From NCBI RefSeq assembly GCF_000346465.2, contig NC_034010.1, positions 2,674,926 to 2,738,925 on the forward strand: a stretch of 64,000 bases of DNA, written 5' to 3'. Both the position numbers and the translations under genes were made by a program. Below, in pieces: positions 1 to 64,000 of this stretch. The number at the start of each line of letters is the position of its first letter. The stretch's first letter is position 1. Source of the stretch: Prunus persica. Lineage: Eukaryota; Streptophyta; Magnoliopsida; Rosales; Rosaceae. Under the pieces are notes generated by a model. That model did not search any database and was not told the origin of the DNA. It worked only from the letters and a program-made list of their open reading frames with translations.

Positions 1-142
1 GATCGATTATTCAATCTTCATTGCTGCAAATAGTTTAGAATATCATATATATTGTTAATATAAACAATTAAAAATGAAAAAAACCAACGCTATGGGCATT
101 CCATTTTAGCTTGATACACTACTTCTAGTACCCAAAAAAAAA

Positions 143-667
143 GGGTTAATCATTTTATTTGTCTTAAATTTTGACCCAATTTGTATTTGAGTACCTCAAT
201 TTCCAAAATAGTTCCCATTATCTTTTAACTTTAGTTTCGTTTGGACAAATGATCATGTCGTCAATTTTGTTAACTTTTTATGTTAAATGCAGGGGTAAAA
301 TAGTATTTTTATATTTAAACAAAAATAAATAAATAAATAATCACACCTTTAAAATAACAATAAAAGAAAATCAAATAAAAAACCAACAACAAAAAAATCA
401 AGTTTGGGGGGAGTAGTATCGAGATAGAGGGGGAGAGAGAGAGTTTAATTTAAATTTTTTAGTTTTTTTATTTATTTATATTTTAATCAATTTTGATACA
501 AAAATACCTTTTTGCCCATACATTTAACAGAAAAGTTAACAAAATTGACGGCAGGATTATTTGTCCTAATAAAACTAAAGTTAAAGGACCACGGGAACCA
601 TTTTAGAAATTGAGATACTCAAATGTAAATCGAGTCTAAATTTAGGAACTAATAAATTGATTAACCC
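143..667. mobile_element. Mutator-like MITE with long terminal inverted repeats
   Basis: The two ends are long, imperfect inverted repeats of each other. About 140 bases from 143 reappear reverse-complemented up to 667, both starting GGGTTAATCA and both containing the GTTAACAAAATTGACG block near their inner ends. The element is flanked by A-runs of 9 (134-142) and 8 (668-675) bases, compatible with an A-rich 8-9 bp target duplication. The middle is AT-rich with no coding capacity. Length, long TIRs and duplication size fit a non-autonomous Mutator-like element; the family is inferred. Confidence 0.7.
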
Positions 668-675
668 AAAAAAAA

Positions 676-1479
676 TTATATAACGGATCCCGAAAAATCC
701 CTAAATTTTGATCAAATAACAGTTGCATAGTCACAAAATTTGGGAACATATTAAAATAAATACAAAGATTTTGTTGATGATGACCCAAATTTGCCAGAAA
801 ATCAGCAATCATATTTGCTTCACAAAACACGTGCCGAATTTCAAAAATCTGAAAATGTTGACATAAACATATTTATTTCTATAAGTACATAAATGTATTG
901 TAAATTTGTAACATATAATTTATTTCGTACTGCAAGCAATTAAATGAGGACTCTCCATATTAAACTATTATCTTTGCAAGCAAGACAGACATGTCCATAA
1001 CCATAGCTAACAACCCAGAGAGATTAAGTCTCAATTACCTCCATTGTCAGAAAATAGGTAGCTAATGAGACACAATTGTTAGGCCATCTTTAACAGTGGG
1101 CTAAATCCTCAAATTTAGTTCTTTCACAATCAAAACTCATCTGCAGCAATGAACTAAATGTGCCATGTCACCAGGTCAAACCTAATCAGCGGGCCAAAAG
1201 GGCCAAATGCTTGGCCAAATGTGGCCAAAAGGTTAATAGGAAAGTTAACGATATGAAATGAAAGTGTTATGAATTGACGTGGGGAGTAATAAACTGCATG
1301 AAAAGTGTTATTCTACAAGAAATCGCAAGAATATAATCCTCATTACATGAAATAATTATTGAAATTAAGAACAATATTGGTAATTTCGACCCATTAAATC
1401 TACCCAATATCCTCATTTTTATTCACTTCAGGTGTCGACTAATGTACCACTTTGTCTTTAAATTAAAAGTTGTTACAAA
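676..1479. other. Intergenic, no gene seen
   Basis: No coding signal is visible. Around 1085-1260 there is a GGCCAAA-rich stretch of the kind found in degraded MITEs, but I could not define its ends. Confidence 0.5.
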
Positions 1480-1615
1480 GGAACACTAGTGTAGTGGTTT
1501 GGAGCAATTGTTTTCTAGGAAAGATCATGAGTTCAAGTCTTAGCACTCGTGTAGTGTGTGTGAGTTTAATATATTATCACCTCTCTCAATAAGTAAAGTG
1601 GTAAAAAAAAATTAC
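1480..1615 (+). mobile_element. tRNA-derived SINE with perfect 13-bp target duplication
   Basis: A short element with a polymerase III A-box-like motif (GTGTAGTGGTTTGG) near its start and a B-box-like motif (GAGTTCAAGTCT) about 50 bases further on, ending in an A-rich tail. It is flanked by the direct repeat AAGTTGTTACAAA at 1467-1479 and 1616-1628. Pol III boxes, A tail and a 13-bp perfect duplication together are strong evidence for a SINE insertion, and the intact duplication argues against great age. Confidence 0.8.
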
Positions 1616-1628
1616 AAGTTGTTACAAA

Positions 1629-2811
1629 TTGTTACACGCTCCAAACCCACAATCACAAGATATTGCAAAGTGTAATTAATCAACCCAAAAATCAAACACA
1701 TCTCTCGCATTGCTTCCAGCCTAGTCTACAAAGTTCTCAATGACATAATAGAAAATAGGTGAAGTAGAAAGTTTACCTCTACTTGATCAAATATGTCCTC
1801 ACGTAGGGTTTGTTGCCATGGCACTATAGCTTGTCATTTTTAGCAACAGATAAGTAGAGAGAGAGAGAAGGTGGGCAAGGACATAGATCACCGACTCTGG
1901 CTCGAACGGCACGTTTGACACCTCTAACTGGTAAGGCACGTAGCGAACGGAAAGTTCTCGCCACTTCTGTAAGTGAGTGGATTTGGGGAAGGACATAGAT
2001 CACCGACTAGTAAGGCGCAGATGAAGAGAGCAAAGCTGACCTCTTCTCAGCTGTTTGCTTGCTCTACATTGTTTGAAGATAATGGAAACAAACCGCATGG
2101 TTTTTGTCCCCCCCTAAAAAAAGCAAGCGGATTTCAAGGCATGGTGGTTCTGGTTTTGGAAGAAGAACCCAAAAAAGCTGACTTGATTGGAAATCAGATT
2201 TGGCAATTAGCAAAAGCTGACGACAATTCACGTGAGAGCTGAAGCTCAAGGACCCCTTTCTTTAAATCCTCTAATTCTTATCACTTATTGTGTCGCATAA
2301 GTTATGTGTCCTTCAAACTGTGAGTCTTTGTTGGCAACACTTTGCATGCCCAATTGGTGGGAGACAAATAGTAACCAGACCATTAAGGGCGTGTTTGGCT
2401 ACTTTGGTAATGTGATGCATGATTAATTAAAGGGATGATGACATGCAATATCTTTGTCCAATAATATCACAACTAAATATAATGATTTTATTTGTAAATC
2501 ATTGTTTTCCTTATCTATGATTAAAGTTGGAAATAAATTATTTTTCATGAGTTAATGTGTTGGGTTATTTTAGTTCCTTTTTATGAGTTTTTAATTCAAA
2601 AGTTACTTGGAGAATTTGGTTGCCACCTTTGTTGTTGAAGTCATGTATCATTTCCAAATACCATAAAATCAACTAAATTAGATATTATTTAACTATTTGA
2701 TTATTCGCATTTCATTTCCGTATTATCTAATGAACAATTTGTACATTTTGGATGATCATATAACTTCTAATTCAGATAATTTTTTTCATGAATTATCTAA
2801 AACATAGACAC
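1629..2811. other. Intergenic, no gene seen
   Basis: Short open frames are present (for example 1973-2242), but they lack recognisable domains or neighbouring exons. I see nothing I can support. Confidence 0.5.
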
Positions 2812-2819
2812 TTCGGCTC

Positions 2820-4564
2820 CAAGGGCAACCCTAGGAAAGTGCAAGTGGTGCCACCGCATAGGGCCCCTTATTCTTAAAGGCCCCCAAAAAAAAATTCTTT
2901 ATATTATATATATATATTAATATTATATGAATCGTATATGTAGTATAGTGTCTGGATATTTGCACAACAGCATGTTCAGGGGAGTTGGTTGGAGCACATA
3001 TCTATTTCGCAAAAGGGCCAGAGTTCGATAACGTGGAAGCTTAACCACACCAAAGGAGGAGTATATATATCCCCCAAACGTTCTTAAAAATAAAATAAAA
3101 AAGGTTTTCTCCTCGAAGAAAAGTACTTTCTTCATTTAAAACAAAACGAAAAAAACTTCATGGCTTCTTCTTTCTCTTAAACTATGATTTTCTGATAAGT
3201 ACTCATCATTATTCGTCAATTTCTCTTTGGTTCTTTTTTCAATCCTTTGACAATTTATGTTATTCTTTCAATTTCAGGAATTTGAACACCAAAAAGAGAA
3301 AACCCTAATTCCTGAATTCATAAAGACCACTCAAAATTAAATAGTCAGATTCAAATCTCAATTCAAATTCAGGTATGTATCTAAATTTCAATATATTCTA
3401 TATATTACATGACTTATTTTATTAAATTATTATCATGTTGATGATTGGTTATATGAGAATATAGTTTGTAGAAATATTTATCTATTTCTTGCTGGGGTTT
3501 TCTTCCAGGTTATAGGGTTTTGGAATTTTTCTTTGTAATCTAAACATGCCACCTACTAGAAAATACGTTTCTGGATATACAAAACGGCTTAGAAAAAGAA
3601 AAATCGAGGAATTGACTCAATCTCAAAGAGGAGCTCTTGATAGATTCATTGTTAGAGAATCACATGCTACAATTGATGAAAATATTTTCAATGAACGAGA
3701 ACAAGATGATGTTGAGGAATTGCAAGTTATTGAAAATAATATGGATGAATGTGTGGGTAATGCTGAGCAGAATGAGAATGATGACAATGAAAATGCTGAT
3801 ATTGATGATCATAATGAAGATGTTGAAGATGTAGACATAGAAAATCATAACAATGAGAACGTCACTGATTTATTCAATGAGGAACCAAGCCAATCCATTC
3901 CATTGGATATTTATGATCCAAGAAATTGGGATAATATTGATGATTTCTCTTCTAAACGGACTAGCTTTGATGTCAATTGAAAGTGAACTTCTTGAAAAAC
4001 TTGAATATGAACATTTGATTGATGATTTCTCTTCTAAAAATTCAAGAAGGTCAATTTTCAGACATTAGTATTGTACTGGCTGTGTTTTTTTCCTTTTGGG
4101 GTAAAAGCTCTCGTAATAGTTTTAATTCTTCAAATAAGACAACAAATACAATGTGAATGATTTTTGGATAATCAGGTATGTTTTTGTTGTTACTTTTGTG
4201 TTTAATGCAATATAATCTAATTTGTTAATGACATTTGTGAGCAACTACTCTTTAATTTGTGATTGCCAATTTTTTTTTTCCTATTAAACACAGATTGCTT
4301 ATTGGAGGCAGCAAGGGACCTTATAGGGGCACAAGGAGCTTATTTTTGTACCAAACATTTAACTTTATCAAATGGAAACATTTATATTTTAATAAATTTG
4401 ATTTCTGATTCTCATTACATATTTATTGATGGTGAATTTTAGTTATAAAAAAATTATTTATGACATTAAGTTATGGCAAATTTTTATAGTATTTTTGTAT
4501 TAGATTATGTGAGGCCCCAATTTAAGTTTCATACAGAGCCCTCAAAATCTCAAGGACGGCCCTG
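2820..4564 (+). mobile_element. hAT transposon, internal deletion derivative (ZMYM1-like family)
   Basis: The right end reads CGGCCCTG and the left end CAAGGGCAACC, matching as degenerate terminal inverted repeats (CAGGGCCG-type, usual for this hAT group). The flanks are TTCGGCTC (2812-2819) and TTCGACTC (4565-4572), an 8-bp target duplication with one mismatch, as expected for hAT. Inside are the start and the extreme end of a TTF/ZMYM1-like transposase, with the whole catalytic centre missing, so the copy is non-autonomous. A 5' UTR intron is plausible (donor at 3371, acceptor before 3509), giving ATG at 3546. Confidence 0.75.
3546..4068 (+). pseudogene. hAT (ZMYM1/TTF-type) transposase, N- and C-terminal ends only
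   Basis: The N-terminal part starts MPPTRKYVSGYTKRLRKRKI, runs through an acidic Asn/Asp/Glu-rich linker, and reaches IYDPRNWDN, the segment that normally leads into the TTF-type zinc finger. It then jumps, at about 3936-3960, to the C-terminal tail of the dimerisation region (LALMSIESELLEKLEY, then IDDFSSK), which lies in the next frame (stop 4066-4068). The zinc finger, DUF4371 region and RNase H-like catalytic core are absent. A 21-bp segment encoding IDDFSSK is present twice, once at the junction (3936-3956) and once in its natural place (4018-4038). Family recognition is from memory of this transposase group. No function is expected beyond, possibly, a short peptide. Confidence 0.75.
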
Positions 4565-4572
4565 TTCGACTC

Positions 4573-5231
4573 ATTAAGCTGCATTGTAGGGTAGCATAGA
4601 TAGAGTACATATATAGGTTTGTAATTTGGGAGGCTAGTTGTTGAAAATGGTGGCTAGATAGCAACGTAATTCTACGGTCTATAAGTAATGGTGACCAATA
4701 AAATTATATATAAAAAATTGAATAAATAATTCATAAGCAAGACTTGGTGGCAGTTTAGCTGGTTGTCTAAACTCAATTCATACACAAGACATCAATTAAG
4801 TTCATAAATAACAGGTCGCTAGCCTGTGAAGTCGTTTGCTAATTAATTCACGATGAGTTGAATAATTCCAAACATTTTAAAATAAAGCTGTAATAATTTC
4901 TTAATGATGATTGGATGTGACTTGGAATGTGAAAAAGACACCGGAGACGTTTGTATATGGGAATATTATTCCATCACTTCAAAATAAATTTTAGTTTAGT
5001 TTCTGTCTTTGTTTATACAATAATCAATTAATATTTAATAATATGGTTACTTGTCTAATTTACATTTTGTAATCCACTCCAACTTTCCCAATATAGGAGG
5101 GAAGTCTTATAAAGCGAATATACGTTTATTTACAAATGTATACGGAAAGCATGTTGGAATTATTCAATTAATAAAACATGTGTAGCTATCAATGAACCCA
5201 AATGAGAATTGACACAAGCTATTAGTCGTTT
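4573..5231. other. Intergenic, no gene seen
   Basis: AT-rich sequence without coding signal or repeats that I can delimit. Confidence 0.5.
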
Positions 5232-5244
5232 GACTCACAAGTTG

Positions 5245-5363
5245 TGAGGGGTTTGTAGCTCAAGTTAATAAGAGCAGTTATTTCAACACTCGAAATTATG
5301 TATTCGAGTTTCCTCTTCTCCAATATCGTTTGTATTAAAATATATATATATATATATATATTA
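5245..5363 (+). mobile_element. tRNA-derived SINE
   Basis: It has an A-box-like stretch (TAGCTCAAGTTAATAAGAGC) and a B-box-like stretch (GTATTCGAGTTTCC), then a pyrimidine-rich 3' part and a (TA)n tail at 5340-5361. It resembles the SINE that is split by a MITE at 34187-34678. The flanks GACTCACAAGTTG (5232-5244) and GATTCACAGTTG (from 5364) look like a decayed target duplication. Confidence 0.6.
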
Positions 5364-5449
5364 GATTCACAGTTGACATATATGCACCATTTTTTTGTCA
5401 AACAAAGTGTATGGAAATTCTCAGATATATTAAGTTATTTCATATATGT

Positions 5450-6130
5450 TTAGATTTTTATTCTTCTCAAATTTGGAGGTATTTATAAAGAAATACAAAG
5501 ATTTGTTCACCCTAAATGCAATAGGAAATAAATCTAAATTACAATAGGAAATAAATCTCAATTACAATGGGACAAAATACATAGGTAAGTAAATAAAATC
5601 CTAACATAATACGGAACCAAAATCCTAACTAAATAAGGACTCGCCAACACTCTCTCTCAAGTTGGCTCAAAGATATTTCACATGCCTAACTTGACAAGCA
5701 AGTCATAGAACACCATACTCAACATTGACCCATCAAACAACTGTAGATAAGGTCTTGTCGTAAACCATGAGTGAAACAAAAGGCAAACCAAAGCAAAGAT
5801 CACAGCTGAAACACAAGAACAAACCCTAAAAAATAGAGCATACGGCAGAACACATAAACCCTAAAAATAGGGCACACAACAGAACACGGCAAAACACATA
5901 CGGAAACCATGTGAATACAGCAAAGGCATGGCAAGGCAAGAAACATAGAAATCCTGTGAACACGGTAAAGGCAAGGCAAGAAAGATATAAACCCTGTGAA
6001 CATGGCAAATGCAAGGCAAAAACAAACCCTAAAAATAGGGTAAGGCAAGGCGAAGCCAAACCCTAAAAAATAAGGTCAAGGCAAGGCAAAGCAAAGACAA
6101 AAGGCAACAACAGCAACGGCAATGACCACA
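5450..6130. repeat. Probable LTR-retrotransposon remnant plus degenerate AAGGCAAGGC-type repeats
   Basis: 5450-5720 contains a stretch (ACTCTCTCTCAAGTTGGCTC and following) of the type seen beside LTRs of Ty1/copia elements, and two copies of an ATAGGAAATAAATCT motif. From about 5800 to 6110 the motifs AACCCTAAAAATAG, CCTGTGAACA and GGCAAGGCAA recur irregularly as a decayed tandem array. The open frames on both strands here come from this low-complexity composition. The assignment is tentative. Confidence 0.35.
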
Positions 6131-6298
6131 GCAAAGGAAAGTGAAGCAAGCAATGGAAATGTCAATGACGGCCACGACAACAACAGCAAAAGTGAAAGAG
6201 AATTCCTCCATATCTATTTTACCTAATTCACGCAGACACAACTTCTCTTCACCTCCTTTCCAACACATGTACGTTCTTTTCAAAATGTGTTTTGTTGT

Positions 6299-6700
6299 CT
6301 TGAGCACCGAGGCTAACATCCCTTCACCAAAAAATTTGAGTTCAAATTATTTTCTAGGTGTCGTATGCATTGAAAGCATGAGTAATGCTTGTTATGCCCT
6401 ACTACAATAAGGTACCAACATGTGGCAATCTACATTTGATTTTATTGCGCAAACGCCAACCCTCTTGTACTACATGGTGCGTGTTACATTAAGATTGGAT
6501 TTTCCAGCATAATTCTAAGACATAATAAATTTGGCACAAGTGTGTTTCAAGAAAGAAGGTTTTTTTTTTTGTTTTTTTTTTCACCTAAAGCACCTAGGAT
6601 AACATCCCTCTGCTATAATATTGAGTTCAAATGACTTCGTATGTGTCACATTTATTTAAAGTAACGATAACGCTCGTTATGTCCCACTACAATAAGTTAT
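6299..6700. repeat. Pair of diverged direct repeats, about 110 bp each
   Basis: 6299-6413 and 6588-6700 share the ordered motifs AGCACC, TAACATCCCT, GAGTTCAAAT, a CGTATG or GTATGTG block, and TTATG-CC-ACTACAATAAG, with many substitutions between. This looks like an old tandem or paired insertion. No coding function is seen. Confidence 0.45.
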
Positions 6701-9003
6701 GTGTCGGGTAATATTTGAGTATACGCCGTAAGGGTCATCTTGTGAGCATATATGATTGTTACACACTCATAATGGGTGTGTGGTTTGCCCTCCCTCATAT
6801 GACTAATCACTTTAATATCTATTTAGTTACAAATTCATGTTATAATATTCAACAAAATATGAAAAATATATTAATAATTTTTGTAGATATATTAATGTTC
6901 CTATGTATGCTCATAATTTAATAATAATGTGTTTTCAAATATATAAAATCAAAGTCTAATATTAACGGCCGAAATAATAAGTCATGTTTATATTTGCTTG
7001 CACTACAATAATCTTGGCATAAATGTAAACTTTAGTAACAATCAAACCCAATTAATCCATGTCTAGTAATAATTATCTGACATGCCATCCATAGGAAGCC
7101 ATGAGGAGAATTGATAGGATACACAATACTGTCAGTAGTTTATAGATATCAAGAATCCAATCGTACCGTACCATTACATATAAACAGGGAAGCATCCTTT
7201 TCATTCTGAAACTGATTTATTGCCATATTAATTTATTTTGCCCACTCCCATCAAGGACCAAATTATACCTTGCTATTCAAGAATTTATTTTATTAAATAC
7301 AAGTGATGGTTGAAACTATTCTATCACAATCGCATATGGGGCATATGGGGCATCGAGCTTGAATGCAGAATGCGAGTACGTTACTTTGATTAACTGACCT
7401 ATTTTACTTTTTTTAATATCTAAGATTCATTTAAATCAAAGATATTTTGGGAATATAAAAAAAGAATTAAAAATAGTTTCAAATGACAATATACAAATCA
7501 CAAGATAATCTAAAGGCGAATTAATAATTTTGAAATAAGTTGTGATTGTCAGCACCTGAGTTTTCATCTGCAATACACCTGGGAATGATAGAGAGAGAGG
7601 AGCAAATTTGATAATTGATATATGAACCCACCACCCAACTCAACAAAATTAACAAAAAGGCTTACAAATTTTAACAATATATTCATGGGCCAATCAACTA
7701 TGAACCCACGCGCTTGTTTTAAGCTTCAAATCTCACGCGTGGAATTGACAAGCAAGGAATGTTCTGATCACAGAGAGAGAGCTCAAAACATGCAATTGAT
7801 GTTTGGTTTGGTATCAATGAAACATTAATATGCATGTAGCAAGGTTTTGTTTTTAAATGATATAAAATTAGTAATTGATTGCGAAATTGAAGAAATATAT
7901 GGTGATGGAGCATATGGCACTCCATGTAAATTGGGTGTCATCGTTTTTGGTATTGGTAATGTAGGTATGTTGAAAATCTTCTCTTGTTTTTTTTTTTTCC
8001 TTTAAATTTTATACAGTAAATTAAAAAAGCACGAATAAAAATTGAAACGTGAAACTATAGCACAAAGGATGGGGGAGTGACTAATGTTTGTAAACACATC
8101 AACAACAAAGTTGGCTTCTCTAAACACATGACGGAATTGAATGTATTGAAAAGAGAGAGCTAAAAAAAGATGATATACTTCAATATTGTATAAAGACACA
8201 GATTGCACTATTTATTTGAGTTATTTTTTTAACAGCGTGACAACATTACATTTAGAATATATAATATTGAAAATGTAAATATCTTAAAAGTGAGTTATAA
8301 ATTGAGGTGCAATCTCTCACATGTTAATAAGAAAAGGGTATATTAGCATGTATTGCTTGAAAGTAAAATTATGAGAGAGTGGCCACACCCATGTGGAAGC
8401 TCCATGGTTCCTTCTCTCTATTGAAAGCCATACTTTACAAGTCCCAACTACTTTTGATACTCACCACCAAGAGGCAACAACAATTTGTACTCCCTTTATC
8501 TTTCTTTGTGCACACAACTGAGTAATAAACATGAAAAGGTTGGAGGGAAAAGTGATTGGGGCTCTTTGCTGTAAATTATAATGAGGTATGAGTTGGGTGT
8601 TTGGAGAGTGAGAAAAGGAAAGAGAGAGATTGGGAAAAAGATTCAGTCATCATTTATTTGTTGTGGGGGCATCTTATAAGAAAAAAAGAAAAAAAAAAGA
8701 CAAGTGAGAAAGCGAAAATGCAAGAGCAAGAACCTTGCCTCCCTATATCCTATGCAAATCCCCATACCTTTTGTAGTTTCCTCACCATAAAAAAAACAAA
8801 CCCATACCCTCTTTTTGCATATTGAGGCATTATAGTATCATAAACCATCATCATAATGACAATTATTTTACAGGGAGTGAACAAAAGCCCCACGTATATA
8901 ATAAGCTGGTGGGACATGAGCACCAATGACCCCTAATTATGTGCTTGAAGATGAGAGAAAAATTATATTAAAAAAATATTGCCAAAGTTTTTATATAAAA
9001 ATT
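6701..9003. other. Intergenic, no gene seen
   Basis: Only short, unconvincing open frames and AT- or A-rich runs. No RNA gene, gene fragment or delimited mobile element could be supported. Confidence 0.5.
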
Positions 9004-9004
9004 A

Positions 9005-9500
9005 CTAGCCTCTTCGCATACACTTCCGTGTCTGCGAGAAGTTTTTTTTTTAAATTTATTTTAGAATTTAAAAAAGATAATGGGTTGTTGTATTCCATAA
9101 AAATAAGATATATTATCTGATTTTTCTTTTAATTTTAATTTTAATTATTTTTAATATGAAAAAGTGTCAATTTACCATATTATTCTCATTTAATTAATAA
9201 TTTTAATTTTTAATGTTTTATTAACTAAAGGCATTTTATGGTATTTTGAATATTTAACCATTCTCTAGACTTTGAAAAAAGCCAAAGAAGAGAGAATTTT
9301 TTTAAAAGAAGCCGAAATGAACAAAATTTCCCTTATTCATTTTTGAATTTCTTAAGGAATCCTTTACATTTACACGTCTTTAATTTAAAAGTTGATAAAT
9401 TTTTCTGTTTTTTTTTAAAAAGCTTTAATTTTTTTCAAAAATAAAATTTTTTTATGACTAAAATATAAATTTACTTATATTATTTAAATTACTGTTGTTT
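9005..9500 (-). mobile_element. Possible non-autonomous Helitron, 3' end at 9005
   Basis: Read on the minus strand, an imperfect hairpin (arms at 9010-9023 and 9028-9041, loop TTCC on the plus strand) is followed a few bases later by CTAG and then a T. This matches the Helitron 3' signature: a short hairpin just before CTRR, inserted between A and T. I could not identify the 5' TC end, so the right limit given here is arbitrary. Confidence 0.3.
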
Positions 9501-9943
9501 ATTTATTTATTTCAGTTCATGTTGTGAGAGGCATTGACTCACCCACAAAAACACAGATAGAAGGAGACCATGAGACCATGAAACCAAATTCCAAGAGCGT
9601 GCAAACCACATTGCAATTACCACACAGATGCTTGCTCCCTCTGTCAAACTTGGTCCCCATGAGCCCATCCAGGTCTCCATTGGCGCGTGTGATGACCTAT
9701 CCACGTGAACGCGTGGAGTCAACCAGGGTGTTTTTGGGTTGGGAAAGAAAAAGAGGTGAGAGAGGAAAAAGAGGAGAGAGACAGAGAGTGTGTCAGAGGT
9801 TAGAGGCAAGAGAACGTGCAGTATTTGAGGCACAGATCTGGATCCACTCAAAACACCCAACTCGGGCACCCACACACTCACTCAACTCACTCAACTCACT
9901 CAGTCTCATCTCACTGCTCATACCTCTACCCGTCTTTGTCCTC

Positions 9944-9976
9944 TATAAAGTTCAAAGGAGAGAGAAATAATAGATG
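9944..9976 (+). promoter_or_regulatory. TATA box and probable start region of the CCCH zinc-finger gene
   Basis: TATAAA at 9944-9949 lies upstream of a GA-rich leader with a (GA)n run at about 10010-10031. Transcription would be expected to start roughly 25-30 bases downstream. No other TATA-like motif is better placed for the gene whose start codon is at 11006. Confidence 0.55.
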
Positions 9977-10093
9977 GAGAAATAGAGAGAGAAGAAAATC
10001 CACAGCTAGAGAGAGAGAGAGAGAGAGAGAGCTCAGAACCCAAAAAAACCCAGCAGCAGAAACACAGCAACAGTTGCAGCAGTGAAGCAATTG

Positions 10094-10168
10094 ATGGTTC
10101 TTCTGCTGCAAAAGAGCCTAGAAACTAGAAAGAAAGGCGGTGGTTTGGCCTTTGGAGTAAAAGTTTGA
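10094..10168 (+). CDS. Upstream ORF 1 (24 aa) in the CCCH gene leader
   Basis: ATG at 10094 opens a 24-codon frame (begins MVLLLQKSLETRKK) ending in TGA at 10166-10168, about 0.8 kb upstream of the main start in genomic sequence. A tiny ATG-GAG-AAA-TAG frame lies near the presumed transcription start (9974). Such uORFs commonly lower translation of the main frame, but no such effect is shown here. Confidence 0.4.
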   Translation: MVLLLQKSLETRKKGGGLAFGVKV

Positions 10169-10232
10169 CTAGGAATTAAGCCAAGTCCTATTGCTAGAGC
10201 AAGGATTTTTATTACAGGGATAGAAAGATAAT

Positions 10233-10736
10233 ATGTTTCAAGTAGTCGAGTTGGGAGACAAAGAAATTAGAACAAGACTCATATCCTCTTTCATGGGTAA
10301 GCCGTACTTTTTACACAGAGAGTCCAGTTTCAGCTTTCAATTTGGCAAAGAAACTAAAGAAAACCGAATTTTTTACGTGAAAAAAGACAGTGTGTGGTTT
10401 TTTTTGGTGGTTTTAGACTTTCAGTTTTATTGCTATTTCTTTATGCTTATGACTCTTCCAAGTTCCAAACTTTCCTCTCTTTATTTGCTTTTTGGAGAAA
10501 TTCAATCCCCCCAAAAGCCTTTTTTGGGGGTTGGGTTTTTCCTTTCCTTTCAAGAATTAAAGGCAACTCTGAGCTTCAGCCTAGCTAACCAGTTCTTCTT
10601 TTTAATCAATCAAACCACACGAGAATACTACTTTTAACACTCCACACCTTTCTTTATGGTTTTTTTTCCTCTCTCTATCTCTCTGTGTCTTCACCTTTAC
10701 TTATTTTTCTTGGGTTTTGCAGGAATAATAAGATAG
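10233..10736 (+). CDS. Upstream ORF 2, completed by splicing (25 aa)
   Basis: ATG at 10233 runs to a splice donor at 10297 (ATGG|GTAAGC). A good acceptor (tttgcag) ends at 10722. Joining 10233-10296 to 10723-10736 gives MFQVVELGDKEIRTRLISSF plus five residues, then TAG at 10734-10736. If the intron is retained, the frame instead runs on into intron sequence. The uORF is therefore splicing-dependent. It is the last ATG that I see before the main start at 11006. Function unknown. Confidence 0.45.
10297..10722 (+). other. Leader (5' UTR) intron of the CCCH gene
   Basis: It begins GTAAGC at 10297 and ends tttgcag at 10722, and interrupts uORF 2. The intron is T-rich, as usual in plants. A further donor-like AG|GTAAAA lies at about 10788-10794, so the leader may have more than one form. 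A (CT)n tract is at about 10861-10880. Confidence 0.55.
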
Positions 10737-11005
10737 AAAGAAAGTGAACACTCTTATCTCTCCACTCATCACAAGAAGTTGTTGGTAGGTAAAAGGTTTT
10801 GTGTGTGGTTGAGAAAGAAATTTTACTTGTTCATAGAGTAGAAGAGCAAATTATCACTTTGCTCTCTCTCTCTCTCTCTCCTCTCTTTCCTCTGTCCCTC
10901 TCAATTTTTTCAAAACCAGAAACACAAGATTTGGAGGGTTGGTGGCAGTGAAGTTTAGCACACACCAACCCCAACTCTGCTATCTCCATATCATCAACAT
11001 CAGCC

Positions 11006-13967
11006 ATGGATTCCTATGAAGCTACAAGGATTGTTTTTGCAAGGATCCAAAACTTGGACCCAGAAAATGCTTCCAGAATCATGGGTCTGCTTCTGATACA
11101 AGATCATGGTGAGAAAGAAATGATAAGGTTGGCTTTTGGCCCTGAAGCTTTTCTCCACTCAGTGATTCTCAAGGCAAGGAAAGAGTTGGGAGTGCCCATA
11201 TCAAACTCTCCTTCTACACCTTCCACACCTTCTTCACCCTCCCCCTTTCTTTCCACTAACCCAATCACTATCTCGAGGCAAAACTCTACTTCCTCGTCTT
11301 CCAGACTCTCTCTCTCCATTCCAAACCCATCTTCTTCCTCTGCTTCAGCTTCTTGGGCTGCTCTCTCTGAGCTTAGAAACCAAGAAGAAAATAATTTGAT
11401 CATGAGCCCCAGCAGCAACATAGCTCTCAATGGGTCCTCTTCATCATCTTCCATGATGAATTCCTCCTTACCCTTCTATGGAAATGGAGGGACTGATGTG
11501 ATTGATGAGTTTCAGCTTCAAGAGCAGCTCTCTTTCCTCAACGATGGCTCTCCAGCACTTGGGCCCAAATCAACTGATTTTTTCTACCCCCAAACTGACT
11601 TGTCTTCAAGTCCTACCAATGGTTCTGATCCAGCCCTTTTCTCCTCTTACCATGGCTCTGCAAATTGGGGCGGTGGTGGTGGTGGGCCCCTCCACCGGAG
11701 AAGCTGCTCTGTCAGTGATGTGTGCTCAGAGGACCCAAACTCTGCTGGGTTTGGTTGGAAACCCTGCTTGTATTTTGCAAGAGGCTACTGCAAGAATGGA
11801 ACCAGCTGCAGGTTCTTGCATGGTGGAGGACTTGGGGACTCTGTTGTCGATGGTGGTGGTCAAATGGCTGTTGGGTCACCGAGCAAGCTCGAGATGATGG
11901 ACCAGTCATGCCATGAAGCACTTCTCAGATCTAAAACTGCTCAACAGCAACAGCAAAGACTTGCTGCTGCTTCTCAGCTCATGGCCTCAGCTAACTCCTT
12001 CCCTTATTCCTCTAAGTGCATGAACTTCCTTCTTCAGCAGCAACAAACCGATGCCCAAAGGTACAAAATTTAATAAAGTCATCTTTTTTGGTATTAAAGT
12101 TCTAATCTTTTCTGTTATATAAGTCAATCTTGCTGTGAAATCCACGTAGGGCTGCAGCTGCTGCTGCCTTAATGATGGGTGATGATATGCACAAATTCAG
12201 TCGATCCCGGCTCGAAAGAACGGATTTTTCGATGAATGGTGGTGGGGCAGGAATGGTGAACCCAGCTTCAAGGCAAATTTACTTGACTTTTCCAGCTGAT
12301 AGCACTTTCAGAGAGGAAGATGTCTCAAACTATTTCAGGTCATTTTTCTGATCCTTAGCTTTTTTAGTGCAAACATTTTTTACAAAGGCATGGTGAAATG
12401 GGTTGTTTTTGTTTTGCTGACTTTGCTTGCTGTTGTTTTTGAATGGAAAATAATGAAGCATTTATGGGCCGGTTCAAGATGTGAGAATCCCATATCAGCA
12501 GAAGAGGATGTTTGGTTTTGTTACATTTGTGTACCCGGAGACTGTGAAGCTCATTTTGGCCAAAGGGAACCCTCATTTCGTCTGTGATGCTAGGGTGCTG
12601 GTTAAGCCTTACAAGGAGAAGGGCAAAGTCCAGGACAAGTACAGGCACACTCTCACTTCTTTTTTGATGTTGTTCCCCTAACTTAAACTTCCACTGATTA
12701 TAATATCGTTACCGGAAGTAATTATACTCGAGGGAAATTAAGCTAATGCTGCTTGAATGTTATTAATTTGCCAGGAAACAACAGCAACAAGTGGACAGAG
12801 GAGATTTGTCTCCCTGTGGTACACCTACTGGCCTGGATTCTAGAGACCCTTATGATATCCAGCTAGGTAGCTAATTCAAGCAAAACATTAGCCTTCAAAG
12901 AGTTATTAATTGTCACACACAGGGACAAAATTATTTTGCATTCAACCATGCTTCTCTTGAATTGTAGGAGCAAGGATGTTTTACAATCCTCAAGACATGT
13001 TGTGGAGGAGGAAGCTGGAGGAGCAAGCTGAGTTGCAGCAAGCACTTGAAATTCAAAGCCGAAGGTTAATGGGTCTGCAGCTTCTTGATGTGAAAAAGCA
13101 TCACCACCGTTCTCTTTCTTCCAGCAGTCCCATTCAGTCCCCTACTCAGTCTCCAAGCATGTTTAATCAAAACCTAATGTTTCCTTCAATTCCCAATGGC
13201 CCAGAAGTTCCGCAAGGTATTTTTGTTGCTACATTTAGAATGGTGTAAATAGGCGTCATGGTTCAATACGGTAGTTGACATTTTAATTGTTCTCGATCTC
13301 AGAGAACTCTACCCCGATGCCACCCACTGCTTCAGAAGTGGATGACGATCAGTTGCTTAAGGAAGCAGCTCATGTTGTGTTAGGTAAAGAAGTAATGGCC
13401 AACAATGATGAAAAGGGCAGTGGCTGTGGCAGTGGCAATGCCAATGCCAATGGAAATGGCGAGGAGAGCCCCCGCGATAATGTCAATAACTTGCTTGAAA
13501 GGTACGCAGGATTTGCATCAAATTTCCGTGTTGGTTTTCCAAGTTGTATGAACACTGTTGAAGCTTATGGACCTTATAATTGAGTGCATGCAGCTTGGAG
13601 CACAACCTTCCTGATAGTCCTTTCGCGTCTCCAACGAAAGGCGCCGGTGAGTACACGTCCTCCTTCCCCAGTGGGACTACTGAGGCCAATGACTCCGATG
13701 CCTCAGCTGCTAACATGAACTTGGCCACTTCACTACTCCCAGCAGCTTCAACACTCGACATGGCGTCCTTCAAGTCTTTCAACTGCCAAATTCCAAGGTT
13801 ACCCCAAACTCCTTTCCATCAAATTTATCCATGGCATCATGGTGTCTAAATTATACCTAACTTGGGAACGTTTGATTGAATTCAGGTTGTCCTCTGGCCA
13901 TGGAACCATAGGAGGGATGTATGGGGGCACAGGAGCTGGACCGAAGTGCCCGGTTGGAACTTCCTAA
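11006..13967 (+). CDS. Zinc finger CCCH domain protein with RRM (C3H46/C3H53-like), about 751 aa
   Basis: Predicted RNA-binding protein. Exons: 11006-12060, 12150-12338, 12459-12644, 12775-12866, 12968-13216, 13303-13501, 13594-13797, 13886-13967, giving 751 aa. The conserved N-terminus starts [20 protein letters not shown]. Next come a Ser-rich linker, a single CX7CX5CX3H finger near residues 254-271 (CLYFARGYC...CRFLH), and an RRM at about 395-470 with RNP motifs QIYLTF and KRMFGFVTF. The C-terminal half is Gln/Ser-rich and low complexity. ATG at 11006 has a good context (GCCATGG). Finger plus RRM in this order matches the plant CCCH subgroup around Arabidopsis C3H18/46/53/55. Exon 3 has two possible in-frame donors: a GC donor after 12644 that keeps Tyr-Arg, or a GT donor after 12638 that drops them. 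RNA targets are unknown. Confidence 0.9.
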
Positions 13968-13983
13968 TTAAGCTCTTAACTAG

Positions 13984-14068
13984 GTACAAATTACTTTCAA
14001 AGTTTTAAGATTTTGTTTTGTTTAACCTCCATAACATAATCTGTGTGATTATTTGGCTGTATTTGCAG
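13984..14068 (+). other. 3' UTR intron of the CCCH gene
   Basis: The donor AG|GTACAAA at 13984 starts 17 bases after the stop codon (13965-13967), and the acceptor atttgcag ends at 14068. The exon junction would lie less than 50 bases after the stop, a distance generally tolerated by nonsense-mediated decay. It was read from consensus only. Confidence 0.5.
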
Positions 14069-16746
14069 GAGGATCAACAAGTCAAGTTAATAAACCAAAC
14101 AAAACCCACCAAAAATCTGTAGAGATCATCATCATCATCATCAAATCCCTTCCCCACCAGCAGCACCGCCATCATATCATCAAATACCATACTAGTTACT
14201 ACCATACAAAAATGCATACGTAAAAGGCAGTAAAGGAAGTGGGTCAGCCATTTCCTTTTCTTTGTTCTTTGTACTCAGTTTCTGTAGTTGAAGTTGCAAC
14301 CACAGGTTTAAAAGTTTTAAAGAAGAAGAGAGACAGAAAGAATCAAAACACGGTCAAAAAAAAAAAATGTTAGTTTGTAACTTTTGGCACTGTAATTTTA
14401 ATTGTCAGCCTTCCCAATTGTTCCCCTTTAAGTGAAACAATTGCCAAAATCTAGTTTAGTCTGTTAGTCTCTGTTTTAGTGTAAAACAATCTTTGTACAG
14501 CAGAAGCGGAGGCCGAAAGAAGCTAGCTGATAGAGAGGTAAAAAAAAGAAGAAAAGAAGGTAAATTTGTAACTACAAGGCTGAGTCAGTCAGAACTCTTA
14601 AAAGGGTAGTTGAAATTGAAGGAGCCTATGAGGAGGAAGGCAAGCTGTGAAGCAAAATCAGTCAGCTGAGCTCGAGTACGATATTGGGAAACTTTTATTT
14701 TTATTTTTATTTTACCATTATCAATCAATGATGTGTTCCTGCTACTTGTAGTGGTTGTTATACACAGAGTTGTACCCTTTGCTGTTAAAATGTTAAAAAA
14801 AGAACAGTAAGAAAAACTTAGGATGAAAATCAGAAATGAAACAAGTGAGTTTTTTACTCTAATTTGTGGTATCTTTTTCGCTTCTTTCTGTGCTTTGGCT
14901 TTTATGATGGAGGAGTGTTTTTTTGTCTCTTTGTTTAAAAGCCACTTCCATTTTTTCTTCTTTTTGTAACTGGTGGGATACTGTCTTTAAAATTATCTAT
15001 TCATGGGGAGCTAAAGACTAAAGCAAGCGGGGACCACCCACATGGGTGGTGCTGACGCTGCATGTGGGTCCTACTCATTTATCTAATGCCAGATTGGGGG
15101 TGGGGCCTACACACCAAAACCCCACCCATGTGAGTGATCTATGCAATGCCACTATCTCTCTCACTCTCTCTCTCTCTCTGCAGAAGAGAAGAGCCTTTAC
15201 TTTCTTCTCTCTCATTGACAGGAGAAGGAGAGGACATGAACAGACCAAAAAGTAGATGTTGATGCCCACACGTATGACAAAAGTGCACGGATACAAGAAT
15301 CTTTTGGGGTCTGTAGCCTTGTGAATGCGCGAGAGAAATTGGCAGTAACTCAGAGAGAGAGAGAAAGAGAGAGACCCTAGATTTTTACTGTTGCCTCGGA
15401 GTTTGGACCAAAAAGAAAAAGTGAGGAGTAAATATAAGTGTAGAGATAGTGAGAAACAGGTAGGCAGGCAAAGGCTTCGGTAACTACAAAGTTACCATAA
15501 CCGAGCTGATATGTTGACAAGTAGGGATTATAAACTGAAAGGGAGACCGTATCCATATGCTGTTTCCCAATAGAGAAAAAGAGAGAGAGAGAGAGCTAGC
15601 GTAATTGGTGTCTTGGGAATTTATGATTAGGGTTTGTGGAATGATGGGCTCAACAGTGTTGTGCAATTAATAAGTGATCATGGTGGTAGATTTAGACTTT
15701 TTTTTGTCACTGTATTATCTTTATTAGAATTAAATTGAGTTACGTTTGTAGAAAAATGACATTGACGGGAGCAAAAGGGATGAGGAAATCGGACAATTGG
15801 GTTTCAGAAAAGTAGGATTTTGCCTAGATTCGCTTATCAATTATGAGCCATGATCATGATAGTTGAAAGAAGGCAATCTTTTGTCACATGTTGTATGTTA
15901 CTAGGTTACTAATTTGGGCGGCACTCCTTCAGCAAGAATTCCATAATATATATATATATATATATAGATTTTTATGCTTATATATATATTTTTTATACGA
16001 ACTATATTCAATTTTAATTTAATTTAAACTATGGGGAGGATGATTCGAATTGATATAATTTATAATAATATTGACAATATGACAGCATTTTACTAATCAT
16101 TCAATTAAGAAGCTAACAATGTATCATATACTATAAATACTTGGTTATATTATTCTCTCTCTCTCTCTCTCTTTGTGTATATTATGATTGTATGAAATTA
16201 TGTGAAGTGAGAAAAGGGTAAATAAGAAATCATTATTTCGTGTATAATCTCAAATGAACATGATTGTGCCGGAAGAGGATCCAAGGCATTCTCTTTTGGC
16301 TTTTTATTTTTGCAATATTTTTTATTAGATTGTAGGGTAGCCCACTTTAGTTATATATAAAATAAAAAAATAAAAAAAATACTCGAGAGCCCTAGCAAGC
16401 ACCCAATATCATTAAGATGCATGTTTGTTGGGTGCATGCTAATTAAAGAGGAAATGTTCAAGAAGAAGAGGCTCCTCCTCCATCTTGTGCATATGGATGG
16501 ATAGGGTTTGTTTGGTCAAATTGTGTGTGCGGGGGCTTACGTTTTCATATGTGCAGCTTTTTCTCGTGTCAAAATTATAAGAAGCCAGTGGTCAGGATTT
16601 TACAAAAGAAACAAGGAGCACCGAATTGATGGTGTCATCATAACTACATAATTATATCCTTTTCAATATTATCGGGTGGCTCATAGTTTATGGGTTCAAT
16701 TTTGACCCGATTCGTATCTGATGTTATGGGTCTAGGTGAAACGTGA
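14069..16746. other. 3' UTR then intergenic sequence with microsatellites
   Basis: The first part is the 3' UTR of the CCCH gene, including a short ATC run near 14127-14142. The rest contains (TC)n at about 15160-15180, (TA)n at about 15945-15965 and (TC)n at about 16152-16172. No gene was recognised. Confidence 0.5.
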
Positions 16747-17062
16747 TTTATAAAGTGTTGCAATTTATCACCTATGTCAAGTTCTATTTAAGTTTCATAT
16801 CACATATGTTAAGTTTTATTCAATTTTCATTAGCATGCCTCTCACATGGAGTGATATTCGTCCATCTACGTATTAGGGGTCGCTAATGACTACATCTTAT
16901 AGAATGGTCAAGGATCTAATATGGAAGAGATCGGCTGTTTGAATGGAAATCGATTCCAGTGATCCCTAATATGTAGATGGAATAAAATATCCTCAACATG
17001 AGGGGCATATGATATGTTTTTATTGAATAGTAGACTATGATAAATTGCAACACTTTACAAAA
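16747..17062. mobile_element. MITE-like long inverted repeat
   Basis: The outer arms are TTTATAAAGTGTTGCAATTT at the left and its near reverse complement TAAATTGCAACACTTTACAA at the right. Further inward, TCCATCTACGTATTAGGG at about 16861-16878 is mirrored by CCCTAATATGTAGATGGA at about 16964-16981, and the CATGCCTCTCACAT and ATGAGGGGCATATG blocks correspond, so most of the element folds back on itself. No target duplication could be fixed, so the superfamily is open. Confidence 0.55.
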
Positions 17063-18526
17063 TTCAGATTAATAGTAAAAATTAAAATTTTATGTGGATT
17101 ACACATGCTTAAAAGTTAAGGTGATATTTATTCACTTTGAGTTAATTTAACTATCATTTGCTTCCTTTTTTATTTTATTTTATCCTTTTTCCTTTTTAGA
17201 TTTAGAATGCACATTCTAATAGGAGGTATGGTAAAATTTTTGCATTTAAAGTCACCGCCCAACAATAAGAAATCATATCAAATGTTAGAAAAAGGTAGGG
17301 AAGAATAGAACCTTATTGATGAAAATAAAGAAATTCAATAGCCATCCGTCCTCCTACGCGATTCTCAAAACAAGCCTCAAGCATTTATCTGCATAATGAT
17401 ATTATTAGGGAATGATCAGTGAAATTGGCATTCCATATCTTACCAACTTAATTGTGTTAATAACATTTGCACAAGAAACGAGAAAGGAGTACCTAACTCC
17501 ATAATTTTTTTTAAAAAAAATAAGTAAAAGGGCTTTGAGAAGGGGTTTTACACAAATATTCATGGGGTGTTTAGGGATTTTGAATTTTGTCCACATAGGT
17601 CGAGGTGGAAGAACACACTAACAACTCCATAAACTCATTTAACAAAGATGTAGCATTACTAATTCATTCATAAACCAAAAATTTAGGAAAAACCTATTGG
17701 AGTCCGACTCTTCAATATTCAGGCACAACAATTTTTTCTTTTTTTGTTATTCTAAGAAAAAAGGAAAGCATATGAAACTTGTCGGTGTTGGCGTCGCTTC
17801 TCCCCAACTAGCTCAACCTCCCTCATCGCCACTATTTCCTATATTTGGCCTAAGATCCGGTTTATTTGCATAAATACACATAGAGAGAGCTAGTAAGCCT
17901 CAGATCTGATTCGTATGTAGAGAGAGTAAAAAGTGATGAATATAGAGAGAAATATAGAAATAGATGACCGATACAGATCCACGAGGGAGGGGAAGTTGCC
18001 GAGGGAGGAGTGGTGTCACCACATGTAGGTGAAGGGTTTTGAAATATTTCCCTTTTTTAGTCTTTCCTTTTAAAATTAATAGTGTGAGGAAAAAAAAACA
18101 TAAAATTTCCTACTACACATCAACTGTTCTTCTAAAGATGTAAAAGAAATTAGAGCAAATTAAACTCAACGTACGTGAATTGAACTTCAGAAATCCTTAG
18201 AGCAACGACTTTCCGTCTTTAATTTCGTCAATCCTTCTTGAAAGAGCAGGAGAGAGAGTGATTCTGGATTAGGTAGTTTTGTTTTTTCTTGAAGGCGGAG
18301 GGCCGGAGAGAAAGAGAATTGAAGAAAAGGTAATGATTTAGAGCATCCACAATGACCGGCGTAAATTTGGGATCTATAAGAGCAACTCTAGTGGGAGATG
18401 CCAAACACCGTGCAGTTGGCCTTTTTAGAAACCCAATCCAAAAACCAAGCTCCAATGGGCCGGATAGTTGGTTACTAAAAATTGGACATGGGCCTAGTTT
18501 GTAACTGAGAAAAAAAAAAAGGGTAA
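17063..18526. other. Intergenic, no gene seen
   Basis: AT-rich sequence with GA-rich patches near 17880-17960. A stretch at about 18340-18480 (GAGCATCCACAATG and following) resembles the edge of common plant MITEs, but ends could not be defined. Confidence 0.45.
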
Positions 18527-18615
18527 TGATTTCCCCACTCCAATTTTATCCACTTACACTCCTTTTTTAATTATAAAATGGAGTGTAAGTGGATAAAATT
18601 GGAGTGGAGAAATCA
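18527..18615. mobile_element. Near-perfect palindrome, mini-MITE
   Basis: Thirty-odd bases from TGATTTCCCCACTCC at 18527 are repeated in reverse complement up to GGAGTGGAGAAATCA at 18615, around a 17-base AT-rich loop. As RNA this would be a long hairpin. It looks like a very short MITE or MITE relic. Confidence 0.55.
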
Positions 18616-18727
18616 CCACTAAAAAAAAAAGCCAAGCTTATGTATTCTTTTTAGCAACTAAAGTTTCACTGGCCTTGTTGTTGGCATTGTGTGGTTCGAT
18701 AATATGCATGGACGTGGTAGTGGCCAT

Positions 18728-19281
18728 TAGGGGTGGGCATTGGGATCGAAAAATAGGAACGCCAAATCGGACCGGATGGAAAAAGTCGAAAGAAAATCGA
18801 TTGACTAAAATGTCAATAAACTGGCATTGAACTAGACCAGACTGGTTCCAATCGATTTCGATTTCGATTTCACACCCAACCAAACCATACCGAATCGGAT
18901 CAGTTGTGTATAATTTATTTTTTTTTTACAAAATTATTTAATTCTAATGCTACATTTTTAATCTCATAACAAATATTTCCCCAAGCTAAACTTCAAAACA
19001 TCTCTTTTTTTTCAAAGCCCAATATCTCTATTTGTATGAAATTGAATCATTTGTTAATTTTCAAGTCCAAAAAATAAATTTTAGTTTGAATTTGTATTAA
19101 AAAAAAAGTTCAAAAAAAAAAATTCCAATCAAAAACTGAAAACCAGATCGAAATTGATTCAAATCAAACCACCTGTTTCAAAAAAAAAAAAAAACCAGTA
19201 AAATCAAACTGGTTAAATAATACCGGCACCGATTTTGATTTAAAGTAAAAATTAGACTAAACTGGACCGCGTCCACTCCTA
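18728..19281. mobile_element. hAT-type MITE with perfect 8-bp target duplication
   Basis: The ends are TAGGGGTGGGC and GTCCACTCCTA (imperfect TIRs). The flanks are GTGGCCAT at both 18720-18727 and 19282-19289, a perfect 8-bp duplication. The interior is rich in CGATTT- and CCGATTTTGA-like words and A-runs with no coding potential. A second, truncated relative begins at about 25779. Confidence 0.75.
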
Positions 19282-19289
19282 GTGGCCAT

Positions 19290-22200
19290 TATCCCACGTC
19301 GGAGAAGTACTATAATAGTCCACAACTTATAAGCAGTTGATCCACTACGTTTAGATAAACCCCACACTTGGATAGGTTCATTTTGTTTTATCCCACACAA
19401 GGTATTGGACCTAAGTGGTTAGATAAGAGACAATATAGTGAGCTCTTATGGGTACCTTACACAACAATGATACTCGAGACTAGTGCTTTGAATTGGGCTC
19501 CCTTCAAGCAGACATAAAAATTGTTAACTCTCAGTAACAAAAGTAAAATGAACTTGTGGAAGTTAACGAGAGAAAGGGTATAGAATACAAAAATGAAGCC
19601 AGTTAATTTTGGTACTAGAGACTAGTGCTTTGAAATGGGTCCCTTCAAGCAGGCCTACAAACTATAAACTCTGAATAACAAATGTAAAATGAACTTGTGG
19701 AAGTTAAAGGACAGAAAATTATAAAATATTTAAAATATTAAAAGTTGTCTTTGATTAATGAATTTATTAAGCATTGAAACTTTATTATAATATAGTAAAT
19801 TAATATTTTTTCATCTTAAATTTTTTGAAATTGAAATAAGAACACGATGTCCTATTTTCATGGGACACAACTTCTTTTTCTCTTAATTCATAAATAAAAA
19901 AAATTAATTGGCACACACGTGAATATGTGTGAAGGGACCAATATAAAAATGAAGCGAAAAAGTAATAGAACGGAATAACATCATGAATTCTCACATTCAT
20001 GAATACTTAATAGATTGACGATTGAAGAAAATTTATTGCCATGAGTTTTGCGAGCATATTTAGCACATGTGCACATGAATGAGATGAGGAAGAAACGAAG
20101 GAGAAAACAATAATTTTAGTTTTGAATCTTTATGGACCTTTAAAAAAAATTAGGGTTCACTCAAATTCAATATACATTGTGGTCTGACCAGCTAAAAACT
20201 AGCGACATTCCAAAAAAAAATCCTACGGAAAGACACCTTTGCACCTGCTCCCCTTTGGAGTCATGGCCTCCTTCCCTCCCCTCCCACCTCTCAGCCTTTC
20301 CCCTATGCTTTCCTTTCCTCCCATCTCTTCTCATCTCCTCTCCTCTCATTCTCTCACTCTTCCCCAAAATCCTTCTTTGTTTTTTCGTTTTGTTTTGTGG
20401 TCGGGAAGGAGATGTCTTGAAGCACTGTCATCACCTTGATAGTCGTCGTCTTTTGGCCCACGCACACATCCCATCATAAGAATTTGACTCCAGTTGTCAG
20501 CCTTCAACATGAGTTTGAGCTGCAAGGCGGGGTTGTTGTTGGGTTGCGTTGGATTCAAGTTTAGTTGGCACTACATTATGGGTTTAGCCGGCATGGCGCT
20601 ACAACTTTCTTCAGGTTGCGTGACAGGATGTGGAGTGGTGATCCTGTTTCTTAGTTTGTTTCCATCTAATAACTTTCAGAAACATTTTAAGAGTTTGCTA
20701 TGTTTTCTATTCTTTTTCTAAGGTTTTTAGATTTCGACTATGTCTCTTATGCTAAATGGGCTGCTAATATGAATTTCAGGTTCAATTAAGTGTGGTTTTA
20801 GTTGCTGAAAACGGGATTTCAGTCATTTTGTTGGTTGCATGTGATTCTTCCAGATCAATTTAGCTTGATGTTGCATTTGGTCACTAATGAAGATTTACTC
20901 ATATTCGGCATCTTAGTTGCTTAAATTTTGTACTTTCTTTCGTCAATAATTAATATCTTTTTTCTCCACAAAAAAAAAATATATCTATATTATATTCCAT
21001 AAATTTACTCTACACCATTGATGTCGTTGCTAGGTATGGGTTGTGTGACGGCAGATGGGTGGCTGAGGGGTTAGGCTGAGTCGGGAGGGAGAAAAAGACG
21101 GCTAGGTTCCCTAGGAGGAGACATATATTTTTGCTTTCTTTTTATTTTATTTTAAAATTATTTAAAATTAGTTTTAAAATGTAAAGAATTTTTTTATTAG
21201 TTTTTTTGTCAACGTGGAAGTTCATGTCATTAAAAATTGGGTCCAACCTTTGACACCAAAGTATTTAACAGATTCATTAACGGTTTAGATAACATAGGGG
21301 GTAAATTGTAGGTTTTTCAGAGTTTAAGTATGGAGTTGTAAATATCCCTAAAAATGGGTATGAACTTGAAAATGACCCCATAGTTTGGGGGGTATTTTTT
21401 TTTGTTTGTCCAACAAAATACTAAGAAATGGGCAATAAATATTCTTGTCATGGCACTTCTACCATTTTTTACTTTGTTATGAACTTTTTTCAAAATGGAT
21501 GTCCTTGCTTGCTGTGACCATGACCTCCGCATTAGAGTACTGTGTAATTGGCACAGGCCACAAAAAGTCTTGCTCAATGAAATGCCAACCCCATTTTTAT
21601 GGCCTTTTAACAGTTCAATCAAGAAAACAAATGTGGTTTTTAACTTACAAGAGGATTGCTTTTGGGGTTTTGCTCCAATTAAATCGGAAGATGGTTTTTT
21701 GGTAATTAGATCCAATTCTGAGGTTTTGGTTTCTATGTAAAGCGACTTTTTTGGGGCTAGAAGTATTTCCATCAATTATTCTGTGTACAATTTCGTAGCT
21801 TGAGTTCCTTTCATTCAAATAATTAACATACGAAGGTGAGAATAGAGCCAGTTCAAAACCAATAAGGACCTGCGTTAAATTTGAAAGCATGTACAAAACC
21901 TTTTTTCTTTCTTTCTTGGGTTCGTATTTGGTCATGTCCCAACTAAACTAACAGCAAAGCCTTAGTTTTTAGTTTCTTGAACACTTAAAATGTGGACCAA
22001 TTTTTAGTAGTACTTTGGCACAAGTTCTATTCCACCAAATAAAGATATAGTGGGCGAGTGGGGGTCGCTCTCTCGTTTCTACGAGGAGAGAAAAGTCTTG
22101 ACGGTTAGGGTTTCTTCCTTGTTTCCCACAGGAAAAGTCTTGGTCCTCTATGTTTTCCTGAAACCGTCTCTCCAAGTGCTCTCCGGATTGATATTGGGTA

Positions 22201-22399
22201 ACTGGATCTCGTCTTTTCCTTCTCTGATTTGGTTTTCCTTGCTTGATTTGGTAGTGGTTCTCTGGGTTTTGTATCATGTCTGGCAAGCTTTGTTTTGAGA
22301 CTTTGGTTCTTAGGTTTTGGTAGCGCCTTTCTCTACAGTCCAGGTTTTGCTCTCCGTCGTTTCCAACACCCTCTGCTTTTTGGTTTCAGTCCTACTTGT
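19290..22399. other. Intergenic, possibly including a LINE 5' region at its right end
   Basis: No gene recognised. A pair of similar blocks, GACTAGTGCTTTGAA at about 19479 and again at about 19620 with similar following sequence, marks a small direct repeat. A C/T-rich stretch lies at 20250-20390. Sequence from about 22040 leads without break into the LINE ORF1 remnant and may be its 5' UTR. Confidence 0.4.
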
Positions 22400-23190
22400 A
22401 TGGGGGAGAAGGGAACCCTTCTTTTGGCTGGGGAGCCGACCCTTGACAAGATTGGGACTTCACTTGAACAACTCGTGCTTACATATCGGGAGAAGGTGGG
22501 GGTGGTGATAGGGGCTTCTGCAATATCCGATCGTTTTGTGGGTTTTATTTATGGCCTTGTTGCAAAAGTGCTAATGCCACAGGAGGTCAATTGTGATGCT
22601 TTTATCAAGAATTTCTCCAGCCTATGGAAAGGTAAGGAGGATGTCTCGATTAAGGAAATTGCACATAATCGGTTTTGGGTTCGGTTGTATGTGATTGTGA
22701 TGGGCGCCGAGTTCTTGATATGGAACCATGGGCCTATCGGAGATCCCTTGTCCTGCTGGCGAAGAATCCAGATGATGCCTCTCTCCCCATGGCGCCGTTA
22801 CATTATGGGACCTTTTGAGTTCAACTGCATGATATTCTGAGTTTTTGTATGACAATAGCTGTTGGGGCCACTTTGGGTAAGGTATTATGGGTGGATAATC
22901 GAGATGGGGATGATTGTGTGGGTCGTTTTATTTGTATCCGGGTCCATTTTGATGTTGACTTGCCTTCAATACGTCAAACACCAGTTACTTTTCTTGAAAT
23001 TGGAGAGAGACTAATAGAGTTCAAGTACGAATATCTTTCGGAGTATTGTTTTGCTTGTGGTAGACTTGGTCACTCAACTCAGGTTTGTGTCAAGGCACAT
23101 GAAGAGGTGCATGGCCGGTTTACTGTTCCTTCCTTAAATCAGTTCACAACGGCATTTATGGGATTGGAAGCCGATACCAACCTATTGTGA
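22400..23190 (+). pseudogene. LINE ORF1 (DUF4283 plus CCHC_4 zinc knuckle), broken
   Basis: ATG at 22400 starts a frame (MGEKGTLLLAGEPTL) resembling plant L1-type ORF1/gag. A frameshift at about 22690-22720 moves the reading into another frame containing EPWAYRRSLVLLAKNPDD and YGTF*VQLHDI, where the stop is TGA at the place of a conserved Trp. The frame continues through AVGATLGKVL to the zinc knuckle YCFACGRLGHSTQVC. ORF1 proteins of this kind bind RNA for L1 retrotransposition. No endonuclease or reverse transcriptase follows, so only a 5' fragment is left. Family assignment is from recognised motif order. Confidence 0.7.
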
Positions 23191-23422
23191 ATGTACTAGT
23201 CATATCCTAATGCATTCTAATGAATGTTATGAAAAATTACTTTTAACAAATCTTGATAGCAATTTAACCTAGTCTAATAACCTTGAGTTTGGGTAATTAC
23301 ATTACAAGTCCTATTACAAAGTTCTCAAGAGGAGGTAAAAGAAACCTAGCTAGAATATAACTTAACAAATACAGAACGAAGCGAGTAACATGGAAATGGT
23401 TTTATTTACAATAGAGTAGCTA

Positions 23423-25080
23423 TGTTAGAAATATGCCCTTAAAGCCAAATAATTATGTAATAATTAGAGTTAAGGACATCTTTGATAAAAGATATATTAT
23501 GTTATTAATGGGCAAGAAAGGTTGTTTTATATATTAAATCATCCTATATTATCTTTCAATATGTAGAACAACCATAGTCCAAGGAATACACAAGTGGATA
23601 TGAGAGCTATGTAATGAGATTGCATACATGGAGATTTCTCATCATCCCTATTCTAAATATGTTCCTGGTCATATGAATATTGATTGGGCGTCAATATTTC
23701 GCAAAGACCAGTACACACAGTATCGTCTCTATATGTAGGGAATGAAAGGGTCTCAAGTCATTAAGTGTGGAGACACATCAATATGTGTGTCGGTGCTTGT
23801 AGAAGAACAAGTACACTGAACGCGATCCAACACATGAGTTCCAACATAGAAGTCTTTACTCATATGTCAAGCTGGAACTCATAAATTACAATGGTGCAAA
23901 CTAATCCTTAGACCTGAGGCATCATAGATGTTTTGTGTCTATGTTGTTAATCTTTGAGGGCATTATACAGTCATGCTAAATTAGGTACAGCCTAAATATG
24001 CTCATCAGGATTTTTAGTAGAGTCATGGAAGCAAATGAATGTACAACAAGGAATCTCTACTCTCAGTAAAGGAGAGAGAATACTCCAAAATATGATTGGT
24101 TAAATCTTTGCGTAGAATAGTGGATAAAACTTGAAAGAAGAAGTCTTCAAATCTTATCAGGATAATCATATAAAATAAATGATTCACATTAGGATATTGA
24201 CAATTGGATTCCATGATCTAATAATGTGAATAAGGAGTATTGACATAAGAGAATGATTCACGTCATTCCAATTTGAATAGGTTATTTCACAACGTCTTAT
24301 TTAGCTCGGATAACCGTGACTTGCTGCTAGGCGATAACCATGGTTTGTGGATGTCCTAAAATGTTCCAATTAACCTTTATTAATAGGAAGAATTAAATTA
24401 AATTTAATTCGAATATTATCTCTGAGGAGTTGAGTCAACCCACAACCTTGCTAAAGACAACCTACGAATTTGCATACCCAAAGAATGTGATTAGAGGTAC
24501 AAATGAGGAGACACAAGTCAATAGTTGATAATCAAATGTCAAAGTCAACAGTCAAAAGTTAACATGTTGACCAGAGCAATTGGTCAAAGTCAAATAGTTA
24601 GACCGGGTCAATTATAATTTAATAGTTAAATTATAATAAAAAAATTAATTATGGAATTAATATTGACATATAGAAATATTGAATTGAGTTTTTAAATATG
24701 ATTTTAAAGGAAATGGATAAAATAACCCAAAAGGCTATTGGGCCCAAGGAATAAGTGACGCAAGATGACATGACCTATGGACCAAATGGAGCCCCAGATA
24801 CACACCCAATTGCCTTTTGTGTTGTCCTATATAACCTACGTATTAGAGAAAACTAGCTAGGATTTTTGGTTTCCTACTTTGGTTGATGAGTGATCATTTT
24901 TGTATCTCATCTTCCATAAATCAAAAATTGGTCCAATCAAGAAGTAGACTAGCATCCATACTTCTTGATTGCCTTCTCTTCATCTCTAGGAGCATTTGGT
25001 GTGGCGAGATAGAGGACTCCAATCTTGGAGCCTTAAGGTGAATGAGTCAAAATCAAGAGAAACAAAACGTCTTTCCAACA
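23423..25080 (+). mobile_element. Probable solo LTR or LARD-like LTR block
   Basis: It begins TGTTAGAAATATGCCC, a start familiar from plant LTR retrotransposons, and a candidate end TCTTTCCAACA lies at 25070-25080, so the ends agree as TGTT...AACA. A TATA-like CCTATATAACC at about 24826 could be the promoter. I found no matching 5-bp target duplication, so the right end is uncertain. No coding frame inside. Confidence 0.45.
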
Positions 25081-26211
25081 AATGTGTTCATTCTTGAGAA
25101 ATCAAGAAAATGTCATCAATGGTAAAGATCTATTCCCTTTTTCCTTTTCTATTTGTGTTCAAAGAGACTAGGCTAAGATACTTCGTTTAAAATGAAAAAG
25201 GTTTAATTCAACTAGTATAGACGAAATAAATCTGCCATTTAAAATGTTTTTGTTGTATAAGTTTAGCTTAAATGTTTCACTTTTAAGGCTTTTAGGCTCC
25301 TCAAATAAAATTATTTGTCATACGAAACTGTTCTTCAATAGCCATATTTCGATGGATATTGTGAGTCTTCAAAGGAAACTTTGTTTTTTGGCCGAAAGAA
25401 AGCGGCTTAAACCCAAGGAAATTGGATGGATCTGACCAAAATAAAAAAAACCAAGTAGAGAAAAGGATCAAGAAAACTGAATGAGAAAGACGTAAGGAAA
25501 AAATAAGAGAATATTATAAAATAAATGTCTCAATTAAACCATCGTGATTTTCTTTATTCCGAAGAAAACCATGCATGTTGATTTGATCACAATCCTCAAT
25601 TGGATTATTTCCATTTCAATAATTAAAGTAATCGTCTCTTGCTATATCTGTTTTTACCCTTCCTATAATTTGACCCCAAAAAAAAAATCTCTATTTTATC
25701 CCAACTTAAATTTTAAAAAAAAAATTCCTAAATATCTAAAACCATTTGAAGGGAAAACTATGGCCAGACCATAGAAGATAGGGGTGGGCATTCAAATCGA
25801 AAAATTGAGCCCAAATAAACCAGAAAAAACATGATTGATAAAAAACTGAACTGAGTTGACCAAAAATTAGATGGAACCGATTTGGTCTGATTTTAGTTCC
25901 AGTTCTTTTAATGAAAAAACTAAGCCAGGCTGAGCTAGACTAAATCACCTCTCTTTTCTAAACTTCAATGTACCTTTTTACCTCTTAAATAGACAGTCAA
26001 ATAATACTTGACAGAAGTAAGGAAGAAGGACTAAAACTCCACTTGTGGAAGAGCCTATGGACTACATAATTTAATAATTGAACTCAAAGACGACATGCAA
26101 ATCAAAGTATAATTTATGGACCATTTCTACAAATAATATTAAATTATTCATAATTAAGCCCCCATTTAACATTGCTTATTTGGGGCTAAATCACTTATTT
26201 TCACAATTTTA
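25081..26211. other. Intergenic with a truncated hAT-MITE relative near 25779
   Basis: TAGGGGTGGGCATT at 25779 repeats the left terminus of the element at 18728, and the following sequence (CGAAAAATTGAGCCC, then AAACTGAACTGA) is of the same type. No right terminus is found. Otherwise nothing identifiable. Confidence 0.4.
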
Positions 26212-26362
26212 AGGCTCGTTTTGAAGTGATTCTGGATATGCCAGAATCACATGGAAGGTGCTTCATAAAGAATACTTAAAACCACTTAAAGTGATTATAT
26301 AGGGAAGTGATTCTCCATAAAAGTAATTTTTGGTCTATCCAGAATCACTCCCACACGAGTCC
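26212..26362. mobile_element. Tourist-like MITE (PIF/Harbinger type)
   Basis: Left end AGGCTCGTTTTGAAGTGATT; right end, reverse-complemented, AGGACTCGTGTGGGAGTGAT. Both continue with TCTGGATA. The trinucleotide TTA flanks both ends (26209-26211 and 26363-26365), matching the 3-bp TWA duplication of this group. Total length 151 bp. Confidence 0.65.
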
Positions 26363-26722
26363 TTAGTTTCTCATCCCGTTTAGTAAAAGAAGAGAGAATT
26401 TATTTTTGGACGAAATTATGTGACTCACTGTGATTTGGGAAAGCATATGAAAGGATGATTATTATTTCACCTTTCGCGGAAAGCAAAACATCTAATTTAG
26501 TCATTATACACATTCCACAACACTTTTACACAAACGTTTATCAAATACTTATAAACTGATTTTTGTATGAACATCACTTTTAATATAAAGTTTATCAAAC
26601 GCCAAACTTCTTTCATTTACAGCTGTAAAATGATGACCATATATATAGTCACTGACCACGAGTTTGTGGTGCATTTAGGAAATTAATTGAAATGATGACC
26701 ACCTCTTTTTCTCACTATATGA

Positions 26723-26728
<6 letters not shown>

Positions 26729-26772
<44 letters not shown>
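26729..26772. repeat. (AG)n microsatellite, about 22 units
   Basis: Uninterrupted AG dinucleotides about 290 bases upstream of the Ca2+-ATPase start codon, so in its promoter or leader region. GA/CT tracts there are common in plants and can bind GAGA-binding BBR/BPC proteins; that role is only a possibility. Confidence 0.9.
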
Positions 26773-26773
<1 letters not shown>

Positions 26774-27059
26774 ACAATATCATATCTCGAGATATTCTGC
26801 AAAATCAACTCTTTCCTCTTAATACACCAACATTCCCGCCATTCCCGGCTTCGTTTTGAAACTTTCCATAACAAAAAAAGAAAATGATTTTTTCATATAT
26901 ATAGATGTATAAAAACCTCTTGCCCTGAACTCAATTCATCATAATAAAAAAAAATCAAGGTAATACTACTAAACTACACAGCCCTGCTGAGTCACAGAGG
27001 AGCGAGTCAGAGAGTGATCTCCATCTCATATTCACAAGAAAACTACGATGAGAGAGAAA

Positions 27060-30000
27060 ATGGAGGAGTATTTGAGGAAGAACTTCGACGTGGAACCCAA
27101 ACGGCCCTCCGACGAGGCCTTGATGCGATGGAGATCCGCAGTCGCCGTTGTCAAGAACCCAACCCGAAGGTTTCGCATGGTCGCCGATCTCGCCAAGCGC
27201 GCCGAGGACGAAAGAAAGCGCAAGAACCTCCAGGTCCGTTTCAATATTTCCATTGTCATCATTATCATCGTCGTCCGTACGATTTCTTTGATCAGTTGTT
27301 ACGTTAATTGCATGCTGCTCTGTTTTGGCTTCAAATCTTTGATTAAGAAAATGGAAGGAGTGTATGAAATGCATGCATTGATTTTCCTTCTTTGGTGTTT
27401 TTCCGAGATTTTCTCGGAAGCCAAACATGCCTACGAGATTATTGATAATTTGTTTGTGAGGTGTAGTGACCGATAGATCATGTTCTGTTTGTTATAATGA
27501 CTGTAAGATCTTTAGTTTTGAAATTTCTTGGTGATGATCGTGTCAAAAAATTAATTTATGAACGTAGTGTTGATCATATAAGAAATCAGTAATTGGATGA
27601 GTTTTGCACGTTTTGTTTTGTTTTTGTTTTTTCGGTTTGGGTGGTTGAATTTTATTACAAGAAAAATTCAAATTGATTGTGAACGGAAACTGTCGTCTGG
27701 AGCCAATGGCCAATGTGCTTTGAGAGGCGGCCGGGTCAAATCCATGAATCCATGACAATATATTTGTCGCTGGCGGTGGTGGGGTTTTTTTTGAAGTCAA
27801 TTAGGCGGCCATTGGGCTTACGCGCTGCCACAGGCTGCAACACGTATTGCTGAAATATGGGTTCATACGAGCCATACAAAAGGTGGGGCCCACATAATTA
27901 AGTGTGTATAATCTCTCTATTAGGAGATGTTAAGTCACGGGCTAGTAAATGTGGTCCAAATAGTAATACCGTTGCATAGAGATGTCACAAATAAACTGCG
28001 ACTTATGTGCATGTTGCCACATAAATACAGTAATTGTAGCTACTAGACCACTAATAGACATTTCTGGTTCACTGTGGCTAGGCGAACCTCGGATTTTTCC
28101 TTCTCTTTTTGGTAGTGAATGATGGGAACATAGGTGACAAGTTTTGAATATGCCATTGAGTTTGTATTTTGAATGGAATTGAATTTGAATACAGGCTCAG
28201 GCTGCTGCACATTGTCAAATTAATAACATGTTTCTTTGCACTAATTGACTCTCCTTTTGCGAAACTCACCTTCAAATGGTCTGGAAAGGGAATTGTCTAA
28301 CTTTTTCCTACCAAATATGATTTCTGTCTGTTTGTATACATATGCCATATAGCTAGGATTGGATTAAGTTTAAGTGCTATTGCTGGAGGTGGATGCATTT
28401 ATTTCACCAGTTATATTTCATCTCTCTCAACTTTAAGTTTCTAAAAGTCTCCTACTTTAGGGTGTTGAATCTATTTATTACTGTGTATTAAATTTATTTA
28501 TTGACCAATAGCTATGGTTTCTCAATCTCACGGGGGTTACTAATATAAGCTTGATGAAACAATTAAACCAAAACGGGAAATATTTTTGTTTTCACTCTCA
28601 AGTAGAATATACGAATGCCTCTAAAGAAGAAAATTACCTTTTGCTGTTGTTGCTTTGAGCTAAGCCTGGACATTGCTTGTGGGAAGTGATTAATATTAAA
28701 ACAAAGTTCAAAACTTCCATACAAAGTGATGTTCTTTGTAAGTTTTTTTTTTGTTTTTTTTTTGTTTTTTGTTTTTTATATATTTAATTTGTATCGTTAC
28801 TTTTGGTTTGGGCTGACCAAATTTGTACAGAATTTATGAAGTCAAGGCATTAGTTTTATGCATTAGCACTAGGATAATATATCTATTTTTCCTATAATTC
28901 CCAGTTTACAATTAGTTTGTCGAAAGCATTACGATTTCATAGTGTGAAAAAAAAAAGGAATGAAGATTTCCTGCTGATAATCTTTTCAATTTTATGTTCT
29001 TGGACGATGAGGAAACTTTTTTGCTATTTCAGTTGAAATATGAAATGAAGACATTTTTACTCTAAAAGGTCAAGTGTCCTGTAGTTTTAGCCCACTTTTA
29101 CTTTGTTTTGCTTTGTATATAATTGCTTCACTGGGACTGATTTGGCTCATCCGACAAGTAGTATATAAAACACCCTAGTCAGTGAGCAGAGTTCTTTCCA
29201 GGGTTTCTGAATTCAGTTTTTTCAGAATGTAGGCAAACTTATTGGACAGATATACATGCAAGATTTTGGAGAATGTTCCAAAGTAACAAGCCCAGCTCTT
29301 AATTACTTGGTCGAATTTGTCGAAAATGACTCTGGATAGGTTAGTATTCAGCTTAGGAAAAGGAAATATTCAGGTAGTGCTCCTTTGAATTTTGCTCACA
29401 TAACCAAAAATTAGGGGAAAGTTAATTAGAGAAATACCAAATTTTGATTTGAAAAGGAAAACAATTACATGCTTGAGCTAATGTTAGGATGGCCTGCATT
29501 GGTAATTTGTCTGCATCATGAGTGTTTTTCATCAGGTTTGAAGACATTAGGGATCTGTAAAGCATGAAAAGCATGTTTCATGTGGTTTTTATTTATTTTC
29601 TTAATCTAACATTTTGGTTATGCTTCCATTGATTCTGACCAGGAAAAGATACGTGTAGCTATGTACGTGCAGAAAGCAGCATTGCAATTCATTGATGGTA
29701 CTACTCTTTTTCATTATACTAGCATCTCTTTCACTTAATCTTCTGATTCCTTTCTAAGTTCTGTACTATTTTATACAATACAGCTGGCAATCGTGGGAGA
29801 TACAATCTATCCAAAGAAGTTAGAGATGCTGGTTTTGGCATTGAACCTGATGAAATTGCATCCTTTGCTAGATCTCACGATAACAAGGGTTTGGAAGGAC
29901 ATGGAGGAATAGCAGGATTAGCAGGGGATGTTTCTGTATCGCTGAAAGATGGTGTTGTTTCAAGCAAGATACCTGTTAGGCAGAATATATATGGTCTCAA

Positions 30001-33000
30001 CCGATATGTCGAGAAACCTTCTAAAGGTTTTTGGATGTTTTTCTGGGAAGCCTTACAAGATTTAACTCTAATCATCCTCATGATTTCTGCCGCGGTCTCT
30101 ATAGGTGTTGGAATTGCAACCGAAGGGTGGCCGAAAGGTATGTACGATGGCTTGGGAATAATACTCAGCATCCTTTTAGTAGTGATGGTCACTGCAGTTA
30201 GTGACTACAAGCAATCATTGCAGTTTAAAGAATTAGACAAGGAAAAGAAAAATATCATGGTTCAGGTGACTAGAGATGGACGCAGACAGAAGGTCTCTAT
30301 CTACGATTTAGTAGTTGGAGATATTGTTCATCTTTCGATCGGAGATCAAGTTCCAGCTGATGGTATTTTCATATCAGGCCACAGTTTACAAGTCGACGAA
30401 TCGAGCTTGTCAGGTGAGAGTGAGCCTGTGGACATAAGTGAAGATAAACCTTTTCTTCTTGCAGGAACCAAAGTGCAAGATGGTTCTGGTAAAATGCTGG
30501 TGACATCAGTTGGTATGAGGACTGAATGGGGACGACTAATGGTTACTCTGAGTGAAGGTGGAGACAATGAGACACCACTGCAGGTGAAACTTAATGGAGT
30601 TGCAACCATTATTGGAAAAATCGGTTTGGCTTTCGCCGTGCTGACATTTTTAGTTCTGACTTCAAGGTTTTTAGTAAACAAGGCAGTTCAGCATAGGATG
30701 ACACACTGGGATTCCAGTGACGCATTAAAGCTTTTGAATTATTTTTCGATTGCTGTCATTATAATCGTCGTTGCAGTCCCAGAGGGGCTACCTCTGGCAG
30801 TGACTCTAAGTCTTGCCTTTGCAATGAAAAAATTAATGACTGATAAAGCACTTGTTAGGCATCTATCTGCATGTGAGACAATGGGTTCTGCTACTTCTAT
30901 TTGCACAGATAAGACAGGAACCTTAACAACAAATCATATGGTGGTGAATAAGATATGGCTCTGTGATGAAACCAAGAATATAACAAGTAATCATGACAAA
31001 GACGTACTGAAGCCCGTTTCTGAAGAAGTATATAAACTCCTTTTGCAGTCTATCTTTCTGAATACAAGCTCAGAGGTAGTCAAAGGGGAAGATGGAAAAA
31101 ATAGTATTATAGGTACTCCGACAGAGACTGCAATAATAGAATTCGGCATGCTTCTGGGAGGTGATTTTAAATCTTATGGTGAGGGATATAAGACACTTAT
31201 GGTTGAACCATTCAATTCAGTCAGGAAAATGATGTCTGTACTAGTGGCTCTTCCTGGTGGTGGTCGGCGACTAGCATTCTGCAAAGGAGCATCAGAAATA
31301 GTTTTCAAAATGTGTGACAAGGTTGTTAATACCACTGGTGAAGCTGTGCCTCTGTCTGAAGAGCAGAGAAATAAAATCTCAGATGCCATAAATGGTTTTG
31401 CTTGTGAAGCTTTAAGAACTCTTTGCTTAGCTTTCAAGAATGTCGAAGACGACTCTGGTGAAAACAGTATTCCTGAAGATCAATATACATTAATAGCTGT
31501 TGTTGGAATTAAGGATCCTGTGCGGCCTGGGGTGAGGGAAGCTGTGAAGATTTGTTTAAATGCTGGGATTACTGTAAGGATGGTCACCGGCGATAATATT
31601 AATACAGCTAAAGCCATAGCTAAAGAGTGTGGCATTTTGACAGAAGGTGGTTTGGCTATAGAAGGGCCAGATTTCAGAAATAAGAGCCAACAGGAGATGG
31701 CAGAAATAATTCCAAAACTACAGGTTTTTGTTTTGCCATTGCTTTAATAACTTCCTCTTATACATGCTCATTTGTGTTCATGGAAAATAGTTCCAGTATC
31801 AAATTTCTGTGAAGGAAATAAGTGGAAAAAAAAAAAAAATGCTTCATGCAGGTAATGGCTCGATCCTTGCCTTTGGACAAGCACACCTTAGTAAAACAGT
31901 TGAGGGATGGGTTCAGAGAAGTTGTGGCAGTTACTGGTGACGGGACTAACGATGCTCCTGCTTTGCATGAGGCAGACATCGGACTTGCCATGGGTATAGC
32001 AGGAACAGAGGTTTGCAATAGACCCTCATCCTACACTAGTGCAAATAATTCAAGTGTCTGCTCTTTATTTAAGTTTCTATCTTTGTACCATTGGTAGGCT
32101 AAAATTCGACTGTCTGCAGGTTGCAAAAGAAAATGCTGATGTTATCATAATGGATGATAACTTCACAAGTATAGTGAATGTTGCTCGATGGGGTCGTGCG
32201 GTTTATATCAACATTCAAAAGTTTGTACAGTTCCAGCTAACAGTTAACATTGTCGCTCTGATGCTCAATTTCATTTCAGCATGTGTCTCAGGTGTGTTCA
32301 TCCGTGGAACTAATTAAACCTTTTTATGCATTTCTAATACTTCCAATTGTAATAGAAATCTTTTGACATGCATTTTTACCTAATGTAGATCCTAATGTTC
32401 CCTTTAAATAACTTACAGGATCGGCGCCGCTAACGGCTGTCCAGATGCTCTGGGTAAACTTGATCATGGACACTCTTGGTGCCTTGGCACTGGCCACAGA
32501 GCCACCAAATGATGGCCTTATGAAAAGACCACCAGTTGGAAGAAATATCAACTTCATCACTGGGATCATGTGGAGGAATATTATAGGTCAAAGCATCTAT
32601 CAAATTGCTGTCCTCTTGGTTCTCAAGTTTTGTGGGATAAGGCTTTTGAAGCTCACTGGTGCAAATGCAAATTCCATTCTCAATACCGTCATATTCAACT
32701 CTTTTGTGTTTTGCCAGGTACCATCCACTGATACATTGTTTTCTTTTTGTTTTATCTCCATTTAAATCATGATTGGTTGCGGTAAATAATATCATTCTTC
32801 TACTTGCTTTTGTTTTGATGAAACAAAGAAAAGTGAAACGATCCTCGAAGGATCCCAATATTCCAGAAATCTTAAGTGTATATATAAAAAATTTCAAATT
32901 CTACACAGCTGAAGCTGAATGTTTTTTCATTGATTACAATCAAATTTTGCATGTCAGGTATTCAACGAGATTAACAGCCGTGACATGGAGAAGATCAATG

Positions 33001-33269
33001 TTTTTCGTGGCATGTTCGATAGTTATACCTTCATGATGGTGATGATCGCTACAGTAGTGTTCCAGATCATCATAGTTGAATTTTTGGGTACTTTTGCACA
33101 AACTGTGCCACTGAGCTGGGAGTTTTGGTTAGCAAGCGTCTTGATTGGAGCTGCAAGTTTACCCATTGCGGTCGTCCTCAAGTTCATTCCCGTTTCAATC
33201 AAGAAACAAACTGTCAGGGATCAAGAGGATATATACGAACCTCTCCTCCGCGGCCCTCAGCTCGCATGA
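27060..33269 (+). CDS. Autoinhibited Ca2+-transporting P-type ATPase, ACA4/ACA11-like (1036 aa)
   Basis: P2B ATPase that uses ATP to export Ca2+ from the cytosol; relatives act at vacuolar or plasma membranes and are released from autoinhibition by calmodulin. Exons: 27060-27233, 29643-29697, 29784-31723, 31852-32010, 32120-32291, 32419-32717, 32958-33269; all join in frame. The N-terminus has a basic, Trp-containing calmodulin-binding stretch ([18 protein letters not shown]). The fourth membrane segment carries PEGLP (about 409-413), the phosphorylated Asp is D452 in DKTGTLT, and TGDNINTA and TGDGTNDAP form the hinge. About ten hydrophobic segments and full family length are present. MEEYLRKNF at 27060 is preferred over the ATG at 27048 because it matches family N-termini. 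Intron 1 is large (2.4 kb). The ACA4/11 subgroup is judged from memory of sequence similarity. Confidence 0.93.
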
Positions 33270-33519
33270 AAGATAGAGATGTCTATTTTTCGAAAGATCC
33301 TTGTGCAGAATCTTGGAGGGATTTTCTTCTTTCTTTTTCTGTTGCTTGTTTGCATAACTTTCAACACCACTTCCCGTTATTTTGGTTGTACATTCCAATG
33401 TTCATTGAGGACAGCTAGCAATTGATCTTCTTTTTGCCTTTTTGGTGCTATTCGTTCAAATTCGATTTATATAGTTGAGCTGGGAGCTGTATTTTTTGGG
33501 ACAGGAATATCCAGGATTT

Positions 33520-33610
33520 ATTTGCAGGCTGAGTTTTATGCATTTGTTCTCATTTTTTTGTATCTGTTGGGTGTTGAGCTTGTTCCTTTTTACGTCTATA
33601 TTTTCAGACA
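33520..33610. repeat. Copy 1 of a 90-bp segment also found at 41221-41309
   Basis: It starts at an ATTTGCAG acceptor-like motif and reads GCTGAGTTTTATGCATTTGT through to ATTTTCAGACA. The same order of words with scattered differences is found 7.7 kb away, just before an exon-like segment. Here it lies about 250 bases after the Ca2+-ATPase stop codon. Confidence 0.7.
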
Positions 33611-34047
33611 TCATATGTTGAGTGTTGAGCCTGTTCCACTGCCCTTTTCCTCTGTTTTACTTTGCAACCAAACCCAAAACACATAAAGGTACCTTCTTGG
33701 AGGGATTGGAGAAGAGAGAGACGCAGATACGGAGGTATTGGAGGTCCGGGTTGGGGCCGACCCGGAGTGGAACTCAGTAAGCGGGAGAGAGAGGTCCGAG
33801 TCAGAGTCACTCACCCAGCATCTACATGAACGCAAGACGAGACATGTAGAATCTGTAGCTCTCCATGCTCCCTTCCCTTCCCTTCCCTTCCCTTCTACCA
33901 CATGGCTCGTTATACATCCCGGTCGTCTGCCTCAATTGCAGCCCAAAACGACGGTGTTGTTGTTGACGGTAGCCAGCCATTTAGCTTCTATTTTTCTCCC
34001 TCCGTCTCTCTTCGAAAGAGTGTGTTGTATGTGTGTGACAATAGGGT
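33611..34047. other. Intergenic, with a CCCTT/CTTCC run
   Basis: A pentanucleotide (CCCTT)n run occupies about 33870-33895. The open frames on both strands here have no recognisable domains. Confidence 0.45.
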
Positions 34048-34143
34048 AATGCTAGGCTCACCACATTTTTATACCACATTGGGTACCATCTCTCTAATAG
34101 AGTGATATACAATGTGGTATAAAAATGAGGTAAGCCTAGCATT
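34048..34143. mobile_element. Short palindromic MITE (96 bp)
   Basis: AATGCTAGGCTCACCACATT at the left is mirrored by AATGAGGTAAGCCTAGCATT at the right, and the pairing continues through TTTATACCACATTG and CAATGTGGTATAAA. Only about 28 bases separate the arms. No clear target duplication. Confidence 0.6.
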
Positions 34144-34186
34144 TTCCGTGACGAATAATTGTTGAATACAGGTGGTTAGTAACTGG

Positions 34187-34678
34187 GTTTGTATTTGTAG
34201 CTTAAATGATTAAGAGTATGAGTTATTTACACTAACATTCCTAAGGTTTTCGAGTTTTTCACAAAATTCCTTGAGGTTTCAAAAATTACACGAACCCACT
34301 TAGGTTTCAGATTGTTTTCACAAAACCCTTTTTCGTTAATTGTTCGTCCAAATTTCGATGATTTCATTGGAAAATCTTATGCAAATGACAAAATTAACTT
34401 CGATGAATGTATATGCAATCTAATCTCAAAGGCTAACTTTGTCATTTGGAGCATTGTTTTTATATAAAATCATAAATTCTTAGAAGAAAAATAAACAAAA
34501 ATGGGTTTTTTGAAAAAAAAAAAAAATTTAAACCTCAAAAGTTTTGTGAAAAACTTGAAAACCTCAAGGGTTGTTAGTGTAAATAACTCTAAGAGTATTC
34601 AACCCTTCATATGAGGTCTTTTAGGTTCGATTCTCCTCTCCCTCGTTATCGTTGTATAAAAAAAAATAGAGTACCATT
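34187..34678 (+). mobile_element. SINE interrupted by a MITE
   Basis: The left part, 34187-34219, has the A-box-like TTGTAGCTTAAATGATTAAG. The right part, 34590-34678, has the B-box-like TTAGGTTCGATTCTCC and an A-rich tail. The intervening 370 bases are a separate element. The outer flanks GTGGTTAGTAACTGG (34172-34186) and GTGGGTAGTAGTTGG (34679-34693) look like a 15-bp target duplication with three changes. The sequence resembles the SINE at 5245. Confidence 0.7.
34220..34589. mobile_element. Mutator-like MITE inserted in the SINE, perfect 9-bp duplication
   Basis: The ends GAGTTATTTACACTAACA and TGTTAGTGTAAATAACTC are exact inverted repeats, and the arms continue imperfectly for roughly 65 bases. 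TAAGAGTAT lies directly outside both ends (34211-34219 and 34590-34598), a perfect 9-bp duplication as made by Mutator-like transposases. No coding capacity. Confidence 0.85.
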
Positions 34679-35141
34679 GTGGGTAGTAGTTGGATGTAAT
34701 TTACAGATTAGTTTGCCTTAATATGATTACGTATTTAATTGTTATATTTGGTTTTTGACTATAAGCTGGGTATTATTGGTTTTCACGTTTGAAAAAAAGA
34801 AAAGAAAAAAAAGTGCAGGAGTACTATTGCAATTTTAATTGCCTTAAAATATCTTCAAATTTATTGTCATGACGTTGGACTTTGAATTAAATCATTTTGT
34901 TTCCAAAACGTGCAGTAAGATATATTCCCTAACCGGACAATTCTTATTTGCCAACGTCTATTTGGAGACAGAGAGCACATTTGAACAATTGTTATTTTAT
35001 TTTATTTTTGTTTCCTATAGAGCAAAGGAATCCTAATTCTATTCTAGTTGGTATAAGCATACGGTAGCTTGGTGGTCAAGTCAAGTAGAACCTAATTTCC
35101 TAATATGGGATGAATTCGATTGGAAACTCCACCACCAGTTC

Positions 35142-35208
35142 TTGGTATAAATAGAAAGGTCCCTGCCTTTGCATGCTATTCATACCATAAGGTACTCAAG
35201 CCGCGATC
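35142..35208 (+). promoter_or_regulatory. TATA-like motif upstream of the MFAP1 copy
   Basis: GGTATAAATAG near 35141-35151 is well formed and lies about 60 bases before the first MFAP1-like codon. Transcription of the broken copy is possible but unproven. Confidence 0.35.
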
Positions 35209-35238
35209 GTGTCGGTAACAGCAGGTGTTAGTGATACT

Positions 35239-35370
35239 GTGACTGCAGTCAGGGATAAGCTCAAAGGTAAAATTAGGAAAACAGAAGTTAGAAGGTATTG
35301 GCCTGTGATTGTAGTCAGGGATAAGCTCATAGGTAACATTGGGAAAACAAAAGTTAAAAGGTATTGGCCT
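35239..35370 (+). repeat. In-frame 66-bp tandem duplication in the MFAP1 copy
   Basis: 35239-35304 and 35305-35370 both encode VRDKL-G-I-KT-V-RYWP. MFAP1 proteins normally have this segment once. The units differ at several bases, so the duplication is not brand new. Confidence 0.85.
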
Positions 35371-36140
35371 GGAAAAGCTCCCGAGTGGGCATATGATGCC
35401 GACGAAGATGGGGATATTAGGATGTTCACAGCTGCTTCATTGGAGAAAGCTTTCCCCACTGAGGAATATGATGTTGTTAGAAAAGATTATCCTAGACTCC
35501 GCTGTTTGGCTGAGAGCAGGATTGATAATCGGGACGATATTAGAGCTGATCATAGGCGTATCCGGCAAGCTGAGATTGTTTCAACAATTGAAGAGGAATC
35601 CAAGAGGCAGGAAGGGTTAGAAGCTGAGGAAGAGGACGCAGATGCTTTGGAGGAAAGAAGAAGAAGGATAAAGGAGAAGTTGCTTCAAAGGGAGCAAGAA
35701 GAAGCTCCACTCCTGTCAGAAGACGAGGAAGAGGAGTCTGAGTATGATACTGACTCAGAAAAGAAGCTTACTGGTATGGTGGTGCTGAAGCCTGTCTTTG
35801 TTCCCAATTCAGAGAGATATCCTATTGCTGAACGGTTGCAACTTGAGGCTGAAGAACGAGCCCTTGAAGAATCAAGGAAGAAGAATTTGGAGGAAAGGAA
35901 GAGAGAGACAAAGCAGATTGTGGTTGAGGAGAAGGGTTTGGAACAGGAAGCAAATATTGCTGATATTGATACTGATGATGAAGTAAACGAGGCAGAGGAG
36001 TATGAAGCTTGGAAGGCAAGAGAGAGAGCCAGGATCAAGAGCGATAGGGACGATTGGGAGGCAATGTTAAAGGAGAAGGAAGAGATTGAAAAGTGGTATC
36101 AGAGCTTTGGCTCAAAAATTATATTCTTGTGTAATTTAAG

Positions 36141-39100
36141 ATGGAGGAGTCATCGTCATCATCATCAGCAACAATGTTAAAATTGACTGCATCCAATTAC
36201 TCCATTTGGAATCCAAGAATGGAGGACATCCTTTACTGCAAGGATTTGTATGAGCCCCTTCAATTGCTGGGACAAAAACCAGCAGGGAAGTCAGACGATG
36301 CATGGAGCATTCTGAATAGAAAAGTTGTCGGACAAATCCGACAATGGGTGGATCAAAGTGTGTTCCACCATGTGGCACAGGAGACGGATGCATACAAATT
36401 ATGGACAAAATTGTCGTCCATGTACGAGCGGAAGACCGCTCAAAATAAAGCATCGGTTATCCGACGGTTGGTAAACCTTAAATATAGAGATGGTCGAAGT
36501 GTTACCGAGCATCTCAGTGACTTCCAAGGTTTGATCAACCTGTTGACGAATATGAAGATGGTGATTGATGATGAGTTACAAGCACTAATGTTACTCAGCT
36601 CTTTGCCTGATAGCTGGGATACACTAGTAGTATCCTTAAGCAATTCAGCTCCTCAAGGCGTTCTTACATTGGACATAGTTAAAGATAGCATGTTCAATGA
36701 AGAAGCAAGGAGGAAAGAACAAGGTGTGGTAGCCGAGTCAGAAGCCCTTGTCTCAGAGTATCGTGGAAGAACTAACAATAGAAAATTTCACAGGCGAGAC
36801 AAGTCAAAGGGCAGGTCAAGAGATGGCTCGAGAGGAAGGTCCAAGACAAGAAAGGACCTAGAATGTTACCATTGTGGCGGGATAGGCCACATGAAGAGAG
36901 AGTGCAGGTTGTTTAAACGAGAGCAAGATAGAGGTAACGAAAAGAGTGATGCCAGGCACACGACCGCAACTACCTCTGGTGGAAATGAGGTAATTATTCT
37001 ATGTGGTGATGGTTTCATTAACTTTTCCTCTCAAGATACATGCTGGATAGTGGACTCTGGTGCATCATTTCATGTCACCTCAAGGAGGGACTTCTTTACA
37101 TCTTACACCAATGGAAATTTTGGTAATGTGAGGATGGGAAATGACAAATTGTCCAAGATCGTGGGAAGAGGAGATATTTCCCTTGAAACCAACACAAGTT
37201 GTCACTTGGTCCTCAAGGATGTGAGACATGTTCCAGACATGCGTCTCAATCTAATCTCCACTGGATTACTTGACGATGAAGGATACACCAATGTCTTTGC
37301 TGAAGGGAAATGGAAACTCAGCAAGAACTCTCTTGTCTTAGCACGAGGGAAGAAGGAGAACACCCTATACATGACACATGTAAAAGTCAGTAATGGGTAC
37401 GTAAATGCTCTCGCAGAAGACTCAATCGAGCTATGGCATAAACGGCTCGGTCACATGAGCGAGAAAGGGCTGCAAATTCTAGCCAAAAGAGAGGCACTGA
37501 TTGGGATGAAGAAAGGCATGCCTCTAAAATCATGCACGCATTGCTTGGCTGGAAAGCAGCATAGAGCTTCGTTTCAACATGGTCATGCACAAAGAAAACC
37601 CAATGTATTGGATGTTGTGTACTCTGATGTTTGTGGTCCTATGACCACTAGTACTCTTGGTGGTGCAAGATACTTTGTTACCTTCATTGACGATCATTCC
37701 AGGAAGGTATGGGCTTACGCACTTAGAACAAAAGATCAAGTGTATGAAGTGTTCAAGCAGTTTCATGCTAGCGTTGAACGAGAGACTGGTAGAAGCTTCA
37801 AATGTATTCGCACCGATAACGGAGGAGAATATATGGGGGCATTTAGAAACTACTGTAGAAGTAATGGAATCAGGCATGAAAGATCTGTTCCGAAGACTCC
37901 TCAGCATAATGGCATAGCTGAGAGAATGAACAGAACAATTGTTGAAAGAATAAGAACAATGTTATCTCATGCAAAGCTGCCCAAAAGTTTTTGGGGTGAA
38001 GCCCTGATGACTGCGGTTGATCTAATCAACCTTTCTCCTTCAGCACCTTTAAATGGTGATGTCCCGAACAAGTTCTGGTCGGGAAAAGACGTTTCTTACA
38101 ATCATCTGAAAGTTTTTGGTTGTAGAGCTTTTGTTCATATTCCTAAAAACGAGAGATCCAAGCTCGACGCAAAGTCGAAAGAATGTATCTTCGTGGGATA
38201 TGGGAATGAAGAATTCGGTTATAGGTTATGGGATCCTATAGCTAGAAAGATTATTAGAAGTAGAGATGTTGTCTTCTTTGAAGATCAGAACATTGAAGAC
38301 ATTCGAAGAGGTGATAAACCTAATAATCCTAGAGAATATCCAGCTAACTTGGATCCAGTTCCTTCCTCATTGGAGCACAATGACGAGCGAGATGAATCCA
38401 ATGATACTGATGATCTAGCTAGTGATCCTATTATAAATGAACCAGTTGATGGTGATATGAGTGATGGTCATACAACTGATGGTATAATAGATGATGCAAC
38501 AGATGAAGGGCTAGAAGCACAAGCCGATGAAGAGCCAGATGCCGAATTCCAACCAAGAAGATCGACCAGGGTACGGAGACCTCCGAGTAGGTATTCTCCA
38601 GATGATTACGTTCTCCTAACAGACGGGGGAGAACCAGAATGTTATAAAGAAGCATTGACTCATGATCAACAAGATGAGTGGTTGAAAGCCATGCATGAAG
38701 AGATGCAATCTCTGCATGAGAACCACACATATGATCTAGTGAACCTACCAAAAGGTAGAAGAGCACTTAAGAACAAATGGGTGTATCGACTGAAGACGGA
38801 AGAAAACAACTCTAAGCCCAGGTTTAAGGCAAGGCTAGTTGTGAAAGGTTTCAGTCAGAAGAAAGGAATTGACTTTGAAGAGATTTTCTCACCCGTAGTG
38901 AAGATGTCATCCATACGGGTTGTACTCGGTTTGGCTGCAAGTCTGAATCTCGAGATCGAACAACTAGATGTGAAGACAGCTTTTCTTCACGGAGATCTTG
39001 AAGAAGAAATCTACATGGAGCAGCCAGAAGGATTCAAAGTCAAAGGAAAAGAAGATTTGGTATGTCGGCTGAAGAAGAGCTTATATGGACTCAAGCAGGC

Positions 39101-40196
39101 GCCTCGACAATGGTACAAGAAGTTTGATTCCTTCATGATTGAACACAGATATCGAAGGACTACTTCAGACCATTGTGTATTTGTGAAAAGATTTGATGAT
39201 GGTGAATTCATCATACTTCTTCTCTATGTCGATGACATGTTGATCGTAGGACAAAACGGTGACAAGATTAGCAAGCTGAAGAAAGAGTTGAGCAAGTCTT
39301 TTGCTATGAAAGACTTAGGACCCGCAAAACGAATCCTCGGTATGAGTATATCCCGTGATAGAAAAAATCGGAAGTTGAGGTTATCACAAGAAAGTTATAT
39401 CGAGAAGGTACTAAAGCGGTTTAACATGGATAAAGCAAAACCAGTTTCTACTCCATTTCCTAGTCACTTCAAGCTTAGTTCGAAGCAGAGTCCTACATGT
39501 GAGAAAGAAAAAGAAAACATGGCTATGGTGCCATATTCCTCAGCTGTTGGTAGTCTGATGTATGCAATGATTTGCACGAGGCCAGACATAACACACGCAG
39601 TTGGCGTTGTAAGCAGATTCCTGTCTAAACCAGGCAGAGAGCATTGGAATGCTGTGAAGTGGATTCTCAGATATCTCAGGGGTACTTCCAAAATGAGTTT
39701 GTGCTTTGGAGGTGGAAAACCTGAATTGATTGGCTACACAGATGCAGACATGGCAGGAGATCTTGATTCCAGAAAATCTACTTCAGGATACCTGATTACA
39801 TTTTCAGGGGGAGCAGTTTCGTGGCAATCAAAGTTACAGAAATGTGTTGCTCTATCAACTACAGAGGCAGAGTTTATTGCAGCTACTGAAGCATGCAAAG
39901 AAATGCTCTGGATGAAGCGATTCCTACAAGAATTAGGGCAAGAGCAGCACAAATACATTTTGCATTGCGATAGTCAGAGTGCGATCCACTTGAACAAGAA
40001 TCCGAGTTTTCACTCGAGGTCGAAGCACATTGATGTACGATATCACTGGATACGTGATGTGTTGGAGTCAAAGCAATTACAGCTTGAGAAAATCCATACT
40101 GATGACAATAGTTCAGATATGATGACCAAGTCCTTACCTAAGGACAAGTACGAATTTTGCAGAAGAGCAGCTGGACTGTTGGAGCCCTCCACCTAA
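36141..40196 (+). CDS. Ty1/copia gag-pol polyprotein (1351 aa)
   Basis: Single uninterrupted frame. Order of domains: gag region at about residues 1-235, CCHC knuckle CYHCGGIGHMKREC at about 241-254, protease active site VDSGAS at about 303, GAG-pre-integrase (LWHKRLGHMSEKG) near 430, integrase core with D of YSDVCGPM, DNGGEY and E of NGIAERMNR, reverse transcriptase with YVDDM at about 1028, and RNase H with YTDADMAGD at about 1198 and SKHIDVRYHW near the end. The protease-integrase-RT-RNase H order defines copia. The gag type (LTASNYSIWNPRMEDIL) suggests the Tork side of the tree, stated with less certainty. The enzymes would make and integrate the element's cDNA. Without a 5' LTR it lacks its own promoter; only read-through from the MFAP1 side could transcribe it. 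Confidence 0.92.
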   Translation: MEESSSSSSATMLKLTASNYSIWNPRMEDILYCKDLYEPLQLLGQKPAGKSDDAWSILNRKVVGQIRQWVDQSVFHHVAQETDAYKLWTKLSSMYERKTAQNKASVIRRLVNLKYRDGRSVTEHLSDFQGLINLLTNMKMVIDDELQALMLLSSLPDSWDTLVVSLSNSAPQGVLTLDIVKDSMFNEEARRKEQGVVAESEALVSEYRGRTNNRKFHRRDKSKGRSRDGSRGRSKTRKDLECYHCGGIGHMKRECRLFKREQDRGNEKSDARHTTATTSGGNEVIILCGDGFINFSSQDTCWIVDSGASFHVTSRRDFFTSYTNGNFGNVRMGNDKLSKIVGRGDISLETNTSCHLVLKDVRHVPDMRLNLISTGLLDDEGYTNVFAEGKWKLSKNSLVLARGKKENTLYMTHVKVSNGYVNALAEDSIELWHKRLGHMSEKGLQILAKREALIGMKKGMPLKSCTHCLAGKQHRASFQHGHAQRKPNVLDVVYSDVCGPMTTSTLGGARYFVTFIDDHSRKVWAYALRTKDQVYEVFKQFHASVERETGRSFKCIRTDNGGEYMGAFRNYCRSNGIRHERSVPKTPQHNGIAERMNRTIVERIRTMLSHAKLPKSFWGEALMTAVDLINLSPSAPLNGDVPNKFWSGKDVSYNHLKVFGCRAFVHIPKNERSKLDAKSKECIFVGYGNEEFGYRLWDPIARKIIRSRDVVFFEDQNIEDIRRGDKPNNPREYPANLDPVPSSLEHNDERDESNDTDDLASDPIINEPVDGDMSDGHTTDGIIDDATDEGLEAQADEEPDAEFQPRRSTRVRRPPSRYSPDDYVLLTDGGEPECYKEALTHDQQDEWLKAMHEEMQSLHENHTYDLVNLPKGRRALKNKWVYRLKTEENNSKPRFKARLVVKGFSQKKGIDFEEIFSPVVKMSSIRVVLGLAASLNLEIEQLDVKTAFLHGDLEEEIYMEQPEGFKVKGKEDLVCRLKKSLYGLKQAPRQWYKKFDSFMIEHRYRRTTSDHCVFVKRFDDGEFIILLLYVDDMLIVGQNGDKISKLKKELSKSFAMKDLGPAKRILGMSISRDRKNRKLRLSQESYIEKVLKRFNMDKAKPVSTPFPSHFKLSSKQSPTCEKEKENMAMVPYSSAVGSLMYAMICTRPDITHAVGVVSRFLSKPGREHWNAVKWILRYLRGTSKMSLCFGGGKPELIGYTDADMAGDLDSRKSTSGYLITFSGGAVSWQSKLQKCVALSTTEAEFIAATEACKEMLWMKRFLQELGQEQHKYILHCDSQSAIHLNKNPSFHSRSKHIDVRYHWIRDVLESKQLQLEKIHTDDNSSDMMTKSLPKDKYEFCRRAAGLLEPST

Positions 40197-40212
40197 GTCG
40201 GGAGGGGGAGAT

Positions 40213-40654
40213 TGATGGGTTTCCCTCGTTAGTGGAGGAGAGAAAAAGAAGGAAAATAAATATTAAAATAAAATAAAAGAAAGGACGGAAAAATTTGAAG
40301 AAAACGAACGGAAGAGAAAATGAGAAAAACTCTCTCGCATTCAAGGCCACCAATTTGTCAGGAACATTGGCTATAAAAGCAGCTGCCTTCCTTCAGTTCA
40401 AATCATCCTTCAGAATACCAAAACATAGAGAGTTTTGAGAGATAAGAAAACCTCACTTGTGTGAGAGAGAAAATCCTCTTGAGAAAAAAAACCAAGAGAG
40501 AGTTTAGCCACCGGTGTTTGGTGAGATTATTTTTGTATTCCCATTATTTTTCTTAGTGGAAGATAGAGTGTTAATTTTGTCCATTTTATTTACACAAGGC
40601 TGGGAGAAGTCAGATCCTGAGAGAGCCTTTGATTTTTCGCAATCTTTCCCAACA
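40213..40654 (+). repeat. 3' LTR of the copia element
   Basis: It begins TGATGGGTTTCCC after the polypurine tract and ends CTTTCCCAACA, with roughly complementary termini. A promoter motif GGCTATAAAAGC lies at about 40369-40380, and downstream sequence is rich in GAGAGA, typical of a copia leader. MFAP1 coding sequence resumes immediately after. Confidence 0.8.
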
Positions 40655-40974
40655 ACAAACACGACAGAGGAAGAGAGGAGGGAGCGGGAGAGGAAGCATC
40701 CGAAAGCTGCGCCATGACGAAAGCAGAAGTGGAGATTCATGCAGAAATATTACCACAAGGGTGCTTTCTTCCGGTCAGAAGCTGATGACTATGCTGCAAC
40801 TGTCGGAACAGATGGAATTTACACGCGTGATTTCTCTGCCCCAACTGGAGAAGATAATAAGATGAACAAAACAATATTACTCAAGGTCATGCAGGTCAAA
40901 CATTTTGGTCATAGCGGAAGGACGAAATGGACGCATCTTGTCAATGAGGATACCACTAATTGGAAAAATCCGTA

Positions 40975-41306
40975 AGTTCAATTTGATTCATGAATCAACA
41001 ACTATGAACCCTCAATCTGTAAATGGAATCTACCACTCTGAATCCTCAGTAGGTTGAGTAAAACTTTTAGGATAATATGCAGAAAAACTACATTGATAAC
41101 TATCGTTGTGGTCATAGGAACAATTTTAAGTTTGAAGTAATAGAACATGGGAAAAGTTAATCTTTTCTATTTTATTATCAATTTGTTCTGGTCATATTCA
41201 TATTGTTACTTTCATTTCTATATTTGCAGGCTGAGTTTTAAGCATTTGTTCGCATTTTTGTATCCGTTGAACGTTGCACCTGTTCGTTAAACGTCTAAAT
41301 TTTCAG
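40975..41306. other. MFAP1-copy intron start, then 90-bp repeat copy 2
   Basis: It opens with the GTAAGT donor of the MFAP1 copy (from 40974/40975). 41221-41309 is the second copy of the segment at 33520-33610, ending in TTTTCAGACA, which would serve as a splice acceptor for the following exon-like block. Confidence 0.5.
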
Positions 41307-41790
41307 ACAACGGGGAGTCAAGTGTGTGAAGTCATGAAACTCTTTTCAGCAGCAGTTGTAGAGAAACACATTGATGCTACGGTTATAGACAGGATCCATG
41401 AGTGCAGGATTCTACAGGAAGAGAACTTCCAATGTTCCGTAAGTGACTCACTGGCTCGGCACATTTTCAGAAAATTAGTTAGGGATATAATCTCTAAATT
41501 ACTGTGAATAAATAAATTAAATATTAATACAAATCTGCTCCAAAAACAATTTTTTTAAAACTCTTAGTTATGCAAGTGAGTTCTGTTGGTTGTATAAACT
41601 ATTATCCAACAGTACGTGAATGCAAGGGAACTAATTTATACTTCTTTTTTCATTACTCTGTTTTTCTGATACCAACCAAACCCTATTCGATGCCAAAGTA
41701 AGAACACTATTTGCAGAGTTATTTGTGCAAAGTAATGGTAGAGATGTTCTTACTCTTGTCTCAAGATGGGGAAAGGCACGTCATGCTACG
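41307..41790 (+). pseudogene. Two exon-like fragments of an unidentified gene
   Basis: 41307-41438 is bounded by TTTTCAG and a CC|GTAAGT donor and is open for 44 codons (contains VMKLFSAAVVEKHIDATVID). 41717-41790 is bounded by TTTGCAG and G|GTATGA; one open frame reads LFVQSNGRDVLTLVSRWGKA, another also is open. The phase that follows from the first exon does not give the frame that looks most protein-like. I do not recognise the protein. No start or end is seen, so these look like remnants of a duplicated or broken gene. Confidence 0.4.
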
Positions 41791-41952
41791 GTATGAAAGT
41801 GTTGAGGAGTTTAATTACCCCTTGTATTTGTAATGGCATTTCTAGTTAACATCAAAGTGCAATTCACTAATAGTAGAGGCTAAATATCACGATGCTACTT
41901 TTGACCCCCAAAAAAAAGGGTACTACAATGATGGCAAAGAATTGCATAGAAT

Positions 41953-43430
41953 TCACACACCACCCATTCCTTTAGCCAGAATTTCCATTCGACGACGGCG
42001 ATAATATTGTTGGAGCTCATGAGGCATTCCACTTATATCCATCAACATTATTCTCTCCTCTTTGTCTTCACGGTCGAGTCGAAGCCTCTCTTTATCCATC
42101 TCAAGCCTCTCCCTAAGCATCTCCATTTTCTCTAACCGATATTGCCTTTTATCTTCATTAACTTGGTCTTTCCATTTCTCCATGATGTGTAAGAGATCAA
42201 CAACTTGCTTATTTGCATTGTCATTCTTATCGTGATCTTTTGTCTTCAGCTTCTCAGCCTTCATTATTAACGGTCTCTCCATGTTCCCAAAATCAGAATT
42301 TACGACCTCCCTCCTTAATGGTGATGTCTCCATGTTCTCAACATCACTATCTGAGACGTCCTTCCTTACTGGCGGTCTCTCAATGTTCCCAAAATCAGTA
42401 TTTGGGATGTCCTTCTTTATCACTGGTCTCTCTGTGTTCCCAAAATCAATACTCAGGACCCCCTTCCTTGTCGATGTTCTCTCCCTGCTTCCAAAATCAC
42501 TATTTGGGACATCCTTCCTTACTGGCGGTCTATCAATGTTCCCAAAATCAGTAATTGTAATGTTCCTTATCAGTGGTCTCTCTGTGTTCTCAAAATCAAT
42601 AATCGGGACGTCCTTCCTTATCGATGGTCTCTCCCTGCTTCCAAAATCACTACTTGGGACGTCCTTCCCTATCGGTGCTCTCACCGTGTTCCCAAAATCA
42701 GTATTTAGGATGTCCTTCCTTATTGGTGGTCTCTCTATGTTCCCAACATCAGTATTTGTGACCTCCTTCCTTTTTTGTGGTCTCTCCATGTTCCCAGATT
42801 CAGTATTACAGACTTGGTCCTCCACAAGTTCTACCAAACTCTGTGAAGTAGAAGGAGATGAGAATTCAGGAGAGAGACTTGTACCTTTTACTCTATTTGA
42901 TGGTTTTTTCTTGTGCATATCATCCACCCACTTTGGGGCATCCTTCAACAGCTTCCAGCAATGGTCAAAATGAAATTTTCTCTTTTCCAATTTTTCGTAT
43001 AATTGTTTCGAATAAAAAAACTGCAAAAAAGTTCATTATCAAATATACACAAACACTGATTACCAACAAAATAAAATAAAAAAGATTGCGAAAAAAGAAG
43101 TTTACCTTATCCTGCTCATTCATGCCATATTTGTGCTCATTTTCCACTTGAGTAACATATTCACAAAATTTTTTGGTTGCAAGTTGAATAGTTGACCAAC
43201 GTTGTAGGAGTGATTTCTCCTCTCGATCACTTGCAAATGTTTTGTAGTTGTGGAAATATTGTGTCACTCGCCCCCAATAAGTAGCCTTTGGTTGACCTTT
43301 TATGTGTACGACATTCATGCTGGTTGCAAGCCATCCTTGTACAAGGAGAACATCTTCCTGTCTAGAGAAGCTCAGGCCCCGTAGTTTTCTTTTGGCAGTA
43401 TCTAATTGAACCGGAAATTGGGAGGAACTA
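41953..43430 (-). CDS. Trihelix/NAM-associated C-terminal domain protein (GST T3-like type), 5' end uncertain
   Basis: Exon A 43107-43430 encodes a Myb/trihelix-like part (SFSRQEDVLLVQGWL, YWGRVTQYFHNYK, RWSTIQLATKKFCEY). It is joined through donor AAG|GTAAAC and acceptor TTTGCAG to exon B, 41953-43020 (FFYSKQLYEKLEKRKFHFDHCW, PEFSSPSTS). It ends with a charged coiled coil (KMEMLRERLEMDKERLRLDR) and an MDISGMPHELQQYY tail. This arrangement is that of plant proteins often mislabelled glutathione S-transferase T3-like. They are related to NAM-associated domains and to accessory proteins of Harbinger-type transposons, and may bind DNA. Between the two conserved parts are about eleven copies of a 17-residue repeat. 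Upstream of 43430 the frame closes; a first exon or frameshift must be assumed. Confidence 0.75.
42260..42815 (-). repeat. Coding 51-bp minisatellite, about 11 copies
   Basis: The unit encodes N-(T/S)-D-F-G-N-x-E-R-P-x-x-R-K-D-V-x (17 residues, 51 bases). Copies differ by substitutions, and one is a residue shorter, but all keep the frame. Alternate copies share variants (SDFGSRERP twice, TDFGNIERPPVRKDV twice), suggesting expansion of multi-unit blocks. Confidence 0.85.
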
Positions 43431-44196
43431 GCAAGGAATTGTCATTATTAATCATGATTTTGGGGTGAAGAAATTGAGGATCCATGTAAAGATCAATAAA
43501 AACACTATAACAAGAAGAAAAGAGTATATTAAATTACTGGAGTCGAAATGTGTAGAAAATATGTGAGTCATATACAATTATGGGTAAATGAAACTTAAAA
43601 AGGATCATCCCATTTAAAAGAATGATGATCTAAGGTATTTCTTATAATTTAAAAGAATGACGATCTCATTTTGCTATCTCATTCTCACACAGAAAATTTG
43701 ATGTGTGAAAGTGAAGTAGCAAAAGTTGAAGAGTTTGTTGCTTCATCAGTTGGAGTATGAAAAGCCTATGGCTGCCATCCAATTACATGTATTTAAAGTT
43801 CAACCAAAACTATTTTTTGATCAGACAAGCCAAATGCACGAGCTATCTATAACTCAAAACATGGATCAAGGCAAATATGCCTCATAAGTGCAACAAAACC
43901 CATAAGCAGCAGAAGAATTTACTTTTGGATATCTGAAAACTTGATAATTGTCATTGATGCTATTATGCAATAGTTCATCCGGTGAGTACAACCTAGTTAA
44001 CTGTTGTGACACGACTTGGGAAACTAGAACAAAAATACAATACAAGGGTCCTCTAACATTCTTTACATTTTACACAAACAAAATCCTCACTAGTTGATAT
44101 GTTTCTGAAAAACATCATCCAGACTCTCAGTCCAATATGGAAAAAGAAACACATTGTCTATGACTTCAACTACATCATCACCCATTTAGGTATCGT
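43431..44196. other. Intergenic, no gene seen
   Basis: A possible upstream exon of the trihelix-type gene may begin at a minus-strand ATG near 43486 (MDPQFLHPK), but its connection is not resolved. Otherwise nothing identifiable. Confidence 0.4.
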
Positions 44197-46734
44197 CTAC
44201 TTTGGTGAAGGGTCAGCTTGCTTTTTGACAAATAGCTTTCCTACATCTTCTGTAACAATGTTGCTCCTGGACCCAAAAGCAAAAAAAAAAAAAATGATGA
44301 TAAGATTGAAAAACTCTAACGTATAACAAAGTTGGCATATTAAATGTTGCTCATGAATACAATACCCCAAGTTCCGGGATTGCCATCATCCCAAAAAAGA
44401 CAAAGAAAAAGACCAATAGTTTTAGAATTCATTCCCAATGTGAATAGATTTCCTAGGATTCACCAAACACAGGAAAATTTTATTGTATTCCTAAAAAGTT
44501 ATTTCCCATAAAATTACCAAGCCTTGGTTTTAGCAGGTTTGCACAATGTGAAACTCAAACAGGTCAATAATTATCAAACTCACCAACACAATAATATCAG
44601 ATTCATGCACAGTGACCTGGAAACTCACAAACCTAATCCTATACAGTTGAAGTCAGACTTAACAAATATTTTCAGAGCAGCAATTACCCAAGAACAATGT
44701 TTTTCGGTACAAAATTAAATATGACCCAGTAGTATGCAACCCAAATACATCTTCAAAGTCTAAAGGATGTACCACTATAAGCAGTGAGGAATTCTATGAA
44801 TATAGAGCAATGCAACAGAATTCCTATCAGGGACCACTTTAAAAGAGTCCACTTCATTGGTCATCATGACCGTTATGCAAGCAACTACCACACTCCACGT
44901 GCACAAACTTTTCCCAATTAAAGAAAGTCCATTCCATTAAAAGTCATATGCATTTATATCTGCCACATGCTCCATATGTGCAAATGGTTCTCTCTCATAT
45001 GTGAATTCTACTAGTAATTGCAGAGAACGGGGGAGGGTTTTGAGGGATCAAAAAATTTTATTTAAATTTTATAGTGCTACTTTATCCCCTATTCAACTCA
45101 AAATTTAACATGTCCATGGTTTTTTTGTTTTTTTTTTTTGCTTTGTACTTTAATGTGAAGGTCAAAGTCAGAAAATCTGCTCATTGTAATGGTATAATTT
45201 ATTCACTAAAACTCTTCACACAAATCTACAAATTTAATCATATCATCATAGCATGATCTATATGTAAGGCGAGTTTAGTTAAAACTCCAAAAACATGGCA
45301 GTTGGCATTTAAATGTCAAATTACTACTAAACAAATTCTCTAGTCATGATTACTCAGAAAATGCAACTCAAGATGTACTATTCAAGAAAGTGAAGCTCAC
45401 ATTGCAAGTCATATGCACATGTACGCAAAGTGCATGTCTGTAAGGCTAAACAGTTTAACATAAGCAGAATCGAAAGGAGAATTTTTAAAAACGCGTACAA
45501 CTCTGATGTCAAATAAGCTATGGGAAATATCAAACCTATTGAAACTAACCTTCCGCTAAGCTGAGGTGGAACCAGCATACCACCAATTGTATCGGGAACA
45601 TTCTTGGAATGAGGCAAGTTACCTTTGGGAACTTTACTGCGGGGAACAGAGGAAACAAATTCATTTGACTCTCTCTTGCGTGATGCACTTTCAGCTATTG
45701 CAGCTGCAACACGAGAAGAGTGGTCGCCACCACTAAACATATTGGATGAGAAAACCGGAGAATTCAAGAGCATTGAAGCATCAGGAAGTTTCTCAATTGA
45801 AGGAGCTGATGAATGGGCAGTACTTTCAGGCTGCTGATATGATGAAACAACGGATCTATAACACACAAAAATACCAAATTAAAAGGCATCCCAAGGAAGT
45901 GAGAAGCATAATATTCCCAGTAAGGAGAATATAAATATAAAACATTGTGACTAATTTTCCAGCTGCGAAAATTAAGGACAGTTAAGAAACCCCTTCTTTT
46001 AGCACCCAACATTTCAAATCCTGAAAAACAAAATCTCAATTTATCTTTTAAAAAATTTCATCTTTGAAATTGAAGTCCAAAGATTACCAATCATTCTGAC
46101 ACTCCGTCAATCTTGAGAGCAAAAAACCACCCTAAATTTGCAGATTCGGAACTCCAACACCATTCTGTTTAACATTATGCAACCCCCAAAAAAAACAAAA
46201 AAGCCAACCAGCTACCACAAATAAAAGAACATGAAAAATTATTTTAGTGCTATGCGTCCTCAAAAAGTTTTAGTTTCCCTAAAAATGGGAAGTAACCCTA
46301 AGTAAGCTAATGGCAATATGCTTCTTCCAATAAACCCTCCAATTTTCCTTTCTGATTTACAACTCACATATGCATAAAATAACAGCATTCCAACACAAAC
46401 TACAAAGGTTTCTACAACTTGAACAGAACAATTTTTATGTGTTTATATTTTTTATTTTCCCTTATTTTCCCTATGGTCCCAGACAAAAATAATGAAAAAA
46501 TCTGTATTCAGAATATCATAAAATTAAAAAAGAAAAAAGTAAATCCAACAGAACTAAAAGTTCTCAAATTTAAAAATGAAATTTAGAGAAAATGAGAAGC
46601 ATGAATTACTGGGTGTGAGGACGAGTCGGAGGCTGTGGATCATCCTGGGGTACTTGGGCTGGCTCGTTTTCCTTATTTTCCCTAATCTCCTCCGATACGT
46701 CGTCGTCTGAAGATGCATAGTCCACCAACGACAT
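44197..46734 (-). CDS. Small conserved plant protein of unknown function (166 aa)
   Basis: Three exons on the minus strand: 46610-46734, 45550-45855 and 44197-44266, with GT-AG borders and exact frame continuity. The N-terminus is MSLVDYASSDDDVSEE, followed by a Pro-rich acidic segment. The middle has VEKLPDA-like IEKLPDASMLLNSP and a basic stretch (ASRKRESNEF, PRSKVPKGNLPHSKNVPD). The C-terminus is GGMLVPPQLSGRSNIVTEDV then GKLFVKKQADPSPK and stop. The motif order is familiar from uncharacterised plant proteins whose start resembles the PRCC/SDDE family of nuclear proteins; a nuclear or splicing-related role is only a guess. The ATG at 46734 starts the conserved MSLVDYASSDD block. Intron 2 is 1.28 kb. 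Confidence 0.8.
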
Positions 46735-47757
46735 CTTTCGTTTTTCCTCTTTCACTCTCCTAAACTCTTCTGACTCTTCACTTTATGCCCCGGGCCTCTG
46801 CACTGTTTTTTCTTTTGCCATAAAACGCTGCTATTTCTTTCGGCCAGTAATAAAACGCTGCCCCTTTGGTAAACAATTTTTTTCCTTTGTTTTTGTTTTT
46901 GTTTTTGTTTTTTTTTTTTCTTTTTGGGGATAATAGTTTTGTTCCATATTTACCGCTCGAATCCTAGGTTCAATTCTCCCTTCCTGTATAAAAAGTTTAA
47001 ATGAAAAAGAATTGTGTTCGATATTCAAGTATTATTCACCGCTCCATTTTGGTTTGGTTTCTACCAAATTGACCCCATTTTTATTTATTTATTTGGCCAT
47101 TCGTTGATGAGGGTATTATTATTATATTGGGTTGCCTTAATATTATCTCTTACATGTATCAACCCATGGCTCACTTGGGAGGAAGAATGAGAGTTTGACC
47201 TACTTTCCACTTGCCAACCCATGTTCAATTGATTTTGATAACTGTTTTCACTATTCCGAAATAGTGTGTTTTACAAGCAATGGCCACAGAATCTTTCCAT
47301 ATAAAAAGAAATTTTTTTTTTTTAAAAAAAACAGTGCTCAAAAAATAAAAAAAACCCATATATGCTAAAGAACCGTGCAAAAACATGACAAATCAGAGTA
47401 GAAAAACTAGGAGACATTTGGCGTTCTGGGCCACAAGAAGATTGCTAAAATCTTAAACAAGTGCATATAGCAAGAAGTAGAAACTAACCCATTTTAAAAA
47501 AATTAAATTAAATTAAATAGCCTATTTCGAATCTGAGAGAAACGAAATAGGGTGGTATGCGAATCAAGACCTGTCCCCATCGATTTCTAAATTTTCTACT
47601 AAACAATACACAATTAAAGAAACCATCTGATGCCCAAGCGTTCTCCTAATACATTATCCCCCACAAGTAGAATGCTACATAAAACTACAATACCAACACA
47701 TCTTGTCACTTACTTGAGAACTAATAAAATTACATGCAAAAGAAAGAGATATCCACA
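46735..47757. other. Intergenic spacer, with a SINE 3' fragment at about 46945-47010
   Basis: GAATCCTAGGTTCAATTCTC followed by CCTTCCTGTATAAAAAG matches the B-box and 3' part of the SINEs at 5245 and 34187. The 5' half is missing or too diverged. It lies between the divergent-free, same-strand genes on either side; the promoter of the 166-aa protein gene must lie here. Confidence 0.45.
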
Positions 47758-50700
47758 TCAAAACTTCTGGCCAAGAAGGGATGGCCTGTAAAAAGCATGG
47801 GTTTGTGCAATCGCAATACGATCTCGAGGGTCATTCATGGTCTCATCCCTTAACGCTTGAAGAATAGCCTGTGGTGGAAACTCCCTAAAGATTCACATAA
47901 GTAGACAGCATTAAATTTTGCTTCTACTAATAATTCACATTGTCAGAAAGCAATAGATTTATTTTCTGGTCTAATTTCAACCAACTTTATGGAAATGCAA
48001 TACCTTATTATAAGTATTCTATATAGCATCTTCAAGATAGGGCAAAGCTCAACTGGAGCAATGGGCTCGTTCTCTTCAGGATGTAGGATACTTAAAGAGG
48101 GCTGACTTAGCAGCTCAAAAAATGCTTTTACAGCAGAGACCCCCTGCAAAAATAAAAGTAGGAATATCATCAGCAGAGAAGTTACAACAGAGTTGGCCCT
48201 GAATCATTTATTGGCACTCTTCCAAGCGGCTAATATAATTTTATTGTGAAAAGACGACGGCCCCCACGTCCTTTCACTAAAAGAGAAAGCAGTCACATGA
48301 CATACAAATTCATACTCCATGAGTAGTGCAGGGGGTGAAATTGCTCACACAGCACTAGCTGCAATGTGCCCATATTTTAAACAGCCAGTGAAATGAAACT
48401 TGAACACAAAAACTAATAGTAAATTAATAAAGAAGTGGATTGCTTATCCCAGGTTAAGCCAAACATAAGAATTGAACGGCAATTGATTTAGCTTTTAATG
48501 AAATAATGAATTAGAATTCTGAAACGGATTACCCAGAACAACAGTTTGTAGGGCACAATAGAGGAGGAATTGGTATAAGGAATCCACATATTGGCTTCTA
48601 TCGTATAGAATTATGTATCTTACATGATCTGCCATTCTACAATTACACATAGTTTGACTTTAACAGTACAGAGTCAATGAGATCCAATAAACAATGAAAG
48701 TTTCCAGTTCAAGCTACTCAACAGATGTTCCCCCAGATTTTTTAATATTTCGTCAGGAGAACTTTCAGCAGCCATCAGAATTTTTATTTTATTTTTAAGT
48801 ACTCTGCAGAATCTGATTAGAATTTTTTTAATTTATAGTTGCAACGACTTGTCGTTAAACTTTATCAATGCAAACAAGGATCAGGCAGGCTTCACATTAT
48901 ATTCAAGTCATGTTTGCAAGTCACACCCCTGATTTCATGAAACAATAATAGTGATATACAAACTTCAATGCATTTGTAAGTATTCAACACTCCTTCCCCT
49001 CTCTTCCTGCTTCAACTTCGTAATCCAACCAGTTCTAGTATAATTCTAAAAAGGCTCATGTTTGTTGTTACTTCACCATTATTTAAGGTGATTGAGATCA
49101 GTACCTGAATCATACCCTTGCCCTTGATGCTATCACCCATTTCAAGGGTTAACTCCCCTTTGGCCAGCTTTTGTCCATACCATGCATTACGACCTTTCAA
49201 TAAGGTTACATATGTGTCAGCCAACAAAGGCCCTGCTAGCCTCTCTGGTTCTTCGGCCAACAAATGGGTGATAAATATCATCTCTGATGTACAATGTGCG
49301 AAGTATACCGATTTGCTGGTGGCACTCTCATTGGTTAACGCAGCTACCATTCCTGTTAAAGCATAATTCAAAGTTTGATGAATAAATTAAAGCCTTCAAG
49401 TATAGCATGATAAAATCACAGGACTAGCATATGAAAGAACATCACAGGATAACATAAAGCAGGACAATCCAAGGCAAGAGGTCACCTTCCAATTGACATG
49501 AGATGGAATCAACTAGAGCAGGCAATTAACATGGAAATCTAATTTTATCTGGAAAGTGTCCCTCTCTATATGTATATATATAGATATCATGAATTTGTAA
49601 TTTTTAGTCCTGAATCTATAGATATATGAGACTTCCTGAATCATTATTTCACATCCACTACAGTACTTAATATGTGCTATATCAAACATGGTAACTTATA
49701 GCGTAACTTGTAGCGTCAAAGAGTAATGCCCCTTCAAATGAATGATTGTGGTACCTCTTAGGTTTTATGTGTACTCTCCCAAACCATTTAAATTATGAAA
49801 ACTACACCACCTATGACTGTACTTAGTATGTGTTAACTTGCATTGCTGTCCAGCCATTAAGGGTTAAATTGAAGAAAACCACCATTTAAATTATGAAAAC
49901 TACACCACCTAAGACTGTACTTAGTATGTGTTAACTTGCATTGCTGTCCAACCATTAAGGGTTAAATTGAAGAAAACCACCAAATTTCTTAACTTTTATG
50001 AAATGCAATTTATGCAATCATATCCATTGTAATTGAAAAAGGTTGACTTTGCTTCTCTTCTATCTTACCAGCTCCAATGGCATACACATTCTTCAATCCG
50101 CCCATAACTTCATGAGTAACAAGGTCACCATTGTCCCACACGATGAAGTGGGGCTGCCTTAAAAACTTGGCCAATGGCTTTCTCCACTTTTCAGATCCAC
50201 ATATGCGAGCATTAGCGTATTCATTGTTGTAAATCTCTGAGGCAATATTAGGTCCTCCAAGGTAGAGAATGTTCTCATTTGGAACACCAGCTGCAAAGCA
50301 CAGTACATATTAGATAAAGACGGATAGCCAGGGTGAAAAAACCTTGCCAAGTAACTAATTAATAGCAGATCTACCCTAATCATACAGGCATTCCATGATG
50401 TACGAACTACTATAACTGTATAAGAACAAAAATAAAGATCACTTTCATAATATCAGAGGAAAGCCCACCAAGAATCTCAAGGCCTTCATTCAATTCAAGA
50501 GAGGAGTGGCGAGTAGAAGTAGCAACAAACCAAACAATTTCAAGATTAATGAAACTATTATAAAACACACCAAATAACTAAATCAGCATCAAAGAGAAGA
50601 GGAATGTTGAGACAGACAGAAAACAACCAAGAAGAATTACTCAAGTAAAAAATAGGTACCAGTGCAAAAATTGCCAACTATTAAAGAAAAACATAGAATC

Positions 50701-51369
50701 AGTCTTACTTGCTCGATTGATAATTTGAGTGGGTGTAATTATGCGTGGTTCAGGCTCCAATTCAGCCTCGACACCTTTTGAAAGAGAGATGATGACTGGC
50801 ATTGTTACTCTCTCTTTCCAGTACCTACTAATTTCTTCAAATACCACACGAGTTTCTGTTGATGGCAGCCCATTCACCACAATGTCAGCATCCCACACAG
50901 CCTCCTGCAAATTTGTGACAACCTTCAAAGGGCAAAGAGGGGTGTCAATCATATTGATGCAAAACCCATCTTTCAGTAACTCATCTGCATAAAGCGTCCG
51001 ATCACCTAATCTTGCCTCAACATACTTCAAGTAAGCACACCGCCTAATCAGTCTCCTCAGCACATCTTCCCTTGAATTGATCACTTCAAATAAATGTTCT
51101 GCTGTGGCTCTGTCAACAGATCTTCCTGGTCGTCTCCATATTCTTATTTGGACCTTCTCTCTAAAGTGACCATAACTATCTTGCAACATAGCAGCAAAGA
51201 CACTTCCCCAAGCACCTGCACCAACACCAACTATCCTAAGTGGATCACCTTCTGTTTTGCCCATTAGACATCGAAGCTCATCAAGCTTCTCCTCAACAGA
51301 ATCATTTGAGTGCTGAATCAACCCATTTGAGTAGGCATTATGGGTCACTGCATCAGAAGTCCCAATCAT
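47758..51369 (-). CDS. GPDHC1: Cytosolic NAD+-dependent glycerol-3-phosphate dehydrogenase, GPDHC1-like (465 aa)
   Basis: Interconverts dihydroxyacetone phosphate and glycerol 3-phosphate with NAD(H) in the cytosol, feeding glycerolipid synthesis and the glycerol-3-phosphate redox shuttle. Exons on minus: 50709-51369, 50069-50290, 49105-49352, 48004-48143, 47758-47884; all GT-AG, all in frame. The Rossmann nucleotide-binding motif GVGAGAWG is at residues 48-55, followed by [14 protein letters not shown]. The substrate-binding/catalytic region includes [28 protein letters not shown] and [10 protein letters not shown], and the C-terminus [13 protein letters not shown] closes at TGA. The length is close to that of the Arabidopsis enzyme. 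No targeting peptide is evident, consistent with the cytosolic class. A (TTC)n tract lies directly upstream of the ATG. Confidence 0.93.
49784..49979. repeat. 98-bp tandem duplication in GPDHC1 intron 2
   Basis: Two units of 98 bases, beginning CCATTTAAATTATG at 49784 and 49882, differ at only a few positions. It lies inside the intron between the second and third coding exons, away from splice sites. Confidence 0.9.
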
Positions 51370-52732
51370 CTTCTTCTTCTTCTTCTTCTTCCTCCAAATA
51401 AACTCAGCTCCAAGAAACTAAAGATTAGCACAGCCAGTTACATGCACAAATGCTCATAGACACTTTAAAAGTTTCCAATATTATCCTCTCCAAGAAGAAA
51501 AATGAAAGATTACACTGGCAATGACGATTTCCAAGCTGATCTCTTCTAATTTGGAACAACCCACTTCTGATTTTGTATTTTAGTTTCACACCACCGCCAA
51601 ATGAACAGCTCAAATCAGAAATCACCTCACAAACATCGAAAAAGCTTTTATTTTTCTTAGGGGATTTTCCGCCAAAATCCAAACAATCCCTCTAATTCAA
51701 TTTCCAGCTGCCTTTGACCCTAAAGAGAATTCAGATTCTACAACAACAGACAATACCAACAACGATTTACCTCATTGGGTTTTAGAATTTCTTATCCAAT
51801 CACCACTCACCAACAAACCACATAAGATTGCATTCAAACACGCAAAGCGAAAACATTGAAAAATCAGCCAACAAGTTCGATTATCCACCCACCAAAACCA
51901 GTCGATGCAAAAGCGCACTACGCAGACAAAACAAAAGTAAAGGGAAGAAGAAACAAACTGTACTTTGTATTTGCCGGCCGATGCCTCAACGCGGTGAGAT
52001 CAACTTGGGCTTTGTCTTCTTCTACTCAATATGCAGAAGCGTCTGGAATTTGACACCCTTTTTTTTTTTGTTACAGGGGTTGACAGTAAAGACCAAAAGA
52101 GAAAAATCAAGCTAAAAAGCTGGCTTGCTGATGTGGGTTTTGCGTGTGAAATGAGAATGGGGAAAAACGAAGCAAAACTACGTAGATGGATTAACAAAAA
52201 TCAAAGTAAATAATAGGAAGAACAAGAAATTGCCCGCCGCTCTACTCTACTGGTGGTGGGTGAGAGAGCGTTCGTTTTTCTCCAAGAACAGCTGAGCATG
52301 TAATTGTGTCACGTTGTCAAATGTTGGCTGTGCTGTTCGTCAGTCGTCACAAATCCCAGTGTGACATATTCCCTATTTTTCTGTTTTTTTAAAAAAATTT
52401 GTAATCATTCCACTTACACTTCATTTTATTTTTAAATAGAAATTTTTATAAAAATGTAACTTATACTTCAATTTCAATTTATCATATTAAAAAAGAATTA
52501 ATAGAAATATCACTTTAATTTTTCAAAATTCTTGATTTCCATCTAATATTATGGTCCAATTTTTCATCTATTTTAAAGATATTTTAGTTTTTCTTTTAAA
52601 GGGTATTTTAAAAATAAAAAAATCATTATAAAAAAAAAATTGTATATCTTTTAAACAATTAAAATTTAAAATATATATATATATTTCTCACCTTCTCCCA
52701 TCTCTTGTGCGCCACCAACGACTTCAACCAAC
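51370..52732. other. GPDHC1 leader and promoter region, then intergenic
   Basis: (TTC)n at 51371-51391 is in the likely 5' UTR on the minus strand. Sequence to about 52300 probably holds leader introns and the promoter, not resolved here. 52380-52700 is AT-rich with a (TA)n at about 52670-52685. The gypsy LTR begins at 52733. Confidence 0.5.
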
Positions 52733-53429
52733 TGTGGGAACTTAATAAAATCAAACCCTAGGTCAAATAATTCTTACCATTTGCGGATTTTTTGACCAAA
52801 TTGGGAGTCAATCAACCTAATTAGGAGTTACTCAATTTAATTGGAAATTATCCAATTAAATTGAACGTTACCTAATTAGGTTGAGATTTGATTTGGTTAA
52901 TTACCACAATCCCCAATTAAATGAGAAGCTACCTAATTGAATCGGGATTTGATTTGATACCTACCACAATTAGGGATTTGATTTACCCTAATAAATCAAA
53001 TCCCTAATTAAATCAAATCAATCCCAAAAAGGGGAGGAATAATTCCCTTCCATCTACGGAATTATTCCTCAGAAACCCTAGCCTCCGAGACTACTATAAA
53101 AGCATAGCCACACACAATGGTTGAGGTACGTGAGAATTACTACTAAAATCTCTACAGAAAATTCCTCTCAAACCCTAGCCACCTCTTCTCTTTCTCTCTT
53201 TTACATAAGTCTCCGGCCGCCCGATTTATATTATAAACACATCCCATATCCTATTTTAGCTATCGTTTCTCTAAAGACCGATTGAACTGACTTAGGCATC
53301 GGAGGGCCTTTGGCCGACACCCCCCGGGTGTGGTCTTTTACTCCGATCTGTTTTGCAGGGAGAAAGAGAGGCGGAGAAGACGAAGGAATCTTGGGCGAAT
53401 ATTCTCCCGTGAGATTATTTGCACAAACA
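52733..53429 (+). repeat. 5' LTR of the Tat/Retand element
   Basis: It starts TGTGGGAACTTAAT and ends ATTTGCACAAACA. It contains a promoter-like CTATAAAAGC at about 53093-53102 and the U5-type text GGCATCGGAGGGCC followed by GGCCGACACC, common in Tat LTRs. The 5 bases before it are CCAAC, the presumed target duplication whose partner is outside the window. Confidence 0.75.
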
Positions 53430-53431
53430 AA

Positions 53432-53450
53432 TTGGTGCTTTCATTGAGAG
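53432..53450 (+). other. Primer-binding site of the Tat/Retand element
   Basis: TTGGTGCTTTCATTGAGAG lies two bases after the LTR end, and TGG at its start would pair with a tRNA CCA end. Which tRNA primes it cannot be decided here. Confidence 0.6.
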
Positions 53451-53526
53451 CGCGAGTTATACTCAACGCGTGCTCAAGGAATCCGTTCCTCCTATTTTTC
53501 AATCCACCAAAGCCTTCCAAACAACC

Positions 53527-56121
53527 ATGGTTGGAAGTAAGAAGACGAGAGGCAAAGCCGCCGCGATGGCTAGATCCGCGACGACCCAAAGCCACTCCAC
53601 TCACGATCCCGCGATCGACATGGTGGCACCGCCACCTCTCACCACCGTACCGGCCACCGCCGCCGAACATGGTGGAACTTCCCATCAAGATGGACTCGCT
53701 ACTACCGCCGACCTAGGGCCGGTCTTGGAGCAACTCCAAGCATTCCCTCCATTGCCTCCACAAGCGACGCACGCTCCTGCATACACCGCCAATGAAAACC
53801 TAGCCCGTGTGCAGTTGGGCTCCACACACTTCTCTCCTCCCGATCCACGAAGTCAAGCAGACCTTAATCTAAGAGTCGACCAGCTAGCTCAGAGAATGGA
53901 TGACCAAAGCAATCTAATGAGGCAGCTCATCAACCAAATAAGTTTTGCTCAAAACCTTGGCCTTGGACAACCGGGCGAGGAGAGAAGGATGGACGAACGC
54001 GCCAGCAGACGACTCGACGTTCGTGCCCGCTTGGGCCCGCAAGGAGATGTACATCAAAGGCTAGGCCCCCAAGGAGGTCAGCCAAACAACCATCGCAATG
54101 AGGATCGCGAAGAAAAGTGCTCAGCTGTCAACTCACAGAGAAGCGCTCTCGAAAGGCTAGGCCCCCAGGGAGGCCAGTTGGACAACCCTCACAATGAGGA
54201 CCATGAGGAAAGACGCTCCGTTACTCACTCTCAAAGAACCAATTCTCGTCGACAAGCTACAGAGAATCTTTCGCAGGCGCAGTCCACCAACACTCCAACT
54301 AGGCAGCCCAGGCGAGAAGGTCGACCCTCGGAGGACAATGAGGAAGTCAGTCAATATCGTAGAGGTCGCCAACGTAACCGACTAGCAATGTGCGCAGAGG
54401 ACGTTGAGAAGCTCATGAATGACCGACTTCGAGACTTGAAGACCGGGGGAAGCTTCGAGGATTCACTACGTAAGGAGATGGACCAGGTGAGCTCTACGCC
54501 TTTCACCCTCGATATCGAGCAGGCCGCTCACCCGAAGCGATTCTCGACGCCCTCGTTCATACACTTCAAAGGGGATTCCGATCCCGGGAGCCACTTAAAA
54601 CACTTCAAAAGTGTTATGATCCTCCACCAGGCTGACGACGCGCTAATGTGCAAGGTGTTTACGATAACCTTGCGAGGAGCAGCCCAAGACTGGTTCCACA
54701 CCCTACCATCCAGGTCGATCAGCAGCTTCAAGGAGCTAGCTTACGTCTTCACCAAAGAATACACCTCTTACCGGACAATCAAGAAAAATCCCGACCACCT
54801 GTACAACCTGCGCAAGAAGTCTGACGAATCCCTTCGAGATTACATCAAGAGATTCAAGGCAGAAAAGGCGAACATTGTAGGATGTGACGACCGAATCGCG
54901 TCCTCCGTTTTCAAGAAAGGCTTTCCAGCTGAGCACGACTTGTACCGCGAGCTGACTATCACTCCCAGCCAGACTCTGGCAGAGGTCTACGCGACCGCGG
55001 AACGCTACGCGCTCTGGGATGACGACCGAATCGCCGCAAAGAAGTCTACAAAGCAGGAAGATCAGCCAACTAAGCAGGCAGGCCAAAGAGGCGACGGATT
55101 TAACAACCGGAACAAAGACAAGCGCAGGTCGCACCCACAAGGGGAGGCTACGGCAGGAGAGAACTACACAAAGTTCACCATCCCCATACATCAAATCTTA
55201 GCCCAAGTGAAGAACAAACCTTGGGTAAGAAGACCACCACCCTTGAAGGGAAATCCGGACAAGAGGGACACTAGTAAATACTGTGCCTTCCATGGGACGC
55301 ACGGACACACGACGAACAACTGCTTCGCTTGGAAAGCGCATCTTGAAGAACTCGTGAGAGAAGGCCACTGCACTGAATTCGTTGCGAAGCAGGCCATCCA
55401 ACGGATTGAAGATCGAGACACCGCCAAGGAGCCGCCTCAGAAGGTCATAAGGATTAACACAATCCTAGCCGACTCCGAGGAGTCTGGGCTGACCAGCAAG
55501 GAAAAGAAGAGGAAGATCAAACAGGCCACTGTGATCTCCCAAGTCTCGACCGACCTTCCACTAGCAGAAGACGATCCTGTGATCGGCTTCCAAAAGAAAG
55601 ATCTGAACGGCCTCGACATGCCACATAACGACGCCCTTGTCATCAGCATTCAAATCGCTCAGGCCATGGTCGACCGAATCCATGCAGACGAGGGCAGCGC
55701 AGCCAATATCCTACAACTGGCGGTCATCCAACAGATGGGCTTGGAGACAAAGATCAACAAGTTAGCTAGATCGCTGACTGGCTTTAATGGTGCGACAACG
55801 GTTACCGTGGGCACGATAGACCTCGACGTCTACTCCCCACCTGTGATCAGCCTGCAAACATTCATGGTCATTAATGAGGTCTCACCCTACAACGGCATCC
55901 TGGACAGACCATGGATTGGCAAGATCAATGCCATCACCCCCGCCACACATCAGAAAATTCGGTACCCAATCCCTGGGGGCGGTGTCGGCCAAATCAACAG
56001 CGATCAAGCAATAGCGAGGAAATGCTCCGCCCAAGGGCTGAAGAAAGGCAAACAAGCTCAGTTTCTTCCTGTGAGCCAGGCAGGTCTGGAAGAGGTAGAG
56101 CAACCGAATCATGCTATCTTA
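53527..56121 (+). CDS. Tat/Retand gag and protease region (865 codons before an in-frame TAG)
   Basis: The start ACCATGG at 53527 has a good context and is preferred. N-terminal linker with a repeated LGPQGGQ motif (at least three times between 54030 and 54180); capsid-like core (FIHFKGDSDPGSHLKHFKSV, TLRGAAQDWFHTLPSRSI, YIKRFKAEKANI) at about 54550-54960; zinc-binding segment YCAFHGTHGHTTNNC at about 55278-55322; protease-like domain (HADEGSAANIL, then YNGILDRPWIG) at about 55680-55920. The active site reads Asp-Glu-Gly where retroviral-type proteases have Asp-Thr-Gly. Gag packages element RNA; the protease would cleave the polyprotein. The frame meets TAG at 56122-56124 and continues open in the same frame into pol. 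Confidence 0.85.
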
Positions 56122-56124
56122 TAG

Positions 56125-59100
56125 CAATCAAAGCGTCAGGACCAAGCCGAGGAAATTCGTCCAGAGGTCTTTCCGGAAGAAGGATGGAAACCCGAGGAGG
56201 ACGTCGAGTTAATACCCTTGGATCCTGACCAGCCAGACAGGAAAGCGCGGATCGGCTCGCGCTTAAGCCCAAAAGAAAAGGTGGAGCTTACCACATTCCT
56301 CCATAGCAACAAAGACATGTTCGCATGGTCGCCATCAGACATGCCTGGCATCGACCCAAACATCATCTGTCATCGGCTCCACGTCAACCCCGCGTGCAAG
56401 CCAGTGGCGCAGAAGAGACGCAACTTCGCACCCGAGCGAGTCGCTATCATCGAAGCCGAGATTAACAAACTCCTAGCTGCCGGCTTCATCGAAGAGGTCT
56501 CCTACTCAGAATGGCTTGCCAACGTTGTCTTGGTGGCAAAACAAGAAAAGGGCAAATGGAGAGTTTGCGTCGATTACACAGACCTCAGCAAAGCATGCCC
56601 TAAAGACAACTTCCCATTGCCGAGAATCGACCTACTCATGGATTCCACTTCTGGCAATCAGCTGCTCAGCTTCATGGACGCCTACTCCGGCTATAACCAA
56701 ATCCTGATGCACGAGGATGATAAGGCGAAAACTTCTTTCATCATCGAGAGAGGGACTTACTGCTACAAGGTCATGCCCTTTGGGCTGAAGAACGCCGGAG
56801 CAACCTATCAAAGGCTTGTAAATAAAATCTTCAAGGAGTAGATCGGCAAAACTATGGAGGTCTACGTGGATGACATGCTGGTCAAAGCCCCAAAACGTGC
56901 AGATCACATTGGAAATCTTGCTGAGTCATTCAGCTTGCTCCGCCAGTATCGCATGAAGTTGAATCCAAGTAAATGCACGTTTGGTGTATCCTCCGGCCGA
57001 TTCTTGGGATACCTAGTCACACAACGAGGTATCGAGGCACACCCACGCCAAATCAAAGCCATTCTCGAGATGAAATCGCCCTCAACGGTGAAGGAAATAC
57101 AAAGTCTGACGGGCAGAGCAGCGGCACTCAACCGATTCCTCTCGAGATCAACTGACAAGTGCAGACCATTCTTCAAAGCTTTGAAGAAAGGACAAAGAGA
57201 CAAATGGGACGAGGAGTGCGAAGTAGCTTTCCAGAGTCTGAAGGCTTACCTCGCCTCACCTCCTCTGCTCTCAAAACCAGTCCCTGGTGAGGACTTGTTT
57301 GTATACCTAGCAGTGTCCAACTCAGCTATTAGTTCAGCTCTCATCCGAGAAGAGCTGGGGGCCCAACATCCGGTATTCTACACGTCAAAAGCTCTCCTCG
57401 ATGCAGAAACTCGCTACCCGAAGTTGGAGAAACTTATTTTGGCTATTGTAGTTTCTGCGAGAAAGCTGCGACCCTACTACCAAGCTCATCGAGTCATCGT
57501 CATGACCGACTTTCCTTTGAGATCAATCCTCCACAGCCCTGATGCTTCTCAGCGACTCATGAAGTGGGCTATAGAGCTAAGCCAATATGACCTCCTCTAC
57601 CGGCCAAAAACTGCAATAAAAGCCCAGGCTTTAGCAGACTTCGTCGTAGAATTCACCCCGTCAGCCGAAAAAGAGAAGTTGGTCAACCAAAAGAAGGAAA
57701 GTTCAGAAGCAGACGGGACCTCCGCAGAACCTAGCCAACCCAGAGACATGTGGCAGTTGCGCGTAGACGGAGCGTCGAACCAAAAAGGAGCTGGAGCAGG
57801 GGTCGTCATCACCACTCCGGATGGAACCCTGTTGGAGCAAGCTATTACGCTTGGCTTTCCGGCTCGAACAACGAGGCAGAATACGAGGCATTGCTCGCCG
57901 GCCTACGCTTGGCAAAAGGGCTCGCAATCAAAAAGCTAGCCATCTACTCAGACTCACAATTGATCACGAATCAAGCCTCAGGTGAATACATGGCAAAGCA
58001 CCCAAGGATGATCTTGTACCTTGATAAAGTCCAAGAGCTGTTGAAGGCATTTCCCACCTTCACCATCCAACAAGTGCCCCGGGCAGAGAACGCTCATGCA
58101 GACGCACTAGCAAGCCTAGGATCAGCGCTGGATACCCAGTTCAGATACTCCATCCCAGTCGAACACCTTGACCGACCAAGCATTGAAGAAATAGAGCTAA
58201 TCGATACCATGCAGATTGACGAGGACCCCAGTTGGCAAGACCCCATCATCGGCTATTTGACGAATGGAAACCTGCCAACGGACAAGTCCGAAGCTAGAAA
58301 AGTCCAGCAGAAGGTCGCGAGATACTACATGCACGGCAACAAGCTCATCCGCAGATCGTACTCCGGCCCACATCTCACCTGCATAAAGTACCCTCAGACA
58401 CTTGAGGTTCTTTGCAAAATTCACGACGGCGAGTGTGGCAACCACTATGGGGGCAGGTCGCTCGCCCAAAAAGCTCTAAACATAGGCTACTTCTGGCCTA
58501 CCATGCGTCACGACTCCTCTGAATATGTCAAGAAGTGTGATCGCTGTCAGTGATACAAGCCAATCCCTAATCTGCCTGCCGAAGTCTATCATCCGCAAAA
58601 CAGTCCATGGCCGTTTATGCAATGGGCCATCGACCTAGTGGGTCCCTTGCCACCAGCGCCCGCCAAGAAAGAAATGATGATCGTCGCCACCGACTACTTT
58701 ACTAAATGGATCGAGGCCGAAGCTCTATCCTATACTAAAGAAGCCGATGTAGAGCGATTCATCTGGAAAAACATCATCTGCCAGTTTGGCTGCCCACAAT
58801 CACTAGTTACAGACAATGGCTCGCAATTCATCGGCAAGCAGATCAATGCCTTCTTCAAAAAGTACGGCATCAAGCAGCATCTATCTACCCCAAGATATCC
58901 TCAAGGCAACGGCCAGGCCGAGGCATCCAATAAAATAATATTGGACTGTCTAAAGAAGAGATTAGAAGACGCTAAAGGAAAATGGGTGGATGAACTCCTC
59001 GGAGTACTATGGGCTTATCGCACCACCAAACGAAGATCGACTGGTGAAACCCCATTCTCCCTCGCCTATGGAACAGAAGCGATCATACCACCTCACATCA

Positions 59101-59468
59101 CTGTCCCCTCCATAAGCTTGGAAGTGGGCAGTGTTGATCAGAACTCCGAGCAGATGAGGCTCAACCTCGACTTACTTGAAGGCGAACGTGAGAAGACCAT
59201 TATCCGGGTCGCCTCCTATCAGCAGCAGTTGAAGTCTTACCATGATAAAAGAGCTAAGGTCAGACAGTTTCAACCAGGCGACCTCGTGCTAAGAAAGGCT
59301 TTCATTACTACACCGAGGCAAGGGTCGAAAAAGATGAATCCTAACTGGGAGGGTCCTTACAAGATCAGCCGGTCTGGGGGTAGAGGAAGCTACACACTCG
59401 ACACTATGGAGGGGAAGGAAATACCACGACAATGGAATGCTCACCATCTTCGAAAGTATTATCCATAG
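56125..59468 (+). pseudogene. Tat/Retand pol: RT, RNase H, second RNase H, integrase, with three breaks
   Basis: RT with LPRIDLLMD, FMDAYSGYNQI, MPFGLKNAGATYQR and YVDDM (56863-56877). RNase H at about 57280-57660. Archaeal-type second RNase H at about 57750-58140 ([37 protein letters not shown]). Integrase with its zinc-binding H-H-C-C block at about 58420-58550, and catalytic D (DLVGPL), D (TDNGSQF) and E (NGQAEASN). Breaks: TAG at 56839-56841 where Gln is conserved (before IGKTMEVYVDDM), a missing base near 57865 in the [10 protein letters not shown] region, and TGA at 58551-58553 where Arg is conserved (CQ*YKPIPNL). The final part 58617-59468 is open to the stop at 59466-59468. Gene order with two RNase H domains defines the Tat lineage. 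Confidence 0.88.
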
Positions 59469-59610
59469 CACCTCCTCATGGCTGCTAGAAGTTCTAAGTT
59501 TTGTACCAAGTTGTTTCCATTTTCGAATAAAGGACTATAATCTTATGAATATCAATATAAGTTCAGTTTCTCATTCCTAAATGTCTCATCTGCCCACAAA
59601 ACACAACATT

Positions 59611-60260
59611 TGCCCATAAGCAGCGTCCTTCGGGAGACGCAGGGTACGCCAGGAATTTCCTAAGGGAGATATCCAGGTTCCTATCCGTCTCCTAAGGGAG
59701 GCAAGATGGTCACGCATTTGCCCATAAGCAGCGTCCTTCGGGAGACGCAGGATACGCCAGGAATTTCCTAAGGGAGATATCCAGGTTCCTATCCGTTTCC
59801 TAAGGGAGGCAGGATAGTCACACAGTTGCCCATAAGGAGCGTCCTAAGGGAGACGCATGGCGACGACTAAAAGCGTCCGTTTGGAGACGCAGCCCGCTAA
59901 AAAAGCGTCCTAAGGGAGACGCAAGGTGCGCCAGGAGTTTCTTAAAAGGGGGTCCCATGTTTCCTGCGGGAAATATCCAGGTTCCTATCCGTTTCCTAAG
60001 GGAGGCAGGATAGTCACACAGTTGCCCATAAGGAGCGTCCTAAGGGAGACGCAGGGCGACGACTAAAAGCGTCCGTTTGGAGACGCAGCCCTCTAAAAAA
60101 GTGTCCTAAGGGAGACGCAGGGTGCGCCAGGAGTTTCTTAAAAGGGGGTCGCCATGCTTCCTGCGGGAAATATCCAGGTTCCTATTCGTTTCCTAAGGGA
60201 GACAGGATAATCATGTAGTTGCTCATAAGTAGCGTCCTACGGGAGACGCAAGGAGACGAC
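59611..60260. repeat. Tandem block A, units of 108 then about 197 bp, hairpin-rich
   Basis: Unit starts TGCCCATAAG at 59611, 59719, 59827, 60023 and (TGCTCATAAG) 60220 give spacings of 108, 108, 196 and 197. Each unit has one to three copies of GCGTCC-(4)-GGAGACGC-type inverted repeats, nine in all, plus several CC-TAAG-GG palindromes. Tandem repeats in the 3' untranslated zone are known in Tat-lineage elements and can seed satellites. No protein is encoded. Confidence 0.85.
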
Positions 60261-60265
60261 CAAGG

Positions 60266-60655
60266 CATCCTACGGGATGTGCAGAATACACCCGGAGTCT
60301 CTCAAGGGGGACCCTGGTGCTTGCCAACTTCCTAAAGGGAATCATCCTACGGGATGTGCAGAACACACCCGGAGTCTCTCAAGGGGGACCCTGGTGCTTG
60401 CCAACTTCCTAAGGGGAGTCATCTTAGGGGATGTGCAGAACACACCCGGAGTCTCTCAAGGGGGACCCTGGTACTCGCCAACTTTCTAAGGGAAATCATC
60501 CTAGAGATGTGCAGAACACACCCGGAGTCTCTCAAGGGGGACCCTGGTGCTCGCCAACTTCTTAAGGGGAATCATCCTACGGATATGCAGTGCATGTCCG
60601 GAGTCCTTCAAAAGGGACCCTGGTACTCACAAATCTCCAAAGGAGGACGTGCAAT
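60266..60655. repeat. Tandem block B, five units of about 77 bp, hairpin-rich
   Basis: Unit starts CATCCTACGGGATG or variants occur at 60266, 60343, 60420, 60497 and 60573 (spacings 77, 77, 77, 76). Units share ATGTGCAGAA, ACACCCGGAGTCTCTCAAGG, GGACCCTGGT and GCCAACTT. Because 77 is not a multiple of three, the repeated peptide shifts frame; the open frames here are by-products of the repeat. Confidence 0.88.
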
Positions 60656-61004
60656 CAACACATAGGTTGGTTACTCATGCAGTTCACAAGTCAAATATGC
60701 AAGTTGAAGTTGGAAAATGTAACTGAAATTTCCATAACAAACAGACCAACCGGCCAAGTTTAACAAAAAGAAGATGGTCAAATAAAGACCAATTATTCTA
60801 AACAAAAAAGCAAACTACAAAAGCTGAAAAGAAACAAAAAAGAGTCTTCGTCTACTTGGAGACACCAGCAGAAGACTTTTAAGCAGCGGCCTCTTCGGCA
60901 TCCACTTGGCTAGCTACGTCGTCAGCAACTCCATCTGCCTGAACCGTGACATCTGCCACCATCTCGTCTACTGCGTCTACCTCTGCTTCATCCTCTCCGG
61001 TTAC
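60656..61004. other. Spacer and 3' UTR of the antisense gene
   Basis: Between the tandem repeats and the stop of the minus-strand gene. Contains minus-strand low-complexity Asp/Glu/Ala/Val-like reading immediately after the stop (60890-61000), perhaps an older C-terminal extension. Nothing else identified. Confidence 0.4.
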
Positions 61005-63072
61005 CTACTCTTCAAATCCCCCTTCCATAGGGGGTGAGTCGGGGCAAAGCATCTCGATGTCTACATCGTCAATCGCATACAAGGAATCAGTCCCATTTGC
61101 GCAATGCAGGTAGCCCAACTTGTACGCATCTATGGTGGCTTCAGACTTGGATTCTTTGGCAGACTTATGATAGGCATGAAACCTAGCCAGGAGTTTGTCA
61201 TAGCTAAGGGAGATGTCCGCATTCTTACGCTCAAGACGAAAGAAGGCATCTTTTCGACTAGCCAAATCAGCAGCGGAAAAGTTGAGCTCGGAATCCTTCT
61301 CGGTAAGGGAGTTTTTCAGCCCAGATATCATCGCCCTTAAATCAGACGTCTTCTTCTCATAGCGGGTCTGCTCGGCGGAAAGCTGGCTGGCCAATTCAGC
61401 ATTCTTCTTCTCCAACCCGCTGAGCTGGGCAGAAGAGGGGGCAACAGCAGATGAGTTTCGAATAGTCTCAGCAACAAAAATCAGTCCCTTTTGAATCAGA
61501 TGGAATGACGTTTCCCTTTGTTTTTCCAAGGAAAGACACGAGAAAGTGCCAAGATCGCCAGCCTGACGGATGTGATCGACCAACTCAGCACAGGACGACG
61601 GATTTGATAGGAAGTTCGTCTTGAGCAGATCAGATACGCATACATCCCCTACAGAGCTAGGCTTGTTCACCTTAGGACCAACTGCCGACGTGGAGGAAGA
61701 ACCCTTAACCCGGGCAGATGACTCTCTCATCTTCTTAGCCTCCGCTAACTTCATCTCCAAAGGAGTCAATAATGCTGGATCATGAGCAGACCTCCCGTTT
61801 CGATCTCCATCTTTTGACCGATGCAGATGACTTGAACTTCTAGGAGGAATGTCTGCGTCTCTTTGACGCTCGACAGAACTAGGTCGGGCACGAGCCGTTT
61901 CACGAAACATATCATGGTTGTCGAGCGTGTCAGCAGGAGACTCGGGTGGAACACCCCGAATACCGCGCATACCACCAACCTTCGTGCTATCTGCACCCAC
62001 AAGATGCTTGACCCTGGTAGATGATGAGGGAGCAGACCCCACTTGAGGCTTCTCAGCAGAAGGAAGCCTTGGTTTCTTCCTCGATGGAGACCCATCCTTC
62101 GCATGCGAAGAAGTAGCTTCACCTCTTGAAGATTTGGCAGCAACTTTTCTCTTTGAGAGAGATTCAGCAGAACATTCTTCCTGTCCGCCAAGCAGATCAT
62201 CAGGGTCAGGGCTGTTCTGCTTCCACCTTTCGACGTCCTCGACAGGGGGCAAGCCACCGTCTTCCTCCCGGTACTCACTCAACAGCCAGCGCCACTCGCG
62301 AAACCTTAGAGGGATGTTCAAAGCACGACGGACCTTAGCCATGTCCGGCCTAAGCTCCAATTGCTTGCTAATGTCACTCACTGCAAGCAGAAGACAGAAG
62401 TTAGTTAGCCACACTTCAAGAAATTCAAATGAAAGGAGCGCATCAAAAATTGCAAAGAGACATACCATCGCAATAGGTGATGGGAACAAGTGGGCCATCA
62501 CCAACGTCGCCTTCCCACCGTCCGCTGACCTCCAACACGTCGTCATGCCAAGCGTGATCCCCTTGACTAAGACTGTTAAACAGCTTGGCCTTGTAGACGC
62601 GAACTTGGGCATACTGCTCGAAGTGCCTCACTTTGAAGAAATAAAAGAACTCTCGCACCGTCAGCTCCAACATGAAGAAACGACTCAGATTCTTGAAGCA
62701 CATGATCGCCCGGTAAGAATTTGGAGTACACTGGCTCGGAGCACACCCCATGGCGCAGAACACCTCCTTGAAAAGCTTTGACAACGGGAATTTGAAGCCC
62801 AAGGAGAAGTAAAAAGGACGGAAGGTGATGATCCTAGCATCAAGATCATTCGCATCCACCAAAGGCTCGTTGTCCTTCCGAGACTTCAATAGCTTAACCC
62901 GCACGTCATCTGGAATGGCAGACGCATAAGCAGCTCGCCACTTTTGGAATTGAGCATCAGTCGTGACGCGATGCAAGTTGGCCACAAACTTCTTGCTATG
63001 CACTATGGAGCCTCCCCATAAATACAAAGGGACTTGAGAACTTGGAGTCTTGCTACCATCTCCGGAAGACAT
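61005..63072 (-). CDS. Antisense gene of the Tat/Retand element, two coding exons (660 aa)
   Basis: Exon 1 62466-63072 and exon 2 61005-62380 join at GATG|GTATGT and TTGCAG|TGAG in frame, giving 660 aa. The N-terminal half (LYLWGGSIVHSKKF, ITFRPFYFSLGFKFPLSKLF, LTVREFFYFFKVRHF) matches the plant family described as putative gypsy-type transposon protein (Transposase_28 group, from memory). The middle is Ser-, Arg- and Lys-rich and looks disordered with basic patches. The C-terminal third is a coiled coil (LEKKNAELASQLSAEQ onward) ending in an acidic tail. ATG at 63072 (MSSGDGSKTPSS) follows a plausible leader-intron acceptor. Unlike the + strand pol, this frame has no stops or frameshifts that I can see. 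The protein's job in Tat elements is unknown; regulation, RNA handling or movement are all guesses. Confidence 0.82.
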
Positions 63073-63089
63073 GGTTGATCAACAAGTAG

Positions 63090-63761
63090 CTGCAAAAAGA
63101 AAAAAAAAATTCTACATGTTAGAATGCAAAAAAAAAAGAAAAAAGACAGCAGCAGCAACAAAACAAAAAATTTTAAGCTGCTTGGATCAGCCCAGGGAAT
63201 CGGCCCAGCAGCACACAGCCCAGCAGGAGTCGTCCAACTCGCATCTCAGCCCAGCACGAATCAGGAGGCCCATCGACTTCATCTAGCGGCGGCCCACCTC
63301 GCTCCAACCCAGCGCTCTTCTTCCGCCTGGCCCGCCCGCTCCGCACGCGCAGCCCGCGCCCAGCGCGAAGGCCCAGCTCAAGCCCACCTCGCTCCAGCCC
63401 AGCTCCACTTCTCCCAGCGCTAGCCCAGCACGCATTCAGCTCCAATGCAAGGCCTCATGCCACCTGGTTCAAGCTCCTGGCCCAGCTCCTCCAAACCTCC
63501 AGCTCGAGCCCAAGAGTGTAGCCACAATCCATGCAAGGCCAGCCCTTGCGCACCTGTTCTACCCTTGCGCACCAAGCTCGCCAGCAGCAGGCACGCCTCT
63601 AAGTTGAACCCAAGCTTGCACCTCTTGCTGCCATCTTGGCTCACCAGTGCACACCAACCTGCTGACCTCCCATTCAGCTCCCCACATCGACTAGAAGGCA
63701 TGATCCAAGCTGCCAAAAATCGGAACAAAGACAAAAAAATATATGACCCAAGTCTAATTAC
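63090..63761 (-). other. Probable leader intron of the antisense gene, with a TGGGCY cluster
   Basis: On the minus strand, donor CCAAG|GTAATTAG ends the leader exon at 63762, and the acceptor TTTTTGCAG is followed at 63089 by CTACTTGTTG and the ATG at 63072. The interval 63185-63515 is strongly C-rich on + and contains twelve RGCCCA words (TGGGCY on the gene's strand). Confidence 0.55.
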
Positions 63762-63895
63762 CTTGGGTGTGCGGTGGAGACAAGAACTCAAGAACAACGG
63801 AAAAAATTCTCCAAAAGCTTACTCTCTCTCACTAATGAAATCGGAATGGATTTTGGATGTGAAAAATAAATTGGAGGAGCCCTACATTTATAAGG
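63762..63895 (-). promoter_or_regulatory. TATA box and leader exon for the antisense gene
   Basis: CCTTATAAATG on the minus strand (about 63884-63894) would set a start near 63855-63865. The leader then has AGTGAGAGAGAGTAAGC and runs to the splice donor at 63762. TATA, GA-rich leader and leader intron together look like an ordinary plant polymerase II promoter, placed just inside the expected 3' LTR. Confidence 0.5.
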
Positions 63896-64000
63896 ATAAA
63901 AATTCCTTGACCTACAAGGAATCGCAAATTCTTTCCAACCTAGGAGTTCATAAAATTAGCAAGTCAAACACCTCCTCTACGCAGGAGCCCAAGTCCACAA

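Follow-up and report, generated by a model that had tools for sequence, protein, structure and literature searches.

Retroviral genomic RNA contains cis-acting stem-loops for packaging and dimerisation, which lie near its 5' end and are not organised as long tandem arrays. Elements of the Ogre/Tat type carry family-specific tandem repeats in a hypervariable 3' UTR, downstream of the coding region and ahead of the 3' LTR. As cited by later work, Macas 2009 reportedly formulated a strand-transfer hypothesis for such arrays. Different from the reading developed below, the accessible part of PMC7004042 discusses these repeats as recombination products and seeds of satellites, and it contains no mention of hairpins, of 'palindrom' or of secondary structure. 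Two features are attributed to Retand elements in the available portion of PMC6317226, namely a second RNase H, aRH, which follows RNase H, precedes integrase and is common to Ogre, and a TRP28 antisense ORF between pol and the 3' LTR. Both tandem arrays and antisense TRP28 ORFs have already been published for this part of the element, as a preliminary description of the present locus had stated for the repeats, and the accessible text of PMC11963269, which describes them, calls the origin and function of the arrays unknown; that text never uses the terms hairpin, stem-loop, inverted repeat or secondary structure, and its only instances of 'palindrom' are in the reference list. As for the hairpin folding of such arrays, which the preliminary description had called undescribed, no mention of it was found among the titles and the beginnings of abstracts listed in literature searches.

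The locus considered here lies in a window of 64,000 nt, by which the whole stretch of DNA analysed is meant. This window holds most of one Ty3/gypsy element, with gag, RT, RNase H, an RVT_3-type RNase H and integrase ordered on the + strand, and its main features are the following:

53419-56124, + strand: gag-containing ORF (PF03732 Retrotrans_gag, E 1.2e-12)
56218-58553, + strand: pol pieces in separate ORFs, comprising RT (PF00078), RNase H (PF17919/PF17917), the RVT_3 second RNase H-like domain (PF13456) and the integrase zinc-binding domain (PF17921)
58617-59468, + strand: integrase core, which is the end of pol (PF00665, E 7.5e-15)
59606-60262, + strand: array block A, 108-bp and 196-bp units made of hairpin modules (TRF, repeat search)
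60263-60643, + strand: array block B, 76-77-bp units (TRF, repeat search)
61005-63072, - strand: convergent antisense ORF, split into two pieces that overlap (61005-62612 and 62443-63072; ORF list)

The RVT_3 match (PF13456), which we take to be the aRH domain, sits downstream of RT_RNaseH and upstream of the integrase H2C2 domain, so that the second RNase H used to recognise Retand elements is present. The antisense piece 62443-63072 shows a weak Transposase_28 (TRP28) match (PF04195, E 3.1e-5), whose 24.6 bits fall below the curated cut-off of 26.2. The element is of Retand type (Tat clade), and its array lies in the non-coding sequence that separates pol from the antisense ORF. With the Retand (TatVI) POL-3'LTR region it shares the domain order including the RVT_3-type RNase H, the weak-TRP28 antisense ORF, and a tandem array adjoining pol whose unit number varies between copies; hairpins, a sense-strand bias and compensation between families are added here to the published description (PMC11963269, accessible text). 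No LTR pair was found within the 64,000-nt window, and the 3' end of the element probably lies past base 64000. Both pol (56218-58553) and the antisense ORF (61005-63072) are split over several ORFs in the window copy, with the pol frame broken, and this copy therefore looks inactive.

The array spans 59606-60643, with the integrase stop near 59468 on one side and the antisense stop near 61005 on the other, and its claimed position between two convergent genes is real: it lies between the end of pol and the convergent antisense ORF. Its principal hairpins are these:

59623-59640, + strand: G(C/T)GTCC-N4-GGAGACGC hairpin with a TTCG centre (motif search)
59731, 59839, 59873, 59905, 60035, 60069, 60101 (GTGTCC) and 60232, + strand: eight further G(C/T)GTCC-N4-GGAGACGC sites
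59687-59702, + strand: GTYTCC-TAAG-GGAGGC hairpin with outer arms of the TATCC/GGATA type, repeated at 59795, 59991 and 60188
60297-60312, + strand: GTCTCT-CAAG-GGGGAC hairpin of block B, repeated at 60374, 60451 and 60527, with a variant at 60603

All nine sites first reported as GCGTCC-N4-GGAGACGC were recovered by motif search, one of them as GTGTCC. Their centres in the window are TTCG, TAAG, GTTT and TACG, and a search of the window's + strand found no such site outside the array. CATCC-TACG-GGATG, ATTTCC-TAAG-GGAGAT and ACTTCC-TAAG-GGGAGT are further hairpins of the array; the first and last of these are among the additional types that had been claimed. Although hairpins are indeed present, the clean 6-bp stem around a four-base centre does not hold for the G(C/T)GTCC class, which folds either as a 5-bp stem with an 8-base loop or as 3+3 bp with a 2-base bulge. 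The T-G pairs of GTYTCC-TAAG-GGAGGC read A-C on the opposite strand. UNCG loops are specially stable; many loops in these arrays are of this kind and closed by C-G (TTCG, TACG, TGCG, and TCCG in the 97-bp type introduced below), and the commonest loop, TAAG, still has T first and G last. The 'compensated stems' claimed inside the window were not confirmed: the example offered from block B, GTCTCT-CAAG-GGGGAC becoming GTCCTT-CAAA-AGGGAC (60297 and 60603), consists of three one-sided changes, with only one side altered at each pair.

When both strands were folded, as the preliminary description had suggested, structure above chance was found on the sense strand only, with a whole-array MFE z of -5.2 (+) and -1.3 (-) against dinucleotide-preserving shuffles that keep composition. 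Block A gave -5.7 (+) and -1.9 (-), and block B -2.4 (+) and +0.95 (-). Loop-4 stems of >=6 bp, G-U allowed, number 15 on the + strand (shuffle mean 2.5, maximum 5 in 60 shuffles) and 0 on the - strand (shuffle mean 3.4). Whole-array values are inflated by repetition, and therefore the values of single units matter: -4.1 (+) and -0.7 (-) for the 108-bp unit, -2.4 and -0.9 for the 196-bp unit, -1.5 and -0.2 for one 77-bp unit, and -2.2 and +0.4 for two. Across 120-nt folding windows, the mean z is -1.29 (+) and -0.24 (-) in the array (10 windows) and -0.30 (+) and -0.22 (-) in the remaining element (75 windows). Within the window's element family, the predicted structure is thus a property of the sense RNA; on this folding and strand comparison, and by position, the sense RNA of the array would be part of the gag-pol/genomic RNA. 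The excess of G-U over A-C inside the window (41 vs 19) is no proof of this, because the sites overlap and repeat and because T-rich and G-rich arms favour G-U by composition. An Rfam search of 58500-61500 gave no match in the array, and one sub-threshold snoRNA outside it, at 60950-60998 (-), E 0.86.

Related elements show how far this arrangement extends. Of the 24 loci L051-L074, for which integrase similarity was the sole criterion of choice, 15 carry arrays with the window's TCC-N4-GGR modules; L055, L058, L072 and L074 have differing units with only short matches to the window array. Six others (L052, L053, L056, L063, L064, L068) have a 97-bp array that lacks similarity to the window's and yet occupies the same place after pol, and three (L061, L062, L067) show neither type in the stretch examined. 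In the more distant L050, L061, L062, L067 (a partial integrase match) and L077, arrays longer than about three units were absent from the stretch examined; L075 and L076 had no pol match and were excluded. Since sisters have an unrelated array at the same place, arrays seem to be exchanged between related families. The 97-bp unit folds as TATGTC-CCC-GACATA, as TGCTC-TCCG-GAGCA inside CTCCATTG...CAATGGAG, and as AGGC...GCCT, with z of -6.6 (+) and -3.0 (-) for two L053 units and -2.3 (+) and -2.2 (-) for two L064 units. In L056 (2 units), L063 and one L068 unit, TGCTC/GAGCA is replaced by TACTT with GAGTA or AAGTA, a two-sided change of G-C to A-T that probably represents few events. This array type is widely repeated, with at least 45 matches (40 of 56 candidates scored). 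A third element, L049, whose pol is 32-63% identical to the window's over the matched pieces, has 39- and 48-bp arrays that are structured, on the antisense more than on the sense strand. A viral contig search yielded no relative.

Strand bias was compared in 33 arrays, folded in windows of <=180 nt: 4 of the 40 own-family copies, 21 sister loci, six 97-bp arrays and the two L049 arrays. The sense strand is the more structured one in 26 of them (Wilcoxon p 3.8e-5, a value that is not clean since the loci are related), and sense z lies below that of 8 other tandem repeats taken from the window as controls (p 0.002), whereas antisense z is not clearly lower than theirs (p 0.07). The remaining seven, with antisense structure equal to or above sense, are L055, L072, L074, L079, L080 and both L049 arrays, and z is close to 0 for the L058 and L074 units. 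The bias is clear in arrays of the window and 97-bp types, mixed in L055-like loci and reversed in L049. As for the controls themselves, the short tandem repeat at 5821-5887 is strongly structured on both strands (z -2.2, -3.9), on par with the arrays, and the second tandem array of the window, at 42258-42807, has an unremarkable fold.

The covariation test across copies, also proposed in the preliminary description, gave a divided answer. In the window's own family, 297 GCGTCC-class hairpins from 40 copies were compared with within-locus shuffles, and no excess of compensation was found (paired cells 805 vs 803.6, doubles 5 vs 5.6 in shuffles), a null that is expected because the changes are private to dead copies. 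Transitions that keep G-U and those that break pairing are about balanced there (25 vs 24 alleles, in three frequency classes); in this tally the registers of modules M3 and M4 were off by one, and these modules were excluded from pairing claims, with few of their pairs remaining in the P:M totals. Among sisters, 163 hairpins from 21 loci (15 selected by integrase similarity, six by array similarity) did show an excess after within-locus shuffling, both in paired cells (387 vs 366.0) and in double changes (67 vs 48.9), each with 0/2000 shuffles as high, and none when the registers were slid by 1 and 2. The signal is carried by pairs 1 and 3, while pair 2 contributes nothing (750/2000 shuffles); in a smaller set of 94 hairpins, with other core patterns and fewer loci, pairs 1, 3 and 2 were reached by 6, 41 and 1051 of 2000 shuffles. 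With triplet combinations counted once per locus, 284 were paired vs 264.9 (0/5000 shuffles) and 31 were fully Watson-Crick vs 21.2 (14/5000 shuffles). Full Watson-Crick pairing is seen in seven outer triplets, namely GCG/CGC (14 loci), ACG/CGT (4), GCA/TGC (5), ACA/TGT (3), ATG/CAT (2), GTG/CAC (2) and GTA/TAC (1).

For module M2 (GTTTCC/GGAGGC), 44 sister instances gave 185 paired cells vs 173.8 (4/1000 shuffles), with doubles not significant (17 vs 14.3, 199/1000 shuffles), and the own family gave 760 vs 755.8 (21/1000 shuffles), with 7 doubles vs 5.9. The M1, B2 and B3 sets, six of the eight own and sister sets, were dropped, because the M1 and B3 anchors were so loose that different registers or classes were combined, and the B2 anchor likewise brought several hairpin classes together: the M1 own set showed a large excess in true and slid registers alike, the B2 sets had doubles of 165 vs 102.6 (own) and 43 vs 32.1 (sisters), mainly in the true register, and the B3 sets 356 vs 238.0 (own), again mainly in the true register, with no excess in sisters. 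When all column pairs of the sister alignment are scored, unpaired columns go as high as z 4.8, with ranks of 4, 8, 9, 96 and 107 among 270 for the structural pairs; corrected mutual information places the three outer pairs at 3, 17 and 42 of 378. Unpaired columns thus score like paired ones, so that unit ancestry yields part of the signal and support is moderate. Among their one-sided changes, sister hairpins show A-C (50) as often as G-U (52), and covariation therefore does not name the strand. The claim that structure rather than sequence is maintained finds no support for the tested class within the own family and moderate support between related families, where the unrelated 97-bp hairpin array adds to it: judged from these alignments, hairpins appear to have been kept there while the letters changed.

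Three things are computed directly, namely hairpins of the sense RNA, moderate compensation between families, and hairpin arrays of differing sequence that recur at one place. The reading that we prefer, with a probability of roughly 0.5, is that the array is a structured, cis-acting part of the sense genomic RNA whose hairpins are kept between families. Its units would fold into short hairpins in that RNA, and the array would act in cis as a structured 3' region, with dimerisation or packaging, strand transfer in reverse transcription, or RNA stability as candidate roles. Such hairpins would resemble the retroviral cis-acting elements in being short stem-loops of sense genomic RNA, here known from predicted folds, and would differ from them in lying away from the 5' end and in forming long tandem arrays. 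The array may, on this evidence, serve as a functional RNA element instead of being junk; if arrays are kept for their fold, they have a function that can be tested, and the free variation of their sequence while the array persists is explained. A wider proposition, that the family-specific arrays of Retand elements in general are rapidly turning-over series of hairpins in sense genomic RNA, whose sequence can change or be exchanged as a whole while dense short stem-loops at this position are kept for a cis role in packaging or reverse transcription, is offered only tentatively and is less likely.

Copies of the family in the genome (227.5 Mb, 192 contigs) bear on both the preferred reading and its main rival. 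At least 70 matches to the window array were found (40 of 165 candidates scored), and the own-family set consists of 40 copies chosen by array match. Several of them share breakpoints: 58799 is joined to 59590 or 59715 in L013, L014, L016, L017 and L037; 60695 is followed directly by 63960 in L018, L021 and L026; the array is followed directly by 63960 in L013, L014 and L017; and matching ends at 60695 in L022, L030, L032, L033 and L037. The antisense ORF is missing in L018, L021, L026, L013, L014, L017, L022, L030, L032, L033 and L037. Since copies without the end of pol or the antisense ORF share breakpoints, such forms multiplied with the array retained, and they are likely to be non-autonomous subfamilies that multiplied after deletion. 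Retention of the array in deleted copies is weak evidence for a cis role, because the copies were picked by their arrays.

The main rival holds that the array is a by-product without function: RNA hairpins would make reverse transcriptase pause or jump, duplicating hairpin stretches, and two-sided changes would arise from hairpin-templated copying. A sense bias is what it predicts, because the template is sense RNA, and array length between landmarks is variable, from 602 to 1428 nt over the 40 copies; abnormal strand transfer has already been proposed for such arrays (PMC7004042, accessible part). Yet templated copying should turn T-G pairs into Watson-Crick ones, and the two T-G pairs of GTTTCC/GGAGGC persist, in 124 and 129 of 134 instances in the family and in 31 and 24 of 44 in sisters. 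Moreover, among the integrase matches listed with >=92% identity (137 of 2486 candidates scored), 20 of 22 have an array match <=2.5 kb away on the same strand, and the two that do not (C2:9950088 and C1:16616645) could correspond to unscored candidates of the array search; this association also favours the preferred reading. Both points leave jumping as such unaffected, and we regard this explanation as possible, if rather unlikely.

Chance combined with shared ancestry fares worse. Units that are first pyrimidine-rich and then purine-rich would give G-U-tolerant hairpins whose counts are inflated by tandem duplication, and single-unit counts indeed exceed shuffles weakly or not at all: in loop-4 stems of >=5 bp with G-U, out of 1000 shuffles, 105 match the 108-bp unit, 68 the 196-bp unit and 66 the 77-bp unit, and with Watson-Crick pairs only the numbers are 1000, 1000 and 73. 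These counts are weaker without G-U, and the structure therefore relies on T-G pairs, whose counterparts on the opposite strand are A-C. The lack of covariation in the own family and the unpaired columns that covary as much as paired ones also speak for this explanation. Dinucleotide shuffles, however, keep composition, and single block A units still reach sense z of -4.1 and -2.4 (one block B unit only -1.5); in turn, pairing rises above within-locus shuffles when the register is the true one, and in neither of the two slid registers. This makes chance an improbable account of the array.

That the hairpins stop converging sense and antisense transcripts, the main idea of the preliminary description, is the least probable of all, for although the array lies between two convergent ORFs and sense AATAAA signals occur before it (59526) and after it (60781), the antisense RNA of the window's family has no loop-4 stems of >=6 bp, no antisense AATAAA occurs in 59467-61008 and neither strand of the array contains one, copies lacking the antisense ORF retain the array (albeit picked by it), and genomic RNA must cross the array to reach the 3' LTR. 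The alternative suggestion that the array marks genomic RNA fits better than ending or blocking antisense transcription, because the predicted structure lies in the sense RNA and full-length sense RNA crosses the array anyway. At the other end of the element, a G+C-rich inverted repeat (ACACCC...GGGTGT) is present at 53317-53332, about 90 bases 5' of the gag ORF.
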